A stretch of DNA of 64,000 nt. Origin: Aliiroseovarius sp. S1339. Lineage in GTDB: Bacteria; Pseudomonadota; Alphaproteobacteria; Rhodobacterales; Rhodobacteraceae. Each line of letters starts with the position of its first letter. Positions within the stretch are counted from its first letter, which is position 1. The stretch spans positions 186,001-250,000 of the forward strand of contig NZ_JALPQG010000001.1 in NCBI RefSeq assembly GCF_023195695.1, given 5' to 3'. Below the pieces are notes generated by a model. That model made no database searches. It was not told the DNA's origin and worked only from the letters and a program-made list of their open reading frames with translations. Shown here in pieces: positions 1 through 64,000 of the stretch. Made by a program: the position numbers and the translations under genes.

Positions 1-43
1 GCGGGGTTACTGTGACCTGAGATTCGACAGAAGTGAGGCCACA

Positions 44-967
44 ATGGCAGACAACACTGGCGCTCCGGGCCGCCCGCCTGCAGGCGTTATGACGGCGTTG
101 CATCCCGGCATCCGTCGGATCATCGCGCCCAACCCGTCGCCGATGACCTATTGGGGCACCAACACTTTCATTCTGGGTGAAGGCGACGTGGCGGTGATCG
201 ACCCCGGCCCGGCTGATCGGGCGCACATGGACGCGATCCTATCGGGCCTTGCACGGGGCGAACGTGTGACAGAAATTCTGGTCACCCACGCCCATCTTGA
301 CCACTCGCCACTGGCTCGGCATTTGTCCGAGGCGACGGGTGCACCCGTAATCGCCTTCGGCAATGCCCGTGCCGGGCGCAGCGCGGTTATGCAAGACCTT
401 GTCGCGCGCGGGCTGAAGTCTGGCGGCGAAGGCGTGGACGCAGGGTTCACGCCGGACATCTGCGTTGCGGATGGCGAATTTTTTCAGGCCGGCGGTTTTG
501 AAATCGAAGTTATCTGGACCCCGGGCCACTTCTCTAATCACCTCAGCTTTGCCACACAAGGTATTGTTTTTACGGGCGATCACGTCATGGGCTGGGCAAG
601 CTCACTGGTTTCTCCACCCGACGGCGATCTGACCGCCTTCATGGCCTCTTGCGCAAAACTCGCCGCTCGGTGCGACCGCATCTACTACCCTGCACACGGA
701 TTGGAGATCACAGATCCAGCCGCGCGCATGGCTTGGCTGATCGCCCACCGCAAGTCGCGCGAAAATGACATACTGGCGGCCCTGTCCCACGCCAGGCCGA
801 TCGCCATCCCGGCCTTAACACGCGCGATCTATACCGACACTCCCGCCCCATTGATACCAGCCGCAGAACGCAATGTCTTCGCCCATCTGATCGACCTGTC
901 GACCCGCAAAATCGTTGCTGCGGAGCCGCAACTTGAGGCCCACGCAGATTTTCGCAGGATCGGCTGA
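44..967 (+). CDS. MBL-fold metallo-hydrolase
   Basis: A 307-residue member of the metallo-beta-lactamase superfamily, of the LACTB2/glyoxalase II-like branch. The zinc-binding motif THAHLDHS is intact near residue 83, a GDH motif lies near residue 179, and a later conserved PAHG follows around residue 219. The C-terminal 80 residues form the small helical domain seen in this branch. The start ATG has a GAGG ribosome site 6 bases upstream. The enzyme is probably a cytoplasmic hydrolase of a thioester, phosphodiester or RNA-type substrate; the sequence does not tell which. It is the last core gene before the tRNA-Asn integration site. Confidence 0.88.
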   Translation: MADNTGAPGRPPAGVMTALHPGIRRIIAPNPSPMTYWGTNTFILGEGDVAVIDPGPADRAHMDAILSGLARGERVTEILVTHAHLDHSPLARHLSEATGAPVIAFGNARAGRSAVMQDLVARGLKSGGEGVDAGFTPDICVADGEFFQAGGFEIEVIWTPGHFSNHLSFATQGIVFTGDHVMGWASSLVSPPDGDLTAFMASCAKLAARCDRIYYPAHGLEITDPAARMAWLIAHRKSRENDILAALSHARPIAIPALTRAIYTDTPAPLIPAAERNVFAHLIDLSTRKIVAAEPQLEAHADFRRIG

Positions 968-1023
968 AAAAACGCTAATAGCTCTTGCGGCCCGGAATCG
1001 CACTTGTTATATCGCCCACGTGT

Positions 1024-1098
1024 TCCGGCGTAGCTCAGCGGTAGAGCAGTTGACTGTTAATCAATTGGTCGTAGGTTCGATCCCTACCGCCGGAGCCA
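1024..1098 (+). tRNA. tRNA-Asn (GTT)
   Basis: A 75-nt cloverleaf. The 7-bp acceptor stem TCCGGCG/CGCCGGA closes the molecule, the D arm reads GCTCAGCGGTAGAGC, the anticodon loop CTGTTAA carries GTT, the T arm reads GTAGGTTCGATCCCTAC, and CCA is encoded. The last 45 bases are repeated exactly at 19561-19605, so the gene is the attachment site of the island that follows and its 3' end has been restored by that island. Confidence 0.97.
1054..1098 (+). repeat. attL: 45-bp direct repeat in tRNA-Asn 3' end
   Basis: The last 45 bases of the tRNA, from the anticodon loop to CCA, recur without mismatch at 19561-19605. The bases just outside both copies differ (A1053 against T19560; A1099 against G19606), which fixes the core length. 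This is the usual crossover region of a tyrosine integrase at a tRNA gene. Confidence 0.93.
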
Positions 1099-1329
1099 AA
1101 TTTTCTTATAGATAACAATCCCGTAGAGATACAATTGCGGGGCGGTATTTTTCTGGATTTTAGCAAAAAGTACCGTAAATCGTGTGAAAATCTCCCTTTT
1201 GGCACATGAACGGGTGAATAACGGGTGAATCCAATTCGGTGGAAGTGAACCGTTTTTTCTCCCTTGTCAGGGGATGATTCTAAAATGGCACATCAACGTA
1301 GCTGTCATGCGAGAGCACTGTCGAAAGCG

Positions 1330-3948
1330 TTAGTTTTTGGCGGAGCCAAGATACTCAGGAAGCTTCACAGGCCACTCGCTCATGAGGATCAAAGTACATG
1401 CAACAGTTTCGCCGCTGTCAGTGATCAGTTCCAACTCTCCACTTGGCTGGGTTTGATCCCATGCGAAGTTGTCGGACAGAACGGATAGAACCTCCCGCTT
1501 GTAGGCAGTGTCCGCATTGTCGAGTTGATCGCCCTTGGTTTCCAAAACAGTCAACCGCCGGTTCCCGTCACCTTTCGTCGCCGCGAAAATGAAGTCGGGG
1601 AAGATGCGGTTGCGTTTCCATCCTTGCAAGCCGTACTGCGCCTTTGCAACATTGCGATGCCACCACACGAGGGCGTCATCCGCGTCCAGATAGACCGCCA
1701 CGTCCCGTTCATCGCCGTTAAGTTCGGCTTGATAGACGGGTGCAAACAGGCTCTTCTCAAGCGCCCCTCCACCGCTTCCCAGAACTTGGTTGGCGTTCAG
1801 CGGCTCCGAAGTGTCCATTTCGAACGGCATAATCCAATTGCGCCCGTCGATACGCAGCCGAAACTGAATGCGCCCGTCAGCCACAGCTTTCTTGAAATAC
1901 GCCTCCGACAGTGCATTACGCTCCGCGTCCAAAGCCTTGCGCGCTTCTTCCACAATCATCGCTGCAAGCGAGCCGATCTTCTCCGGTGTAAATCCGCGAG
2001 CCTCAAGCGCCGCAACCAAATCGGCAATGACCTTTCGGCAAACGAATGGATTGGGAACAAGGTCCGACAGTATCCGAACGGCGAAAGAAGGGTCAAAATC
2101 AGATGTGGCGATGCTTCGTGACACACGCCGCGCTTCAATGGGCGTCTCGCCGTCACTCAATTCAATGCGCTGAACCTGCGCCTCCGCCGCTTGGGCGTTC
2201 TCTGGTATCTTCGCGGCCAACGCAACTGCGTCAAAGCCGGACCAGTCGATTTCCGCCAATATGTCGGTTTCATAGTCGAGGTCTCGCACCTCGTCTCCGT
2301 CCACAAACAGAACCTTCGGCAGATAGATATCTGTCTTCGCAAACTTCTCGCGTCTGGGCAGTTGACGCACCTTTCGTTCACTTCCCGGTGCGTCTGAACC
2401 GCTGACATGAAGCACCAGATCGCCAAGCCCGTCTTTTTCCAAACCGTCTTTGATCGCCTTGACCACGTCACCGGTCGTCGGGTGGTGCGCAATGACATAG
2501 CCTTCGTCCAGCGCGTCCACGCCAGTCTTCAAGGCGTGCGGCTGGCGTAGAATGCGTCCTACAAGTTGCGTCATGGCGTTCAGGTTGGAACTTGCCGCCA
2601 GTGAGCACAGGACATAAGCGAAAGGGCAATCCCATCCCTCTTGCAGCGCCTGCTTTGTGATGATCACGCGCACCCGGTTGTGCGGCGAAAGAAGGTCTAA
2701 GTTCTCAGGCTGGTTCAGATCATTCTGTTCCGCCGTCTTGATCGCAATTTCAGCTTCATCCAACCCGGCGTTCAATAGCCAATCGCGAACGTCTTGCGCA
2801 TGGATGAAGCCGGACTCACGTTGATCCGCACCGGTGCGTTCAACCTGTACCAACATGATTGGCCTAATGTAGCGCCCACTTTCCGCGTGATAGACCGCCG
2901 CTTCCGCTTGCAACTGGTTCAACTTGGTCAACGAAGCGTTCAGCGGCGTATGCCAATCCGCCCCCGGCTTCGTCTCAAGGTTCAAAGGCATCTTGATCAT
3001 GCCTTCGCGGTCAATCTCGCGCCCGGTCACCTCAACCAAGAGGTTCGCATAACGCGCAGGGCGTGGAGCCGCCCCACCGCGTTCGCGCACGTCAATCGGC
3101 GTGGCGGACAGTTCAATCACGATGGATGGGTTGAAGTCGTAGAGCGTCTTGAAAGCGAGGTCAGAGATTGCCTTCTGACCTTCGTCAAGAATCACAACGG
3201 GCCGGATGATCCGGAGTGCGTTTCCCAGCGAGTCCTTGATCATCGCCCACGCGGCCATGCCGTCGCCTTGGTCATAGATCGAGAGGTTCGGTATCGTCGC
3301 TACCAGCGCCTCATGCGCGGCCTGATCCCCTTCGGGTGGCGTGAAGCCATGCACGTCGCCACGGTCCCGGAACATCTTCAAACTGTCCTGCGTCTCGCGG
3401 TTAGCTGATTGCAGCATCAGGACCATGATGCAGAGGTTCTCTTCCACGTCCCGCACGTCCAGCCGGTCAGTCTTTTCAAGAATGCGCACCCGTCCCGCCG
3501 CCGCCCGGTCCAGTGTCTGGCGATAAGGGTGTTGCCTGTTCTTCAAACTTTTGAGCGTCTGGGTGTAAATGGCGTCGTTAGGCACGATCCACAAAACGAA
3601 ACCTGTGTTCTGGCTCAGATAGCGCCCCAAGACACGCGATACAGCGTTTGCGGCAATGAACGTTTTGCCCCCGGCAGTTGGCACTTTGAATGTCACGTTC
3701 GGAACGGGGCGCTCACAGCCGTCAAAGCGCTCTGAGAACGGGATTGCGGCGCGGGAATGGGGCAGCTTGCCTGCCGCCTTCATGTCCTCCCAAGCCTTCT
3801 TGGCAAAGTCCTGAGGCGCAACGTCAAGATCAGGGTCCGCAGCCAGCAAGGCTGCAACTTTGTCGGCCTTGGTCTTCCGGTCTTTCAATACATCCAAATA
3901 GGCGTTGAAAGTGTCGAGTACCCGCGTCTGGTATTCAAGCTCCCGCAT
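1330..3948 (-). CDS. res: Type III restriction enzyme, Res (helicase-nuclease) subunit
   Basis: An 872-residue ATP-dependent restriction subunit. It has an SF2 helicase core with Walker A PTAGGKT near residue 90, the DEAD-box-like motif II LDEGQ near 253, motif III SATP near 279 and a motif VI-type stretch QLVGRILRQP. A C-terminal PD-(D/E)xK nuclease shows PDFIF near 781 and ETKG near 802. With the Mod partner it would cut DNA away from unmodified asymmetric sites. Its start codon overlaps the stop of mod in a TGATG junction, so the two are translationally coupled. Length and all motifs are intact, so the gene is probably active. Confidence 0.93.
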   Translation of the reverse strand: MRELEYQTRVLDTFNAYLDVLKDRKTKADKVAALLAADPDLDVAPQDFAKKAWEDMKAAGKLPHSRAAIPFSERFDGCERPVPNVTFKVPTAGGKTFIAANAVSRVLGRYLSQNTGFVLWIVPNDAIYTQTLKSLKNRQHPYRQTLDRAAAGRVRILEKTDRLDVRDVEENLCIMVLMLQSANRETQDSLKMFRDRGDVHGFTPPEGDQAAHEALVATIPNLSIYDQGDGMAAWAMIKDSLGNALRIIRPVVILDEGQKAISDLAFKTLYDFNPSIVIELSATPIDVRERGGAAPRPARYANLLVEVTGREIDREGMIKMPLNLETKPGADWHTPLNASLTKLNQLQAEAAVYHAESGRYIRPIMLVQVERTGADQRESGFIHAQDVRDWLLNAGLDEAEIAIKTAEQNDLNQPENLDLLSPHNRVRVIITKQALQEGWDCPFAYVLCSLAASSNLNAMTQLVGRILRQPHALKTGVDALDEGYVIAHHPTTGDVVKAIKDGLEKDGLGDLVLHVSGSDAPGSERKVRQLPRREKFAKTDIYLPKVLFVDGDEVRDLDYETDILAEIDWSGFDAVALAAKIPENAQAAEAQVQRIELSDGETPIEARRVSRSIATSDFDPSFAVRILSDLVPNPFVCRKVIADLVAALEARGFTPEKIGSLAAMIVEEARKALDAERNALSEAYFKKAVADGRIQFRLRIDGRNWIMPFEMDTSEPLNANQVLGSGGGALEKSLFAPVYQAELNGDERDVAVYLDADDALVWWHRNVAKAQYGLQGWKRNRIFPDFIFAATKGDGNRRLTVLETKGDQLDNADTAYKREVLSVLSDNFAWDQTQPSGELELITDSGETVACTLILMSEWPVKLPEYLGSAKN

Positions 3949-5663
3949 CAGTCCCGCTCAACCCGGTAGAGTGCAAAGGGCAGCGGCGCGAATTCGACTT
4001 GCAGCCTCTCGTCATTCAACAGCTTCTGACTAACAAAGCGCGCCGGTGCGAAAACAAGATGCGGCTTATCGGGTTTCGCGCCTGCGATCTCGCGGGCGAA
4101 GGACAAAGTCAACGCCGCTTCTTGAGATTTCAGCCAATCCAGATCGTCTTGGTAGATCAGCCAAACGTGGAGGTCTTCGCTTTCACCCAGATATCTTGCT
4201 TCCTGATCTACTCCACTCGGGTCAAGCGGGTGGTTGGTCGCCATGTGAAACAGAAGCGCTCCAAGCTGATCGTAAGCAGGTAGGTTCTGGCCGGTCAGGA
4301 TAGTGTCCATTTCGATTGCGTCGCCAAGGGTACAGTAGGTGAATTTAGCATCGTACCCATTCTTCAATTCATCTGACTGCGCACTTTTGACACCATTGAT
4401 CACACGACGGACCCGTTCGCTTGTGAGGTCTTCGGCGTATTCTTCCATTTCGACCAAGACAAATCGCCGATTGCCCTCGTCGGCTTGATTTAGTTTCAAC
4501 ACAGAATGCGCGGTTGTTCCCGATCCGGCAAAACTGTCTAGGACTATGGCGTTTGGGGTGGCAACAAAGGACAGTAACTGATCAACGAGTTGGGTTGGCT
4601 TCGGGTGGTCAAATGCTTTCTTCTGGTCCGGGAAAATTTCGCGCAATTCGTACGCAGCCACGCGCCCATCTAGTTCGATGACGCTCGGTAGTTTGGATAA
4701 ATAATCTTTGGCATAGACCTTCAATTCAATGATCTTAGTGTGATCCTCACCAAACAGTATTTTTTCCGCTTTCAATAGGTCTTTCATCGTTTCCTCAGGG
4801 AAGCGGTAACCCATCAAAGGTTCTTTGCATGGTTGGCCCGAGTTGGGGTGTATTACGTCGTATCGGTAGCCTTCCTTGCCGGGGTTATGCACACTTTGGC
4901 TGCCTGTATAGACCCCGCCGTGGTCGATGTATTTGTAGCGATCCAACGGCCATAGCTCCTTCTTGTGTTCGCGGAACCAAGAAGTGTAAGCCGCCTGCAA
5001 TTCGTCGTTATCCTTGAATTTCTCAGAAAGGTCATCGCCAACCTCGATAAGAATGTCCTTTACGTCTGAAAGGCGCGACTTCCAAACCTTCTCCACATTC
5101 TCTTTCTGCTTAGCAAAGCAAACAATGTATTCGTGCTCGATAGCGATGCGCGTCGGATTGTTATCCGTGACGTTTTTCCAAACAATTGTCCCGATCCAAT
5201 TGTCAGTATTGCCAGAAATCTCGTCGAGCATCATCCGTAGGCGATAGAGTTCATTATCATCAATGCAGACAAGCATTACGCCATCGTCTGCCAACAAATC
5301 AAAGAGCAGTTTCAGCCTAGGCCACATCATTGCACACCACTTGTCGTGGCGAAGGCCGTCATCAATCCCAATGGGATTGGAGTCCAGCCATTCCTTGATC
5401 ATCGGGGCGTTGACGTTGTCGTTGTAGGCCCAACCCTCGTTGCCAGTGTTGTAGGGTGGGTCGATGAAGATGCAGTCCACCTTGCCCGCATACATGGGCA
5501 TGAGCGCTTTCAGCGCCTTGAGGTTGTCCCCTTGGATGATCAGGTTGCCGTCAAAGGCAACGTCGCCGATCCCCTTCTCAGGATGCGGCACCAACGGGTG
5601 GAACGGCACCGAAAGATGGTGGTTGTAGACGAACTCTTTGCCCTTGAAACTCAACTCGGTCAT
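3948..5663 (-). CDS. mod: Type III restriction-modification methyltransferase, Mod subunit
   Basis: A 571-residue DNA N6-adenine methyltransferase of the beta class. The catalytic DPPYNTG motif (D68) comes before the AdoMet-binding FAGSGTT motif near residue 377, which is the order typical of type III Mod proteins. The region between them (about 150-330) is the variable target-recognition part. I chose ATG 5663 because AAGGGG lies about 7 bases upstream; an in-frame ATG at 5687 is possible. The product methylates the recognition site and forms the complex with Res. The 203 bases upstream are a divergent promoter region shared with the DUF262 gene. Confidence 0.92.
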   Translation of the reverse strand: MTELSFKGKEFVYNHHLSVPFHPLVPHPEKGIGDVAFDGNLIIQGDNLKALKALMPMYAGKVDCIFIDPPYNTGNEGWAYNDNVNAPMIKEWLDSNPIGIDDGLRHDKWCAMMWPRLKLLFDLLADDGVMLVCIDDNELYRLRMMLDEISGNTDNWIGTIVWKNVTDNNPTRIAIEHEYIVCFAKQKENVEKVWKSRLSDVKDILIEVGDDLSEKFKDNDELQAAYTSWFREHKKELWPLDRYKYIDHGGVYTGSQSVHNPGKEGYRYDVIHPNSGQPCKEPLMGYRFPEETMKDLLKAEKILFGEDHTKIIELKVYAKDYLSKLPSVIELDGRVAAYELREIFPDQKKAFDHPKPTQLVDQLLSFVATPNAIVLDSFAGSGTTAHSVLKLNQADEGNRRFVLVEMEEYAEDLTSERVRRVINGVKSAQSDELKNGYDAKFTYCTLGDAIEMDTILTGQNLPAYDQLGALLFHMATNHPLDPSGVDQEARYLGESEDLHVWLIYQDDLDWLKSQEAALTLSFAREIAGAKPDKPHLVFAPARFVSQKLLNDERLQVEFAPLPFALYRVERD

Positions 5664-5866
5664 GCACTGCCCCTTACTGTTTTCCATCTGTCTACACGAC
5701 CGACGAACGCGCCGCCAGATTCGTAATCGCCAACACCTTGGGTTTCCATCAGGTTTCCGCCCTCCCGTATCGATTGCACGTTGAAGACCGATGTTGCGAC
5801 GCGTTAGGGTGTTTCAAATCCCAACGAAGACGCTAACAGCGCCCCAGTGTTCCCGAGGTTTCGAGC

Positions 5867-8119
5867 ATGAGCAAGACTGTCTACAAGAAGATTGACTACG
5901 ATCTGTCCGGCCTGATCTCGGACATCAAGATTGGTGACATTGCCCTACCAGAATTGCAGCGCCCGTTTGTTTGGAAAAACGCCAAAGTACGCAACTTGTT
6001 CGACTCCATGTATCGTGGCTTCCCCGTCGGATTCTTCCTTTTCTGGGAACCGTCCGTTGTCGAAGGCGCTCGGACAATTGGAACCGACGGCAAACAGAAG
6101 ACGCCACGCCTCTTGGTCGTTGACGGGCAACAGCGACTGACTTCGCTCTACGCCGTCATGACCGGCACGCCAGTTATTCGTGAAGGGTATGACGCTGAGC
6201 GGATCGAAATCAGCTTCAATCCGCTGCAAGAGAAATTCGAAGTGGCCGACGCCACGACGCACAATAACCGCCAATTCCTACCCAATATTTCTGTGATCTG
6301 GGACAAGAAAGCGGATTTCGATGATGTTAAGGACGAGTATTTTGCGCGTCTAGCCGAGGTTCAAGAGCTTTCCGATGAAGATCGCAAAAAAGCGCGTTCT
6401 GCTTTGAACCGGTTAGAAAAGTTGAGCACCTATCCGTTCACTGCTTTGGAACTAACAGCCAACGTCAACGAAGAACAAGTTTCCGAGGTTTTCGTTCGAA
6501 TAAACTCCGAGGGAAAGAAGCTCAATCAGGCAGACTTTATTCTGACGCTCATGTCCGTCTTTTGGGATGAAGGACGGGCCGAACTTGAAAAGTTCTGTCG
6601 TGATGCACGCCTGCCTTCAACCTCAACTGCGTCACCCTTTAACTACCTGATGCAGCCCGATCCCGACCAACTCTTACGTGTTTCGGTCGGAGTCGCTTTC
6701 CGGCGCGCGAGATTGCAGTACGTGTATTCAATCCTGCGTGGCAAGGATTTGGAAACCGAAGAATTTAGCGACGAGCGGCGAGAAGAACAGTTTTCTAAGC
6801 TCAAGGATGCGCAATCACGCGTCCTGAATCTTCAATACTGGCATGACTTTCTGAAAGCAATTCGGTTTGCTGGCTACAAGAGCCATAAAATGATCAGTTC
6901 GCAGAACGCCGTATTGTTTGCGTACATCCTTTACTTGCTCGGTCGGACAGAACTGAAATTCGAAGAGCCAGAGCTTCGCCGCTTGATTGCAAAGTGGTTT
7001 TTTGTAACCGGGATGACCGGTCGCTTTACCAGTTCGCCAGAATCTAAGATGGAAGCTGATCTCGCCAAGCTGCGCGAAGTTGAAAACAAGGAACAGTTCA
7101 AAACCGTGCTCGACCAGATTTGTGGTGCAATCACAACAAATGACTACTGGAAAATCACGCTGCCCACTGAACTTGCGACGTCGTCGGCCCGAAGTCCGTC
7201 GATGTTCGCCTATTTCGCATCACTGACAATTCTTGACGCAAACGTGCTGTTCTCTGAACAGAAGGTTGCGGAATTGCTCGATACATCCACCAAAGAGCCA
7301 CGTTCACCAATTGAGCGCCATCATTTGTTTCCACGCGCCTACCTCGACTCAATAGGACGGCAGACCACGACACAGAAGAACCAAATCGCAAATTATGCTC
7401 TCGTAGAATGGGGCGACAACAACAAAATCAGTGACGCCCCCCCTGCCGACTACCTGCCTGATTTTGAAAGCCGCTTTTCAAAGAAGGACTTGGAGCGGAT
7501 GTATTATTGGCACGCTCTGCCAGATGGATGGCCCGAAATGATCTATGAAGATTTCCTTCGTGAACGTCGAGAGAAGATTGCCGCCGTTGTTCAAGACGCA
7601 TTCTCCCGCTTCGAGAAAGGGACAATGGGACAGGCCGCCGAGGATTCGAGGGATATTGCAGAGCTGATAGCCGAAGGTGAAAACGGAACGACGGAATTCA
7701 AGTCCACGCTACGTCGAAACATGCACACGGGCGACAATGATGTAAGGATGGAGAATTCTGTCCTCAAAACTATCGTCGGTTTTCTCAACTCCAAAGGTGG
7801 CGGGACCCTGATTGTGGGCGTGAAGGACGACGGCGAGGCGCTCGGCATTGAAACGGACTCGTTCAAGAATGAAGACCAAATGTACCTTCACATGAACAAC
7901 CTGATCAAAGATCGAATTGGAGCCAAACACATGCTCTACATCCATCCGCATTTCGACGAGTATGACGACAAGCGAGTGCTTGTCGTCGAGTGCCAACCCG
8001 CACGATCACCCGTTTACTTGAAGGATGGAAACGAAGAGAGATTCTACATCCGTTCTGTGGCTGCAACAGTAGAGTTGAAGGGCGGGCAGGCTCAGGACTA
8101 TATCGCTCAACGCTTTTAG
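5867..8119 (+). CDS. DUF262 / HNH (DUF1524-like) / AlbA_2 fusion, probable defence nuclease
   Basis: A 750-residue three-part protein. An N-terminal DUF262 domain has LPELQRPFVW at residues 27-36 and DGQQRLTSL at 86-94, the ParB-like nucleotide-hydrolysing core of GmrS-type proteins. A DUF1524/HNH-like nuclease follows, with ERHHLFPRAYL near 482 and the NYALVEWGDNNK stretch behind it. A Schlafen AlbA_2 domain sits at about 600-745, with TEFKST near 610 and GGGTLIVGVKDDG near 644. DUF262-DUF1524 proteins of the GmrSD family cut modified phage DNA; AlbA_2 binds nucleic acid or nucleotide. It is divergent from the type III pair and probably part of the same defence cargo. The start has GAGG about 9 bases upstream. 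Function is inferred from domains only. Confidence 0.82.
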   Translation: MSKTVYKKIDYDLSGLISDIKIGDIALPELQRPFVWKNAKVRNLFDSMYRGFPVGFFLFWEPSVVEGARTIGTDGKQKTPRLLVVDGQQRLTSLYAVMTGTPVIREGYDAERIEISFNPLQEKFEVADATTHNNRQFLPNISVIWDKKADFDDVKDEYFARLAEVQELSDEDRKKARSALNRLEKLSTYPFTALELTANVNEEQVSEVFVRINSEGKKLNQADFILTLMSVFWDEGRAELEKFCRDARLPSTSTASPFNYLMQPDPDQLLRVSVGVAFRRARLQYVYSILRGKDLETEEFSDERREEQFSKLKDAQSRVLNLQYWHDFLKAIRFAGYKSHKMISSQNAVLFAYILYLLGRTELKFEEPELRRLIAKWFFVTGMTGRFTSSPESKMEADLAKLREVENKEQFKTVLDQICGAITTNDYWKITLPTELATSSARSPSMFAYFASLTILDANVLFSEQKVAELLDTSTKEPRSPIERHHLFPRAYLDSIGRQTTTQKNQIANYALVEWGDNNKISDAPPADYLPDFESRFSKKDLERMYYWHALPDGWPEMIYEDFLRERREKIAAVVQDAFSRFEKGTMGQAAEDSRDIAELIAEGENGTTEFKSTLRRNMHTGDNDVRMENSVLKTIVGFLNSKGGGTLIVGVKDDGEALGIETDSFKNEDQMYLHMNNLIKDRIGAKHMLYIHPHFDEYDDKRVLVVECQPARSPVYLKDGNEERFYIRSVAATVELKGGQAQDYIAQRF

Positions 8120-8317
8120 GAAGTTGGTTGCAGGCATACCTAGTCTCAGTTGCCACATCCCACGCGAAACACTAAAGATTTGGTGTGAGTTTGGGAGTCC
8201 ATCCACTTGCAGGGTTGTAGAAAAAATGACAAGTCGCAGAATTTAGGAGCAAAGGCGATCGGTGGTCACAGTTTTCACCTTGCTCTACGCCAGCACGAAT
8301 GGAGTTTTTAAGCAATC

Positions 8318-9931
8318 ATGGCGGTACATGAAGAACTGGCAAAGACAACTGGACGTTCAGCCGTTGCTGTAGTGTTGATCATGATCTTCATCGTTCTCTG
8401 CATATTCTCCTTCAACAGCATTGCAGGGATAAAAAGACAGCTCTCAGAGGACATATTTGAATTTTCAAAGTTTGCCCCCGGCGTGATATCGCGTACCCAA
8501 GCATTCGATGACAAAGTCCCTTTTGCCACCTGCGTTCTAGCAAGCAACATCTTCTTTTGGGATTCAGATTCGTTTCCGCATTGGGAGAATTTCTCTCGCG
8601 CAAGCTACTTTGATCGAAATGGTGATATCGAAATCCGATTTTCTTTCATGGACCAAAGAGCACGCGGAGAATGCCAAGCAAGCCTTTTCAGTCATCCCGG
8701 TTGGAATGACATTAATGAAATTGATCCAAGTAATCATCTTCGGGAAATTATCCGAGCACTAAACACTGTAAATTCTGAATCGCTCTTTGATGAATCCATT
8801 TCTTCGCAACAGTTAGGTGAGCGCTATGCAACCGCACTGAAAGAAATCGGAATGGAAATCGGCGACATCAGGTCATCACATTTCGAATGGAAAGCTGAGA
8901 CGATCATCTCAATGCTTAGAAGGGGCGAGGAAAGTCACACGGCTATAGCCAACTGGATTGTGTATGAAACCTCTCCATTCTCTGGCGTTTCCGGCTCTGG
9001 CGTGGGTGACTTTGAACTGGCAAACGACGACGACATCGCTCAAAAAATTGACGAATTTCTATTTCGTCAGAGCATCCTGTCGTTGTTTTATGAAACACTC
9101 CCAGATTTGCCCCGCCAAGCAGACATTTGGTCCGTCGCGAACACTCACGCACGAGCGGTTCTTGAGCCGAGTGTGGCCGATTCAAATTTACGCTTGCCAT
9201 TTCTTGGCGTAGGAATTTCATACCGGGATTTTCTAATGGTGTCAGGTGTTGTTCTTGTTTTTTTCCTCTCAATGTTTGGCTCCGTTCAGATTGAGTTTGG
9301 AAACCATCAACGTACACTACTACAACGAGAGCGGTTGGTTGTATTCCCACGTTTGACTTCGCGAAAGAATCCTCTTGAGTTGAATTTTTCATCTGGGTCC
9401 GATTCAATGGCGCGTATGGTATGGGCAGCTTTTCTTGTTGCACCGATATGCATTTTGTCCTTTGCGACATTGTTCAGGTATGACGCATCAAGTGTCGCTC
9501 GAATATCGAACTCTGCGTCCTACTATTTCTCTCGCTATCAAGGTTTAGGTGCTACAATTTTTGATCTTGTGAACTTTCTTAGTTTGCTGATTACTTTTTT
9601 TATTGTCAGAGCGCTTGTTCGCGGCCGATCTCATTTGGAAGATGGAATCGGGTCGAGATTTAGAGGAGTCATATTTTTTGGTAATTTCACTTTTTTAGTA
9701 ATTATTTTATCCAAGCCGCTAATTGACACTCACTCAAAGTACTTTGAGAACTATGCGGGTGATCCAAATCATTGGCAGGATCTATTTTACGGACCAAGGA
9801 TATACGTATTTTCAGCGTACGCTTTGATCTGGCTATTATTTTGCTTAAAGAGATTCTCGGGGAGCGCAAGTGAGTTCTTTCTCGTGTCTGGGGTGGTAAT
9901 CAATGGAGCAATTGCCGTAAGCTTAATGTGA
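8318..9931 (+). CDS. Unrecognised membrane protein of the island
   Basis: A 537-residue protein I cannot assign to a family. One transmembrane segment at about 13-33 is followed by a long soluble part (about 35-300). Six more hydrophobic segments come near 303-325, 368-388, 411-431, 449-466, 488-507 and 518-536. The soluble part is probably outside the cytoplasm, since the short N-terminus carries little positive charge while KR follows the first segment; the topology is uncertain. Base composition is clearly AT-richer than the genes on both sides, pointing to a separate origin. It lies 198 bases after the DUF262 fusion on the same strand. The N-terminal segment, large domain and membrane bundle would fit an effector or sensor of a defence system, but that is a guess. 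Confidence 0.75.
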   Translation: MAVHEELAKTTGRSAVAVVLIMIFIVLCIFSFNSIAGIKRQLSEDIFEFSKFAPGVISRTQAFDDKVPFATCVLASNIFFWDSDSFPHWENFSRASYFDRNGDIEIRFSFMDQRARGECQASLFSHPGWNDINEIDPSNHLREIIRALNTVNSESLFDESISSQQLGERYATALKEIGMEIGDIRSSHFEWKAETIISMLRRGEESHTAIANWIVYETSPFSGVSGSGVGDFELANDDDIAQKIDEFLFRQSILSLFYETLPDLPRQADIWSVANTHARAVLEPSVADSNLRLPFLGVGISYRDFLMVSGVVLVFFLSMFGSVQIEFGNHQRTLLQRERLVVFPRLTSRKNPLELNFSSGSDSMARMVWAAFLVAPICILSFATLFRYDASSVARISNSASYYFSRYQGLGATIFDLVNFLSLLITFFIVRALVRGRSHLEDGIGSRFRGVIFFGNFTFLVIILSKPLIDTHSKYFENYAGDPNHWQDLFYGPRIYVFSAYALIWLLFCLKRFSGSASEFFLVSGVVINGAIAVSLM

Positions 9932-10355
9932 AGCTGGAAGACGATGCGTGCAATCAAGCCGCTCGGCTTTAGGTTCCGATAGAGAAAGCATTTTCGCAAT
10001 ATCTTAACAATTCAGATTAGGACAGGTTTGGGCTAACGCCCATGTTGTCAAACGGCGGTGCTTGACGGGGCTACTGCATGCTCGGCCCTGCCCCTACCCC
10101 TGTATACCCATTGGGTCCCAGCCACTAAATTCTAGCCGATTGTCATGCGGCTTTCGCGCTGATCAATCGTAACAACTATCGCTTACTCGACTTTTGTTTA
10201 TAAATGTCGACTTCCTTCGACATGTTCCTGTCCACTGAGTTTTGACAGTGCGGTGAAGACGGCGGTCATGAAGAGTAGTTTTATTAGCTGTATGCCGTGG
10301 TTTCCTTTGTTCAAAGGCGTATAAGTAGAGCGGCGGTGCGTCCATCATCATGCCT
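9932..10355. other. Intergenic stretch, no gene seen
   Basis: 424 bases between the membrane protein and the serine recombinase, which are convergent. I see no supported reading frame, RNA gene or strong terminator. A short 6-bp hairpin lies at about 10206-10223. Confidence 0.6.
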
Positions 10356-11051
10356 TCAAGCGGGCTTGTAGACACCTGCCCGTGCCAGCATTTGACGGAC
10401 ACTGTTATGGTTATAGACGTTTCCGTTTGGTGCGCAGTGACCCATTTCTGAGAGAACTTCGGCGATTTGGCGAAGGGTGCGACGCTTGCCTGTTTTTGGT
10501 GATTTGCGGTAGAGGCGTTTCGCTACTTGAATGGTCGCGTCAGCGACAGGTTTTCTGCCTTCCACCCTTCTGCCTAGAGCTGCGCTCTTCCGGTCACGTG
10601 CAGCTTTCAGCTTCTCTACGGTCTGACGACGGTCGAAGGCGTTCACTGCCCCCAAAATAGTCCGCACAAGCTCTGTCGTCGGTGTATCGACGGTGAAGTA
10701 ATCAGGCGCAGTTGTCGGAATCAGGTCAACGCCACGTTCCTTCAACATGCGGTGGCCAAGTTCCTGTACCACAGCATCACGTGCAAAGCGGTCCGGCGAC
10801 TCGACCAGAATGGTCCTCGTCCCATTGGCAAGGACTGCATCCAAGAGAGCGAGCATGCCGTCCCGTTGGTCGATAGGGTCAGTGCCGGACACCGCCGCGT
10901 CATAGAACGTGTCAACTACGTCATAGCCATTGGCAGCCGCATAGGCTTCAATGGCAGCGCGCTGGCGGGTGTCTGAGTCCTTGTCCACACCTACGTTTGT
11001 GGCACTTGAAGTCCTCATATACGCGAACGCTGCAATATTCTCCTGATGCAT
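10356..11051 (-). CDS. Serine recombinase (resolvase/invertase family)
   Basis: A 231-residue protein with an N-terminal resolvase catalytic domain. The motif AYMRTSS places the nucleophile at about Ser15; the arginine-containing ESPDRFARD stretch and the long helix following DRRQTVEKLKAARDRK are typical. The C-terminal 60 residues (RTLRQIAEVLSEMG ... NSVRQMLARAG) form a helix-turn-helix for site binding. A GGAGGA ribosome site precedes the ATG. The size fits a small resolvase rather than a large phage integrase. It may resolve multimers of the excised element or invert a segment; no pair of inverted crossover sites was recognised nearby. Confidence 0.88.
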   Translation of the reverse strand: MHQENIAAFAYMRTSSATNVGVDKDSDTRQRAAIEAYAAANGYDVVDTFYDAAVSGTDPIDQRDGMLALLDAVLANGTRTILVESPDRFARDAVVQELGHRMLKERGVDLIPTTAPDYFTVDTPTTELVRTILGAVNAFDRRQTVEKLKAARDRKSAALGRRVEGRKPVADATIQVAKRLYRKSPKTGKRRTLRQIAEVLSEMGHCAPNGNVYNHNSVRQMLARAGVYKPA

Positions 11052-11984
11052 TACCTATATCCTCCATACACTTAATCGACTCATCTGGTACTTTTCTCAA
11101 GTAATGTACCAAATTTTGAGCGGTGTGTCTGGCCCCTATTGTGGAAACAATCGCTTATTTGTGGGTTGGACAGTATGCTCTGAGCGTTTCTGGCATGGGA
11201 ATGAATGATGGCGGATACGCGTCGGGTGCTGAAAAGCAATCAGACATCATGTCGGGCGGATTTTTTGGCAGACCGACGGGGTTTTGAGAACGGGAATTTG
11301 GCTAGACGGATTTCTCGCAAGTGAAAGAGGGTGTAGGTGCACTACTCAAAGTGGAGAAACGTCAGTTCGGCGGAATTCTTGGTCAGCGGGATTTCCTTTG
11401 CGATTGGTGAAGCGGAGTCGATTGTGCCTCGACAACGACGAAATTGCTTCTTGCTATGACTGTTTCAAGAAAAATGATAATCACGCAATAAAATCTTGTT
11501 TGCGTCATGAGCGGCCCCTGCGGAGGCAGTTTGACAATCGTGTGTCATGCCAGCGATGGCCGGCGATGGTTGGATGTTGAGAGAAAACCCCCTGATTTCA
11601 ACGCCGCGATGGGAACGATGGGAGCGATGGCTGCCTGTAACGGTTTGGGTGTGGATGTGAGTTCCGATGATGTCGGAGAGGTTAGAGTTCAAGAATATTT
11701 CTATGCACTTTCCATCGCTCCCATCGTTCCCATCGCAGCATTGATTCAAAGGGAATTTTTTTGGAACCGTCGCCATCGACTTGCCATCTCTTGCCATCGC
11801 TGGCGATCCTAGCGGCGCTACATCCGGTTCAGAAACTGTTGACGACGCGAGACTACTAGATGACCGCTGCGAGCCCCTGCGGCCATGCCAGAAAACACTT
11901 ACAAAGCGTTGCTTTTGTCTTGATCTTACTTGAAGATCGTCCCGCAATCTCCTGTCAAGAATTGCACATAAGGAGGATAGCGCG
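11052..11984. other. Long non-coding region upstream of the replication genes
   Basis: 933 bases without a convincing gene. The first 500 bases show nothing I recognise. The second half contains the symmetric CGATGG array listed separately. Reading frames that cross this part are built from the repeats and lack good ribosome sites. Confidence 0.65.
11554..11799. repeat. Mirror-arranged CGATGG iteron array with a perfect 25-bp inverted repeat
   Basis: Five CGATGG motifs on the left (at 11554, 11564, 11607, 11616 and 11625) all point one way. Five complementary CCATCG motifs on the right (at 11712, 11721, 11730, 11773 and 11794) all point the other way, with a degenerate sixth at 11784. The inner three on each side are spaced exactly 9 bp and form a perfect 25-bp inverted repeat, 11606-11630 with 11712-11736, separated by 81 bp. 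Spacings of 9-11 bp put the motifs on about one helical face. Iterons next to a primase/helicase gene are typical of replication origins of P4-like and PICI-like elements, so an origin is the best guess; a large cruciform operator is the alternative. Confidence 0.85.
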
Positions 11985-12584
11985 TTGTCGATAAGTGGCC
12001 TGTCAAGACTACTGACTCATCTTGTTGACCGAAATGATCGTGCGGATGAAGACACCGCAGACTTATTGGACCACATGGCTAAGCTGTCCTCGCATATTTG
12101 CGAGGTTTGGAAAGCCAATATCGATGCACTAGAAATTCTCTCGCTTGAAGCGGATGGGCATAGAAAAAGAAGAGACAACGTGCCGTTCAAAGAGTTGTTG
12201 GCGACCAAAGACTTGTCACTAATCAAAATGGCTCAAGCACGACGAGCAAACGGCGCGGAAGTGTATGAATTCATAGAAATTGAAAAGACATTCGAAACTA
12301 ACCCTGACGCAACCGGTCGTACTTCCATTAGATCCAGCGCATCGACTGAGCAGATTGAAAAAATTAGGCGATCTGCTCGATCAATATACAGAAAGCGGGA
12401 GGACTTCCGGCGTGAGTTTGATGAAATATTTGATGATATCTCAGAAGAAAGTTTCGAAGATTTTGTTGCAAGACTTGATGATACAGATGTTTCTGTACTT
12501 CGAAAGAAACATGACAGAATGCAAAGGCAAGCGTCGAAGATCGCGGCAACAAGCAGGAAGTACCGTGCGAGCATCCGGAACTAA
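11985..12584 (+). CDS. Small helical, charged protein of unknown function
   Basis: A 199-residue protein that appears entirely alpha-helical, with many Glu, Asp, Arg and Lys residues, a likely coiled coil in the last 80 residues and no cysteine cluster or membrane segment. I do not recognise a family. The start is TTG, chosen because a perfect AAGGAGG lies 8 bases upstream. It sits between the repeat array and the convergent primase gene, so a role in replication or control of the element is possible. Confidence 0.7.
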   Translation: MSISGLSRLLTHLVDRNDRADEDTADLLDHMAKLSSHICEVWKANIDALEILSLEADGHRKRRDNVPFKELLATKDLSLIKMAQARRANGAEVYEFIEIEKTFETNPDATGRTSIRSSASTEQIEKIRRSARSIYRKREDFRREFDEIFDDISEESFEDFVARLDDTDVSVLRKKHDRMQRQASKIAATSRKYRASIRN

Positions 12585-12632
12585 TCGCGTGTACCTCCTT
12601 CCATCATTTATTAATTGTACAGAAACTAATTC

Positions 12633-15596
12633 TCAGACACCAAATTCCTTCCGTTTTATCCTCATGTTTTTGGTGGTTCGCCCGACACCATCACTAACGG
12701 ACGCAACGAATTCGGGAAGGTTTGTGTAGGGAATGTTACTTGCAGAACTCCGGTCAAGCGCTTCAATGTCCGCCAGCGCGTTGCACAAGGCAGCGCGCTT
12801 TCCAAAACTGCCGGGGATTTGTAGCGTTTCCAGTTGCTTCCAGTCCAAATAAATTGTGTCGGGTGTGTACCACCCTATGACACGCCCGCGTGCATCATGA
12901 TTATCCGGCGTGATCCCCTGTACTCGATCATCCTTATCCGGCGCGCAGGCGGCAAGGATGGTTCGGTCCATCTCACTACCAATCCAAGATCGGAACGAGT
13001 CCAACATCGACTCAGATCCATTTGCGGTCGCAGCTTCATCCGACTTCAAAAACGACTCCCAGCAAAGAAGAACGCCGCGCCTGACGGCACTCAGTTCATC
13101 TAGCAAGCCTGCCTCAAAAGCCAGTTCACCAGCCCTCTGAGCAAGCGCAAATGGTCGCGCTGCACGTCTTATCCCCGGCGTCCTGCCATCTGCCAACGTA
13201 TCGACAATTGTCTGCACCTCTTTTGCAAGGTTTGAATTGTCTCGATCCATGAGATGATGAATGAAATCCTCCCCGGCATATCCGTAGTTTTGTTGGACAG
13301 CCTCAATCTTTGCAATCTCGGCTGTCGTTCGGTCCCTGCCGCTCCCAACATCAACGTCCGGGAAGCGTACTGCCATACCGCCGCGATACGGGACGCCAGC
13401 AGCTTCAATTTCAGCCTTGATGTTCGACTCAGAAGAGAACACCACAAAGGGCCGAAATTCGGAAGTGCGGGTAAGACCCGGTCCGTTACCACGCTTACGC
13501 GCTTTTCCACGCCCGGTGTGAATAACAAAGATCAATGGTGCAAGCTGGCGTTTGTCAGTGATAGCCCCAAGTTCATCCATCATTAGGCACGTACCACTGC
13601 CATAAATCGCCAAATCCTCGTAGGCATTAGGAGTAGAGCTTGCGGTCCAGAACACGCCTTTACCGTCCTGTGGCGTCGTCCAGATGGATGCGGCCACCGT
13701 CTGCCCCAGCGATTTCCCCTTTGACGTGCCACCGCTTAGTACGAAGCCAACTGGATTCCATTCGAGCATGTCTAGCAGTGGTCCGGCGAAGCCCGCACAA
13801 AGCGTCAATGCCCAATATGGATTGTCTTCAACGTGGGAGAGGGCAGCGTTAGCTGCACCCTGCCAGCCTTCAAGAGTGCCTTTCTTGTTGATCACCTTGA
13901 CCGTTGCATCCTCATGCAAGCGCACAGCATCGCCTCCAATGCAGTGACCGGTTGGCATCATGAATCCTTCGCCGTGCCATCCGGGCTTATGGAGCGTTGG
14001 AACCAATCGCTTTGGGGTCATGCGACGAAGCAAGTTCAACAGGCGATCATTTGCCTTTTGTGTCCCCGCCTCCATCGGCAAACCTGCGTCCGCCAACTTA
14101 CGCAGCACATCCGGTCCATTCGCATACAGGCTGGCGCGATCAAGTGTTAGTTCGGTCCGGATACCGTTTTCGTTCTCGAACGAAATTATCCGCCCCGCGC
14201 CTTCGGTCCCGCTCGAGTCTGCTGTCCGCCCGACAACGTCAAACACGCCACAAACAGGGATGCTTGCGATTTCATCCCCATTAGCTTCTTGGAAGAAGAT
14301 CATGTCAGTCCCGAGTACGTACCCTTTCGGCATCCAGTCTTCTGCCGCCTCGAACTGAACTTTGTCTGTGAGCTCTCGCACCTGCCGTGCTGCGATGAAT
14401 TCTCTCGCCTGTTCTATCCGGCCTGTCAGGTAGTCGTCATCAAACATGTATCGGTCTTTTCTTGCCTGATCATCTTTCATTTCGGTGGCGGCAATTGTCG
14501 CTCGCAGAATGTCGAAGATGTCATCGCCGTTGGCGTCTGACCCATGCTCCGAAAAGAAGCTACAAGCTGCGCTGTAGATGGGAGCATCAAAGCCACGCTG
14601 GCCCTCACCATCTCCGATGGTTTCAAGGTGAGCCTCAAAACCAATCGCATTGACGCCCTGACGGGCGCTGGCACTACTCTTCCGCTTTCCTGTCTTGGCC
14701 TTGCCCTTGGTTTTCGAGACCTCTTCGCCGCGCCCCTTAGTCGCCTCGAATGAAAGCTTCACCAGCCAATCGGGCGCATCTGCAACGCTGCATTCCCACG
14801 GCGCGCGACCGTCATCCCAGCGATAAAATTTGCCGTTTGGGTGGATGGATGGAGGGGCGATGATCTGCCCATTGCTACCCCGGATATCAACACCGGGCGC
14901 GATTGAAGACGCCGTGTTGCGAATGTCTGCACCGTTCGCACGAAAGATCAGGTGATAGCCGCCGCTGCCGGTGATGGACTCCCACGTTACTGGAAGTGCG
15001 CCGTGCTCAGCTTCCATTTCTGCCAGAGCCGCTTTGCCCGCATCGCCGTCAATGTCCATCACGAACAAGTCGCAGTCGGGCGGGAATGAAATAGAGACGT
15101 TCCGATAAGCTGGCGGCGGAGCGAATGGGTAGACACTGCCATTCTTGTCGGCAGGGTAGTTACCGTCGCCGGTCCAGAAAGATGTAATTTCGGCGTGGTC
15201 AACGCTTGCGCGTGCCTGCCATTTCGTGCCGCGAGGAATCTTGACCTGACCGCCGGGTCCAGTGCCAACGCCAGCCGTGCCCAGTGCATGTGAATCTATG
15301 ACATGAAGCCCTTCATCGGCGTAGGCCAGCGCCGCCGCAAGAGTCAGGACATTGTGGTTTGGAAAGCTGTTGCTAACGTCTGACAATACCCTTGCAGCTT
15401 TATGGGCATACTTGGCAGGCAACCGTTGCCTGAGATCGTCTCGGGCCATCGTCGCTGCGGACGTGAGATACGGATTCTTTCGGTTGTTCAATCTTTCAAA
15501 GAGATCTGCCGCATGCGTGCGTTCAAGCATGTCGACTACGTTGTCACTGCGATCATCGGCAGTTATTCGATCTGCAGTCTTGTTCAAAGTCGTCAT
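12633..15596 (-). CDS. Primase-polymerase / DUF927 helicase-like replication protein
   Basis: A 987-residue replication protein. The N-terminal third is a bifunctional primase-polymerase (prim-pol) domain: the acidic pair in FVMDIDGD near residue 179, the GSGGYHLIF stretch, and the PPSIHPNGKFYRW motif typical of the family. The C-terminal half is a DUF927 ATPase with Walker A GGTSKGKS near 622 and Walker B CLMMDELG near 667, followed by an arginine-rich sensor region. Such two-domain proteins prime and unwind DNA for phages, satellites and integrative plasmids, comparable in logic to P4 alpha or PICI Pri-Rep proteins. It is convergent with the 199-residue gene and about 0.8 kb from the repeat array that may be its origin. 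Confidence 0.88.
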   Translation of the reverse strand: MTTLNKTADRITADDRSDNVVDMLERTHAADLFERLNNRKNPYLTSAATMARDDLRQRLPAKYAHKAARVLSDVSNSFPNHNVLTLAAALAYADEGLHVIDSHALGTAGVGTGPGGQVKIPRGTKWQARASVDHAEITSFWTGDGNYPADKNGSVYPFAPPPAYRNVSISFPPDCDLFVMDIDGDAGKAALAEMEAEHGALPVTWESITGSGGYHLIFRANGADIRNTASSIAPGVDIRGSNGQIIAPPSIHPNGKFYRWDDGRAPWECSVADAPDWLVKLSFEATKGRGEEVSKTKGKAKTGKRKSSASARQGVNAIGFEAHLETIGDGEGQRGFDAPIYSAACSFFSEHGSDANGDDIFDILRATIAATEMKDDQARKDRYMFDDDYLTGRIEQAREFIAARQVRELTDKVQFEAAEDWMPKGYVLGTDMIFFQEANGDEIASIPVCGVFDVVGRTADSSGTEGAGRIISFENENGIRTELTLDRASLYANGPDVLRKLADAGLPMEAGTQKANDRLLNLLRRMTPKRLVPTLHKPGWHGEGFMMPTGHCIGGDAVRLHEDATVKVINKKGTLEGWQGAANAALSHVEDNPYWALTLCAGFAGPLLDMLEWNPVGFVLSGGTSKGKSLGQTVAASIWTTPQDGKGVFWTASSTPNAYEDLAIYGSGTCLMMDELGAITDKRQLAPLIFVIHTGRGKARKRGNGPGLTRTSEFRPFVVFSSESNIKAEIEAAGVPYRGGMAVRFPDVDVGSGRDRTTAEIAKIEAVQQNYGYAGEDFIHHLMDRDNSNLAKEVQTIVDTLADGRTPGIRRAARPFALAQRAGELAFEAGLLDELSAVRRGVLLCWESFLKSDEAATANGSESMLDSFRSWIGSEMDRTILAACAPDKDDRVQGITPDNHDARGRVIGWYTPDTIYLDWKQLETLQIPGSFGKRAALCNALADIEALDRSSASNIPYTNLPEFVASVSDGVGRTTKNMRIKRKEFGV

Positions 15597-15930
15597 TTAT
15601 CTTGCCTTTGGTACCTCAATGAACACACAATGTGGTGTACTCATGGTTGATCAGAACTATTGCTCCGTCGCGTCTTTGCCTTTTGCGACCCTGCATTTCA
15701 TTGTTGGCGGCATGCCTACCACATAATTTATTGAAAATCGGTAAAGCACTGATAAAAAATAATAATTTCCCGCAACTTAACATTCTTTGCCTCACTCCGT
15801 CGCCGCTAAATCCAGTTAGAAACCAACGCCATCGCAGCACTTGTTGCGGAAAAGTCATGACACCGCCTTTTTGATCAGCGCTTGCCAATATCAGGTCAGA
15901 TATTTCGCGAGAAGGTTTCCGCTGAAATGA
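15597..15930. other. Intergenic region upstream of the primase gene
   Basis: 334 bases, AT-rich around 15725-15785. It probably holds the promoter of the primase gene or lies within its transcript. No gene with a supported start was found, and an overlapping minus-strand frame at 15616-15888 has no clear ribosome site. Confidence 0.5.
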
Positions 15931-16341
15931 TCATTGCAGCCACCGTTCCGTCGGAAAATCAGGCGGGAAGGTCACAGCGACAGGGCGACCCGCGCCGTCG
16001 TCTTGCCATTGGTTCGGAGCGTGGATGTATGCGCCGCAAAGCTTGCAGGCCAAAAGGCTCAAATCACGTGATCCCACGGATGTAGAAAGGCTGTCGAGAT
16101 CATAGATCGCAGGTGCATCACCAGCCACATCATCACGATGCGCCAGTACGGCCTCAGCAAGTGCGAAAATCTCTGCAATTGACCATTCAACTCCGTTGGA
16201 ATGGTAACTGACAGCCTCAGCAAGGGCCGCTGACGCGGCCTCTGTCGAATTGGTCGGGTTCTGGTCCGACAGCCCGAAACCCGCGCGGATATGAAGGTAG
16301 AGGCGAGCCTGTTGGGCTCTCGTTGTGGAGATGGGAAACAT
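15931..16341 (-). CDS. Hypothetical protein of the island
   Basis: About 136 residues from the internal ATG (the open frame extends up to 16428). It is mostly helical in the first half, with runs rich in Ala and Glu. The second half contains a CKLCGAY motif that might hold a metal together with other residues, though only two cysteines are present. No family recognised. It follows the other small genes of the leftward block after a hairpin-rich gap. Confidence 0.5.
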   Translation of the reverse strand: MFPISTTRAQQARLYLHIRAGFGLSDQNPTNSTEAASAALAEAVSYHSNGVEWSIAEIFALAEAVLAHRDDVAGDAPAIYDLDSLSTSVGSRDLSLLACKLCGAYIHAPNQWQDDGAGRPVAVTFPPDFPTERWLQ

Positions 16342-16500
16342 GACTATTTGTCCATTCTGATTGGTCTCCTGTCGGGTGGAAGAGGGTTGAAAAAAGCGGT
16401 GGCTGTTCGGGGCAGCCACCAGTCGCAACTATCGCCGCGAATTCTGATTTGGGTCTCAGCAATTTTGGTGTGGCAGGGATTGGCCTAATCCCTACCACTT

Positions 16501-16578
16501 CGAGCACGCGCAAACCGAAAGGCGTGCTCGATGTCTTGGGCGCACTGGGACGTGCTTGACGATTAAACGCCCCAGTGC
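16501..16578. repeat. Consecutive hairpins between small island genes
   Basis: Two stem-loops: CGAGCACGC at 16501-16509 pairs with 16522-16530 (9 bp, 12-nt loop), and GCACTGGG at 16542-16549 pairs with CCCAGTGC at 16571-16578. A third, ATCACCCC/GGGGTGAT, lies just beyond at 16587-16605 inside the end of the next gene. None has a run of T behind it, so they are not classical terminators. They could shape the leftward mRNA, or mark a packaging or binding site. Confidence 0.6.
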
Positions 16579-16931
16579 ATTTGCCCATCACCCCGACGGG
16601 GTGATCTCATTTCTGCAAAAACACCGTCGCAACGGGGGCAGAAGCCACGCTCGATAGCGTCGAACAGGAGTTGGGCTTGATCCAGAAGTCTGCGCCCCTG
16701 TTCCGGGTCACACTTCCTTTCCTGCCCTTCTGGGTCTGGCAGCACATCAACATGTTTTGACAAACCGACCAAAGCGGATGACAGGACATCCGACTCCGTT
16801 GTGATCGCCTTCAAAATTGCCGAAGCGCGTTTGTCGCCTTGGGGTAGGTTTCTCAACTGCCCGGTGAATTTTTCAATCGCACTGACAGAGTGTTCCACGA
16901 CAAAAAGAAGGCTTCTTACAGTGTGCTTCAT
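16563..16931 (-). CDS. Hypothetical protein with C-terminal CxxC
   Basis: A 122-residue protein from ATG 16931 (the frame opens at 16946). Mostly helical, ending in a short FCPRCDGVF motif that resembles half of a zinc ribbon. The gene overlaps the end of the upstream TerS-like gene by 4 bases, so they are co-translated. No family recognised. Confidence 0.55.
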   Translation of the reverse strand: MKHTVRSLLFVVEHSVSAIEKFTGQLRNLPQGDKRASAILKAITTESDVLSSALVGLSKHVDVLPDPEGQERKCDPEQGRRLLDQAQLLFDAIERGFCPRCDGVFAEMRSPRRGDGQMHWGV

Positions 16932-17398
16932 GATGTGGCATTGCACGTGCAGTAGTGAAACTCCCGAAACGGAGGGGTTTCTTCAACTTTTTCAGGCGAT
17001 GGTGTGCGTGACTCGACGCGTTGTGATCTGCCTGCATGGGTGACCAGCCCTTTTCTAATGGCGCTCTGCTGTGCGTAGGAAGCTCCTGCGCGCGTAGCGG
17101 CCTCAGCGGCCTGAGTGAGGGCATCAGTGACTTTCTCCATCAATTCTGACAAGTGTGACGCCGTCAAACGTTCTGGTGCGCCAACAGATGCTCGTATGCG
17201 TCGCAGGTACGCGATCCGGTCCATGACGTCTTCGCGGGCATTCACACGGGTCGCGGTGACACGCCTACCCGGAGTAACCTCTGCACCAGTAGCGGAACAC
17301 CATGCATCAATGAGCAGCATTCCAGCCGCTACACTTTGCGCAAACGCCTCATATTTCGCTTTGCGAAGCGGGGCTGATCCGGGATCAGCGCCGGGCAT
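16928..17398 (-). CDS. Small terminase subunit-like protein
   Basis: A 156-residue protein from the ATG 14 bases before the upstream stop. The first 75 residues (KYEAFAQSVAAGM ... AWCSATG ... RVNAREDVMDRIAYLRRIRA) match the pattern of the helix-turn-helix part of phage small terminase subunits, where an alternating KxExFaQxvaaG and arVNAxr pattern is usual. The second half is helical and could oligomerise. In satellites such a TerS redirects packaging to the element's own DNA. The assignment rests on this N-terminal pattern only; a generic HTH protein is possible. Confidence 0.55.
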   Translation of the reverse strand: MPGADPGSAPLRKAKYEAFAQSVAAGMLLIDAWCSATGAEVTPGRRVTATRVNAREDVMDRIAYLRRIRASVGAPERLTASHLSELMEKVTDALTQAAEAATRAGASYAQQSAIRKGLVTHAGRSQRVESRTPSPEKVEETPPFREFHYCTCNATS

Positions 17399-17828
17399 AC
17401 TCAGAAATCTTCTTCTGAACGTAGTCTTCGACACGATCAGCCAGTGATCCGTCCCGATCCCATTGAAGCAGAGTCACTTTTTTGACGCTCTCCATGAATT
17501 CGGCGGTCAACCGCGCACGCAACTGGCGGTCGTTGCTCGCAAGGTTCAATTGACTGATTTCATCATTTTCGACGGCGCGGCGGGCAATGGATGCCCACTG
17601 CGCACGGTCGCTCGGATCAACTTCCGTCGTATCGCCGGTTACAATGAAATGGAAAACACTTGGGTTCTGACGTAGATCGGCACAAAGACCTTTGACTGTG
17701 ATCTCAGACAATCGATTGCCAAACTCTGATGCCAAAGCCAGTTCCAAGGCAGACTCACATTTTTCAAGACGCGCTTCCTCGTGCGATTTCAGATGGGATG
17801 CGATGATTTCGTTCTCGTAAAAGGTCAT
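17385..17828 (-). CDS. Hypothetical protein of the island
   Basis: A 147-residue, mostly helical acidic protein from ATG 17828, which overlaps the stop of the HTH gene in an ATGA junction. It has an internal hydrophobic patch (PSVFHFIVTGD) but no membrane segment. No family recognised. Tight coupling on both sides places it in one operon with the HTH, TerS-like and CxxC genes. Confidence 0.62.
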   Translation of the reverse strand: MTFYENEIIASHLKSHEEARLEKCESALELALASEFGNRLSEITVKGLCADLRQNPSVFHFIVTGDTTEVDPSDRAQWASIARRAVENDEISQLNLASNDRQLRARLTAEFMESVKKVTLLQWDRDGSLADRVEDYVQKKISEYARR

Positions 17829-18043
17829 TGGGTTCGTTTTTCCTTGTCGACTTGGAGAAGCCTGAGTTCCACTTGTTCGTCGCGTCCGCGTTCGCGAAGC
17901 CGTGCGAGCACAGTTGCTACTGGGAAGTGTTTCCGTCCTGCACAGTACGCGAACGGAAGCTGACGCCCTCTCAGTAAACGCCATACAGTTTGGCGAGAGA
18001 GGGAAGCAGCACTGCATATATCGGCGATGGCGATTGTGAACAT
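17825..18043 (-). CDS. Excisionase/AlpA-like HTH protein
   Basis: A 72-residue winged-helix protein of the MerR/HTH_17 (excisionase, AlpA) type: IADICSAASLSRQTVWRLL is the helix-turn-helix and the HFPVATVLARLRER part follows as in AlpA-like proteins. It begins the leftward operon and is divergent from the integrase 174 bases away. This is the normal place for a directionality factor or element regulator in PICI and P4-like elements. It could control both excision and the leftward promoter. Confidence 0.75.
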   Translation of the reverse strand: MFTIAIADICSAASLSRQTVWRLLRGRQLPFAYCAGRKHFPVATVLARLRERGRDEQVELRLLQVDKEKRTQ

Positions 18044-18216
18044 TATTCGTGAAACATGTGGGCTTTGATAACCTCAAATGTAACCGAAAAACGTTAGCAA
18101 AACCTTAAGGTTTCTATGATGGGCGACGATTCGCGTGGCGACACTATTTCGCCAGAATCTCTTGGCAAAGTCGCCCGCGATGCCCAAGAAGACGACCAAT
18201 TGATTGCGAGGTGAAC

Positions 18217-19491
18217 ATGGCCAAGATTGTCAAACTCCGACCCACTCCTAAAGGCGAACCTCGGTATGGGGTGCGATGGAAAGACGAAACTGGCAAAGAG
18301 CGCCAAGCGAGCTTTTCTACGAGACGTGAAGCTCAATTGTTCCGGTCACAAAAAGAGGTCGAATTCCCTCGTCAACGCAAGAATCTCAAGCGCAATCGTA
18401 TTGACGATCCGAGTTTCGCAATTATTGCTGTGGCTTACATATCAAGCCTTAAAAATCCAGAGCCCGGCGAAGACCCTTTGGAGCCAGTCACTATTCGCGG
18501 CTATAAATCAGTCTTGCAAGAGCATGTATTCCCAGTTGTCGCGAGAAAACGCCCCTCCAATATCGATGGAGATGACTACAAGATAATCTACAAGCGTTGT
18601 GTGAAATTGGGGATGTCAACACGGACACGAGCGGAAGCGTTGCGCCTTTTGAAGGCGACACTCACCTTCGCCAAAGACGCTGGATATATCGATTTCGTGC
18701 CAGACAACCCGATAAAGAAAAAGAAGACTAGGAAAGAAGAAGCGGAAGAACAGGACGCCGCTGAAAAGAAATACTACACGCCTGATGAAGTCTATACGAT
18801 GTTGGTGGCGGCAGATAATCTTGCCTCAGACCCCAATAAACAGACTCGGAAAACTTGGGCGCGGTATCGCCCAATGGTCTACCTTCTTGTGTACACCGGC
18901 GCGCGCATCAGTGAAGCACGCGCTTTCCGACGGCAGGATTACGCACCAGCAGAAGGTCGCATTCATATCCGTGAGTCCGCGCCAGAGGGAACAGGCAGCT
19001 ACGAAACGAAGACCGCCGCTGGGCGACGCTGGGTGCCAATGAATCCGGAGTTGCGTGAGCCACTTGAAACTTGGTTGGATACCCATGATCGACGCTTAGT
19101 TTTTGGAACCACAACTGACAAACCGATTAGCCTGCCAACACTCTACCCCCGACTTTTGGAGGCGTTGAAAGACAGGGCTGACCTCCTTGTAGCAACCAAC
19201 GCAGACCCTCGACTTGTAACGGTTCGGCGTGATCGAAAATTTCATGCCTTCCGCCACCATTTCGCGTCGTGGCTGGTAAAAGAAGGCGCGAACCTCAAGC
19301 AGCTTCAGCGCTACATGGGGCATTCCAAAGCGTCCTTTACTCTCGATGTTTACGGACATCTTTTTGAAGATGATGGACAGGAACTTGTGGCACGCATGAG
19401 CATGAAAGCCACCGAAACTCGAAATGGCACATTGCCCGCTGGACAGCAAATCTGGGAAATGTCAAACCTTGAAAAGGTGAATAGCGGGTGA
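18217..19491 (+). CDS. int: Tyrosine integrase
   Basis: A 424-residue site-specific recombinase. An N-terminal arm-binding domain (residues 1-60), a SAM-like core-binding domain (about 65-160) and the catalytic domain are complete. The active-site residues are visible: R230 in TGARISEAR, H343 and R346 in HAFRHHF, H369 in YMGHS and nucleophile Y379 in LDVYGHLF. The ATG at 18217 is preferred over GTG 18211 because of the GAGG before it. The stop is 69 bases from the attR core, so this enzyme is the one that recombines the 45-bp repeats. Confidence 0.94.
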   Translation: MAKIVKLRPTPKGEPRYGVRWKDETGKERQASFSTRREAQLFRSQKEVEFPRQRKNLKRNRIDDPSFAIIAVAYISSLKNPEPGEDPLEPVTIRGYKSVLQEHVFPVVARKRPSNIDGDDYKIIYKRCVKLGMSTRTRAEALRLLKATLTFAKDAGYIDFVPDNPIKKKKTRKEEAEEQDAAEKKYYTPDEVYTMLVAADNLASDPNKQTRKTWARYRPMVYLLVYTGARISEARAFRRQDYAPAEGRIHIRESAPEGTGSYETKTAAGRRWVPMNPELREPLETWLDTHDRRLVFGTTTDKPISLPTLYPRLLEALKDRADLLVATNADPRLVTVRRDRKFHAFRHHFASWLVKEGANLKQLQRYMGHSKASFTLDVYGHLFEDDGQELVARMSMKATETRNGTLPAGQQIWEMSNLEKVNSG

Positions 19492-19560
19492 CTTTTTCAG
19501 TGAAGTCATTTTACCTATCATATTGTTTAATATAAAATAAATTGCATGTGACACAATGGT

Positions 19561-19605
19561 CTGTTAATCAATTGGTCGTAGGTTCGATCCCTACCGCCGG
19601 AGCCA
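19561..19605 (+). repeat. attR: 45-bp direct repeat of tRNA-Asn 3' end
   Basis: An exact copy of 1054-1098 that starts within the anticodon loop, so it is not a functional tRNA. It marks the right end of the island and the original junction of the tRNA with downstream DNA. The decayed integrase begins 95 bases further on. Confidence 0.93.
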
Positions 19606-19700
19606 GTTTCTTCGAGCTATCCCATTGAAAGCCTTTAGAACAAGGGCTTGCGTTGTCCCAGAGGGCTACTTTACGGGATACATCGGGGATACATCTAATC

Positions 19701-20330
19701 ATGGCACTGCTGATGAAGCTATCAAACGTAGTCACCAATAAGGGGAAATTCGTCTACAGCCGACGAATCCCAGCCGACATCAAACATCTTTACCCATCGT
19801 CGAAGCAGCCGTTTTTTCGTTGCCGCCTTCGGGTTCAGGTAGAGGGTGCTGATCTTGTAACGGAACATGCTGCACTCGAAGCTGCATTCGCACGGCTGGT
19901 CTCAGATGCCCGCGCTGGTGTACCTGATGCCTTGGGAGATAGCGGCATAGCACGTTACAAGCAAAAGGCATGGTCGAGCATCGACGACTCTCGAACCGAA
20001 CGACAGCTCTGGTTGGAAAAAAATCTGAAGCTGACAAGCTTGTTCTGTCAATTGTGGGCGGACGCTCTTTCAAAGACGACGGTGGTGATCAGGAACGAAG
20101 AGACCTCCTAGCAGATGAATTGGCAAGAACTGGTGCCGACCCCGAACTTTATCGAATGGTTATCGGGGTAGAGAGACGACGACACAGAGGAGCTTATGCC
20201 ACTTATGCCGCCGCCAGTTACCTTAGCAGATGCTGCCGGGGTCTACGAAAAGGAGCGTCTCGGGGAAAATGCAAACAAGTCGGCACGAAATACATTTAAC
20301 AATATCAAACGTCGTTTGGAGACTTCGCTG
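19701..20330 (+). pseudogene. Remnant of an older tyrosine integrase
   Basis: The start MALLMKLSNVVTNKGKF and the YSRRIPADI motif match the N-terminal domain (DUF6538 type) of phage integrases. The frame ends at a stop at 20109-20111. The related text then continues in another frame around 20070-20190 (LADELARTGADPELYRMVIG) and returns to the first frame at 20196 with a core-binding segment (TLADAAGVYEKERLGENANKSARNTF). So at least two frameshifts are present. The catalytic domain is absent; at about 20320-20330 the sequence switches to an alpha/beta-hydrolase. Before the present island arrived, this gene lay directly behind tRNA-Asn. Confidence 0.78.
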
Positions 20331-20909
20331 GGGCCGCTTGACAGCATAAGCCTTGGCGCATGGTCGTCGATGCATGGCACGGGATTGTTTGCGCTTCTTG
20401 ACGACCCCATCAATGGCGCGCTTTGGGCAGGTCCTCCTTTCCCCTCTGACATGTGGAACGGCATCAACGCAGAACGGAACCCTGACAGCCCCTATGTGAG
20501 TCCGATCATTGGCGACAGCAGGTTGGTGCGCTTTGCGTCGCACACCAAGGATGCGGGCGGTCCAACAGGCTGGGGCGACATGCGGATGGTGTTCCTGCAA
20601 TACTCAAGCGATCCGATTGTCTTTTACGAACCAGCATCGGTGTTTCGCGCGCCTGAATGGATGAAAGAACCTGCTGCGGTTGATGTCTCGCCCGATATGA
20701 AATTCATGCCCGTCGTCACCCAGTTCCAACTTGCGGTCGACATGGCGCTGGCAAACTCCGCGCCGGATGGACATGGTCACGCCTATTATGGCCCTGACTA
20801 TGTCCGACCATGGGTCGCGGTCACAGATCCGGACAATTGGAGCGAAGCGGACAGTGCAAGATTGGCGGCTCATTGTGATGGCGGTTTTCACCAAGGATGT
20901 GGAGACTGA
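20330..20909 (+). pseudogene. C-terminal half of an alpha/beta-hydrolase (Abhydrolase_9/DUF2319 type)
   Basis: The last 190 or so residues of the open frame match the catalytic C-terminal part of the Abhydrolase_9 family: SLGPLDS at the place of the nucleophile elbow, then NGALWAGPPFPS, VRFASHTKDAG, VFLQYSSDPIVF, PEWM, and PVVTQFQLAVDM with GHGHAYYGPDYVRPWVAVTD near the end. The membrane-bound N-terminal half is missing and has been replaced in frame by integrase sequence. The open frame from 20196 therefore encodes a chimera made by deletion and is unlikely to be functional. Confidence 0.75.
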
Positions 20910-21382
20910 TTCCCGGTCACTGTCGGGTTTAGCGCAGCCAATGCGAGATGCATGGCGCGCTTAGTGAACATCATCAAGATACTTTTGGTCGTTAAGCCGC
21001 GCGTTTTCGTTCAGTTCCCTAATCATCGAACTTAAGGTATAGATTTCGATGGTTTCGTTATCCACATGACGCCGAGTTTTCTACTTGCTTCGGACAGTTA
21101 GTAGATTTGAGTTGTTTGTTCTTCGGAATGCCTCTTTTGCCCGCCGAACAGCCTTTTAGGCAAAATGAAGCAGACGCCACTATGGGCTCCAAACGCTCAT
21201 CCAGTATTTTCAGGCAGGCTCAGAATGCATAATGAACGTATTATGGTCGGCTGAGAGGACTTCGCGGGCCTTCGACTTGCTGCACAAAAGGACCGCTCTT
21301 GAACTGATTGAGGAGATAAAGTCTTTGAGTTGACCGTAGAATTACGGATTGGTGTTTGATGTTCCACCTGCGATGAGTAGAA
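20910..21382. other. Intergenic region before the two-component genes
   Basis: 473 bases with no supported gene. It presumably holds the promoter of the histidine kinase operon. No FNR-type box or clear repeat is visible here. Confidence 0.55.
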
Positions 21383-22897
21383 ATGACCTCTGCAAACTCA
21401 AACAACATCTGGCGATACCTGTGGCTTTGGGCTTTCGCTGTTTTACTTGCGCTTTGTGGCTTGGCAGCTATCGAACGACAGAGTTTGGTGCGCGAACTGA
21501 CAACCAAAAGCGCAACGCTGCATCGATTGGCCTCTCAACGCGCAGATCAGCACGACGCCCATTTGACGTCCTTGTCGGCGATATTTGTTGCCGGCGGGGT
21601 CGCGCGTCAGGATCTGTTCTTGGACGTAGCGGCCACAATCATGCGCTTCTATCCGCGCATTACCTCCGTAAATGTGATCCCGTTTGATCTGTCAGATCCA
21701 GTGATCCAAACGGAGCCCCGCGTCTTGGACGAGGACGCGGCGCTGGTTGTGCAGATGGCGCGCAGCTCCACTGGTGCTTTGCAGGTTCAGCAAATGCCGA
21801 ACACGCCCGACCATTATATGGTCGTAAAGCGCACACCCAATACAGATGCCGCACGTCATGGATTGGCGCTGACCATCGATGCGCGCGCGCTGGTGGCGAC
21901 CGATGATGCGTTTTGGCAAAAGCCGTCTGTTTCGCTGCGCTTGCTCGCACCGGACGGTCAGACCGAACTGACGAGTCAGTTTTCGGCGGATGAGGCAGGT
22001 TTTTCAAAGGCACTTGGAAGCGGATCGCAGCCATTGATATTTGAGACCGCTCTTGCAATTCGTCTGGCGGACCTCTTGCCAATAGGAAAAGTTCTGTCTG
22101 CAGTTGCGTTGGTCACAGCGTTGTTTTTACTGACAGTGCTTGGTTTGCGACAGCGTGCGCGCACAAGAGAGGCAGAAGGTCTTGCAAAACTGAGCGCACA
22201 GGAAACGCGGCTGGCGCATGCGTCGCGTGTCAACGCGATGGGCGAGATGGCCAGCGGCATGGCGCATGAGCTGGCACAACCCTTGACCGCAATCCTCAGT
22301 CAAGCCCAAGCAGGCAGGCGTTTGGCGCGGCGGGGTGATGTCGACCGTCTGGGCACTGTACTGGACGACACCGTGACTCAGGCGCAGCGTGCAGCTGACA
22401 TACTCGACCGGCTCAGGCGCTGGAGCAAACCAAACCGCGCGCGCATGGAGCCTTCTGCGTTGCATGAAGCGATCCAGAGTGTGCAGCGTCTTTTGGCATC
22501 GGAAGCCAAGAGCCGCGCGGCTACGATCACGCTGTCTCTTCACGAGGTGCCGCTTATGATCGAAGCCGACCCGGTTGAACTGGAACAGGTGGTCTTCAAT
22601 CTGGTGCGCAATGCGCTGGATGCATCAGACGGGGCGCAGGTTACCATCCGAACAGATGTGGACGGCGAGGCTGCTGTTTTGGATGTCATAGACGATGGCC
22701 CGGGTGTTCCCGAAGATATCAAGTCACGTGTTTTTGAGCCGTTTGTAACCAGTAAACCGGATGGAACCGGTCTTGGCTTGGCGCTGTGCCAAAGACTGGT
22801 CGAGGAAATGGGCGGCGAGATTGTGCTTCTATCGGATGCAGCGGAAACAACGTTCCGATTGGCCCTACCACTTTCAACAAAGGCGGTGACGCCATGA
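21383..22897 (+). CDS. Membrane sensor histidine kinase
   Basis: A 504-residue kinase. A transmembrane segment at about 13-30 and a second at about 235-255 enclose a periplasmic sensor domain of roughly 200 residues. The kinase core shows the H box GMAHELAQPLTAI with H295, the N box NLVRNALDA, DDGPG and TGLGLALC. The HELxQPL form is that of DctB/FixL-type (HPK4) kinases that pair with FixJ- or NtrC-like regulators. The gene overlaps the regulator by an ATGA junction. The signal is unknown; the neighbouring HbpS-type gene suggests heme or redox state. Confidence 0.9.
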   Translation: MTSANSNNIWRYLWLWAFAVLLALCGLAAIERQSLVRELTTKSATLHRLASQRADQHDAHLTSLSAIFVAGGVARQDLFLDVAATIMRFYPRITSVNVIPFDLSDPVIQTEPRVLDEDAALVVQMARSSTGALQVQQMPNTPDHYMVVKRTPNTDAARHGLALTIDARALVATDDAFWQKPSVSLRLLAPDGQTELTSQFSADEAGFSKALGSGSQPLIFETALAIRLADLLPIGKVLSAVALVTALFLLTVLGLRQRARTREAEGLAKLSAQETRLAHASRVNAMGEMASGMAHELAQPLTAILSQAQAGRRLARRGDVDRLGTVLDDTVTQAQRAADILDRLRRWSKPNRARMEPSALHEAIQSVQRLLASEAKSRAATITLSLHEVPLMIEADPVELEQVVFNLVRNALDASDGAQVTIRTDVDGEAAVLDVIDDGPGVPEDIKSRVFEPFVTSKPDGTGLGLALCQRLVEEMGGEIVLLSDAAETTFRLALPLSTKAVTP

Positions 22898-23502
22898 GCA
22901 ATCACGTCTATTTGGTCGATGATGACGAAGCTGTCCGCGACGCGCTGACCCTTCTGCTGGAAACGGTTGGTTTGAATGTGCGCAGTTTCGCCTCTCCTGA
23001 AACCTTCCTGAACCAAGCGGCAGGTTTCACGCCCGGATGCCTTATCCTTGATATTCGGATGCCTGCGATCTCTGGCCTCAAGCTGCAAGAGAAGCTGACC
23101 GATCAGGGCATTACATGGCCCACCGTCGTCATCAGCGGGCATGGCGATATCGAGGCGTGCAGACGGGCTTTTCGCAATGGGGCTATTGATTTTCTCAGCA
23201 AGCCCGTTGACGAGCACGATTTGATCGATGCGATCCAAAAGGGTCACGCAGAGCTTGAAAGGCAGCAACAAGTCCTTGCGGAACGTGCCGAAGCCGTCGC
23301 TTTGGTCAATGGCCTCTCGGCTCGCGAGCAAGAGGTTCTGGGCATGATCGCAAAGGGACTAACGACAAAGCAGATCGCCGATGCGCTTGGCCTGTCACCG
23401 CGCACGGTCGAAAGCCACCGTGCCGCGATTGCGGCCAAGGCAGGTACGTCCTCTGCGGCTGAACTGACGCGATACTGGCTGGATGCGCAGGTGGACCCGT
23501 AG
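22894..23502 (+). CDS. FixJ/NarL-type response regulator
   Basis: A 202-residue regulator. The receiver domain has acidic residues at 9-11, phospho-acceptor D53 in LDIRMP and K103 in SKPVDE. The C-terminal LuxR-type HTH (about 138-195) contains LSAREQEVLGMIAKGLTTKQIADALGLS, written here only in part as TTKQIADALGLSPRTVESH. It is translationally coupled to the kinase. It probably activates the genes that follow, such as the secreted HbpS-like protein 92 bases downstream. Confidence 0.92.
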   Translation: MSNHVYLVDDDEAVRDALTLLLETVGLNVRSFASPETFLNQAAGFTPGCLILDIRMPAISGLKLQEKLTDQGITWPTVVISGHGDIEACRRAFRNGAIDFLSKPVDEHDLIDAIQKGHAELERQQQVLAERAEAVALVNGLSAREQEVLGMIAKGLTTKQIADALGLSPRTVESHRAAIAAKAGTSSAAELTRYWLDAQVDP

Positions 23503-23593
23503 AACTACGGACATCCTTGCGGAGGCTACGAATATCACGGCCGACCCGTTGGAGCTAGACAAGGAGCATCAGTTCAACAAAAGGAGATATCCG

Positions 23594-24076
23594 ATGATCC
23601 GTGCACTAACACTTGCCGCCGCTCTTCTGACACCTGTTGCTGCGTTTGCGCAGGAATTGCCAACCGCACCCTACCTGCCGCTCAACATGGCGACCCAAGC
23701 GGCACAGGCTGCTGTCGATGCGTGTGCCGCCGAAGGTCACAATGTCAGCGTTGCGATTGTCGCCCGCAGCGGCGTGACCAAGGTCATTCTGCGTGCCGAC
23801 AACGCAGGCCCCCACTCCGTCGGGTCAAGCACGGGCAAAGCATTTACGTCCGCCAGCATGGGCCGCGACACTGCCGGCTTGGCCGGTTTCATCGGTGGAA
23901 ACCCTGAAAACGACGGCCTGCGCGATATGGACAGCCGTTTGGTCATTCAAGCCGGTGGTTTGCCGATCAAGATCGGTGGTGCCTTGGTGGGTGGCATCGG
24001 TGTCGGTGGCGCACCATCAGGCGCGATTGACGAGACTTGCGCGCGCGCAGGCCTTGATACCATTGGCGCCGAATAA
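23594..24076 (+). CDS. Secreted HbpS/GlcG-family (heme-binding-like) protein
   Basis: A 160-residue protein with a clear signal peptide (cleavage after AFAQ) followed by a single GlcG/HbpS domain: SVAIVARSGVTKVILR, the GKAFTSASMGRDT helix and the GGLPIKIGGALVGGIGVGGA strand-turn are family marks. The start ATG has AAGGAGAT upstream. Streptomyces HbpS binds heme and modulates the SenS-SenR two-component system; the order kinase, regulator, HbpS here recalls that arrangement. Its role as accessory periplasmic sensor for the kinase is an inference. Confidence 0.85.
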   Translation: MIRALTLAAALLTPVAAFAQELPTAPYLPLNMATQAAQAAVDACAAEGHNVSVAIVARSGVTKVILRADNAGPHSVGSSTGKAFTSASMGRDTAGLAGFIGGNPENDGLRDMDSRLVIQAGGLPIKIGGALVGGIGVGGAPSGAIDETCARAGLDTIGAE

Positions 24077-24085
24077 ACCAAACAT

Positions 24086-24110
24086 GACCTGCCCCTGTTC
24101 GGGGCGGGTC
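24086..24110 (+). terminator. Hairpin after the HbpS-like gene
   Basis: Stem GACCTGCCCC (24086-24095) pairs with GGGGCGGGTC (24101-24110), 10 bp with one G-T pair and a 5-nt loop, directly behind the stop codon. No T run follows. It may be a weak terminator or a barrier that lowers expression of the ankyrin gene. Confidence 0.5.
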
Positions 24111-24133
24111 ACCGCATGTGAAAGGTCAATCAA

Positions 24134-24799
24134 ATGCTTCGTTTCCTGATCATAGCCGCCACGTTTGCTTTCACTGGCGTGGCCCATGCACAGACGGCAC
24201 CCTCAGCCTCAGACATTGCGTCCTACACCGGGCTTCATCTAGCAGCCCACGAAGGGCACGTGGACGAGGTCAACCGGTTGATCGCATCAGGTGCCGATGT
24301 AGATGCACGAGATCGCGCGGGCCGAACGCCCGCCCATGTCGCCGCCTTCGCCTCGCATGACGACGTTGTCGCTGCTCTCGCCAAGGGTGGTGCGGATATG
24401 AATGCGCTGGAAGACCGTGTCTACGATGTTCTGACCATTGCCGCCGTTGCGAACGATCCTGAACTGGTGTCGTTGGCCATGCAGGTTGGCAACAGGCCGG
24501 ACCTCGTCACCAGCGTCTACGACGGAACGGCCTTGATCGCCGCGGCGCATCTGGGCCACCACGACGTCGTCGCCCGACTGGTCGCTGGCGGCGCACCGCT
24601 GGATCATGTCAACAATCTTGGGTGGACCGCGTTGATCGAGGCTGTGGTGCTGGGGGACGGCGGGCCGGATCACGTGCGGACGGTCGAGATCCTTGTTGAG
24701 GCCGGTGCAGATAAAACCATTGGTGATCGCGACGGTGTAACCCCGCTTCAGCATGCAACGGCGCGTGGTTATGCAGATATGATAGAGCTTCTGAGATGA
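24134..24799 (+). CDS. Secreted ankyrin-repeat protein
   Basis: A 221-residue protein with a signal peptide (cleavage after VAHAQ) and about five ankyrin repeats covering residues 33-221, recognisable by TGLHLAAHEGHVDEV, GRTPAHVAAFASHDDVV, TALIAAAHLGHHDVV, GWTALIEAVV and GVTPLQHATARGYADM. It is probably periplasmic. It lies 57 bases after the HbpS-like gene, with only a hairpin between, and probably belongs to the same operon. The binding partner is unknown. Confidence 0.85.
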   Translation: MLRFLIIAATFAFTGVAHAQTAPSASDIASYTGLHLAAHEGHVDEVNRLIASGADVDARDRAGRTPAHVAAFASHDDVVAALAKGGADMNALEDRVYDVLTIAAVANDPELVSLAMQVGNRPDLVTSVYDGTALIAAAHLGHHDVVARLVAGGAPLDHVNNLGWTALIEAVVLGDGGPDHVRTVEILVEAGADKTIGDRDGVTPLQHATARGYADMIELLR

Positions 24800-24807
24800 A
24801 GTTTTAG

Positions 24808-24843
24808 CCATATGGGGCAGGTCAAGTAATTTGCCGCATATGG
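24808..24843 (+). terminator. Hairpin after the ankyrin gene
   Basis: An imperfect inverted repeat: CCATATGGGGCA at 24808-24819 against TGCCGCATATGG at 24832-24843, 11 of 12 positions paired, 12-nt loop. It starts 9 bases after the stop. No T run follows, so it is a terminator candidate only by position. Confidence 0.5.
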
Positions 24844-25091
24844 GCCTCATTGACAGCTGCTTTGTGCACCAAACCCGTCATTAGCCTTTCAACCGCGACC
24901 TGGTAGGTCGGGGTTCTGAATTGACATCGGATGCGGCGCAACGACTGATCGCTCAACGTCGATACTGGCCAGCACTCCAGCCCAAAGCGGACCTCCACGG
25001 TCTAATCTTGATGCTGCGGTAGGGCCCGTCGAACCAGCCATTCGCTGCGGCAGCGCAGTAATGTGGTAGGCCACCGCCTTTTGCTCATGCA

Positions 25092-25814
25092 GTGTTTACT
25101 GACGCAGATAGCATTCGCTTCTGCGGCACGTTTCTCGCTGCGGCTCGGCCAAGGTCGCCGAACCGGTTTTCCATCGTTGGTGTGTCCGGCGGTGGTCCCG
25201 GTGCGCTCGCCTGCGCGTCGGAGATGCCTGACCGACTGGAGCGTGTCGGCGTCTTCGCAGGGGCCGCACCAACTGATGCGCCCGGCGTCTTTGCGGGCAT
25301 GAGCGGGCTCAATCGGTTCTTCATGAAGCTGGCCCGCAGCGCGCCTTGGCTTTCGACCCTTAACACCCGGTTTGTCGCCTCGGTCGTCCGGCGCAATCCG
25401 GGCCGCTACATCGATCTGATGCAACGCAAAGTCCATGCCGTGGACCGCGCAGTTTTGCGCGCGCCCGGCATGCGAGACATGCTTGTTGCGGACTTCGCTG
25501 AGGCGCTGCGTGGGGGCGGACAAGGCATGGTTGACGATATGGCCGCCAACCATGGACGGCCCTGGGGTTTTGCGCTCGACCGGATCAAGATGCCGGTTTA
25601 ATTCTGGTATGCAGCGCTTGATCGCAGCGTGCCACCTGCGATGGGCCAGTATCTGGCTGGACAAGTGCCGAACGCCGAATTTCATTTGATCAAGAACGCG
25701 GGACACTTGTGGCCGCTCATGCATTTGAAAGAGGTGCTGGACGCGGTGATCGCGCCAGACCGCGGCAATCAAAAGGGTGACGCATCACCGGACATTTCTT
25801 CACAAACAGACTGA
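25092..25814 (+). pseudogene. Broken alpha/beta-hydrolase
   Basis: The frame encodes the GVSGGGPGAL nucleophile elbow, a helical cap (MSGLNRFFMKLARSAP), and ends at a TAA at 25599-25601 right after RIKMPV. The same frame continues behind the stop with WYAALDRSVPPAMGQYL and IKNAGHLWPLMHL, which hold the expected catalytic Asp and His. So one nonsense change splits the gene. The usual 90-100 N-terminal residues before the elbow are also absent. No good start or ribosome site is visible. It is a decayed gene. Confidence 0.78.
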
Positions 25815-25988
25815 ACCCTACCCCGAGGCGTATTTGGATCATCGGAAGTTCCGGCGAACTCAGCAGTACATGGCTGAACACGCGCTTGAGCTCGGCAACC
25901 AGATCGTCGGGGCCTGTCGGCCAGAGAACGTCGGCAAGCCTGCCCGCTTCGGGGGCATCCTCAGACGATGACTACGGCCCTTCTTTCG

Positions 25989-26897
25989 TCAGGAAGCATC
26001 CTTTTGTCCGGCCTCATCCGTCTCGCTTTTCTCGGCCTCGCGCTCGACGACGATGCGAACCTTTGTCACCAACCCGGCAATGGCTCCCAAGATTGCAAGC
26101 CAGGGTGCAGCAAGCACGACAACCCCGCCAACGACCAGTCCGATATTCAGCGGTGTTTCAAGAAATACGTCGAAAGCATGCGTCGCCACGATTTCAAGAT
26201 CAGGCAAGCGCTGTTTCAGCTTTCGCACTTTGGCAAATGACGCACGCAGCACAACCGCATCGCCGGTGCCAGAGACCGTGTCTTGGTCCAGAAGCTCGGG
26301 CGCATAGGTCAAATCCGCGACAAGAAGGATCGGGGGCCAGCCGTCCTGCCGGATCAGCATCGACAATGAGCCGGGCGTGTGACCCGGCGTTCGTGACAAG
26401 ATCCTAGACCCGTCGCCCATGACGTCTTGGATGCCATCAAAGCCTGCGAACAGCGGATCGTCCGAGGGCTGAGACGCAAACGGTAGCCATTGCGCATCCG
26501 GACTTTCGATATGCTCGCGCAGAATCCATTCACGCTCCGGATGCGGGTCAGACAGCTGCGCCCATTCGCGTTCACTAACCAATAGTTGCGCCTGCTGAAT
26601 ATGTGAGACACCACCCACATGGTCGAAATGAAGATAGGAAACGACGGCCAACCTGACAGCGCCAGCATCCACACCTGATTTCTCAAGAACCTTATCGAGC
26701 CTGTCATCCTTCGTCACATGAAGCCGGAATATCCCGGGCAATCGGAATTGGCCAAGCGCACTGGAGATGTAACTGGTATCGGTGGCAATCGCGGGGTCCA
26801 GTCCGATATAAAAAAGGACCAACCCGTCTCGGTGCTGGATCAGAAAGTAACTCAGTGCGACCTTGATCCAGCTGCGTGATGTCAAAACCCACAACAT
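25989..26897 (-). CDS. Lactonase-like MBL protein with altered metal motif
   Basis: A 302-residue member of the metallo-beta-lactamase fold, related to N-acyl homoserine lactonase-type hydrolases (GHTPGSLSML is present, and the HFDHVGG part is intact). The usual HxHxDH reads YLHFDH, so the first zinc ligand is Tyr. Family members commonly have FDTGLDP near residue 33; here it is FYIGLDP. The C-terminus has a hydrophobic segment (about 252-275). These changes together suggest a metal site that no longer works or a gene in decay, in line with its broken neighbour. The frame itself is open. Confidence 0.7.
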   Translation of the reverse strand: MLWVLTSRSWIKVALSYFLIQHRDGLVLFYIGLDPAIATDTSYISSALGQFRLPGIFRLHVTKDDRLDKVLEKSGVDAGAVRLAVVSYLHFDHVGGVSHIQQAQLLVSEREWAQLSDPHPEREWILREHIESPDAQWLPFASQPSDDPLFAGFDGIQDVMGDGSRILSRTPGHTPGSLSMLIRQDGWPPILLVADLTYAPELLDQDTVSGTGDAVVLRASFAKVRKLKQRLPDLEIVATHAFDVFLETPLNIGLVVGGVVVLAAPWLAILGAIAGLVTKVRIVVEREAEKSETDEAGQKDAS

Positions 26898-27075
26898 TTA
26901 CGGCTCCCACTGCCATAGCGATGCTTTTTGTGTTGCTCGGCCCCTCCTGAGCTAGAGACCAGCACTGAATTGATCACAGGGATGGCATGTCCCTTTTCTA
27001 GGGCGTTCAATAGCGTTCCCTCCGCGTCTCGCGATGATCGCCTGGACTTCAGTATCGATTGTCCGTCGTCCCCCA

Positions 27076-27089
27076 TTGATGAAGATCAA
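27076..27089 (+). promoter_or_regulatory. FNR/FixK-type box upstream of the flavodoxin operon
   Basis: TTGATGAAGATCAA, a perfect TTGAT-N4-ATCAA palindrome. Its centre is 75 bases before the flavodoxin ATG; an activator bound at -41.5 would put the transcript start near 27124. Confidence 0.85.
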
Positions 27090-27157
27090 TAGGCTTGGAA
27101 ATTGTCGCGTTAGCCTCTCGTTCGTTCTCTTTCGATTTTGTAGTGGGAGAAAATCTG

Positions 27158-27739
27158 ATGAATGGTGCCATTTTCTACGCCAGCAAATACGGCAGCACGC
27201 GCGAATACGCAGACTGGATCGCCGATGCGACTGGGCTTCCTGTCTATGCCATTGATGCGCACGAAGCAGACCCGGCGGACTTTGAATTTTTGGTGCTGGG
27301 AAGTCCTGTGATCTATTACAAACTCATTTTTTCCAAGTGGGTGCGGCGGCACCTCGACGCGGTTTTGAACAAACCAACGGTGCTCTTTACTGTGTCAGGG
27401 GCACAGGCAGGCAAAAAGCTGGATGGCTGGATTAAGGACAGTCTGCCACCAAGTTTGATCCGCCATATGCACCACGTCGCGCTGCGCGGGCGGCAGAACC
27501 GGCAACGTCTGACATGGTACGACTGGTTCATGCTGACCATTGCCGGTCTCTTAAACCGCGACAGGCAAGCGGCCCGCGAGGAAGTGCAGGGCTTTGACTA
27601 CATGGATCGAGACAGCATTCAGCCCGTCGTCGATCTGATCAAAGAACTGCAAGCGGCCAACGGATCGGATGCCCTGCCCCATGCCACCAATCGGCAAAAT
27701 GGCGTATCCGAACCTGCCGGAAGCGAGGATTCGACATGA
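27158..27739 (+). CDS. Flavodoxin-domain protein (HemG-like)
   Basis: A 193-residue protein. The first 150 residues form a flavodoxin fold with the FMN phosphate loop ASKYGSTREYA at about residues 7-17 and the second loop LGSPVIYYK, which resembles HemG-type protoporphyrinogen oxidase and menaquinone-linked flavodoxins. The ATG is chosen because of GGGAGA 8 bases before it; the frame opens earlier at a TTG. The stop overlaps the next start (ATGA). As first gene behind a perfect FNR box it may serve electron transfer or heme synthesis at low oxygen. Confidence 0.82.
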   Translation: MNGAIFYASKYGSTREYADWIADATGLPVYAIDAHEADPADFEFLVLGSPVIYYKLIFSKWVRRHLDAVLNKPTVLFTVSGAQAGKKLDGWIKDSLPPSLIRHMHHVALRGRQNRQRLTWYDWFMLTIAGLLNRDRQAAREEVQGFDYMDRDSIQPVVDLIKELQAANGSDALPHATNRQNGVSEPAGSEDST

Positions 27740-28428
27740 ATGTTCAAACTAATAACTCACACCTGTCGTCGAGCGATCGCGCATCGCAACGCGCCGCGCG
27801 GATTGCTGGTGTGCTTTTCATCACCGCAACTGCATCAACAATGGCCGCCCAGTTAATTCTGGAGCCGCTGCTTGAAGGGTCAACGCCCACGGGTGCCCCG
27901 CAACCGCAGCTCGTCGCGCTGGCAACCCTGCTGGAACTGGTCAATGCGCTTGCCAGCGCAGGAATTGCGATTGCGCTTTACCCGGTTCTGCGTGGATGCG
28001 CCGAAATTGCCGCGGCAGGCTATCTTGGGCTGCGCGTCGTTGAAGGAGCAGTGGGCGTTGTTGCCGCTGCAGCACTGGCCGTGATTGTATCGACCAGCGC
28101 CAACAATTGGGTGTTCGCAATAGCCCTGCACGATACCGCATTCCTTATGGCGCTCCTCGTGTTCAGTTGCGGGACCCTGTTGCTCTATCCGATGCTGTTC
28201 TTCTTTCGGCTGGTCCCGCGCGTGCTGTCACTTTGGGGGCTGATTGGTGGGCCAATGCTTTTGGTGTCTTGCGTTCTGATCCTTTTCGACCGGATCGAGA
28301 TGGGCGGCACGGCTGACCTGATCATGTCTCTACCAATCTGGATCAACGAAATGGCGCTGGCGCTTTGGCTGCTGATACGCGGCTTAGACCTGACGCATGC
28401 GGGATCGGGTGATCGCCATGCGGCCTGA
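27736..28428 (+). CDS. DUF4386 family membrane protein
   Basis: A 230-residue protein of about six transmembrane helices with the DUF4386 pattern: an N-terminal RAARIAGVLFI segment, then hydrophobic helices and a LSLWGLIGGPMLL stretch near residue 165. Function of the family is unknown. It overlaps the flavodoxin gene by 4 bases and the following paralogue by 11 bases, so it belongs to one operon. Confidence 0.82.
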   Translation: MNVQTNNSHLSSSDRASQRAARIAGVLFITATASTMAAQLILEPLLEGSTPTGAPQPQLVALATLLELVNALASAGIAIALYPVLRGCAEIAAAGYLGLRVVEGAVGVVAAAALAVIVSTSANNWVFAIALHDTAFLMALLVFSCGTLLLYPMLFFFRLVPRVLSLWGLIGGPMLLVSCVLILFDRIEMGGTADLIMSLPIWINEMALALWLLIRGLDLTHAGSGDRHAA

Positions 28429-29140
28429 GGACAAACATATGCGGCGCACTGGCCTCATTGTCGGGGTGCTTTTCATTATCGCGACTGCCTTCCTGTTTCT
28501 GGGTGAGGTGTTCTACAAACCGTTCCTTGATGCGCCCGACGTGTTGACCATCGCCGCCCAGAACAAGCCAGTCATCGTGCTGGGCCTGATGATCGAACTG
28601 ATCTGCATTCTTGCAATGCCGCTGATCGGCGCTTTCATTTACCCTATACTGCGCCGTCTCAGCACCGGTCTGGCGCTGTCCTACTTCTTTTTCCGTTCGC
28701 TCGAAGCGATCATCCTGACCAACGTCGCGCTGACCAACAAATTCGCCCTTTTGTCTTTGAGCGAGGCGCAGCTTGCAGGGGCCGACCCATCGCTGGCCGA
28801 CGGCGCGCTGATGTTGATTAGGGCACAAAATGTCTGGGCCGATACGGCGGGCATGCTTTACAATATCATTTTCGCTCTTGGTGCCATCTGCCTTTACGGA
28901 ACGCTGTTCTATGCGCGGCTGATCCCCCGCTGGATTTCCCTGTTCGGGCTGATCGCGATTGCCGTACTCTTGGTGGTTGTTGGTGCCGCTATCTTCGTTC
29001 CTTTGCCGTCGTGGGGCCCATTGCTGATTGTGCCGATCGGGGTGCAGGAAATGGTCATGGCGCTTTGGTTCATTTTCAGAGGATTTGATTTTCGGGCGAT
29101 CACACATTTGCATCCGCACAACACGGAGACCCCGGCGTGA
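28418..29140 (+). CDS. DUF4386 family membrane protein, second copy
   Basis: A 240-residue protein from ATG 28418 (the frame opens at 28397; ATG 28439 is also possible). It shares the layout of the preceding gene: RRTGLIVGVLFIIATAF at the start, six hydrophobic helices and a WISLFGLIAIAVLL segment. The two copies are clearly diverged, so this is an old tandem duplication. The stop overlaps the next start by an ATGA. Confidence 0.8.
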   Translation: MRPEDKHMRRTGLIVGVLFIIATAFLFLGEVFYKPFLDAPDVLTIAAQNKPVIVLGLMIELICILAMPLIGAFIYPILRRLSTGLALSYFFFRSLEAIILTNVALTNKFALLSLSEAQLAGADPSLADGALMLIRAQNVWADTAGMLYNIIFALGAICLYGTLFYARLIPRWISLFGLIAIAVLLVVVGAAIFVPLPSWGPLLIVPIGVQEMVMALWFIFRGFDFRAITHLHPHNTETPA

Positions 29141-30177
29141 TCGGTGCGCGGGCGCACCACATAATCGTACCGCGCCGGGGCGGGCCGGAGGTACTGCAAT
29201 GGGTGAGCGTGGACATGCCGGAACCCGCCCCGGGCGAAGTCCGCGTGCGGGTCGAGGCGGCAGGGGTTTCTGCATACGATGCTATGCTGCGCGGTCATTG
29301 GTTTCCGGGCTCACCGTCTATGCCCTACACGCCGGGAGAAGATTTCGTTGGCATCATAGATAAGCTGGGCGCAGGCGTTACGGGTTTGGACGTGGGCCAA
29401 CGCGTCGGCGGTTGGACCTTTGGCGATGCGGGTGGCTATGCCGAATACCTGTGCCGTCCTGCGGGTGATCTGGTGCCGGTGCCTCAAGGGCTTGATCCCG
29501 CCATTGCTGTTGCGTTGATCGTGAACTACCTCACCGCAAGCCTCGCCTTGCACCAGACCGCACAAGTGACCACGGGCGAACGCTTGCTTGTGCAAGGGGC
29601 TGGAGGGGGGCTTGGAAGCGCGCTGTTGCAGTTGGGTCGCGAGGTGGGGCTGCGGACCTATGGCTGTGACGCCACCAGCAAACAAGCATTGATCGTCGCC
29701 GATGGGGCACAGCCGATTGATTACCAGTCAGAGAATATTGTCGCCCGAAGCCATACTCTGACCAACGGTGGTGCCGACGTGGTGATCGACCTGATTGGTG
29801 GCGCGCGACAGTTGCTGCGCTCTTGGCGCGCGCTGCGTCCGGGAGGTCGGTTATTGATGTTGGGCATGGTTGGCACGCTGCGATCAGGCTCGTGGATTGT
29901 CTTACCAAGCCTGATCATGCTTGGGCTCTTTGCGGTCTGGCCGCGTGGCCGGCGCATCGCCAAGGGACCCGGTATGGACGATTATCCGCGTGCCAATCCT
30001 GACTGGTATCGAGATAGTCTTTCAGGGTTTTTTGAGATGGCGCTTACGGGACGGTTGAAACCGCAGATCGCGCAAAAGCTGCCGCTACAAGATGCGGCAG
30101 AGGCGCATGCGATGCTCGAAGCTGGGGACATCTGCGGAAAGATCGTGCTGGTCTCTGGCACCTACACACCCACTTAG
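29137..30177 (+). CDS. Zinc-independent quinone oxidoreductase-like MDR protein
   Basis: A 346-residue medium-chain reductase. It has the GroES-like N-terminal half (PGEDFVGIIDKLG) and the Rossmann part with GAGGGLGSALLQLG near residue 153. The cysteine and histidine ligands of zinc alcohol dehydrogenases are missing, as in NADPH:quinone reductases and VAT-1-like proteins. It probably reduces a quinone or enone with NADPH. It is coupled to the second DUF4386 gene. Confidence 0.87.
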   Translation: MIGARAHHIIVPRRGGPEVLQWVSVDMPEPAPGEVRVRVEAAGVSAYDAMLRGHWFPGSPSMPYTPGEDFVGIIDKLGAGVTGLDVGQRVGGWTFGDAGGYAEYLCRPAGDLVPVPQGLDPAIAVALIVNYLTASLALHQTAQVTTGERLLVQGAGGGLGSALLQLGREVGLRTYGCDATSKQALIVADGAQPIDYQSENIVARSHTLTNGGADVVIDLIGGARQLLRSWRALRPGGRLLMLGMVGTLRSGSWIVLPSLIMLGLFAVWPRGRRIAKGPGMDDYPRANPDWYRDSLSGFFEMALTGRLKPQIAQKLPLQDAAEAHAMLEAGDICGKIVLVSGTYTPT

Positions 30178-30196
30178 AACCGCGAAAGGAAACGAT

Positions 30197-30874
30197 ATGG
30201 ATATTCAGGATCAATCAGTTTCAAAACTGAGCGGTCTGGCGGGCCTATTGGGAAGCGCGCTTCTGCTTGGGGTCTTCGCGTTCCTCTCGGTTTTTGTGGG
30301 GCTCGAAACACTTGATGCGCAGGCCGCCTTGGAACGCTACCCGGAAATCCGCTGGGCACGCATCATTGAAAATACCGCCTACCTCTTTGCGTTGGCGCTC
30401 TGGGCGCTGCATTCGGTGGGTTTGTTTGCGGTACTGCGGGCGGACAGTCCCGGCATATCGCTTGCAGCGGTCGTGATGTCAGTCCTTGGCCTCGCCATCC
30501 TCGCAGCCGGGGCGATCCCACACACGGCTGAGACCGTCATATCAGACCTTTACCACGCGCCTGAAACTGCCGCTGAACTGATGCCGGTTCTGATTGTCGC
30601 GTGGGAGGTCAGTCTGGGGTGGATCGATACATTTGTAGTGACAGGGATCGTGCTGACACCGGTTGGGCTGTTACTGTATGGTATTGCGATACTACGGGCC
30701 CCTCACTTTGGATCATGGACCGGCTGGGCAAGTATCCTGTTTGCAATAGCGGGGATTTATGCGGCCGTTGCCGGGCTGATCGAGGAAAGCGATATCGTGG
30801 GCGTTGGCATTTTTGCCTTGGTGTTCTTCCACATCGTCATCGGTTGGGCATCGTTCCGGTTGTCCGCGCACTAA
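30197..30874 (+). CDS. Six-helix membrane protein of unknown function
   Basis: A 225-residue hydrophobic protein with about six transmembrane helices (near 13-33, 57-78, 86-106, 128-150, 152-172 and 196-220). It has an AAAG-rich second half and no recognised family, though the size and layout are like the DUF4386 proteins of the same operon. ATG 30197 has AAAGGA upstream. It is the last gene of the flavodoxin operon and converges on the next gene with 6 bases between the stops. Confidence 0.72.
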   Translation: MDIQDQSVSKLSGLAGLLGSALLLGVFAFLSVFVGLETLDAQAALERYPEIRWARIIENTAYLFALALWALHSVGLFAVLRADSPGISLAAVVMSVLGLAILAAGAIPHTAETVISDLYHAPETAAELMPVLIVAWEVSLGWIDTFVVTGIVLTPVGLLLYGIAILRAPHFGSWTGWASILFAIAGIYAAVAGLIEESDIVGVGIFALVFFHIVIGWASFRLSAH

Positions 30875-30880
30875 GCAGCA

Positions 30881-31861
30881 TTAGTCTTGTTCGAATTGCA
30901 CCACGACATTCCCTTTCTTATGGCCGGTCCCGACATGAGCGTGGGCTTGCGTGATCTGATCGAAGGGGTAGACCCGGTCGATCACAGGTTTCAGCGAACC
31001 CGTCTCGGCCATATCCACAAGAAGGCGCATATCCTCGACCGCTTCGACCGCGACACCCGCATAGAATTTCTGCGGCCCAATCAATGACCAAACGGGCGCT
31101 TTGATATTGTCGAGAAGGCTTCCCGCAGCCAGCACACCGCGCCCGGACGACCGCAACATCCGCCTGATCTTTGTCAGTGGCAACGCGCCAACCGTGTCGA
31201 ATACGACGTCAAAGGTTTCACTGGAACTGGTGATGTCAGCTTGCGTATGATCCACCACACGCTCGGCGCCGATGGAAGTTACGAGCTGTAGATTGACTGT
31301 GCTGCAAACACCTGTGACATCTGCCCCAAAGTATTTGGCAATTTGAACACCCATCGTGCCAAGCGCACCTGATGCACCGATGATCAGCACTGTCTCGCCC
31401 GACTTAATGTCTCCCTTACCGCGCAGGAAATGCAATGCTGCTGTCCCCGCAAATGACAATGCCGCAGCTTCTGGAAAGGACAGGTTGCGGGGCTTGTGCA
31501 CGACCTTTCCCGAGGCCGGCATCGTGATGTACTCGGCATGACAGCCCATCGCGAGCCCGGGAAAGGCAATCACATCCTCGCCGACCTTGAAGGCGGTCAC
31601 ATCCTTGCCGACGGCTTCAATGCGTCCGGCCATCTCTGTGCCTAGGATCTTGCGACGAGGGCCGATAATACCGAAGGCAAGACGTGGTATCGGGCCGAAC
31701 CCACGCGGTCCTATCATTGTGCGGGCGCGCCAGTCACCGCTGGTGACCGTTGCAGCATAGGTCTTGATCAAAAGTTCATCATCGCCCGGATCGGGGGTAG
31801 TCACTTCGGCGATCTTGACCACTTCAGGCGGTCCATAGCGTTTGTAGACAGCGGCTTTCAT
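30881..31861 (-). CDS. NAD(P)-dependent MDR oxidoreductase
   Basis: A 326-residue medium-chain dehydrogenase/reductase of the quinone reductase-like type. Marks are GTEMAGRIEAVG, GASGALGTMGVQIAKYFGA near residue 152 and the C-terminal GKVVV-like end KKGNVVVQFEQD. There are no zinc ligands. It is probably a quinone or enone reductase. It has its own FNR-type box 50 bases upstream, so it need not depend on the operon behind it. Confidence 0.87.
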   Translation of the reverse strand: MKAAVYKRYGPPEVVKIAEVTTPDPGDDELLIKTYAATVTSGDWRARTMIGPRGFGPIPRLAFGIIGPRRKILGTEMAGRIEAVGKDVTAFKVGEDVIAFPGLAMGCHAEYITMPASGKVVHKPRNLSFPEAAALSFAGTAALHFLRGKGDIKSGETVLIIGASGALGTMGVQIAKYFGADVTGVCSTVNLQLVTSIGAERVVDHTQADITSSSETFDVVFDTVGALPLTKIRRMLRSSGRGVLAAGSLLDNIKAPVWSLIGPQKFYAGVAVEAVEDMRLLVDMAETGSLKPVIDRVYPFDQITQAHAHVGTGHKKGNVVVQFEQD

Positions 31862-31910
31862 ATGAGTTTAACCCTTATTCAAGAGACTGGGAAACCGCTG
31901 AGGTTTTGAA

Positions 31911-31924
31911 TTGATGGATGTCAA
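31911..31924 (-). promoter_or_regulatory. FNR/FixK-type box upstream of the MDR gene
   Basis: TTGATGGATGTCAA, both half-sites intact (TTGAT and GTCAA). The centre lies 56 bases before the start at 31861; position -41.5 would give a 15-nt leader. Confidence 0.78.
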
Positions 31925-31978
31925 AGGTCCGCGGTACCAACGACGCCTCCAGACCGACGCGGTTATACTTCCTGAAAC

Positions 31979-32434
31979 TCATTCCTCTGTCAGCAAGACC
32001 CAGAGCCCCCAAAGACCCCACAGCGTGATGATCGGCAGAACTATCCAATATTCGATCGGGTTACCAAGCATCCAGCCCTCCGCTTTTCGCGCTGAATGGA
32101 CCGCCGCAAGCGAAACGACAGGCCAATAAACGGTAATGCCGAAGGCAGCCGCCAAAGCGATGCGCCCCCATTGGCGACGCAACAGATGACCGATCAATCC
32201 GGCAAGCAGCAACGGTGCATAGGTAACGAGATCGCCAAAGGCGAAGGCCTTCCAATAAGCGACCCCGACATCTGTGACCAGTTCAGCGGATTCTTGTGTG
32301 CCCATCTCGACACCCAACTGATAATCGAAAACGGGGATGAGTTGCGCATAAATCAGGTAGGCCAGAAACAACCACCCTGTGGCTTGCAGTGTCCACCATG
32401 CGCGACCCTTGGGCACCTCGGGCTGATCAGACAC
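31979..32434 (-). CDS. Four-helix membrane protein, unknown function
   Basis: A 151-residue protein with hydrophobic helices near 18-38, 66-84, 88-108 and 127-147. No family recognised. The start is 1 base behind the stop of the flavin-binding gene, so it is in the operon that begins with the 2TM protein. Confidence 0.7.
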   Translation of the reverse strand: MSDQPEVPKGRAWWTLQATGWLFLAYLIYAQLIPVFDYQLGVEMGTQESAELVTDVGVAYWKAFAFGDLVTYAPLLLAGLIGHLLRRQWGRIALAAAFGITVYWPVVSLAAVHSARKAEGWMLGNPIEYWIVLPIITLWGLWGLWVLLTEE

Positions 32435-32435
32435 C

Positions 32436-32885
32436 TCAAACGCTCACAAGTTCAGTGTGCCCAAAGCCCTGCCGGTAATCGAGAAGCGAGATGACGATGG
32501 GATCAATGCGTATGATCGCAAGATCGACGCTGTCATCGGTTGGCGTATACTCCGGAATTTGCGGGAATTTCTTGAACATCAGCTTCACAACGTTTTCGAA
32601 CTCCTTGGGATCGGTCACGCGCGATGCCTTGCCGCCAATTGATAGCCCGACGATTTCGTTCCAGTCTTCGTAGGGACGATTAATGGTAAGCGAGACTTTG
32701 TCGCACTTGGTAATGTTCATGGCCTTTTGACTGTCAGCTGACGTGCCAAAATAGATCGTCAGACCATCGTTCATGAAACTAACTGTGGTGGCCTGCGGAT
32801 AGCCATCGTCACGGATAGTTGCGATGGTCATATCGTCGGCATCGTCGATAATGGATATGATCTGGTTCTTCAGGGTCTGTTCCAT
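32436..32885 (-). CDS. Pyridoxamine 5'-phosphate oxidase-fold protein
   Basis: A 149-residue split-barrel flavin-binding protein: ATIRDDGYPQATTVSF near residue 22 and the strand DGLTIYFGTSADSQKAMNI are typical of the PNPOx-like general stress group. It may bind FMN, F420 or heme and act in redox detoxification. ATG 32885 has a perfect AAGGAGG in front. It lies between the FAD enzyme and the four-helix protein. Confidence 0.82.
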   Translation of the reverse strand: MEQTLKNQIISIIDDADDMTIATIRDDGYPQATTVSFMNDGLTIYFGTSADSQKAMNITKCDKVSLTINRPYEDWNEIVGLSIGGKASRVTDPKEFENVVKLMFKKFPQIPEYTPTDDSVDLAIIRIDPIVISLLDYRQGFGHTELVSV

Positions 32886-32921
32886 TGCGTCATCCTCCTT
32901 CATGCGACCTAAGCTGAGAGA

Positions 32922-34475
32922 TCACCCTCTGAGTTGTTTGAACACCTTCGGGTCAACGCTCGCAGCGCAAAGTATTCCGCCCCAAAGCGCGCCTTGAATG
33001 CCCTGGCTGACCACATCCTGCCCTGAAAGATAGAGTCCTTCGATCGGGGTCTTGGCGTTGAGCGCATCGCTCAAGACGCGCTCCGGCGTCCCGTCCAGCC
33101 CATAGAAGCGGCCCTCATGGTGACCCGTGATCGCCGCCGTTGCCAACGGGGTTGAAAGTTCGCGAAGAACCACGAGTTTGGCCAAATCGGGAAAGCTGTC
33201 TTCAAACAGCGCGAACATCTTGTCCTCAATCTGCTGTTTGAAGGCTTTGTACTCCGGGCCCCGCTCGCCCGAGGGAAGGTCCGCCCATTGGGCGACCGTG
33301 CTCCAATCGGTCCAGACCACCATTTCACCTGCATATTTCTGCTTGGGGCCCGGATCGTGGCTTGGATCTTTCAGAGAGGCAAACGAGACGAAAAAACCGG
33401 GCGGATTGCCCTTCGGTGCTGCCGACCACACCGCGTCAACCTCTCTTGTCGGATAGAACCAGTGGTTTGACCGTGTCGCGCCGGCCTCTTCCACGTCACC
33501 TTCGAATCCTAGGAAGAGGCTGAAATGAGCAATGGAGGCGGGCAGCGCTTGGATTTCCCCGATCCAGTCTTCGGGCCCGGAGCCCGCGGGCAGCAAAGTA
33601 TTGATCGTCTCGCGCGCACCGATATTGGATATGACAACATCCGCATGGATGTCTTCACCATCAGATGTGCGCACCCCGACAACCTTGTCGTTCTCGACCA
33701 AAAGCATATCAACCTTCACTCCGGCGCGGGCCTCTCCGCCCGCCTGCGTGATCGTCGGTATGAGATGTTCCGCGAATGCCCGGCCGCCACCCACGGGATA
33801 CCACGCACCGCTCTCCAGAAAAGAGCCGCAGATCAGGGCGTGCATGGCAAAGCTTGCCTTGTGTGGGCGGCCCCCATGATCTCCCCACTGCGCCGCAAAG
33901 GCAGCGGCAAGGTCCGGATTTCGCGTGAGGCTGTCGATGACCTCCTGCGTCGTTCGCTTGCACCATTTTTCGATGGCCCGGTGGTTCCACCATTCAATCA
34001 TTTGGCCGACAAAGTCAGGCATCGCGCGGGTTGAGGCGATCGTGTACATCGTTTCCCGCCCTTCCCGAAGCGCGGCTACCCATGCCTCAATCGCTTCGGC
34101 CTCATCTGGAAACCGGTCTTTCAGGTCGCGCTCCTGGGCCTCAAAGGGCCTGGACAACACAAGGGGCGGGGCGTCTGCGAGGTGCAGGTTGTCATAGACT
34201 GCCCCCATGGGTTCAAATTCCATGGGCGTGTGCGTCAGCCAATCGATCATCCCCCGCTCCCGGTCGTCGGGCGCGACGCAGCCGAGATAGTGAATCCCAA
34301 CGTCCCAAGAGAAGCCGTCGCGCGAGAAACTGTGCGTCAGGCCTCCCAGGGTTTTGTACTGCTCCAAAAGCAATACCTTGTGGCCCATTTTCGACAGTGC
34401 TGCTGCCGACGTCATGCCACCCATGCCGGACCCGACAACAATGGCATCCCATGTCTGCGCTTCGTCTTTAACCAT
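32922..34475 (-). CDS. RetSat/CrtISO-like FAD oxidoreductase
   Basis: A 517-residue phytoene desaturase-type flavoprotein. The N-terminal dinucleotide fold is VVGSGMGGMTSAAALSKMGH with E at the end of the second strand (LLLEQY); GIHYLG and the C-terminal GLYLSGQDVVSQGIQGALWGG FAD motif (given here in part) are present. The closest known types are carotenoid isomerases and retinol saturases. The substrate is unknown. ATG 34475 follows AGGGG; the frame opens at GTG 34484. It forms an operon with the 2TM protein, the PNPOx-fold protein and a membrane protein. Confidence 0.85.
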   Translation of the reverse strand: MVKDEAQTWDAIVVGSGMGGMTSAAALSKMGHKVLLLEQYKTLGGLTHSFSRDGFSWDVGIHYLGCVAPDDRERGMIDWLTHTPMEFEPMGAVYDNLHLADAPPLVLSRPFEAQERDLKDRFPDEAEAIEAWVAALREGRETMYTIASTRAMPDFVGQMIEWWNHRAIEKWCKRTTQEVIDSLTRNPDLAAAFAAQWGDHGGRPHKASFAMHALICGSFLESGAWYPVGGGRAFAEHLIPTITQAGGEARAGVKVDMLLVENDKVVGVRTSDGEDIHADVVISNIGARETINTLLPAGSGPEDWIGEIQALPASIAHFSLFLGFEGDVEEAGATRSNHWFYPTREVDAVWSAAPKGNPPGFFVSFASLKDPSHDPGPKQKYAGEMVVWTDWSTVAQWADLPSGERGPEYKAFKQQIEDKMFALFEDSFPDLAKLVVLRELSTPLATAAITGHHEGRFYGLDGTPERVLSDALNAKTPIEGLYLSGQDVVSQGIQGALWGGILCAASVDPKVFKQLRG

Positions 34476-34487
34476 AGCGACCACCCC

Positions 34488-34763
34488 TCAAGACTGTGTT
34501 CGAGATTTACTCATTTCTTTTTCGATCATCTTTTCGGTGACAGCGTAGCGTCCCGGAAACACGAAAACCGCGAGGGCATGAAGGACCACTGCGATGCCCC
34601 ACCCCATCATTGGCCACTGGACCCAAATGGTGCCCGGTGAGGATACAAAATCGATGACCGCAAGAAACAGAATGACAGCCACATAAACAGACAGGTGCGT
34701 GTAAAACCCCATTTTGGCCTCAACGCGTTTTTTCGCTGCTTGATATGCTTCGGAATTTTCCAT
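34488..34763 (-). CDS. 2TM domain protein
   Basis: A 91-residue protein with two hydrophobic helices (about 20-40 and 50-70) after a short EAYQAAKKRVEAKMGFYTH start, the pattern of the 2TM domain often found alone or on histidine kinases. GGAGAGG stands before the ATG. First gene of the operon controlled by the box at 34824. Confidence 0.85.
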   Translation of the reverse strand: MENSEAYQAAKKRVEAKMGFYTHLSVYVAVILFLAVIDFVSSPGTIWVQWPMMGWGIAVVLHALAVFVFPGRYAVTEKMIEKEMSKSRTQS

Positions 34764-34823
34764 GGCTCCTCTCCATCAAGACTGATTGATAAGCCCAGTC
34801 TAACTAGCGGAAGGATCTCGCTA

Positions 34824-34837
34824 TTGAGCAAGATCAA
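34824..34837 (-). promoter_or_regulatory. FNR/FixK-type box upstream of the 2TM/FAD oxidoreductase operon
   Basis: TTGAGCAAGATCAA, nine of ten half-site bases match TTGAT-N4-ATCAA. The centre is 67 bases before the 2TM start, giving a 26-nt leader if used at -41.5. Confidence 0.78.
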
Positions 34838-34888
34838 TCTGTCTTGCTTGGCTGGGTGTAGCTTTGGTCTCTGATGCATCAGCGTGGC

Positions 34889-35803
34889 TCAGTCATCGGT
34901 CGCACCCAGGACGAAAGACACGAGGTCGTCAAGGAAGGCTTGTTGCACGCGTCCCGAGACAGGATCAGTGATGCCGTGACCTCCATCGGGATAGATGCCG
35001 ACCGAGACCTCGTACGGTAGCATCTCGAAACGGCTGACGCTTTCCTGAACCGGGACATTGGTGTCACCTTCGCCGAAAGCCGCGAACACGGGTGCCTCGA
35101 CTCCCGGCCAGTAGGTCATCGGGTCGAACCCCGCCGTCGCGCGCCAAGTGTCGCGCTGCATGATCGCGGGGACAGTGAACCGAGCGATTAGCCGGGCCAC
35201 GAAACGGTAGGTTCCCAATTCAGCGATATTGTTGACCTCCTCGAAGACCAGTTGTTCCTCGGTCGTGACCCCAGCGCCGGACAGGCTCACGACAAAGGCG
35301 ACGGACGGTTTTTCGGACGCCACGATCGGGGCAATCCATCCGCCTTGGCTGAAGCCGATCAACCCGACGCGATCGCTGTCGACTCCCGGGGTCTGGGTGA
35401 GAAGAGCAAAGGCCGCCTCAGTGTCCGACGACAGCTCCTCAAAGCGCGTGTCCCGCCAATCTCCGCTCGAGTTCTCCGACCCGCGCTTGTCGGGGATCAG
35501 AACAGCTATGTCATTGGCGAGAAGCTCTTCAGCCACGGAGAGATACCAGGGATTGTCACGGCGGCTGGTTCCGGAACCGTGGATGAAGACCGCACCGGGA
35601 GAGTGTGCATCCCCCTCGGGGAGCATGAGCATCCCTGCCAGTTCGAGTCCCCCATTCTGAAAGATCACTTCTTCATATGTCAGTTGATCGAGACTGGCCC
35701 CCGACAGCGGCCGAACCGCCCGATCATTGAAAACAAACGGTATCGCAAGGAAGATTGTCAGGATCACAATGGCCGCGAGGAATATCCATAGGGAGCGCCA
35801 CAT
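34889..35803 (-). CDS. Membrane-anchored alpha/beta-hydrolase
   Basis: A 304-residue hydrolase with an N-terminal signal anchor (residues 4-26). The catalytic set is visible: nucleophile Ser in GFSQGG near 150, an acid in FGEGDTN near 247 and His in DGGHG near 276. An HGSGTSRRD oxyanion loop lies near 76. It is probably a periplasmic esterase or peptidase of the dienelactone hydrolase-like group. A weaker FNR-type box lies 80 bases upstream. Confidence 0.86.
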   Translation of the reverse strand: MWRSLWIFLAAIVILTIFLAIPFVFNDRAVRPLSGASLDQLTYEEVIFQNGGLELAGMLMLPEGDAHSPGAVFIHGSGTSRRDNPWYLSVAEELLANDIAVLIPDKRGSENSSGDWRDTRFEELSSDTEAAFALLTQTPGVDSDRVGLIGFSQGGWIAPIVASEKPSVAFVVSLSGAGVTTEEQLVFEEVNNIAELGTYRFVARLIARFTVPAIMQRDTWRATAGFDPMTYWPGVEAPVFAAFGEGDTNVPVQESVSRFEMLPYEVSVGIYPDGGHGITDPVSGRVQQAFLDDLVSFVLGATDD

Positions 35804-36254
35804 CAGTCCTCTCCGCTTCCGAGTGTATCAATACGCGAAACTGGCTCGACGATATTCATGTGGAGGCTCGGAGTGCATGACATAGATCAAGAATGCCGAG
35901 AGAGAACGAAACCGTGCATAGCAGAGCTACGTCCGGTTTGTCCCGCAGTCTGTGAATTCAAGGTTTCAGAATTGCTGCATGATGTCCAAATGACTGCATT
36001 CGCCTCATCGATGCAGCGGCGATTTCGTGGCGGCGCAGCATCTGACTACGGTGGGTCGCAGTTGCAGTCGCCGGCATTTTGCACGGCTTTTCCTCGAACT
36101 GGTCGACCAAGATCATAGGTGATTGGCGGGTTTCAAACGAGCCGTTCTTGTCAAATTTCGACTAGCCGGACGCCGCAGTAGATAGGTTTCCATGTGTGGT
36201 TCGATTAAATCGACCCAATTGGACCCCTGACAGATCAATGGCTCTCCAAGTCGC
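35804..36254. other. Intergenic region between hydrolase and purine operon end
   Basis: 451 bases; apart from the possible FNR-type box at 35877-35890 no gene, RNA or clear terminator was found. Confidence 0.55.
35877..35890 (-). promoter_or_regulatory. Possible FNR/FixK-type box upstream of the hydrolase
   Basis: ATGACATAGATCAA: the half-site ATCAA is perfect, the other (ATGAC for TTGAT) matches three of five. The position, centred 80 bases before the start, is suitable. Weaker than the other boxes. Confidence 0.5.
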
Positions 36255-36677
36255 TCAAATCTGATTGAGGAAGGCGTCAATTCCTGCCTGCGCGACGGCC
36301 CTATCTTGATCAGGCGTGCCTGAACTGACCCCGATCCCCCCGACGACATGGCCGTCAACAATGACGGGAAGGCCGCCGCCGACAACCATCAACCGACCGC
36401 CGATGGCGGACCCGATCCCGTATGCGGGTGCGCCCGGTTGGCTGGCGATCCCGTATTCATGCGTCGCTTTCTTCGCGCCGGCAGCGGTGAACGCCTTGTC
36501 GATTGCGATGGTCGTCGACGTCACTTTGCCGCCGTCCATCCTGCAAAAGGCGATCAACTGGCCCGCCTCATCGGTGATCGCGATACACATCGGCACGCCG
36601 ATCGCCTTCGCCTGTGCCACCGCACCTTCGATAAGGACGTCGGCATCTGCGATATCAAGCCGGGTAACTGAAATCAT
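36255..36677 (-). CDS. Cytoplasmic HbpS/GlcG-family protein of the purine operon
   Basis: A 140-residue single-domain protein without signal peptide: IAITDEAGQLIAFCRMDGGK, AIDKAFTAAGAKKAT and the GGLPVIVDGHVVGGIGVSSGT turn mark the GlcG/HbpS family. The ATG overlaps the guaD stop by 4 bases, so it is the last gene of the xanthine dehydrogenase operon. What it does for purine breakdown is unknown; some members bind heme or cobalamin. It is distinct from the secreted paralogue at 23594. Confidence 0.85.
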   Translation of the reverse strand: MISVTRLDIADADVLIEGAVAQAKAIGVPMCIAITDEAGQLIAFCRMDGGKVTSTTIAIDKAFTAAGAKKATHEYGIASQPGAPAYGIGSAIGGRLMVVGGGLPVIVDGHVVGGIGVSSGTPDQDRAVAQAGIDAFLNQI

Positions 36678-37975
36678 GTCGTTTCCTTCTTTTGCGGCAC
36701 GCCAGCAACGTAGGTTTGTGCAATTGCACGGTCATCGCCCATCATTTGAACGACGAACAATTCGTCCGACAGGCTTTCGGCCCGGTCCATTCGCACGTCC
36801 ATTGCTGCGGTGGCGCGTGCGTTGATGACGACGATGTCGGCTTCTGTTCCCGCATCAAGGGTGCCGATCTTGTCGGCCATCCCCAAGACTTCTGCGTTGC
36901 CGCGGGTGATCCAGTGAAAGGCGCGGAGCGTGTGCAATTTCTGATCTTGGAGTTGAAGGATTTTATACCCTTCATTCAGCGTCTGTAGCATCGAATAGCT
37001 GGTCCCTGCCCCGATATCCGTGGCGATCCCGCTTTGGATGCCTCGCGCGCGCAAGCCCGCGTCATCGAACAGCCCGCTCCCGAGGAAGAGGTTGGACGTC
37101 GGACAGAACACCGGATGGGCACCGGTGTCGGCCATCGCGCCGATTTCGCGGTCCTTGAGGTGAATAGCATGTCCCAACAAGGTGCGCGGGCCAAGCAGTC
37201 CGTTGCTTTCGTAAACATCAAGGTAGTCGCGGGCATCCGGATACAGCGTGGCCGTATAGGCAATCTCGTCGTGGTTCTCGGACAAGTGGGTCTGGATGTA
37301 GCAATCGGGATGCTCGTTGGCCAATGCGCCAGACATCTCAAGTTGCTCGGGGGTTGAGGTGATCGCGAAGCGCGGCGTAATTGCATAGGAGGCGCGGCCC
37401 CTGCCGTGCCACTTCGCAATAAGTGCCTTGCTGTCGTCATAACCCATTTGCGCAGTCTCCAAAATCGCATCGGGTGCGTTGCGGTCCATCATGGTTTTGC
37501 CGGCAATCATCCGCATGTTGCGGTCTTGGGCTTCCGAAAACAACGCTTCGGCGGATGAGGCATGGACCGAACAGAACGCGACGGCGGTCGTCGTGCCATG
37601 ATCCGTCAACAAATCGCAAAACCGCCCCGCCATGGCGCGGGCGTGTTGGGCGTTGGCGTATTCTGCCTCGGCGGGAAAGGTGTAGCCATTCAGCCAGTCC
37701 AGCAATTGACTGCCCCAACTGGCGACGATCTGCACCTGCGGGAAGTGGATATGCGTGTCGATAAACCCGGCCATCAGCAGATGCGGGCGATGGTCTGTAA
37801 TCTTGGCACCATTGGATGTGGCGGCAACCTCATCATAGTTGCCCGAAGCGACAATCATGCTGTCCCGGATCAACACAGCCCCATCTTCGATGTAGCTATA
37901 GGCGTCTGTATCGTCAGGACCCACGGGCTCCTGATGAAACGTCAAAAGGCGACCGCGCAGAAGGGTATCGGACAT
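36674..37975 (-). CDS. guaD: Guanine deaminase
   Basis: A 433-residue amidohydrolase that turns guanine into xanthine. Zinc ligands are visible in THIHFPQ near residue 62 (HxH), in the THLSEN motif and in the HAIHLKD and TDIGAGTSYSM segments. MSDTLLRG at 37975 is the natural start; the longer open frame to 38047 would run through the hairpin before the gene. The product feeds xanthine dehydrogenase encoded upstream. It is coupled to the HbpS-like gene. Confidence 0.93.
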   Translation of the reverse strand: MSDTLLRGRLLTFHQEPVGPDDTDAYSYIEDGAVLIRDSMIVASGNYDEVAATSNGAKITDHRPHLLMAGFIDTHIHFPQVQIVASWGSQLLDWLNGYTFPAEAEYANAQHARAMAGRFCDLLTDHGTTTAVAFCSVHASSAEALFSEAQDRNMRMIAGKTMMDRNAPDAILETAQMGYDDSKALIAKWHGRGRASYAITPRFAITSTPEQLEMSGALANEHPDCYIQTHLSENHDEIAYTATLYPDARDYLDVYESNGLLGPRTLLGHAIHLKDREIGAMADTGAHPVFCPTSNLFLGSGLFDDAGLRARGIQSGIATDIGAGTSYSMLQTLNEGYKILQLQDQKLHTLRAFHWITRGNAEVLGMADKIGTLDAGTEADIVVINARATAAMDVRMDRAESLSDELFVVQMMGDDRAIAQTYVAGVPQKKETT

Positions 37976-38006
37976 AGGAGAGCTTCTTTCGTGGGGGTGG
38001 AGGTGA

Positions 38007-38035
38007 ACGAGGCGGCCTTTTCGCGGCCGCCTCGT
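38007..38035 (-). terminator. Strong hairpin between permease and guaD
   Basis: ACGAGGCGGCC (38007-38017) pairs perfectly with GGCCGCCTCGT (38025-38035), 11 bp around a 7-nt loop, in the 72-bp gap. There is no T run on either side, so it is more likely an mRNA processing or stability element that tunes guaD relative to the upstream genes than a full terminator. Confidence 0.65.
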
Positions 38036-38047
38036 CAGGTTCTGCAA

Positions 38048-39652
38048 TCAAGCGACGTCGAGCGCCGGGCTATCATCATCCACGAGGTCAGGCTCGTCAG
38101 GAACAATGATGCGATGCTCAAGGTCTTCCTTGGGCGCAACCATCGGATAGATCATCATGAACGCCCCGATGATCAGGTAGCCAATCGTGACCCCGTCAAA
38201 TTGCGGCATCTGCAAGGTGTAACTGTGGATAATCCCGATCGATGACATCACAGCCGCTGCGATTGCGAACCCGCCTGCCTGCTTGAACCGCCCGTCGATC
38301 ACATCCGCCGCAATAGCGCCCCAGACAAGTCCGGTGATGATCGCGCCTTGCGACAAGGCAAGGTGGCCTTCGTAATGGGCCCCTTCCATGAGCAGCGCCG
38401 CCGTCAACTCGCCATCGCCCAAACCGGGCAGGCCTTCGACACCTGTGTTGCGCAGAGCGTTCATCAACGACCCCCACTTGGTGATCAGGAAGTTCGAGAT
38501 ATGGGGCAAGATCGCAAATGCGACAGCCGCCATGTGCGCAGGTTTCACCGCGTAACCGGTGTTGGTGATCAGGCTCACGGCCACGAACACCAGAACAGGG
38601 GCTGCTGCTGCAATCGGGATCAACCCGGCGAGGAACGACAGGAAGCCAAGGAACGCCGCAGCCGCAATGACAAGGGCCACGCCGATGATATATCCTGCAC
38701 GCGCATCCATCCGCTTGTAGGCTGGGTGGCCGATATAGACTGTTGTCGGGAAAGGCGAGCCGAACAACGCGCCGATCATCGTGCCCGCACCGTCTGTCAC
38801 CTGACAGACGGCAACCGGATAGCTGTCGCCCGCGGCTTCGGCGGATTCTACGTTATTCATCGTTTCAATGAAGTTGTAGATCTGCACCGGGATCAGAACG
38901 AGGAACAACTCGGGATTGGCAAACAGATATTGAATACCGATGAGCATGTCCCCGAAGTAGGGAATGGGCGCGTAAAAACCGATGCCGTCGGTGTTGAAAG
39001 ACGACTGACCAAGGAAAATCGCGATAACCGTGCCGACCCCAATCGCCACCAGTCCGGCAGGCAGATTGCCCGGCAGACGGAAGCGACCGATCAGACCCCA
39101 CAGAATGAACAACAGTGACGTAAAGCCGATCAGGGGATGTTCAAAGATGGTGGCAAGAGGAACCGACCCGATGAACACCAAGGCGATACCGCACAGCGTG
39201 CCCAGCATACCCGCACGCGGCGTGATCCGTTTCAGGAACGGGCCAACGATTGCACCGAATGCAGCGACGATGCCGCCCATGAAGCCTGCGCCAATGCCGA
39301 CCTGCCAGGCCAGCAGGGAATCGCCCGTCGCCCAGTAGATCGGGCCGATGACGCCGAACAGGTAAACGAACATGACGGGGGTCGAGATACCGTAGGGCAG
39401 CGCGGTCGCGTCTTTGCCCTGCCTGTTGGCGACCCATCTGGCCATCAATGTGTAAACGACCACACCCGCAAGGATCGCAACCGCAGCACCCGGCACAATA
39501 CGGCCAAAGACGATTTCGGCTGGCATCTGAAAGACGAACTGACAGATCCCGGACAGGATCAGAAGATTGACAAGGTTGTCGGTGAACAAGGCCCAGAACG
39601 CGTTAAAATCGTTCCTGTTGAATAACTTGTAGCTGTAGGCTGTATCAGACAT
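38048..39652 (-). CDS. NCS2-family purine permease
   Basis: A 534-residue membrane transporter with about 12-14 helices. NCS2 marks include the ETMNNVESAEAAGDSYP stretch near residue 263 (substrate/proton site region) and the FGSPFPTTVYIGH segment. It lies between xdhC and guaD, so xanthine, hypoxanthine or guanine is the likely cargo. Its start overlaps the xdhC end by 8 bases. Confidence 0.88.
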   Translation of the reverse strand: MSDTAYSYKLFNRNDFNAFWALFTDNLVNLLILSGICQFVFQMPAEIVFGRIVPGAAVAILAGVVVYTLMARWVANRQGKDATALPYGISTPVMFVYLFGVIGPIYWATGDSLLAWQVGIGAGFMGGIVAAFGAIVGPFLKRITPRAGMLGTLCGIALVFIGSVPLATIFEHPLIGFTSLLFILWGLIGRFRLPGNLPAGLVAIGVGTVIAIFLGQSSFNTDGIGFYAPIPYFGDMLIGIQYLFANPELFLVLIPVQIYNFIETMNNVESAEAAGDSYPVAVCQVTDGAGTMIGALFGSPFPTTVYIGHPAYKRMDARAGYIIGVALVIAAAAFLGFLSFLAGLIPIAAAAPVLVFVAVSLITNTGYAVKPAHMAAVAFAILPHISNFLITKWGSLMNALRNTGVEGLPGLGDGELTAALLMEGAHYEGHLALSQGAIITGLVWGAIAADVIDGRFKQAGGFAIAAAVMSSIGIIHSYTLQMPQFDGVTIGYLIIGAFMMIYPMVAPKEDLEHRIIVPDEPDLVDDDSPALDVA

Positions 39653-40538
39653 TTCGGGTTTCCTCCCATTGGTATTGCTCCACGCCGCGCTTCTCAGACG
39701 ATCTTTGCGGAGTTTGGTTCTGTTGGTGTGATGGCGACGTCGGGCGCGGTGCCGGACCGGTCAGCCGTGTCATGACTTCTGCCACAACGAAGGCCGCGAT
39801 GACCTCGGGGCGCTTGTCGGCGCTTTGTGTCGGACCGATGGGGCAGGTGAGATTGCAGGTGTCTTTTGTGACTGAATTGGAGGCGTGAAAGCGCGAAAAC
39901 TTGGCCCGTTTCGTCGCGGACCCGATAAGGCCGACATAGGCCGCGTCGCATCGGTCCAGCGCCTCGGATGTCAGCAGGAAATCAAGCGCATGATCATGGG
40001 TCAGCACGATGAAGGCACTGTTCGGCGGGGCGCAGCGTATGTCCGCCTCTGCCATTACAGATAGGCGCGTCTCGACCTTCGCATCACACAGGGATAGCTC
40101 TTCGTGCCGCGCGTCAATCAGAATGCATTGCACAGGCAAGAACTGAAAGAAACGCGCCAACGCGCGCCCGACATGACCCGCGCCGAGGATGTAGACATGA
40201 GGGCGCTGAGCAATATCGCGCCCCTCAGCCCTGCGCGCGACCAGACGATCCGCGTCTGTCATCTGGTGCAATGTGACGGCGACGCGGCCTCCGCAACACT
40301 GACCGATCTCCGCCCCCAATGGCACGTCCATATCTTCCGCCACATCCCCGGCACGCAACATCGCGCGGGCCTTGTCGATGGCCATATATTCCAGCTGTCC
40401 ACCGCCAATCGTCCCGTGCAGGCCATCGGCGCTGACAAACATCTGCGCGCCTGCGTCACGCGGCGATGACCCGCGCACATCCGTCAGGCGGATGTGGACG
40501 ACGTCTTCGGGTGTTGTCAGGAAGTCGGCGAGGGTCAT
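39645..40538 (-). CDS. xdhC: Xanthine dehydrogenase accessory protein XdhC
   Basis: A 297-residue chaperone that binds and sulfurates molybdenum cofactor and inserts it into XdhB. Marks: RGSSPRDAGAQMFV and GTIGGGQLEYMA in the N-terminal part, CCGG near residue 81, and the Rossmann motif ILGAGHVGRALARFF near 117. The C-terminus after LTGPAPRP is an odd 35-residue polar tail that overlaps the permease start. The gene begins 4 bases behind xdhB. Confidence 0.92.
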   Translation of the reverse strand: MTLADFLTTPEDVVHIRLTDVRGSSPRDAGAQMFVSADGLHGTIGGGQLEYMAIDKARAMLRAGDVAEDMDVPLGAEIGQCCGGRVAVTLHQMTDADRLVARRAEGRDIAQRPHVYILGAGHVGRALARFFQFLPVQCILIDARHEELSLCDAKVETRLSVMAEADIRCAPPNSAFIVLTHDHALDFLLTSEALDRCDAAYVGLIGSATKRAKFSRFHASNSVTKDTCNLTCPIGPTQSADKRPEVIAAFVVAEVMTRLTGPAPRPTSPSHQQNQTPQRSSEKRGVEQYQWEETRNV

Positions 40539-40542
40539 GGAA

Positions 40543-42867
40543 TCAGCCCTTCAAACGCTCGACCGCCATCAACACACGCTCTGGCGTGGCAGGCGCATCC
40601 AGACGGGGGCATTCACGGTAATCGGCGATACTGGCGACCGCGTGCGACAAGGCCTCGAACACCGAAATGCCAAGCATGAACGGCGGCTCACCCACGGCCT
40701 TGGACCGCTTCATGGTGTGTTCCTTGTTCTCGGACCATGTCGCGAGGTTCGTGTTGAAGATGCGCGGACGATCCGACGCCAGCGGGATCTTGTAAGTCGA
40801 CGGCGCATGGGTGCGCAGCTGGCCCTGGGCGTCCCACCACAGCTCTTCTGTGGTGAGCCACCCCATGCCCTGAATGAACGCACCCTCAACCTGACCGACA
40901 TCAAGGATCGGATTCAGGGACTTGCCGACATCGTGCAGAATGTCCGTGCGTTCGACGCGGTATTCGCCCGTCAACGTGTCAACGGACACTTCGGAACATG
41001 CGGCACCGTATGCGTAATAGTAGAACGGACGGCCCTGCCCCGTTTCGCGATCCCAATGGATCTTAGGTGTCTTGTAAAACCCTGCTGCGGACAGGTGGAC
41101 ACGGGCCATATAGGCCTGCTTGATGAAATCACGGGAGGACATGATCTCATCGCCCACCTGAACCGCATTGGGGAGGAAACGCACGGCATCGGCATCGGTT
41201 TTCCAATGCTCGGCCGCAAACGCCACCAGTCGTTCCTTGATCTGCCGTGCCGCGTCCCGCGCGGCCATCCCGTTCAGGTCAGACCCTGATGAGGCCGCCG
41301 TCGCGGAGGTGTTCGGCACTTTTTCCGTTGTCGTCTTGGTGATCTTGATCATGTCAAAATCCACCTGAAGCTCATCGGCCACGATCTGCGCGATCTTGGT
41401 GTTCAGACCCTGACCCATTTCCGTGCCGCCATGGTTCAGATGCACAGACCCATCCGAATAGATGTGCAGCAATGCTCCGGCCTGATTATACCAGGTGGCG
41501 GTAAACGAGATCCCGAACTTCACCGGGGTCAGCGCGATCCCCTTGCGGATCGTGCCACCCTTTGCATTCCACTCAAGAATGGCCTGGCGACGGGCGCGGT
41601 AATCGGCGCTGTCTTCCAGTTCCTGACAGATGCGCGGTGCGATATTGTCTTCAACGGTCTGGTGATAGGGCGTCACATCGCGCCCATTGTCGCCGTAGAA
41701 ATTGCGCTTGCGCACCTCAAGGCTGTCCAGCCTGCGGTGATAGGCGATCTCTTCCATAATCCGTTCAGCTGCAATCACGCCCTGCGGTCCGCCAAAGCCG
41801 CGAAAGGCGGTGTTGGACACGGTGTTGGTCTTCATCGGGTGCGAATTCAGCAGGACGTTCGGGTAGTAATAGGCGTTGTCGGCATGAAACAGCGCGCGGT
41901 CGGTCACCGGGCCAGACAGGTCAGACGAAAACCCGCAGCGCGCCGCAAAATCTCCGGTCACAGCTTCGATCACACCGTCGTCGTCAAAGCCCACTTCGTA
42001 GTCGATCACGAAGTCATGGCGCTTGCCGGTCGCTGACATATCGTCGTCGCGATCCGGGCGGATTTTCACGCCGCGGTTCCATTTCTTCGCAGCCACGGCG
42101 GCCACCGAACAGAACAGGTTCATCTGGGTTTCCTTGCCCCCGAACCCGCCCCCCATGCGACGCACGTTGATGGTCACGGCATTCGACGGCACACTCAGAA
42201 CATGCGCCACCATGTGCTGCGCTTCCGACGGGTGCTGCGTGGAGGAGTGAACGATGACGTCGTCATCTTCGCCGGGAATGGCAAACGCGATATGGCCTTC
42301 AAGATACATGTGATCCTGCCCGCCAACACGCAGCTTGCCCTTGATACGGTGGGCCGCCTTGCTCATCGCGCTTTCGGCCTCGCCCCGTTTGAGCGTCAAC
42401 GGCGGGGTCACATACCCCATGCCGGCCTCTTGCGCGGCTTCGGGATCCAGCGCGTGTGGCAGGTCTTCGTAGGTGATCTGCGCCAGCTTGGCCGCACGGC
42501 GGGCCGCATCGCGTGTCTCGGCCACGACGGCGAACATTGGCTGCCCCCAGAACTCGACCTTCTCAGTGGCGAAGATCGGCTCGTCATTGCGCCCTGTCGG
42601 GGAGACGTCGTTGACGCCCGGAATATCGTCAGCCGTCAGCACGCCGACAACGCCGGGGGCCGCGCGCACGGCGCTCAGGTCCACGTCGCGCAGCAGCGCA
42701 TGCGCCTTGGTGGAAAGCCCCAGATAGGCGTGCAGGGTTCCGATGGGTTCTGCGATGTCATCGCAGTATTCAGCGCGGCCGGTGACGTGCTTGATGGCGC
42801 TGTCATGGCGCAGATCGGAGTTCACGGCCCCTTTAATCGGGGCATTTGCGGATTTTTGAACATTCAT
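40543..42867 (-). CDS. xdhB: Xanthine dehydrogenase molybdopterin-binding subunit
   Basis: A 774-residue catalytic subunit that oxidises hypoxanthine and xanthine to urate. Molybdenum cofactor motifs are GGGFGGKETQ near residue 237, FRGFGGPQG near 345 and the GTEMGQGLNTK stretch near 480. The catalytic Glu is in VGEPPFML near 726. Full length, 14 bases behind xdhA. Confidence 0.95.
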   Translation of the reverse strand: MNVQKSANAPIKGAVNSDLRHDSAIKHVTGRAEYCDDIAEPIGTLHAYLGLSTKAHALLRDVDLSAVRAAPGVVGVLTADDIPGVNDVSPTGRNDEPIFATEKVEFWGQPMFAVVAETRDAARRAAKLAQITYEDLPHALDPEAAQEAGMGYVTPPLTLKRGEAESAMSKAAHRIKGKLRVGGQDHMYLEGHIAFAIPGEDDDVIVHSSTQHPSEAQHMVAHVLSVPSNAVTINVRRMGGGFGGKETQMNLFCSVAAVAAKKWNRGVKIRPDRDDDMSATGKRHDFVIDYEVGFDDDGVIEAVTGDFAARCGFSSDLSGPVTDRALFHADNAYYYPNVLLNSHPMKTNTVSNTAFRGFGGPQGVIAAERIMEEIAYHRRLDSLEVRKRNFYGDNGRDVTPYHQTVEDNIAPRICQELEDSADYRARRQAILEWNAKGGTIRKGIALTPVKFGISFTATWYNQAGALLHIYSDGSVHLNHGGTEMGQGLNTKIAQIVADELQVDFDMIKITKTTTEKVPNTSATAASSGSDLNGMAARDAARQIKERLVAFAAEHWKTDADAVRFLPNAVQVGDEIMSSRDFIKQAYMARVHLSAAGFYKTPKIHWDRETGQGRPFYYYAYGAACSEVSVDTLTGEYRVERTDILHDVGKSLNPILDVGQVEGAFIQGMGWLTTEELWWDAQGQLRTHAPSTYKIPLASDRPRIFNTNLATWSENKEHTMKRSKAVGEPPFMLGISVFEALSHAVASIADYRECPRLDAPATPERVLMAVERLKG

Positions 42868-42881
42868 GGCAAATCTCTCCC

Positions 42882-44339
42882 TTACGCGCTAAGGCGGTTG
42901 GTGGCGGTGTCGCTTTGCTGGTCCAGCCAGAATTTGCGGAACAGGTTCTTGGACACTTGCAGGCGGTAATCGGACGATGCGCGCCAGTCACTGAGCGGGC
43001 TGAAGTCGTCGCCAAGCCGCTGGGCGGCTGCGATCAGCGCAGCCTCGCTCCATGCTGCGCCGACTAGCGCCGCTTCCGCGTGTGCGGCCCGCTTGGGGGT
43101 CGCGGCCATACCGCCGAATGCGATCCGCGCGGCGGTGATTGTGCCGCCCTCGACGGTGACGTTGAATGCCGCACAGACGGACGAGATATCTTCGTCGCGA
43201 CGTTTGGATATCTTGTAGGCCGCGTGAATGGTGTCCTTGGCGGGGCGTGGGACGCTGATGCTTTCCAGAAACTCGCCCTTAGAGATGTCCTGCTTGCCGT
43301 AGTCGATGAAGAAGTCCTCGATCGGGATGGTTCGGCGGACGCCACCTTTGCGCAGCGTGATAGATGCACCAAGGGCGATCAGAACCGGTGGCGTGTCGCC
43401 GATGGGCGATCCGTTGGCGATATTGCCGCCGATCGACCCCATGCTGCGGATTTGCCAACCCGCGATCCGGTCCCAGAACGCGGCAAGGTGCGGGTAGTCG
43501 TCAGACATCGCCGTCCGGCTGTCGGTATAGCTTACACCCGCGCCGATTTTGATCTCGTCCTCTGTGACGTCGAGTTGGCGCAGCTCGTCCAGATGGCTCA
43601 GGAACACGACGGGAGAGATATCGCGCAGGAACTTCGTCACCCAAAGACCAACATCGGTCGCCCCTGCGATGATCGTCGCGTCAGGGGTTTCCAGCAGAAC
43701 TTCCGCCAGATCATCTACAGAAGCGGGCAAGATACAGCGGCTGCCACCGCTTGACACTTCAACCCGTTTGCCATCGCGCAACTGCGCCAGCTTGGCGGTC
43801 ATTGCCGCCCGTTCCAGTGTCAGCGCGTCATCGGCTGGGCTGCCGTGGGCGGTCACGGCCTTCGCTGCTTTGATGATCGGCTCGTAACCCGTGCAGCGGC
43901 ACAAGTTGCCTTGAAGCGCGGTTTCAATCTCGGTCTCGGACGGTTCGGGGTTCCCCATCCAAAGCGCATAAAGCGACATGACGAAGCCCGGCGTGCAGAA
44001 GCCGCACTGGCTGCCGTGATGATCCACCATCGCCTGTTGGACGGGATGCAGCTTCCCGTTCGGACCGGACAGATATTCAACGGAGACAACATGGCAAGCA
44101 TCGAGCGACGCTGTCAGCCGGATGCAGGCATTCACCGGCTCATAGCGCAGCACGCCATTTTGCAACCGTCCCACCAGAACCGTGCACGCGCCGCAATCGC
44201 CCTCGGCGCAGCCTTCCTTGGTGCCGGTCAGGCGGCGATCAATCCGCAGGAAATCAAGCAAGGTGTCACTTGCGCTCACGGTGTCCAATGTCACGTCGCG
44301 GTTGTTCAGCACGAAGCGTATTTCGGATCTGGTTGTCAT
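42882..44339 (-). CDS. xdhA: Xanthine dehydrogenase Fe-S/FAD subunit
   Basis: A 485-residue small subunit. The plant-type [2Fe-2S] cluster uses C44, C49, C52 and C72; the second cluster uses C112, C115, C147 and C149 (QCGFCTPG and CRCTGYEP). A FAD domain with ATDVGLWVTK and GGNIANGSPIGD follows from about residue 190. ATG 44339 has GGGAGGA in front. It is the first gene of the purine operon and is divergent from the LysR gene. Confidence 0.95.
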   Translation of the reverse strand: MTTRSEIRFVLNNRDVTLDTVSASDTLLDFLRIDRRLTGTKEGCAEGDCGACTVLVGRLQNGVLRYEPVNACIRLTASLDACHVVSVEYLSGPNGKLHPVQQAMVDHHGSQCGFCTPGFVMSLYALWMGNPEPSETEIETALQGNLCRCTGYEPIIKAAKAVTAHGSPADDALTLERAAMTAKLAQLRDGKRVEVSSGGSRCILPASVDDLAEVLLETPDATIIAGATDVGLWVTKFLRDISPVVFLSHLDELRQLDVTEDEIKIGAGVSYTDSRTAMSDDYPHLAAFWDRIAGWQIRSMGSIGGNIANGSPIGDTPPVLIALGASITLRKGGVRRTIPIEDFFIDYGKQDISKGEFLESISVPRPAKDTIHAAYKISKRRDEDISSVCAAFNVTVEGGTITAARIAFGGMAATPKRAAHAEAALVGAAWSEAALIAAAQRLGDDFSPLSDWRASSDYRLQVSKNLFRKFWLDQQSDTATNRLSA

Positions 44340-44461
44340 AATTCCTCCCTTGCCGCAGTCGGGAATCTGCGATCTCAGCAACTATGACTCACTTAACTAT
44401 CCCGAAATACGGCGCATTCGGCTACGCTCTTTCAACGATTCGTAGATAATCAGAGGTTCCC
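44340..44461. promoter_or_regulatory. Divergent promoter region xdhA / LysR regulator
   Basis: The 122-bp gap between two divergent genes, the standard place for a LysR-type operator. I see no single clean T-N11-A palindrome, and no FNR-type box. Confidence 0.6.
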
Positions 44462-45364
44462 GTGCCCTATCTTGAAAGCCTGAGAGTATTCGTGAGAGTG
44501 GTCGAGCTTGGCAGTATCACAGCCGGTGGGCGCGACCTGCGACTGACACCGGCGGTCGCGAGCAAACGTATCAAAGAGCTTGAACGACGGTTGGATGTGC
44601 GTCTGTTCAACCGTACGACCCGCAAGCTGTCCCCCACGGACGTCGGCCAAACATTCTACGATCACGCCCGCCAGGTTGTGCAAACCCTGGAAGACGCCGA
44701 GGCCGCGATTTCCGGCTATTCCCAAACACCGCACGGCACCGTGCAGGTGACAGCACCCCTTGGCGTCGGAAAGCGATTGGTCGCACCGATCATTCCCGAA
44801 TTTGTCGATATGTATCCGGATGTGTCGGTGCGGCTGCGCCTGTCAGACCGCAAGGTGGATCTGTTGGAGGACGGCCTTGATGTGGCGCTGTTCATTGGCC
44901 GGCCGCCGGATTCGAACCTGAAGCTGCGCAAGATTATGGACACGCCGCGGATCCTTTGTGCCGCGCCGTCCTATCTTGAAAAACACGGTGTGCCGCAGAC
45001 ACCCGATGATTTGACGCGCCACAATTGCCTGCTCTTGCGTTACCCACGATCGCCCGAATGGTTCTGGACGTTGTCGACATCTGAAGGCCCTAAGCGGATG
45101 GACGTCTCGGGCAGTTACGATTCCGATGACGGAGATGTGCTGACGGCATGGGCCTGTGCCGGGCGTGGTATCATCAACAAGCCGCGTTTTGACGTCATCT
45201 CCCACCTCCAGAGTGGGGACCTCGTCGAAGTGCTCCCTGAAACGCCGCCAGAACCCGCGATGTTCGGATGCCTCTATCCGCACCGGCGATTGCAGGACAA
45301 CAAAGTCCGCCTTTTCATTGATTTCTTGCTTGAGCGCTGCCGTGAGAAGCTGTCCCTGACATGA
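44462..45364 (+). CDS. LysR-type regulator of the purine operon
   Basis: A 300-residue regulator with N-terminal winged HTH (VELGSITAGGRDLRLTPAVASKRIKEL, residues about 15-40, shown in part as TPAVASKRIKELE) and a LysR effector domain. The start is GTG with AGAGG in front. Divergence from xdhA suggests that it controls the operon in answer to a purine or urate-type ligand; this is inferred from position. Confidence 0.88.
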   Translation: MPYLESLRVFVRVVELGSITAGGRDLRLTPAVASKRIKELERRLDVRLFNRTTRKLSPTDVGQTFYDHARQVVQTLEDAEAAISGYSQTPHGTVQVTAPLGVGKRLVAPIIPEFVDMYPDVSVRLRLSDRKVDLLEDGLDVALFIGRPPDSNLKLRKIMDTPRILCAAPSYLEKHGVPQTPDDLTRHNCLLLRYPRSPEWFWTLSTSEGPKRMDVSGSYDSDDGDVLTAWACAGRGIINKPRFDVISHLQSGDLVEVLPETPPEPAMFGCLYPHRRLQDNKVRLFIDFLLERCREKLSLT

Positions 45365-45929
45365 ACTGTGGATAGGTCTCCATCAGGGCGAAAGCAGACA
45401 CGGCAAACGCAGGCTCGAATAGCCGGTGTGCCCCGCAATGTTGGCCTCGAACTACTTTGCAGCGAACATCCGGTATCCGCCCTTTTTCCAAACGCTGACT
45501 GGACTTCATGGGCACGGGAAGCGTGGGTGTGGTCACGGCGTCACTCAAACCTCTGCATGGCGAAAGGGACGCCGCCTAGTTCGGACCGAGCCAGATCTCA
45601 TTGACCCTTAGCCCGATATCCGGTCACCGCCAACATGATGGCAAACATAACCACCCGCCCGGCTCAGCTGCACAAGCTGCGCACCCGCAAAAGTGGCGCG
45701 ACACGACGCAGATCCAGAAGAGCTTTGATTGACAGCCGCATACAACCAGAGCAGCAATCTCGCGATTGCGTCACGCCAGCGATGTCGTTTGATCCTCCGT
45801 TGCTAACTACAGGGGCGGACCACCTCTGTGGGGTAGGATCAACCATCCTTTCGGACGAACGAACACACTTACCGATCAAAATCCGAAATCTCTACACCAA
45901 TTGATCAGCGTCAATTTGGCTGCTGCTTC
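45365..45929. other. Intergenic region, no gene seen
   Basis: 565 bases. Several short frames on both strands lack ribosome sites and recognisable motifs. At the right end lies the FNR-type box of the cyclopropane synthase gene. Confidence 0.55.
45901..45914 (+). promoter_or_regulatory. FNR/FixK-type box upstream of cyclopropane synthase
   Basis: TTGATCAGCGTCAA, both half-sites intact. An activator at -41.5 would start transcription near 45949, which rules out the earliest frame opening at 45930 as translation start. Confidence 0.82.
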
Positions 45930-46046
45930 ATGCGCAAGACTTGGCGGGCAGACGGCATCATCCTAGTTGGTCCGCAGCGACCCGTCGCCCTGAAAGAAAA
46001 TAGTCCGGCAAAACTCCATCCGATTTGCCTGCGGTCTGACCAGTTC

Positions 46047-47477
46047 ATGATGGATGAGCTTTGGACAGAAAGTGACCTGATGATACGGCTTTCAGAATAC
46101 GCACTCGACAGAATGCTGAGGTCGACTCTGCGCGACGGTGCACTGCACGTCGTCATGCCGTCCGGCGACAGTCATAGATACGGCGACCAAAGCCGCCATC
46201 CAGTAACAGTTCGGCTACGCGACGCCTCGACCGTAAGGCGTCTGGCATTAAACCCAGAAATGGCGTTGGGCGAAGCCTATATGAACGGGTCGCTGACGAT
46301 AGACGGGGATGATCTGCAAGGATTTTTGTCGTTGATCGTGCGCAATGCTCGGCTTGCTGCTGGAAATCGGGTCTGGTGGCAAAAGCCGCTGCTAAGATTA
46401 CGGTCTTCTTTGAGGGTGCTGGCGCAAAACAACGTCATAGAACGCGCGCGCGGCAACGTGGCACATCACTATGACCTTTCGGGGCGTCTGTACGACCTCT
46501 TTCTAGACGAGGACCGGCAGTATTCGTGCGGTTATTTCAAAACCCAGAACGAGACGCTGGAGCAGGCGCAGGCGTGCAAAAAGAAGCATATTGCCCGCAA
46601 ACTGATGATCGAACCGGGCATGTCGGTTCTGGATATTGGGTGCGGCTGGGGCGGAATGGCACTGACCTTGGCCAAAGACTACGATGCACGTGTTGTCGGC
46701 ATCACGCTGTCGCAAGAGCAGCATGCCTATGCAACACGGCGCGCAGAACGCGAAGGTCTGGCGCACAGGGTCGACTTTCGGCTCTGTGACTATCGCCACG
46801 TCAATCAAAGCTTTGACAGGATAGTCTCTATCGGGATGTTCGAACATGTGGGGTTGCGCCATTTCGATGAATACTTCCAGACGGTGCGCGACCGGCTGTT
46901 GCCGGATGGGATCGCCCTGATCCACACAATAGGCTGGGCTGGCCCGGCGGAGGGCACGAACCCGTGGATCGCCAAATACATCTTTCCGGGTGACTACATC
47001 CCGACCGTTTCAGAAGCCATGAGCGCCGTCGAGAAAGCCCGGCTGTGGGCAACTGACATCGAGTGTTGGCGCCTGCACTATGCCTATACATTGCGACATT
47101 GGTACAACCGCTTTCAGAAGAATGAAGATCAGGTGGCGGCGATGTATGATGATCGCTTTGTCAGGATGTGGCGCTTTTATCTTGCCGCGTGCGAGCAAAC
47201 CTTTCGCAATGGCCCGCAAGCAGTTTTCCAGTTCCAGTTGTCACGATATATCGATGCCGTCCCGCCGACGCGCGACTATATCTATGACAGATCAGGTTTT
47301 GCGGCGATCACACAGGCGGACGGTGCAGGACGGCCAACGCATTATGCAGGCAATGGACGGGCAGTTCGTCCAAACGATTTAGGCAATTCACATTATTTCC
47401 CTCGAAAGGAGCAAGACAATGATCGACAAAATCCTTCTGGCCGTCGATGGGTCTCAGAACGCACAAAGGGCCGTTGA
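46047..47477 (+). CDS. Cyclopropane-fatty-acyl-phospholipid synthase family protein
   Basis: A 476-residue AdoMet-dependent methyltransferase that adds a methylene bridge to unsaturated membrane lipids. The AdoMet site is VLDIGCGWGGMAL near residue 194; IGMFEHVGLRHFDEYF and the acidic HYAYTLRHWYNRF part near 345 are family marks. The start is uncertain: 46047 fits the FNR box, 46080 is possible, and the frame opens at 45930. The family normally ends close to the PPTRDYIYD motif; here some 35 extra residues run on and overlap the next gene by 59 bases, which suggests a lost stop. Confidence 0.88.
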   Translation: MMDELWTESDLMIRLSEYALDRMLRSTLRDGALHVVMPSGDSHRYGDQSRHPVTVRLRDASTVRRLALNPEMALGEAYMNGSLTIDGDDLQGFLSLIVRNARLAAGNRVWWQKPLLRLRSSLRVLAQNNVIERARGNVAHHYDLSGRLYDLFLDEDRQYSCGYFKTQNETLEQAQACKKKHIARKLMIEPGMSVLDIGCGWGGMALTLAKDYDARVVGITLSQEQHAYATRRAEREGLAHRVDFRLCDYRHVNQSFDRIVSIGMFEHVGLRHFDEYFQTVRDRLLPDGIALIHTIGWAGPAEGTNPWIAKYIFPGDYIPTVSEAMSAVEKARLWATDIECWRLHYAYTLRHWYNRFQKNEDQVAAMYDDRFVRMWRFYLAACEQTFRNGPQAVFQFQLSRYIDAVPPTRDYIYDRSGFAAITQADGAGRPTHYAGNGRAVRPNDLGNSHYFPRKEQDNDRQNPSGRRWVSERTKGR

Positions 47478-47946
47478 CCTTGCAGCTGAACTGGCAGGCA
47501 AACTGAACGCAAATATGTTCATCGTGCATGTCACGATGCGCGGTCGTCCGGCCGAGGAGTTGGTGCATATGGCTGAGGTGGAACATCTGGTCAAAGAAGT
47601 GCAAACAGTCATTTCTCCGGGCATCGCATATGTGACGGGAAGTCACCCCGAATTTCTGGGGGGCAGTAGGACGGATCCAAGAACCGAAAACATCATATCG
47701 GTTCTTGGAGAGCAGATCGTCGCCAGAGCGAAAAAACGTTGCGCTGAACGAGGTGTCAATAACGCCAAGACCTCCGTGCGTGCAGGCGACTACGCCGAAG
47801 AAATCCTGGGCGCCGCCAACGAATTCAACGTCGACATGATCGTCATCGGGTCGCGCGGACTTGGTGTTCTCAAGAGCACCGTATTGGGCAGCGTCTCGCA
47901 AAAAGTTCTGCACAATGCGGACTGTAGCGTCCTGACAGTCAGATAG
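47419..47946 (+). CDS. Universal stress protein (UspA family)
   Basis: A 175-residue Usp domain. ILLAVDGSQNAQRAVDLA at the start and VIGSRGLGVLKSTVLGSVSQKVL near residue 135 (G-2x-G-9x-GS) show an ATP-binding type. A perfect AAGGAGC ribosome site lies 8 bases before the ATG. It follows and overlaps cyclopropane synthase and probably shares its FNR-controlled promoter. Confidence 0.92.
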   Translation: MIDKILLAVDGSQNAQRAVDLAAELAGKLNANMFIVHVTMRGRPAEELVHMAEVEHLVKEVQTVISPGIAYVTGSHPEFLGGSRTDPRTENIISVLGEQIVARAKKRCAERGVNNAKTSVRAGDYAEEILGAANEFNVDMIVIGSRGLGVLKSTVLGSVSQKVLHNADCSVLTVR

Positions 47947-47994
47947 GTCAGCAGACCCGCTTTTCGAACGCCGCAGCGTCCCATGCACATTGGA

Positions 47995-48261
47995 TCAGGC
48001 TTCGCCGTCGATATTCCAGACTTGGCGAAGATCAGTAACGATATTTTTGGGTACCTTGAAATAGCGCGCAATCTCTGGATCAGACAGCCCGAGGTCTGCG
48101 AGCGTTGCCAGGCAACTTTTCGGCGTTGGCCCCAGAATATGCATGTATTTCTGCAATTCATAAGTCAGTTCGCTTCGCTTTGGTTGAACCTGCGACGGAA
48201 GCAAACGCCCGCCGGGGCCAAGCCACCGCATAACATCCAGGCAGCTTTCATTGTCGGTCAT
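47995..48261 (-). CDS. Small protein, unknown function
   Basis: About 88 residues from the internal ATG (frame opens at 48285). The middle has a possible HTH (ADLGLSDPEIARYFKVPKNIVTDLRQ). It could be a small DNA-binding protein, but the match is short. It is convergent with the Usp gene and divergent from the alcohol dehydrogenase. Confidence 0.55.
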   Translation of the reverse strand: MTDNESCLDVMRWLGPGGRLLPSQVQPKRSELTYELQKYMHILGPTPKSCLATLADLGLSDPEIARYFKVPKNIVTDLRQVWNIDGEA

Positions 48262-48335
48262 CGCGAAATTTTCACCTCCACACATGGCTAAGCACGAACG
48301 TGATTCAACTGATAAGAGCGATAATTATCCCTCAA

Positions 48336-48349
48336 GTGATTCCGATCAA
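48336..48349 (+). promoter_or_regulatory. FNR/FixK-type box upstream of the zinc alcohol dehydrogenase
   Basis: GTGATTCCGATCAA, nine of ten half-site bases match. A start at about 48384 would be expected for the gene at 48497; the small minus-strand gene is also near. Confidence 0.7.
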
Positions 48350-48496
48350 TATGTCCGTTGGAATTCTTTCGTTTGGCAGAAATTTGCTGACTACAGATTA
48401 AGGATAGGCGGCATTTTTACCATGGCCGAGTGATCCGCATCATTCTTGCCCGCAACAGACGGTTTACAAGCCGTGGCCATCGATGGAGAGAAATTG

Positions 48497-49480
48497 ATGA
48501 AAGCAATGGTTCTGCACAAAGGGACGGCCGAACTTCGGCTTGAGGATGTGGCTGTGCCAACCTGCGGGCCCCGACAGGTACGGCTCGTTATTGAGGCTTG
48601 CGGTGTCTGTCGCACTGACTTGCATATCGTCGACGCGGAACTAACGGACCCGGTGTTGCCCCTTATTCCCGGACACGAAATTGTCGGTAGGATCGCGCAA
48701 GTCGGCGGGGAAGTTGAAGGATTGGCGATCGGCCAACGCGTGGGGGTGCCATGGCTGGGACAGACCTGTGGCCATTGCCCCTATTGCAAGGCAGGACGCG
48801 AAAACCTGTGTGATGCACCCGGTTTTACGGGATACACCTTGAACGGCGGCTATGCCGAAGAATGCGTCGCCGATGCCGCCTATGTTTTTGCGCTTTCGCG
48901 CGATGCGGACCCGGTCGGGTTGGCCCCCCTGCTGTGCGCCGGACTGATTGGGTATCGCAGCTATTCCATGGCGGGTGACGCGCAGCGATTGGGGTTCTAT
49001 GGTTTTGGCGCGGCGGCACACATCCTTGCCCAGATCGCTGTATGGCAGGGCCGTGACGTATATGCCTTCACGCAACCGGGCGACAGCGCCGGACAGGATT
49101 TTGCGCGCGCAACTGGTGCCGTCTGGGCGGGCGGTTCCGACATGGCCCCCGACGTTTTCCTGGACGCTGCGATCATCTTTGCACCTGTGGGCGCGCTTGT
49201 CCCAAAGGCTTTGAAAGCAGTCCGCAAGGGTGGTCGTGTCGTCTGTGCGGGTATTCACATGAGTGACATTCCGTCATTTCCCTATGCGGACTTATGGCAT
49301 GAGCGTCAGATCATGTCCGTCGCCAACCTTACGCGGCAGGACGGCGCGGCTTTTTTTCCGCTGGCCGAAAAGGCCGGTGTCCAAACCCATACAACACGCT
49401 ATCCACTCAAAGACGCAAATAAAGCCTTGGACGACCTGCGAAACGGCCATCTGAACGGTGCCGCGGTGCTTGTGCCCTAA
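48497..49480 (+). CDS. Zinc-dependent alcohol dehydrogenase (AdhA-like)
   Basis: A 327-residue MDR alcohol dehydrogenase. Catalytic zinc ligands are C38 (GVCRTD) and H60-E61 (PGHE); the structural zinc cysteines lie in CGHCPYCKAGRENLC near residue 94. The nucleotide fold is GFYGFGAAAHILAQIA. ATG 48497 follows GGAGAG. It would interconvert an alcohol and an aldehyde with NAD(P)H, which fits low-oxygen metabolism. Confidence 0.9.
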   Translation: MKAMVLHKGTAELRLEDVAVPTCGPRQVRLVIEACGVCRTDLHIVDAELTDPVLPLIPGHEIVGRIAQVGGEVEGLAIGQRVGVPWLGQTCGHCPYCKAGRENLCDAPGFTGYTLNGGYAEECVADAAYVFALSRDADPVGLAPLLCAGLIGYRSYSMAGDAQRLGFYGFGAAAHILAQIAVWQGRDVYAFTQPGDSAGQDFARATGAVWAGGSDMAPDVFLDAAIIFAPVGALVPKALKAVRKGGRVVCAGIHMSDIPSFPYADLWHERQIMSVANLTRQDGAAFFPLAEKAGVQTHTTRYPLKDANKALDDLRNGHLNGAAVLVP

Positions 49481-49515
49481 GACGTTCTTGGCCTGAAAGA
49501 TACTTCGCGCCACGA

Positions 49516-49529
49516 TTGATCGACCTCAC
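49516..49529 (+). promoter_or_regulatory. Possible FNR/FixK-type box upstream of the three-domain fusion gene
   Basis: TTGATCGACCTCAC, eight of ten half-site bases match. The centre is 41.5 bases before ATG 49564, so use at -41.5 would give a leaderless mRNA; read-through from the dehydrogenase gene is an alternative. Confidence 0.5.
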
Positions 49530-49563
49530 TCTTGGAAGCCGCCGACGTCATAGACTCGCCACC

Positions 49564-52221
49564 ATGGAACAAGTGATTTTCACGTTTACTGATCGCGCTG
49601 ACGCGGGCCGGCAATTGGCTGAAGTTCTGGTGGCGCTGGAGCTTGATCAGCCGTTGATTTATGCCCTGCCCCGCGGCGGCGTGCCAGTGGCCGTCGAGAT
49701 CGCAAAATCGCTTCATGCGCCGCTTGATCTATTACTAGTCCGAAAAATCGGTGCACCGCGAAATCCCGAGGTTGCCCTTGGCGCAATTGTTGAGGGAGCG
49801 AGCCGAGAGATTGTCATCAACGAAAGCGTGAAACGCCTGTCTGGTGCTGACGAGGCTTTCATCTCAGAGGCTGTGGCCAGCCAACGAGCCGAGCTTGAAC
49901 GACGCAAAAGGCGTTATCTGGGCGATCGCCCGAGGCTGGACCCAACGGGTCGAACCGTTGTTGTCGTAGACGACGGACTGGCCACCGGTGCCACGATGAA
50001 GGCGGCTTTGATCGGGCTGAAACGCTCCAATCCGAAGCGGATCATCGTTGCCCTTCCGGTCGCGCCGAAAGAGGCATTGGAGGAAATTTCCGATCAGGCA
50101 GACGATGTAATTTGCCTGCATCCAGCGGAAGTGTTCCGGGGCGTCGGCGGCTTTTACCGCAACTTTCACCAGTTGTCGGACAACGAAACAGTGGCCCTGC
50201 TGGGTCAGGTTTCGACCCGACCGACAAATACCGCGCGCGCAGTCACGCCAGCCCGCCACAAACGGCAAGCGTCCATTCCTCCGCTTGGCTTGCCCGGCGA
50301 TCTGACGGTTCCACCAAATCCGCACGGCATCGTCCTGTTTGCGCATGGTAGCGGGTCTAGCCGCCACAGCCCACGAAATACATACGTGGCCGACAGACTC
50401 AATGCAGAAGGGTTTGCGACGCTTTTGTTCGACCTTCTGACACCGGAGGAAGGACAAGACCGCAGAAACGTATTCGACATACCGCTGCTGGCCGACCGCG
50501 TGGTGGAAGCGTCGATCTGGATCACATCTGAGCCTGATCTTGAAGATTTGCCGGTCGGGGTTTTTGGGGCAAGCACGGGTGCCGGAGCCGCGCTTGTAGC
50601 AGCGGCTGAACTCAAAGGCCGGGTGGCAGCGGTTGTTTCGCGTGGCGGGCGGCCAGATTTGGCCACGGATTACTTACCGCAAGTCACCAGCCCTGCGTTG
50701 CTGATCGTTGGCAGTCTGGACCACGACGTCATCCGGCTGAACCAACAGGCGCTTGCTGCGATGACCTGTGAGAAGAAACTGGAGATCGTGCCGGGGGCGG
50801 GTCATCTATTTGAAGAGCCGGGCACACTGGATCGTGCCGTCGATCATGCCGCCCAATGGTTCAAGGCGTATCTGCGCCCGGCGGTGGCCGCACGACCGAA
50901 GCCCGCGCCGCGACCAAAAGTCGACACCGCCCTGTCCGTCCTGCGGGCCGCCGCTGAGCCCCTGCCCCCGATCAATGATCCTGATTTCGCAAAGGCATTC
51001 GACCGTTTCGGAACAAAGCGCGTGGTGCTTCTCGGTGAGGCCTCACATGGCACCTCGGAATTTTACCGGGCGCGGGCCGCGATTACCCAACGACTGATTG
51101 AAAATTTCGGCTTTTCAATTGTCGCAGTTGAGGCCGATTGGCCGGACGCTGCGGCCGTTAACCGCCACATTCGACAAGTGAGTCCCGCACCCATGAACCC
51201 GCCGCCCTTTGCGCGCTTTCCCACATGGATGTGGCGCAACGTCGAGTTTGATGCTTTCACGCGCGATTTGGAGAAATACAACCGGGCAAGAAAGATCGAC
51301 GACCGCGTCGCATTCTATGGCCTCGACCTCTACAATATGAATGCATCGATTGCGGCGGTTCTGGCGTATCTTGATCGCGTCGACGAAGCGGCAGCCGCTG
51401 TAGCCCGCTCGCGTTATGCCTGTTTGTCAGCATGGTCGCATGACCCCGTTGCCTACGGCCGCGCTGCGCTGACGCGCGGGTTTTCTGAATGTGAAAAGCC
51501 GGTCACGCAAATCCTGATTGATCTGTTCAAGAAGCAATTGGACTATACCGCGCAAGACGGCGATGCGTTTTTTGATGCGGCGCAAAACGCACGACTGGTC
51601 ACCAGTGCAGAGCGGTATTACCGCGCGATGTATTACGGTTCGCAAGTGTCTTGGAACCTGCGCGACAAGCACATGTTCCAGACATTGAACCAAATTCTAG
51701 ACCATGCTGGGCCGGACAAAAAAGCTGTTGTCTGGGCGCATAATTCTCATATCGGCGATGCGCGTTTCACGGACATGGGACGCAACCGTGGCGAGTTGAA
51801 CATCGGTCAACTTTGCCGCGAGAAATATGGCGACGCGGCCGCCCTGATTGGATTTGGAACTGCATCAGGCACCGTTGCTGCCGCGTCCGAATGGGACGCC
51901 CCAATGGAGACAAAAGACATCCGCCCCCCGCGCCCCGAAAGCTATGAGGCGCTTTTCCATGGCCTCGATCTTGAACGCTTCCTGTGGGACTTCAAAAAGG
52001 AACAATCAGCTGATTTCCTGCGGCTCCTGTCCCAGCAAAGATTGCAGCGCTACATCGGCGTCATTTATCGGCCCGAGACTGAACGTGCGAGCCACTACAG
52101 CTATGCCACGCTGCCTGACCAATATGATGCTTTCGTCTGGTTTGACCAAACGCAGGCGGTCACAGCGCTGCCCACACTGGCAAACACCAAAGAGGACGAA
52201 ACCTATCCGTTTGGCTTGTGA
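49564..52221 (+). CDS. Phosphoribosyltransferase / alpha-beta hydrolase / erythromycin esterase fusion
   Basis: An 885-residue three-domain protein. Residues about 1-215 are a type I phosphoribosyltransferase with ALPRGGVPVA and the PRPP loop VVVVDDGLATGATM near 133. Residues about 245-445 are a dienelactone hydrolase-like fold with nucleophile Ser in GASTGAG near 337, Asp in GSLDHDV and His in GAGHLFEEPG. Residues about 470-885 are an erythromycin esterase-type domain (LLGEASHGTSEFYRAR near 489, EADWPDA, WAHNSHIGD). The fusion is known in proteobacteria, often near stress genes; the reaction is unknown and antibiotic hydrolysis should not be assumed. The frame opens at TTG 49516. Confidence 0.87.
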   Translation: MEQVIFTFTDRADAGRQLAEVLVALELDQPLIYALPRGGVPVAVEIAKSLHAPLDLLLVRKIGAPRNPEVALGAIVEGASREIVINESVKRLSGADEAFISEAVASQRAELERRKRRYLGDRPRLDPTGRTVVVVDDGLATGATMKAALIGLKRSNPKRIIVALPVAPKEALEEISDQADDVICLHPAEVFRGVGGFYRNFHQLSDNETVALLGQVSTRPTNTARAVTPARHKRQASIPPLGLPGDLTVPPNPHGIVLFAHGSGSSRHSPRNTYVADRLNAEGFATLLFDLLTPEEGQDRRNVFDIPLLADRVVEASIWITSEPDLEDLPVGVFGASTGAGAALVAAAELKGRVAAVVSRGGRPDLATDYLPQVTSPALLIVGSLDHDVIRLNQQALAAMTCEKKLEIVPGAGHLFEEPGTLDRAVDHAAQWFKAYLRPAVAARPKPAPRPKVDTALSVLRAAAEPLPPINDPDFAKAFDRFGTKRVVLLGEASHGTSEFYRARAAITQRLIENFGFSIVAVEADWPDAAAVNRHIRQVSPAPMNPPPFARFPTWMWRNVEFDAFTRDLEKYNRARKIDDRVAFYGLDLYNMNASIAAVLAYLDRVDEAAAAVARSRYACLSAWSHDPVAYGRAALTRGFSECEKPVTQILIDLFKKQLDYTAQDGDAFFDAAQNARLVTSAERYYRAMYYGSQVSWNLRDKHMFQTLNQILDHAGPDKKAVVWAHNSHIGDARFTDMGRNRGELNIGQLCREKYGDAAALIGFGTASGTVAAASEWDAPMETKDIRPPRPESYEALFHGLDLERFLWDFKKEQSADFLRLLSQQRLQRYIGVIYRPETERASHYSYATLPDQYDAFVWFDQTQAVTALPTLANTKEDETYPFGL

Positions 52222-52320
52222 ACTTGCCCCGAAAACCTGCGGGTCGTTCTTACATCTGCACGTGTCTCAGGTGCCTTCTTTATGTCTTGATGAGGGAAAA
52301 TATGACGAACAGAAAGCAGC

Positions 52321-52473
52321 ATGGAAGTAAGCAAAGAGACGACTGATCAAACCAACGAGGAGTCGGCGACGGAAGAACCCGACATAGCCATCCCGGATTG
52401 GGACGAAGAACGAGAGATGCGCACTTGCCGAGGCCGAGAGCGCGCGCAAACGCGCCACGAAAAAGTGACTTAA
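52321..52473 (+). CDS. Small acidic ORF, doubtful
   Basis: A 50-codon frame beginning MEVSKETTDQTNEES with an acidic first half (PDIAIPDWDEERE). In the +1 frame the end reads ALAEAESARKRATKK and stops at nearly the same place, which looks more like a natural protein end than the CRGRERAQTRHEKVT of this frame. So it may be a small gene with a one-base frameshift. No family recognised; only a weak ribosome site is visible. Confidence 0.3.
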   Translation: MEVSKETTDQTNEESATEEPDIAIPDWDEEREMRTCRGRERAQTRHEKVT

Positions 52474-52521
52474 GTTCAGCGGCTTACAGGCGCTAATGCA
52501 CGCACTGGCACCGTGCTCCGC

Positions 52522-53004
52522 TCACTCTTGATCATACCTGACGAAATCGGCAAATGCGGGATTGCGTTGGGTCACCGCCACCTCGACCGACATTCCGGGT
52601 TCCCTGGTCCGCAGTTCATCCAACACGTCCTCGATCAATCGCAGGAACGCGACATTGCGAACTTCCGCATGACCGATCCGTTTTGTTGATATCGTCATGT
52701 TCAAGAGGCTGAAGCGGCACCGCGCTGTCAAGAACAGATGTCGCACATGATCAACGTGCCCGTGTGTTTGCAGACACTGCCAAAATGTCTCGGTCTCGGG
52801 GCTGCCAAAAGTCAGCAACGTCCGAGAGTCCGGGTCGGCGAGCACTGTCTCAAACAGAATCCGACCCGAGGCTTCATCGCGGATTGTCACGTCAACACCG
52901 TCATCGGTGCCCATGTCCGTGATGTCCAGTGCCAGCAATGGCCTTTCATTCATCGGACTGGCAGCGTGCCGGAGCTGACCGGTTCTGTTGAACGCGCAGC
53001 GCAT
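52522..53004 (-). CDS. Hypothetical protein under an FNR-type box
   Basis: A 160-residue protein from ATG 53004, which has AAGGAGAGG 4 bases in front. Mixed alpha/beta with no membrane segment; a pair of histidines in THGHVDHVRH near residue 80 is the only striking motif. No family recognised. The FNR-type box 53081-53094 is well placed for this start. Confidence 0.68.
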   Translation of the reverse strand: MRCAFNRTGQLRHAASPMNERPLLALDITDMGTDDGVDVTIRDEASGRILFETVLADPDSRTLLTFGSPETETFWQCLQTHGHVDHVRHLFLTARCRFSLLNMTISTKRIGHAEVRNVAFLRLIEDVLDELRTREPGMSVEVAVTQRNPAFADFVRYDQE

Positions 53005-53080
53005 ATGACCTCTCCTTCGACAAGGCAGGCTTTCCTCGCCCGCCAACTGTCTTAGGGTGGTCCAAATTCCCGCACTGGAA

Positions 53081-53094
53081 TTGATATTTCTCAA
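53081..53094 (-). promoter_or_regulatory. FNR/FixK-type box upstream of the 160-residue protein
   Basis: TTGATATTTCTCAA, nine of ten half-site bases match. The centre is 84 bases before the start at 53004, leaving a 42-nt leader at -41.5. Confidence 0.75.
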
Positions 53095-53124
53095 AGGCCG
53101 TTGAAAATATGTTCTGTGGCGCTG

Positions 53125-56100
53125 TTAAGTGGGTGCATCCAGCAATTTGCGCAGGGTTTTGGAAAGTGTGTCAATGTCATAGGGTTTGCGCAGAACTGGC
53201 CAAGTCGCATCATCGGTCGTGCGGGCAAATCCGGTTGTCAGAATGATCTCCAAGTCCGGGTGAAGCGCGCTTGCCCTGTTGGCCAGTTCAAACCCGTCGA
53301 TGCCCCCTGGCATCACAATATCTGACAGCATCAGATTGATATCACGCCCTTTTTCCAGATGCGCCAGCGCTGCGCGCCCGTCCGCAGCCTCGACAACCGA
53401 GTAGCCCAAGTGTTCAAGACGCTGCTGAGTCAGGTTTCGCACCCTTGGATCGTCCTCGACCAGAAGAACGGTTTCACCCTTCGCCTCTCCTACTGCCCCA
53501 TTCGCCGCCGATGCGCCATTCTGTACGGCATCATTCCCCGCCGCGACTGCGGGTAGGTAAAGGCGCACCTCGGTGCCTTCGCCCAGTTTGCTGCGCAGGG
53601 TAAGAGCGCCGCCACTTTGCCGAGCCCAGCCATACATCATCGGCAGGCCCAGGCCGGTCCCCTTGCCGGGGTCTTTCGTGGTGAAAAACGGCTCGAACGC
53701 GCGGTCCATCACTTCGGATGTCATACCCGACCCTGTATCAATGACCGACAGGACGACATAATCCCCTGGGGCCAGATCAGCGTTGTCATCCGCGTGCTGA
53801 CCCGCGCCCACCTTTGCGTTATGCGCCCGGATCGTCAGGGTTCCCCCCTGCCCCATCGCGTCGCGGGCATTGATTGCCAAATTCAGCACGGCACTTTCGA
53901 TCTGCCCCGGATCAGCCAGCACCAGATCGACATCACTGTCCACGTCCGCCCTTATGACGATATGCTCGCCCAGTGTACGTTGCAAAATAGGTTTGAGCGC
54001 TTCAATAACATGGCTCATATCCAGTCGTTCGGGTGCCAGTCGTCGCCTTTTGGACAGTAGCAGTAATTTGGCAACCAGTGCCGCACCAAGATTTGCAGCC
54101 TCAAGGGCTTCGCCCAGAATGGACGCACGGTTGGGATCGTCAGGGCGCATTTCCAACAATTCGATATTGCCGATTATGACGGTCAGCAGGTTGTTGAAAT
54201 CATGCGCGATGCCGCCTGCCAACTGGCCGATAGCCTCCATTTTCTGGGCCTGTTCCAGCTGTTTTCGGCTTTCCCTTTCTGCGGTCAGATCGCGTATGAC
54301 GCCCAGAAACTGCCGATCACCGCCGATCACTACCTCTGATACTTTCAGATAGATCGGAACGGACGCTCCGGATTTTTGGCGCGCTTCCAACTCGCGGCCG
54401 ATGCCGATGATCTTGGCTTTTCCGGTCGAAAGATAGGCTGAAATATATCCGTCGTGCTGGTGTCGGTGCGGTTCGGACATCAGCATGTTCACGTTGCGGC
54501 CCAGCACCTCGGATTTGGTATAACCCAGAATCATCGCCGAGGGCGGGCTATAGCTGGTGACGATCCCGTTAGTATTGATCGTGATGATGGCCTCAGGTAC
54601 GGCATCCATAATGGCATGCAACCGGGCCTCCCGATCACGCAGCGATTGTTGCGCCCTTTTTTGTTCGGTCACATCTTCCAATGCCAATAAGATAAGGTCC
54701 GCGGCAGCATCTGGATTGGCCATCTTTTGGGCGTTTAGAACCAAATCCCTTTTGCCTTTTCCAGCAACCTTGATCGTCAGGCTGAAGGCCTCGACCGATG
54801 GTCCCTCAGGCACGACACGCCCAAGATGGCGGCGCAACTCGGCCGTATCCCATTGGCCGTCTGCCAGCGCAAAAAGGCTTTTTCCGACGACGTCTGCATC
54901 TGTCGTATCGAACAGCCGATGAAAGGACCGGTTGGCCTGGATAAGATTCAGGTCTTCGTCAAGCGCCAGCAAGGGCGCGCGAGCCGTATTTACAATATTC
55001 TCTGCAAACCGCTGCGCCGTCAGTGTCTTGTGCTGGAACGCCTTGAGTTCAGAAACGTCCGAATAGGTAATCACCACACCGTCAATCTTTTCGTCCTGCG
55101 TGCGGTAGGGCAAAATCTGACGGTTATACCATTTGCCATCCTCCGCCTGCACTTCGGCCTTAACGGGAACCAGGGTTTCCTGCACTTTCGCAATGTCATC
55201 GAACAGGCTTGGGTCGTCGAGCTTGCTGGTGAAATCGCTGATCGGGCGGCCGACATCCTTGCTGATCAAATTGAAAAGACCACGGGTTGTCGGTGTAAAG
55301 CGCATGATTTCCCGGTCGCGATTCAGGAAAATCGTGGCAATTCCCGAGCTGGCCAGAAAGTTGTTCAGGTCGTCCGACAGTTGCCGCTCGGCGTCAATCT
55401 TCTGCTGCAACTGAGTGTTCAGCGTGATCAGTTCCTCGTTCAGTGACTGCAACTCTTCTTTTGAAGTTTCAAGTTCTTCATTCGTCGACTGGAACTCTTC
55501 GTTCATCGACATGGCTTCTTCGTTGCTGGCCTTCAACTCCTCAGTCGAGCGCTCATAGTCGCGAATGGTATTGCGCAGATCGGCGCGGGTTTTTTCCAGC
55601 TCGCGCTCCAGCAGATGGGTCGCTGCGCCCTCTTGCGGTGGGCTGGTCGTAACCGATGCTGGTTCCGCACGATCCTGGAAGGTCACAAGGAACGGTCGTG
55701 CACCATCCAGAACGATCGGATGTGCGTGTATGTCAACGGTCACGCTGGATCCGTCCCGCATCATTCTTGCGGTGTTGCTTGCCGTGTTGTCCGTTTCGCG
55801 CGCGGCGCGCAGAACGCTGGCCAACGGCGTGCGTAAACCGTCGCGCGCCATGGCCAGCAGATCGCGGCTGGCCTCGCCGGTTGCCACCTTGACATAGAGA
55901 TCTGTCCGACCTTCCAGATACAGGGTTTCTGCATTGGCATTCACTAGTACGGCGGCGGGTGCATAATTCTCGACCAACACACGCTGGCTAAGGTCGGCCA
56001 GTCGTAATCCACCGGGCAAGGGTGGCATGGCATGCGGCGAGGCACCCGTTCGCAACTGATAACCGGGGCCGACCGGCAACGGCAAGTGGCGCGCGCGTGA

Positions 56101-57633
56101 CGCACCACAGCGTTTGAAGATGTGATGTTTCTTGGACAGCGGCTGAAAAAGCGCCTCACTCTCGCTGACGGTCTCTGACATCCCCAGAAACAAAACGCCC
56201 CCATCGCTCAGGGCGAAATGAAAGACCTCCATCACGCGGTCCTGCGCTTCTGCCGTCAGATAAATCAGCAGATTGCGGCAGGAAATCATGTCCAGCTTCG
56301 AAAACGGCGCATCGGCCAGGACGTTATGATGTGCAAAAACAACCGCTTCGCGCAATTCCCGCGACACGCGATAGCTGTGGTCTTCCTTGACAAAAAAGCG
56401 GTCCAGCCGCCGCTGCGAGACATCGGTCTCGATCGAATCCGGATAGAGACCGACGCGGGCCGTTGCCAAAGTGTGTTCGTCCACATCGGACGCGAAAATT
56501 TGGATTCTGATATCCTTTTTCAGGCTTGATACCCGTTCGATCAGCAACATCGCCAGCGAATAGGCCTCTTCGCCAGTGGCGCAGCCCGGCACCCATACGC
56601 GAACCGCCTCGCCTGCCGGACGCGTGGCCACCAGTTCAGGCAGCACGGTGTCTTCCAACCAGGTATAGGCGTCCGCGTCGCGAAAAAAAGACGTGACGCT
56701 GATCAACAGATCGCGGCACAGGGCCTCTGCTTCTTCCGGTGAATCCATCAGCAACGCATGATAATCCACTGAATTCTGCATGTGTCGCAGCACCATGCGC
56801 CGTTCGATCCGGCGCAGCAGCGTGCCTTCCTTGTACAGGTCGAAATTGATCGGCGAATGGGCTTTGAGCGTGGCCACGATCCCTGCCAGCGACTGGCGCG
56901 CATTTTCGCCGAATGGAGCTTTGGAGGCAGTCGATGCCACAAACGCATGTTGAGCAAAGTCGGCAATGATCCCCGGCATCTGAGCAATCGGCACGACATG
57001 ATCGGCGGCACCGGTTGCAATCGCGCTGCGCGGCATCCCGTCCTGCTGCGCCTCTGCCGGGTCCTGAACCAGCACGATACCGCCCTGCGCCTTGAGCTCG
57101 GCAATCGCGGCTGATCCGTCAGTTCCGGTGCCGCTTAGGATCACCGCAACTGCATTGCTTCCCCGATCGCGAGCCAGCGACAACAGGAATCTGTTGATCG
57201 GCAACCTTGTCCCGCGCTTGTCCTTTGGCTCTGATAGGCGCAGAACGCCTCTTTCGATCTCCATGTAACTGTTCGGGGGGATGACATAGACATGGTTCGG
57301 GGCCACCGGCATATCATTTTCAGCCATTTCGACGGGCATCTTGGTGTGTTGCGCCAACAGTTCCGCCATCAGGCTTTTGTGCTGGGGATCCACGTGATGC
57401 ACCAGAACATAGGCCATACCGCTGTCGGGCAGCAGAGCTTTCAGGAATGCCGTGAACGCCTCAAGCCCGCCAGCCGACGCGCCCAACGCGACAACCGAGA
57501 ACGGTTTTTCCTGCGCCTTGGCGCGGGTGGTTTTGCCGCTCTTTGGCTTGGTTGTTGGTTTTTCTTTGGTCACTCTAATTCCTGACGATCTTCCAGATCT
57601 TTTTCGGCCAACAACCCCGTTCTGGCCACACAC
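53125..57633 (-). CDS. CheB-CheR-PAS hybrid histidine kinase with receiver
   Basis: A 1502-residue signalling protein. Order: CheB methylesterase (about 45-230; [21 protein letters not shown]), CheR methyltransferase (about 245-515; [21 protein letters not shown]), linker, coiled coil (about 645-745, repeats of [13 protein letters not shown] type), three PAS domains (about 750-1130), HisKA with [13 protein letters not shown], HATPase with DTGSGM and GTGLGLPM, and a C-terminal receiver (about 1385-1500; Asp in [13 protein letters not shown]). CheB and CheR parts keep their catalytic motifs. It lies 4 bases behind the host-attachment gene, so it is in that operon. It is cytoplasmic; the signal is unknown. 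Confidence 0.9.
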
Positions 57634-57637
57634 GTGT

Positions 57638-58081
57638 TCAGGCAGCGTTCACAACAGCCTCGATATCAGGGATCGGCAAGTTCGTCAGGTCCTTTGGAAT
57701 TTCGCCGACCAGCCGTTCCTTCAGCGGCGCACCATATGCGGGCCGCATCTCGCCAAGTGTTTCGGGATCGGCGATGATCACGATTTCGTTGAATCGTTTC
57801 TGTTCGGCCCGTTTATTCAGCTCGGTAACGAGCTGTTTTGCGAACGCCGTTTCCAAAGCCTCGTGCTGATTGTTCTGCTTGAACCCGGAGACCCCCGGAC
57901 GAAAACGCTCATGTTGCCGCCCTGCGCGGTCTCTGGCGAGATCCTGTGTCTGCGGCACGTCAATCTGGTCATGTTTCAGCACACGCAAATCCAGACGTGT
58001 GGGAAAGCCCACGTTGTTGAGGAGAAGGTATTTGGTGCCATCAGCCACAACAACCCAAGTGTCAGTTTTCAGTTTCATCAT
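57638..58081 (-). CDS. Host attachment family protein
   Basis: A 147-residue protein of the family named for Agrobacterium attachment (PF10116): WVVVADGTKYLLLNNVG at the start, then RVLKHDQID, the GRQHERFRPG segment and IVIIADPETLGEMRPAYG near residue 105. The fold resembles release factor eRF1 domain proteins; a direct role in attachment is not proven. The tandem ATG at 58081 has AAGGA upstream. It shares an intergenic FNR box with the bactofilin gene. Confidence 0.85.
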   Translation of the reverse strand: MMKLKTDTWVVVADGTKYLLLNNVGFPTRLDLRVLKHDQIDVPQTQDLARDRAGRQHERFRPGVSGFKQNNQHEALETAFAKQLVTELNKRAEQKRFNEIVIIADPETLGEMRPAYGAPLKERLVGEIPKDLTNLPIPDIEAVVNAA

Positions 58082-58238
58082 GAAATTCCTTTGCAGCAAC
58101 GGATATCTTCTTTCGTACAATCCACAGACGCTTTGCGCATGGACTTGAATCAATTTGTGCAAAAAAAATGAGCACCGGCTGAGGATATTTCAACAACTGC
58201 TGCTGTGTCTGGCGATATCCAGATGTAGCGCCAACCGA

Positions 58239-58252
58239 TTGATCTTCGTCAA
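58239..58252. promoter_or_regulatory. FNR/FixK-type box between attachment protein and bactofilin
   Basis: TTGATCTTCGTCAA, both half-sites intact, in a divergent intergenic region. For the bactofilin gene, -41.5 gives a start at 58287, 25 bases before the ATG; for the attachment gene it gives a 120-base leader. Either or both may be served. Confidence 0.82.
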
Positions 58253-58311
58253 AACGCGCGGGCGAACCGGCACTACATTTGGTCCAAATGATAAATATTC
58301 GGGGTGCCGCC

Positions 58312-59493
58312 ATGTTTCGTTCGATCCTGACAACAGTGTTTGCTCTTGGGCTCTTGGGTGCCCCGCCAATTACCGCCCAGACGGTCGAGCGGGTTCACGG
58401 CGGGGACACTTTCGTTGCCGAGCCGACAGTCAGTCAGACTTTTGCGGCCGAGCGGAATGTATTTGCCGTCGGCAACGTGATCACCGCAAAGGGATCCGCG
58501 AATGGTGATGTGTACCTTCTTGGTTTTGACGTCGATCAGGGGACCACAGTGGGCGGCGATCTATTGGCGACCGGCATGACTGTCGCGCTGGGGGCGCCAA
58601 TTGCGGGCGATGTTACTGCCACCGGCTTCAGTGTGCGCAATAGCGGCAATGCCCCCATCGGCGGCAACGCCTTTCTGATCGGCAACACGGTCACGATTGA
58701 CGGCCCTGTTTCGGGTGCGTTGACGGGCTTTGGGCAGAACGTGGTTTTGAACGCCCAGATTGATGGTGATGCATGGCTGGTGGGCGAGGACATCAGCTTT
58801 GGTCCCGATGCGGTCATCGCGGGTCAGTTGGTTTATTCAGCGGAAGACCAGATATCAGTGCCGGAACGGGTCATTTCCCCGGACCGTGTCCGCTTTGAGA
58901 AGTTGCAGCCTCCACAGGTCGCCTCGCGGATACGCGAGGAGTGGAGAGACTATCCGGTCTTTCCAGCATTCATGTCGATGTTTGCACTTTTTCTGGTGTC
59001 CCTTGCCTTTTTCGTCGCCCTCGCTGCTATCTTTCAGACCTTCCTACCGAAACAGTTGAATCGCATGCAGGCCGCCATTCAGGCCCGGCCGGGGCAGATA
59101 TTTCTGTTAGGCGTCATCGGCCTGTCGATGCTGTTTGGCATGGTGCCGATCATCGCGCTGACGGTGTTTGGACTTCCACTTGTGCCGATTGTCTTGCTGG
59201 CAATCGTAGCTGTCTGGACATTGGGATACGCTTTGGGTGCATATGCTATTGCACAACGGTTTTTGCTGGCGTTCGGCGGTAAGGTGGAACCGACGAATCT
59301 GATCCGGCTCGTTGCATTTGCAGGGGTGCTGATCGTCGTCGCCGTCCTTAACTTCATTCCGTTTCTGGGCTGGATCGCAAATTACGCGCTGGTCCTGCTG
59401 GGCATCGGGGCGATGACGGGGGCCGTCTTCAACCGGATCCTCGGCAATCCCGGCCTTGCGCTGGATGTCGATATGAACCCAATCGACACCTAG
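58312..59493 (+). CDS. Bactofilin-like (polymer-forming) membrane protein
   Basis: A 393-residue protein: signal peptide (cleavage after PITAQ), a right-handed beta-helix of bactofilin type (about 30-190, with repeated GDVYLLGFDV, GGDLLATGMTV, GDVTATGFSV and GGNAFLIGNTV turns), then four hydrophobic helices (about 225-250, 265-290, 295-318, 335-372). Classical bactofilins are cytoplasmic and soluble, so this is a membrane-bound, probably periplasmic variant. ATG 58312. Controlled by the FNR box 60 bases upstream. Confidence 0.82.
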   Translation: MFRSILTTVFALGLLGAPPITAQTVERVHGGDTFVAEPTVSQTFAAERNVFAVGNVITAKGSANGDVYLLGFDVDQGTTVGGDLLATGMTVALGAPIAGDVTATGFSVRNSGNAPIGGNAFLIGNTVTIDGPVSGALTGFGQNVVLNAQIDGDAWLVGEDISFGPDAVIAGQLVYSAEDQISVPERVISPDRVRFEKLQPPQVASRIREEWRDYPVFPAFMSMFALFLVSLAFFVALAAIFQTFLPKQLNRMQAAIQARPGQIFLLGVIGLSMLFGMVPIIALTVFGLPLVPIVLLAIVAVWTLGYALGAYAIAQRFLLAFGGKVEPTNLIRLVAFAGVLIVVAVLNFIPFLGWIANYALVLLGIGAMTGAVFNRILGNPGLALDVDMNPIDT

Positions 59494-59527
59494 ATTTCTT
59501 GAAACATTGCAAACAGGAGAAATTCAC

Positions 59528-59959
59528 ATGTCCGCCACAGGATTAGAAGTTCTTGATCGCACTTGGCAGAAAACCCACGAGTGGGTAAATGAACTCCGCG
59601 ACCGACTGGATTGGAGCAGTGACCGGGACACACTGCGCCTGTTACGCGTTACACTGCATCAGATCCGTGACCGGGTTCATGTCAACGAAACCGCGCAACT
59701 TTCAGCACAGCTGCCCATTATGATCCGGGGGATGTTCTTTGAGGGGTGGCAGCCACATCTGGTGCCTGTGCCTGGTCGCCGTGCTGCTGATTTTGTCACC
59801 GCCGTAGAACGCCATGTTGGCGATGTCGTGGAGTATCGGGGCCAGCAGGATATCGTTAAGGTTTTCAAACTGCTGAACGCCCGGATTTCACCGGGCCAAA
59901 TCAACGACATTCGCGGCAATCTGCCAGAAGACATCCGCTCCCTGTGGCCAGAGCCATAG
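59528..59959 (+). CDS. DUF2267 protein
   Basis: A 143-residue helical protein of the DUF2267 family: RTWQKTHEWVNELRDRL at the start, LRVTLHQIRDRVHVNETAQLSAQLP in the middle (in part) and a MIRGMFFEGW motif near residue 67. Function unknown; members often stand next to stress genes. CAGGAG before the ATG. It follows the bactofilin gene by 34 bases and is probably co-transcribed. Confidence 0.85.
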   Translation: MSATGLEVLDRTWQKTHEWVNELRDRLDWSSDRDTLRLLRVTLHQIRDRVHVNETAQLSAQLPIMIRGMFFEGWQPHLVPVPGRRAADFVTAVERHVGDVVEYRGQQDIVKVFKLLNARISPGQINDIRGNLPEDIRSLWPEP

Positions 59960-59975
59960 GGAGCGGCCGACAGGC

Positions 59976-60647
59976 TTAGGCCCGTTGTCCGGCAAGCGCG
60001 TCAGGAAGCTGCGGGCGCAGCAAGATGATTTGATGAATATTTTTGATTTCAATCAGCTTTGCGCGGCGCAACTCGGTCAGGCTGCGGCTGACGGTTTCCC
60101 GGGTCAGCCCCAAATAGTCGGCAATGTCCTCGCGTGGCATCGGCAGCTCGAACACTACATGTCGACCCAGTGGAACCCCTATACGGTCACCGAGAAATGA
60201 AAGAAACGCAGCGATCCGGTCGCGGGCGCTTTTGCAGCTCAGCATCATGCAATGTTCTTGCATGGCCTCAACTTGCCGAAGAGCCCCTTTGAACAGTACC
60301 TGCTGCATTTCTGGCTCTGCGTCATTGCTTTGCAGCAGTCTGGGGCGATGGCTGATCACCTTGGCAGCGATAAGCGCATCACAATCCGAGATATGGTGCT
60401 GATCCGGCCCGTACCCCAGTATGTCGCCGGGAAAGCCGAAGCCGACGACATAGCGACTCCCGCCGCGCGTCACACGGCTAAGCCGAAACACCCCGCTCTC
60501 TACCTCGAAAAGACCAGAACAGGCATCCCCTTCGCGAAATAGGTTTGCACCTGTCTGCAAACAGTAGGGCAACCGGCCCCGTGGCTGTCTGAGAGGAACG
60601 GTCGCGACCGGATGTGCCTTGAGCTTGGCAGGGCTCGTCATATACAT
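59976..60647 (-). CDS. Crp/Fnr regulator, FixK-like, without FNR cysteines
   Basis: A 223-residue regulator: cyclic nucleotide-binding-like domain (about 20-130), dimer helix, and the HTH EDIADYLGLTRETVSRSLTE near residue 180. The ETVSR recognition helix is the type that reads TTGAT half-sites. It lacks the four cysteines needed for an FNR iron-sulfur cluster, though C29, C44, C88-type single cysteines exist. Its targets are probably the TTGAT-N4-ATCAA boxes of this region. It has no such box itself. Confidence 0.9.
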   Translation of the reverse strand: MYMTSPAKLKAHPVATVPLRQPRGRLPYCLQTGANLFREGDACSGLFEVESGVFRLSRVTRGGSRYVVGFGFPGDILGYGPDQHHISDCDALIAAKVISHRPRLLQSNDAEPEMQQVLFKGALRQVEAMQEHCMMLSCKSARDRIAAFLSFLGDRIGVPLGRHVVFELPMPREDIADYLGLTRETVSRSLTELRRAKLIEIKNIHQIILLRPQLPDALAGQRA

Positions 60648-60847
60648 ATCGATCTCCTTTCAATTTCAAGAAGATCATGGGCAATCTGGGTCGCCACAGT
60701 TTCGCAGGCATGTATCAAATTGTATCTGCGGGGATGGATTGGGAAGATCGGCGACTAACCGCGCAGGCAGACATTGTATTTTGTCAACAAATGACTGCTA
60801 AATATATCTATAGTAACGAAAATCGGTTTTTGGATTAGCGGGATACC

Positions 60848-61633
60848 ATGGCAGATGAAAAAATTCTGGTCGTCGACGACGATCCCAAGATACGCAGTCT
60901 GCTGTCGCGCTGCCTGACGGGCGAAGGGTTCACGGTTCTGGAGGCTGAAAATGGGCCTCAGGCACTGGATCTGGCGAAATGTGCCCGGCCCGACCTCATT
61001 ACGCTTGATATTAATCTTGGCCACGGCGACGGGTTCGAAGTTGCCCGCGAGGTGCGGACTTTTTCGGATGTTCCGATCATCATGATCACCGGCAAGGATG
61101 ATGTGATCGACCGGGTCGTTGGCCTTGAATTGGGCGCAGATGACTACATCACCAAGCCGTTCCATCTGCGCGAACTGATTGCGCGGGTGAAATCTGTGCT
61201 GCGCAGAGGTAGGATCCGGCGAGCCGATCTTTTGGTACAGCAAGCGGAGGAACCCGGCACAGACCAACACATCATCCCAGACAGCGATGTCTTTCGTTTT
61301 GACGACCTGACCGCCATTCCCGACCAGTTCAAACTGCTCGACCGTGATGACAAGCCTTGCGAACTGACCAGCGGAGATTTCAAACTTCTCAACGTGTTCC
61401 TTCTGCGCCCCAAGCGTATCCTTTCGCGCGAACAGTTGATGGACCTGATCGGCGGACCAGACTGGACCCCGCTGGATCGGACAATCGACAATCAGGTCGC
61501 GCGGCTTCGCAAAAAGATCGAGCGGGATCCAGCACATCCGAAACTGATCACGACAGTGCGCGGGGTGGGTTATTCGTTTACCAGCGAGGTTGTGCGCTCA
61601 AAACAGACTGGGTCACAGCCCGAAAAGGTCTAG
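60848..61633 (+). CDS. OmpR-type response regulator, orphan
   Basis: A 261-residue regulator. Receiver with D10-D12, phospho-acceptor D54 in TLDINLG and K103 in ITKPFH; winged-helix DNA-binding domain at about 165-250 (ELTSGDFKLLNVFL, RTIDNQVARLRKKIE, VRGVGYSF). The linker of about 40 residues between them is longer than usual. No histidine kinase is adjacent. The start ATG 60848 follows GCGGGAT. Confidence 0.9.
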   Translation: MADEKILVVDDDPKIRSLLSRCLTGEGFTVLEAENGPQALDLAKCARPDLITLDINLGHGDGFEVAREVRTFSDVPIIMITGKDDVIDRVVGLELGADDYITKPFHLRELIARVKSVLRRGRIRRADLLVQQAEEPGTDQHIIPDSDVFRFDDLTAIPDQFKLLDRDDKPCELTSGDFKLLNVFLLRPKRILSREQLMDLIGGPDWTPLDRTIDNQVARLRKKIERDPAHPKLITTVRGVGYSFTSEVVRSKQTGSQPEKV

Positions 61634-61766
61634 ACTATCGGCGCGGCAGTCAAACACAGCCCGATCCATCCTTTGGCAAGATGGCACTGCTGGGCTGGTT
61701 GATAAGGGCTGACTGTCACGATCAGGCCCATCATAGTTTTGGCACCCCGGTTTTCGTCAGCGCTCT

Positions 61767-62942
61767 CTAGTTCTTTTTTGCGAAAAATGGCGATGTCGCC
61801 CCCTGCGCGCCCGACACTGCACCAACCTGCATTGAGAGAGCCAGAAAACCGATCATGTCCGAAATGGAAATCACACCCAGCAGTTGCGTGCCGTCCGCGA
61901 CAAGGTACTTGCGCCGTTTTGAATGGTTCATAAGTTTGAACAGGTCCTCGGCTGGCATGTCAGGGCCGACCGTGTTGCCCTCATCGCTTGCGATGAACAC
62001 GTCACCGATGCGGGTTATGGGCCAGTTATCCCGATCTATCCGGACAACAACATCCAGATCGACATAACCCAACAGACGCCCATTCTCGACCACGGGACAA
62101 AAGTTCAAGCGCTTTGCGAGCACATTTTCATTGACGAAATCCGACAAGGATCGTTCCGGCGTTGTTGTCACGACGGTTGTGCTCATCAGATATCCGACGG
62201 TCTGGCCTGCCATCGCGCTTGTCATCAATTGTTGCTGATAGGCATTTTTTGCTGCACCCAATAGGAACAGACCGATCACGACCTGCCACAGGCCGCCGAT
62301 CTGGGCGCCTTTAAAAAAGGAAAAAAAGCCCAGCCACACCAGCAACCAGGCAAAGACAGTGCCGGACAAAGATGCGACGCGCGTTGCTTCAAGCAGATTG
62401 CCGTGGCGTTTCCAAAGCAAGGCCCGCAAGACCCGCCCCCCATCCAGCGGAAAAGCTGGGACCAGATTGAACAGCGCCAGAACCAAGTTGATCAGCGCGA
62501 GATAGGTGAGTATCGCCGCCAGCGCGGCGGGCAAATCCAGCACCATTGCAGTTACTCCGGCGAACCAGAACACCGCTGCCAGCGCGATGCTCATAGCCGG
62601 CCCTGCCAGCGCGGTCCAAAGTTCGGCACCCGCAGTATCAGGTTCCGCAGCCAGTTCTGCGACGCCGCCAAACAAGAACAAGGTAATCCCCTTGATCTTC
62701 ATGCCGAATTTTCGCGCCACCAGTGCATGCGCCAGTTCGTGCAGGATCAATGATCCGAAAAACAGCATCATCGCCGCAAGGGCCATGGATATGTAGTCGG
62801 CGCGGGTCGCATCGGGGATGGCGACAGGGAAATACCCGGTCGCAAGGCTCCAGGTAATCAGGGCTGCAATCAAAAACCAACTAGGGTCGATTTTTATCTC
62901 GAACCCAAGCAACGACATGAGTTTGAACGATCTTGCAAACAC
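61767..62942 (-). CDS. Site-2 protease family (M50) with CBS domains
   Basis: A 391-residue membrane metalloprotease with about six helices. Zinc ligands H68 and H72 in LHELAHALVARKFG, and the third ligand Asp in NLVPAFPLDGGRVL near residue 165. Two CBS domains at about 255-375 may sense adenine nucleotides. It would cut within the membrane, for example anti-sigma factors. The FNR-type box lies 54-67 bases upstream. Confidence 0.9.
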   Translation of the reverse strand: MFARSFKLMSLLGFEIKIDPSWFLIAALITWSLATGYFPVAIPDATRADYISMALAAMMLFFGSLILHELAHALVARKFGMKIKGITLFLFGGVAELAAEPDTAGAELWTALAGPAMSIALAAVFWFAGVTAMVLDLPAALAAILTYLALINLVLALFNLVPAFPLDGGRVLRALLWKRHGNLLEATRVASLSGTVFAWLLVWLGFFSFFKGAQIGGLWQVVIGLFLLGAAKNAYQQQLMTSAMAGQTVGYLMSTTVVTTTPERSLSDFVNENVLAKRLNFCPVVENGRLLGYVDLDVVVRIDRDNWPITRIGDVFIASDEGNTVGPDMPAEDLFKLMNHSKRRKYLVADGTQLLGVISISDMIGFLALSMQVGAVSGAQGATSPFFAKKN

Positions 62943-62995
62943 TGCACACCTCTTGGACTATGACATCCAGCTTACATCTGTGGGGAAGCAGAGAA

Positions 62996-63009
62996 TTGAT
63001 AAATCTCAA
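62996..63009. promoter_or_regulatory. FNR/FixK-type box between M50 protease and Crp/Fnr gene
   Basis: TTGATAAATCTCAA, nine of ten half-site bases match. Leftward use gives a start at about 62961 for the protease. Rightward use gives a long leader for the regulator at 63225 and could mean autoregulation. Confidence 0.75.
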
Positions 63010-63224
63010 TAATCAGCTTCAACAGTGGACGGGCAGCAAAATCGGGAGGGGAAAGGCCTGCATGCCGAGTGGTATGGACGGGCCTTCGGTCGAGAGGCAC
63101 CCGGCAAACGAAAATCGTTTGCATTCAGCGCCTCATACAAAATGATACAAAACAACGCAGTTGGATCATAAGTCAGATTACACCACCTGTCCAAAGTGGC
63201 CTCCGAACAATATGGGAGCCAAAA

Positions 63225-63899
63225 ATGTATGTCACCATCCCGACTTTCTACGCCGACAAATCGCTCGTCAGCCACTTCACAAATAACACCAAACGTTTGC
63301 CCGAAGCCCGCTTGAAAACCGGGTCATACCTCTATTTCGAGGGGGACGAGGTGGAGTGGGTGTATCTGGTGACCTCGGGCGTTCTGCGCCTCACCCGTCT
63401 GCTCGACGACGGTCGCCGTCAGGTCATCGCGTTCGGATATCCCGGAGACATCGTCGGATTTCCTGCCAATGGTCGACATAACGCCGATTGTGACGTTCTT
63501 GTCGATGCCACCCTGCAACCTTATCGCTTGGCGTGCCTCGAAGGCTGCTGCTCTGACCTGAAAACCCATCAGCAGCTTCTTCAGGCGGCGCTTCGCGAGA
63601 TCAGCGCGATGCAAGACCATTTCATGATGCTCGGTCGCAAGTCTGCGATCGAAAAGGTTGCCTCGTTCCTCTGTGTCCTGACAGACCGGGTCGGCGAACA
63701 AGTCGGCAGATTTGTTCAGGTCGAGGTGCCGATGATGCGTTCCGACATTGCTGATTTTCTGGGCCTGACGAAAGAAACTGTCAGTCGATCACTCACGCAG
63801 ATGCGCGAGGACGGAATAATCGTCATCGACAACATACACACGATCATAATACTGCGCCCCACTGCCTTGCTCGACTTGTCGCTGACAGGTGCCGACTGA
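63225..63899 (+). CDS. Crp/Fnr regulator, FixK-like, second copy
   Basis: A 224-residue paralogue of the regulator at 59976: GSYLYFEGDEVEWVYLVTSG in the sensor domain, and RSDIADFLGLTKETVSRSLTQ as HTH (given in part; near residue 175). The ETVSR helix again predicts binding to TTGAT half-sites. There is no FNR cysteine set; a CLEGCCSD stretch near 105 is a local cysteine cluster of unclear meaning. ATG 63225 follows GGGAGCC; the longer frame from 63069 covers the leader. Confidence 0.9.
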   Translation: MYVTIPTFYADKSLVSHFTNNTKRLPEARLKTGSYLYFEGDEVEWVYLVTSGVLRLTRLLDDGRRQVIAFGYPGDIVGFPANGRHNADCDVLVDATLQPYRLACLEGCCSDLKTHQQLLQAALREISAMQDHFMMLGRKSAIEKVASFLCVLTDRVGEQVGRFVQVEVPMMRSDIADFLGLTKETVSRSLTQMREDGIIVIDNIHTIIILRPTALLDLSLTGAD

Positions 63900-63988
63900 A
63901 ATGTGATGCCCACCAAAGCCATTCAGACAAGGCACATTGGCCGCAAAGTTCACGTGGGCATTTTCGTGCCATCAACCCTGATCCACAA

Positions 63989-64000
63989 TTGATCTGCGTC
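63989..64000 (+). promoter_or_regulatory. FNR/FixK-type box cut by window end
   Basis: TTGATCTGCGTC reaches the last base; the next two bases would need to be AA to complete TTGAT-N4-GTCAA. It suggests that the FNR-type regulon continues beyond the window. Confidence 0.5.

Follow-up and report, generated by a model that had tools for sequence, protein, structure and literature searches.

The window analysed here, a stretch of 64,000 nucleotides from the alphaproteobacterium Aliiroseovarius sp. S1339, contains an 18.5-kb integrative element at tRNA-Asn. The element is bounded by the tRNA-Asn gene (1024-1098), whose 3' end is the left att repeat (1054-1098), and by a 45-bp copy with 45 identical bases that forms the right att repeat (19561-19605). 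Its tyrosine integrase is encoded on the plus strand (18211-19491; phrog_1, E=1.4e-56), and a 72-residue ORF on the minus strand (17825-18043), without a family match, looks AlpA/excisionase-like from a reading of its sequence. Beside the tRNA gene lies defence cargo (1330-8119), comprising type III restriction (1330-3948) and modification (3948-5687) genes and a GmrSD_N/Schlafen AlbA_2 fusion gene (5867-8119) that PADLOC finds HEC-05-like. A 537-residue ORF at 8318-9931 has no Pfam, PHROG or PADLOC match.

The element shares with phage-inducible chromosomal islands (PICIs) its site-specific integration, with an integrase and flanking att repeats. No repressor was identified in it, the AlpA-like ORF being seen by eye only, and a PHROG scan of ten ORFs, covering only part of the small ones, found no terS, capsid morphogenesis or interference gene. 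terS is missing from some PICIs. We do not file the element as a whole as a PICI.

Three genes surround the feature of interest. A serine resolvase (10356-11051, minus strand; PF00239) stands on one side. On the other are a 199-residue orphan protein gene (11985-12584, plus strand), which has a TTG start after AAGGAGG, and then the gene of a 987-residue primase-helicase with Prim-Pol and DUF927 domains (12633-15596, minus strand; PF09250 and PF06048), the presumed initiator. The 199-residue protein has no match in Pfam, PHROG or PADLOC, and as a candidate partner binding the array described below it was rejected, having neither relatives nor families.

A mirror-symmetric array of hexamers

Between the resolvase and the orphan gene lies a gap of 933 bp, in which CGATGG starts at 11554, 11564, 11607, 11616 and 11625 and its complement CCATCG at 11712, 11721, 11730, 11773 and 11794. 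On the plus strand, an outer left pair (11554-11569) with a 10-bp step is followed by an inner left triplet (11607-11630) in 9-bp phase; on the minus strand, an inner right triplet (11712-11735), also in 9-bp phase, is followed by an outer right set (11773-11799), which a one-mismatch copy, CCATCT at 11784, fills out. On either side, the step between outer and inner set measures 43 bp. With ten exact iterons and one near-exact, a count of six per half is only approximate. The inner triplets belong to an inverted repeat (11598-11744) with 33-nt arms (11598-11630 and 11712-11744; 94%), a perfect 25-bp core (11606-11630 and 11712-11736) and a centre of 81 bp (11631-11711), which is presumably where the strands open. 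The centre has an A+T content of 56%, the gap as a whole one of 51%.

The coordinates bear out exactly the preliminary description of five CGATGG motifs facing five CCATCG motifs across 81 bp in uniform orientation, and the site positions its 9-bp phasing of the inner triplets; the perfect 25-bp inverted repeat that it reported is present within the longer arms. Its statement that the gap holds no convincing gene also stands, as no gene there has a family match and the ORFs over the array only translate the repeats.

The array exceeds chance expectation. Its phased score is 8, where the best of 2000 dinucleotide shuffles of the gap reached 4; the motif occurs 10 times, against a mean of 0.68 and a maximum of 4 in 2000 dinucleotide shuffles; and the longest perfect inverted repeat is 25, with 19 at most in 500 shuffles of the gap. 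Within the 3.54-Mb genome, the CGATGG triplet pattern is unique to this array. An Rfam search returned a tRNA as its sole match, and GC-skew extremes in the element and in small relatives gave no clear signal for the position of an origin.

The helicase gene and its 3' flank

The 987-residue protein carries a Walker A motif GGTSKGKS (K628) and a Walker B DE (D674, E675); the motifs are conserved and the Walker residues invariant. The only proteins of solved structure related to it by sequence are SaPIbov1 Rep (8tch; E=1.8e-9 with the single sequence and 1.4e-39 with a profile) and Cch (5dgk; 5.3e-32 with a profile). Its predicted model is confident from about residue 420 onwards, though not in the N-terminal Prim-Pol part, and a fold search with this model placed SaPIbov1 Rep and Cch first, in its top four hits, and MCM helicases next. 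Judged by sequence, the protein is a homologue of these two self-loading helicases, SaPIbov1 Rep and Cch.

DUF927 loci were collected by protein similarity to the window protein or to the DUF927 profile; in the contig scan, the single 987-residue protein gave no match, and an alignment including its closest relative did. A phased iteron array was found within 1.1 kb on the 3' side of the gene in 46 of 87 loci, compared with 2 of 83 5' flanks and 17 of 474 control windows from the same loci (P=4e-29), by a phased-hexamer score designed after the first example arrays had been seen. When near-identical flanks were collapsed, 39 of 68 loci had an array and 29 had none at the threshold used. The first iteron lies a median of 38 bp past the DUF927 stop codon, and in most relatives within 4-107 bp. 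In the window the array also lies 3' of the initiator gene, but 834 bp past its stop codon and with one convergent gene between; three other loci are displaced too, by 660-920 bp. Seven similar viral contigs (L245, L248, L250, L253-L255 and L260) with a DUF927 protein of about 946 residues have no phased array on either flank; their origin must lie elsewhere or be of another kind.

These positions bear on what the array is for. It sits between divergently transcribed genes and could be a bidirectional operator or regulatory hub, through which a repressor of the element, such as the resolvase or the 199-residue protein, controls both of them; iteron origins, too, are often autoregulatory. The preliminary description had offered a cruciform operator as one possibility. 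However, the arrays of most relatives lie just past the helicase stop, whichever gene comes next, and not between divergent promoters; the gene shared among them is the DUF927 helicase, while nothing related to the 199-residue protein turned up in 298 family genomes, and outside the array the genome lacks the motif triplet. We regard the operator as improbable. The serine resolvase gene, some 500 bp from the array, brings to mind a res site or an accessory att site whose repeats the resolvase binds, and inverted motifs do occur in res sites. The 9-bp-phased hexamers, however, go with DUF927 genes and not with resolvases, and most annotated relatives have no resolvase beside the array, so that a recombination site appears very improbable.

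Several small replicons came up in the survey. The plasmids L181, L182 and L185 (Legionella plasmid III, pMNOD05 and pSR-7, with T4SS-type genes) have a PICI-like origin and no satellite annotation. An 11.2-kb Pseudomonas aeruginosa record, pHS87b (L179), has int, ogr/Delta and a P2-type capsid gene, with iterons at 7517-7672, 663 bp from its DUF927 gene; it resembles the circular form of a P2-dependent satellite.

A changing word in a recurring layout

The nearest relative, L172, whose primase is 34% identical overall and 41% in the helicase part, has a mirrored GGCGGA/TCCGCC array directly 3' of the primase gene; its arms, 90-100% complementary, face each other across a centre of about 95-107 bp. 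The expectation that a relative keeping the primase would keep the array thus holds for architecture and place and fails for the CGATGG word. A search for the 9-bp-phased CGATGG triplet covered 397 family genomes as well as viral contigs and revealed no other mirrored array, the remaining matches being mostly one-orientation, coding-like repeats; hence it is the architecture that is conserved and not the motif. Small DUF927 replicons use still other words: GGTAACA in a Salmonella 7-kb record, TGGGACA in Legionella plasmid III, GTGTGACA in Methylobacterium pMNOD05, GGGGAACA in phiAH14b, GGTACCACC in Skermanella pSR-7 and AGGGAAC in the satellite-like pHS87b. The more alike two initiators are, the more alike are their iterons (Mantel r 0.48 with the ATPase part and 0.44 with the C-terminal part, p=0.0005). 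An initiator that reads the iterons should produce such a correlation, which may also come from shared descent alone. In a same-genus relative (G003, locus L173), 13 tandem identical 9-bp units (TGGTCCGAG) lie 3' of the DUF927 gene at 11045-11218, besides a few degenerate inverted copies, in an arrangement that suggests recent expansion of an iteron array.

Neighbouring iterons on the same strand are exactly 9 bp apart in 117 of the 176 cases counted. When iterons were called by a weight matrix with no spacing preference beyond non-overlap and with a starting hexamer chosen by the phased score, modules of two or three sites, an inverted single site and then three or two sites numbered 24, in 22 of 39 arrays, and 16 of them had exactly six iterons. 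The span of a module between its flanking clusters is 52-56, 63-68 or 77-78 bp. Two modules stand in mirror image in L180, L185, L172, L231 and L241. A second form, a triplet followed by a triplet in the same orientation and then mirrored, is found in the window (43/43 bp), in L217 (67/68 bp) and in L269 (42/41 bp). Four further arrays (L265, L267, L285 and L229) have a single module that keeps the 9-bp phase, with no long mirrored repeat.

The last group is informative about a structural origin, cruciform or stem-loop, of the sort known from the Sulfolobus plasmid pRN1, whose Prim-Pol initiator reads a large stem-loop instead of iterons. Both systems have a Prim-Pol initiator with a helicase, and the essential symmetric element of pRN1, a stem-loop of 100 nt, likewise lies downstream of the Prim-Pol gene (PMC4234260). 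The strand of the window array, moreover, folds well (z = -7). Yet the helicase of pRN1 is an SF3 enzyme and iterons are absent there (PMC4234260), while the window has iterons and an MCM-like DUF927 helicase. Furthermore, phased sites persist in the four arrays without a long mirrored repeat, and L179 and L183 carry a separate TOPRIM gene, not a Prim-Pol. Since the iterons are mirrored, the strand forms a hairpin automatically; the cruciform was rejected on this ground, and we consider a stem-loop origin very improbable.

An A-tract followed by CCC also recurs, about 10-12 bp ahead of the iteron cluster, in relatives with other iterons, as found by motif search (log-likelihood 268-278, against 211-231 for shuffled gaps). 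A matrix was built from the gaps leading to iteron clusters, with the window excluded. Within the window array it finds one box in each half, placed and oriented as expected, 10 bp ahead of the left inner triplet (11579-11596, plus strand; GAGAGAAAACCCCCTGAT) and of the right one (11746-11763, minus strand; CAAAAAAATTCCCTTTGA), which rank 26 and 64 among about 128,000 positions scored. The box is weak in several arrays. As a guess, it could be an unwinding element or a host-factor site.

A candidate origin of the SaPI/PICI kind

We suggest that the array is very probably the replication origin of the 18.5-kb integrative element, of the SaPI/PICI kind (probability roughly 0.88). The preliminary description had already offered an origin as one reading, and this gains strong support from the mirrored architecture kept in L172 and from the layout that recurs 3' of DUF927 genes.

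Published descriptions of SaPI and PICI origins, with which the window was compared, provide close parallels. SaPI Rep uses its C-terminal domain to bind an iteron origin located immediately 3' of its own gene (PMC7581432), and the opposite orientations of the SaPI repeats are held to guide two hexamers into a head-to-head arrangement (PMC9894130). In PICI origins an AT-rich region is always flanked by two sets of iterons, and the origins of Gram-negative PICIs are functional, their rep-ori replicating autonomously (PMC6092414). Like the origins of SaPIbov1 (Rep-ori) and EcCICFT073 (rep-ori), the window has an initiator homologous to SaPIbov1 Rep, two opposed iteron sets around a central segment (PMC6092414, PMC9894130) and an array that comes 3' of the gene for this initiator, inside an integrative element. 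Unlike them, its motif is CGATGG, its initiator is fused to an archaeo-eukaryotic Prim-Pol, its array is set apart from the initiator gene behind an orphan gene, its centre is only modestly A+T-rich, and the outer and inner sets of each half share one orientation; the element, moreover, has no recognised phage-packaging gene and its host is alphaproteobacterial.

Other systems share single traits with the window. The P4 alpha protein has a TOPRIM primase and a different helicase, with repeats at separate ori and crr sites. The Pfam assignments of the window protein, PF09250 and PF06048, are not this combination, although P4 alpha is also a primase-helicase fusion and binds its repeats by a C-terminal domain (PMC4234260). 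SCCmec elements have a DUF927 (Cch) MCM-like helicase as the window does, and Cch2 binds direct repeats in a putative origin that immediately follows its own gene (PMC7581432); the second SCCmec pattern, which is staphylococcal, differs in having only three iterons, a helicase of the Cch2 family and a separate polymerase-primase. In the PLE satellites of Vibrio cholerae, iterons are also bound by an element-coded initiator, but this is a RepA_N protein and not a helicase, and the iterons are semi-palindromic (PMC7145576). In a full-text search of an open-access library, only PMC7581432 had DUF927 together with iteron. The earlier remark that no described origin has this motif thus stands for CGATGG and falls for the kind of origin, which SaPIs and PICIs represent (PMC7581432, PMC6092414, PMC9894130). 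The novelty lies in the word CGATGG, in the setting of an alphaproteobacterial Prim-Pol-DUF927 protein, in the displacement by 0.8 kb and in the regularity of six iterons.

With these parallels in mind, one may propose how such an origin would work. The 987-residue protein would bind the CGATGG iterons, presumably via its C-terminal domain as SaPI Rep does. Each half, an inner triplet with its outer set, would seed one hexameric ring, since some six sites per half would fit one hexamer. The mirror layout would place two rings head to head across the 81-bp centre, which would be opened between them, and the fused primase could then start bidirectional DNA synthesis on the excised circle. Iteron binding, hexamer stoichiometry, opening and bidirectionality are all inferred here.

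A broader generalisation is tentative, and we give it somewhat less than even odds. DUF927 initiators of islands, satellites and plasmids, in Proteobacteria, Desulfovibrionaceae and beyond, may share one origin grammar: 9-bp-phased modules of six sites (pair, inverted single and triplet, or triplet and triplet), one for each hexamer and mirrored for two rings, with clusters spaced in helical steps of about 43, 55, 67 and 78 bp and a six-letter word free to change with the initiator. If so, an origin with a single module would take one ring and replicate in one direction. It is this regularity across DUF927 replicons that merits follow-up. The site count and the spacing rule offer a simple way into the question of self-loading, by which an MCM-like ring helicase gets onto double-stranded DNA; the turnover of the motif supplies dozens of natural initiator-site pairs for the study of a recognition code.
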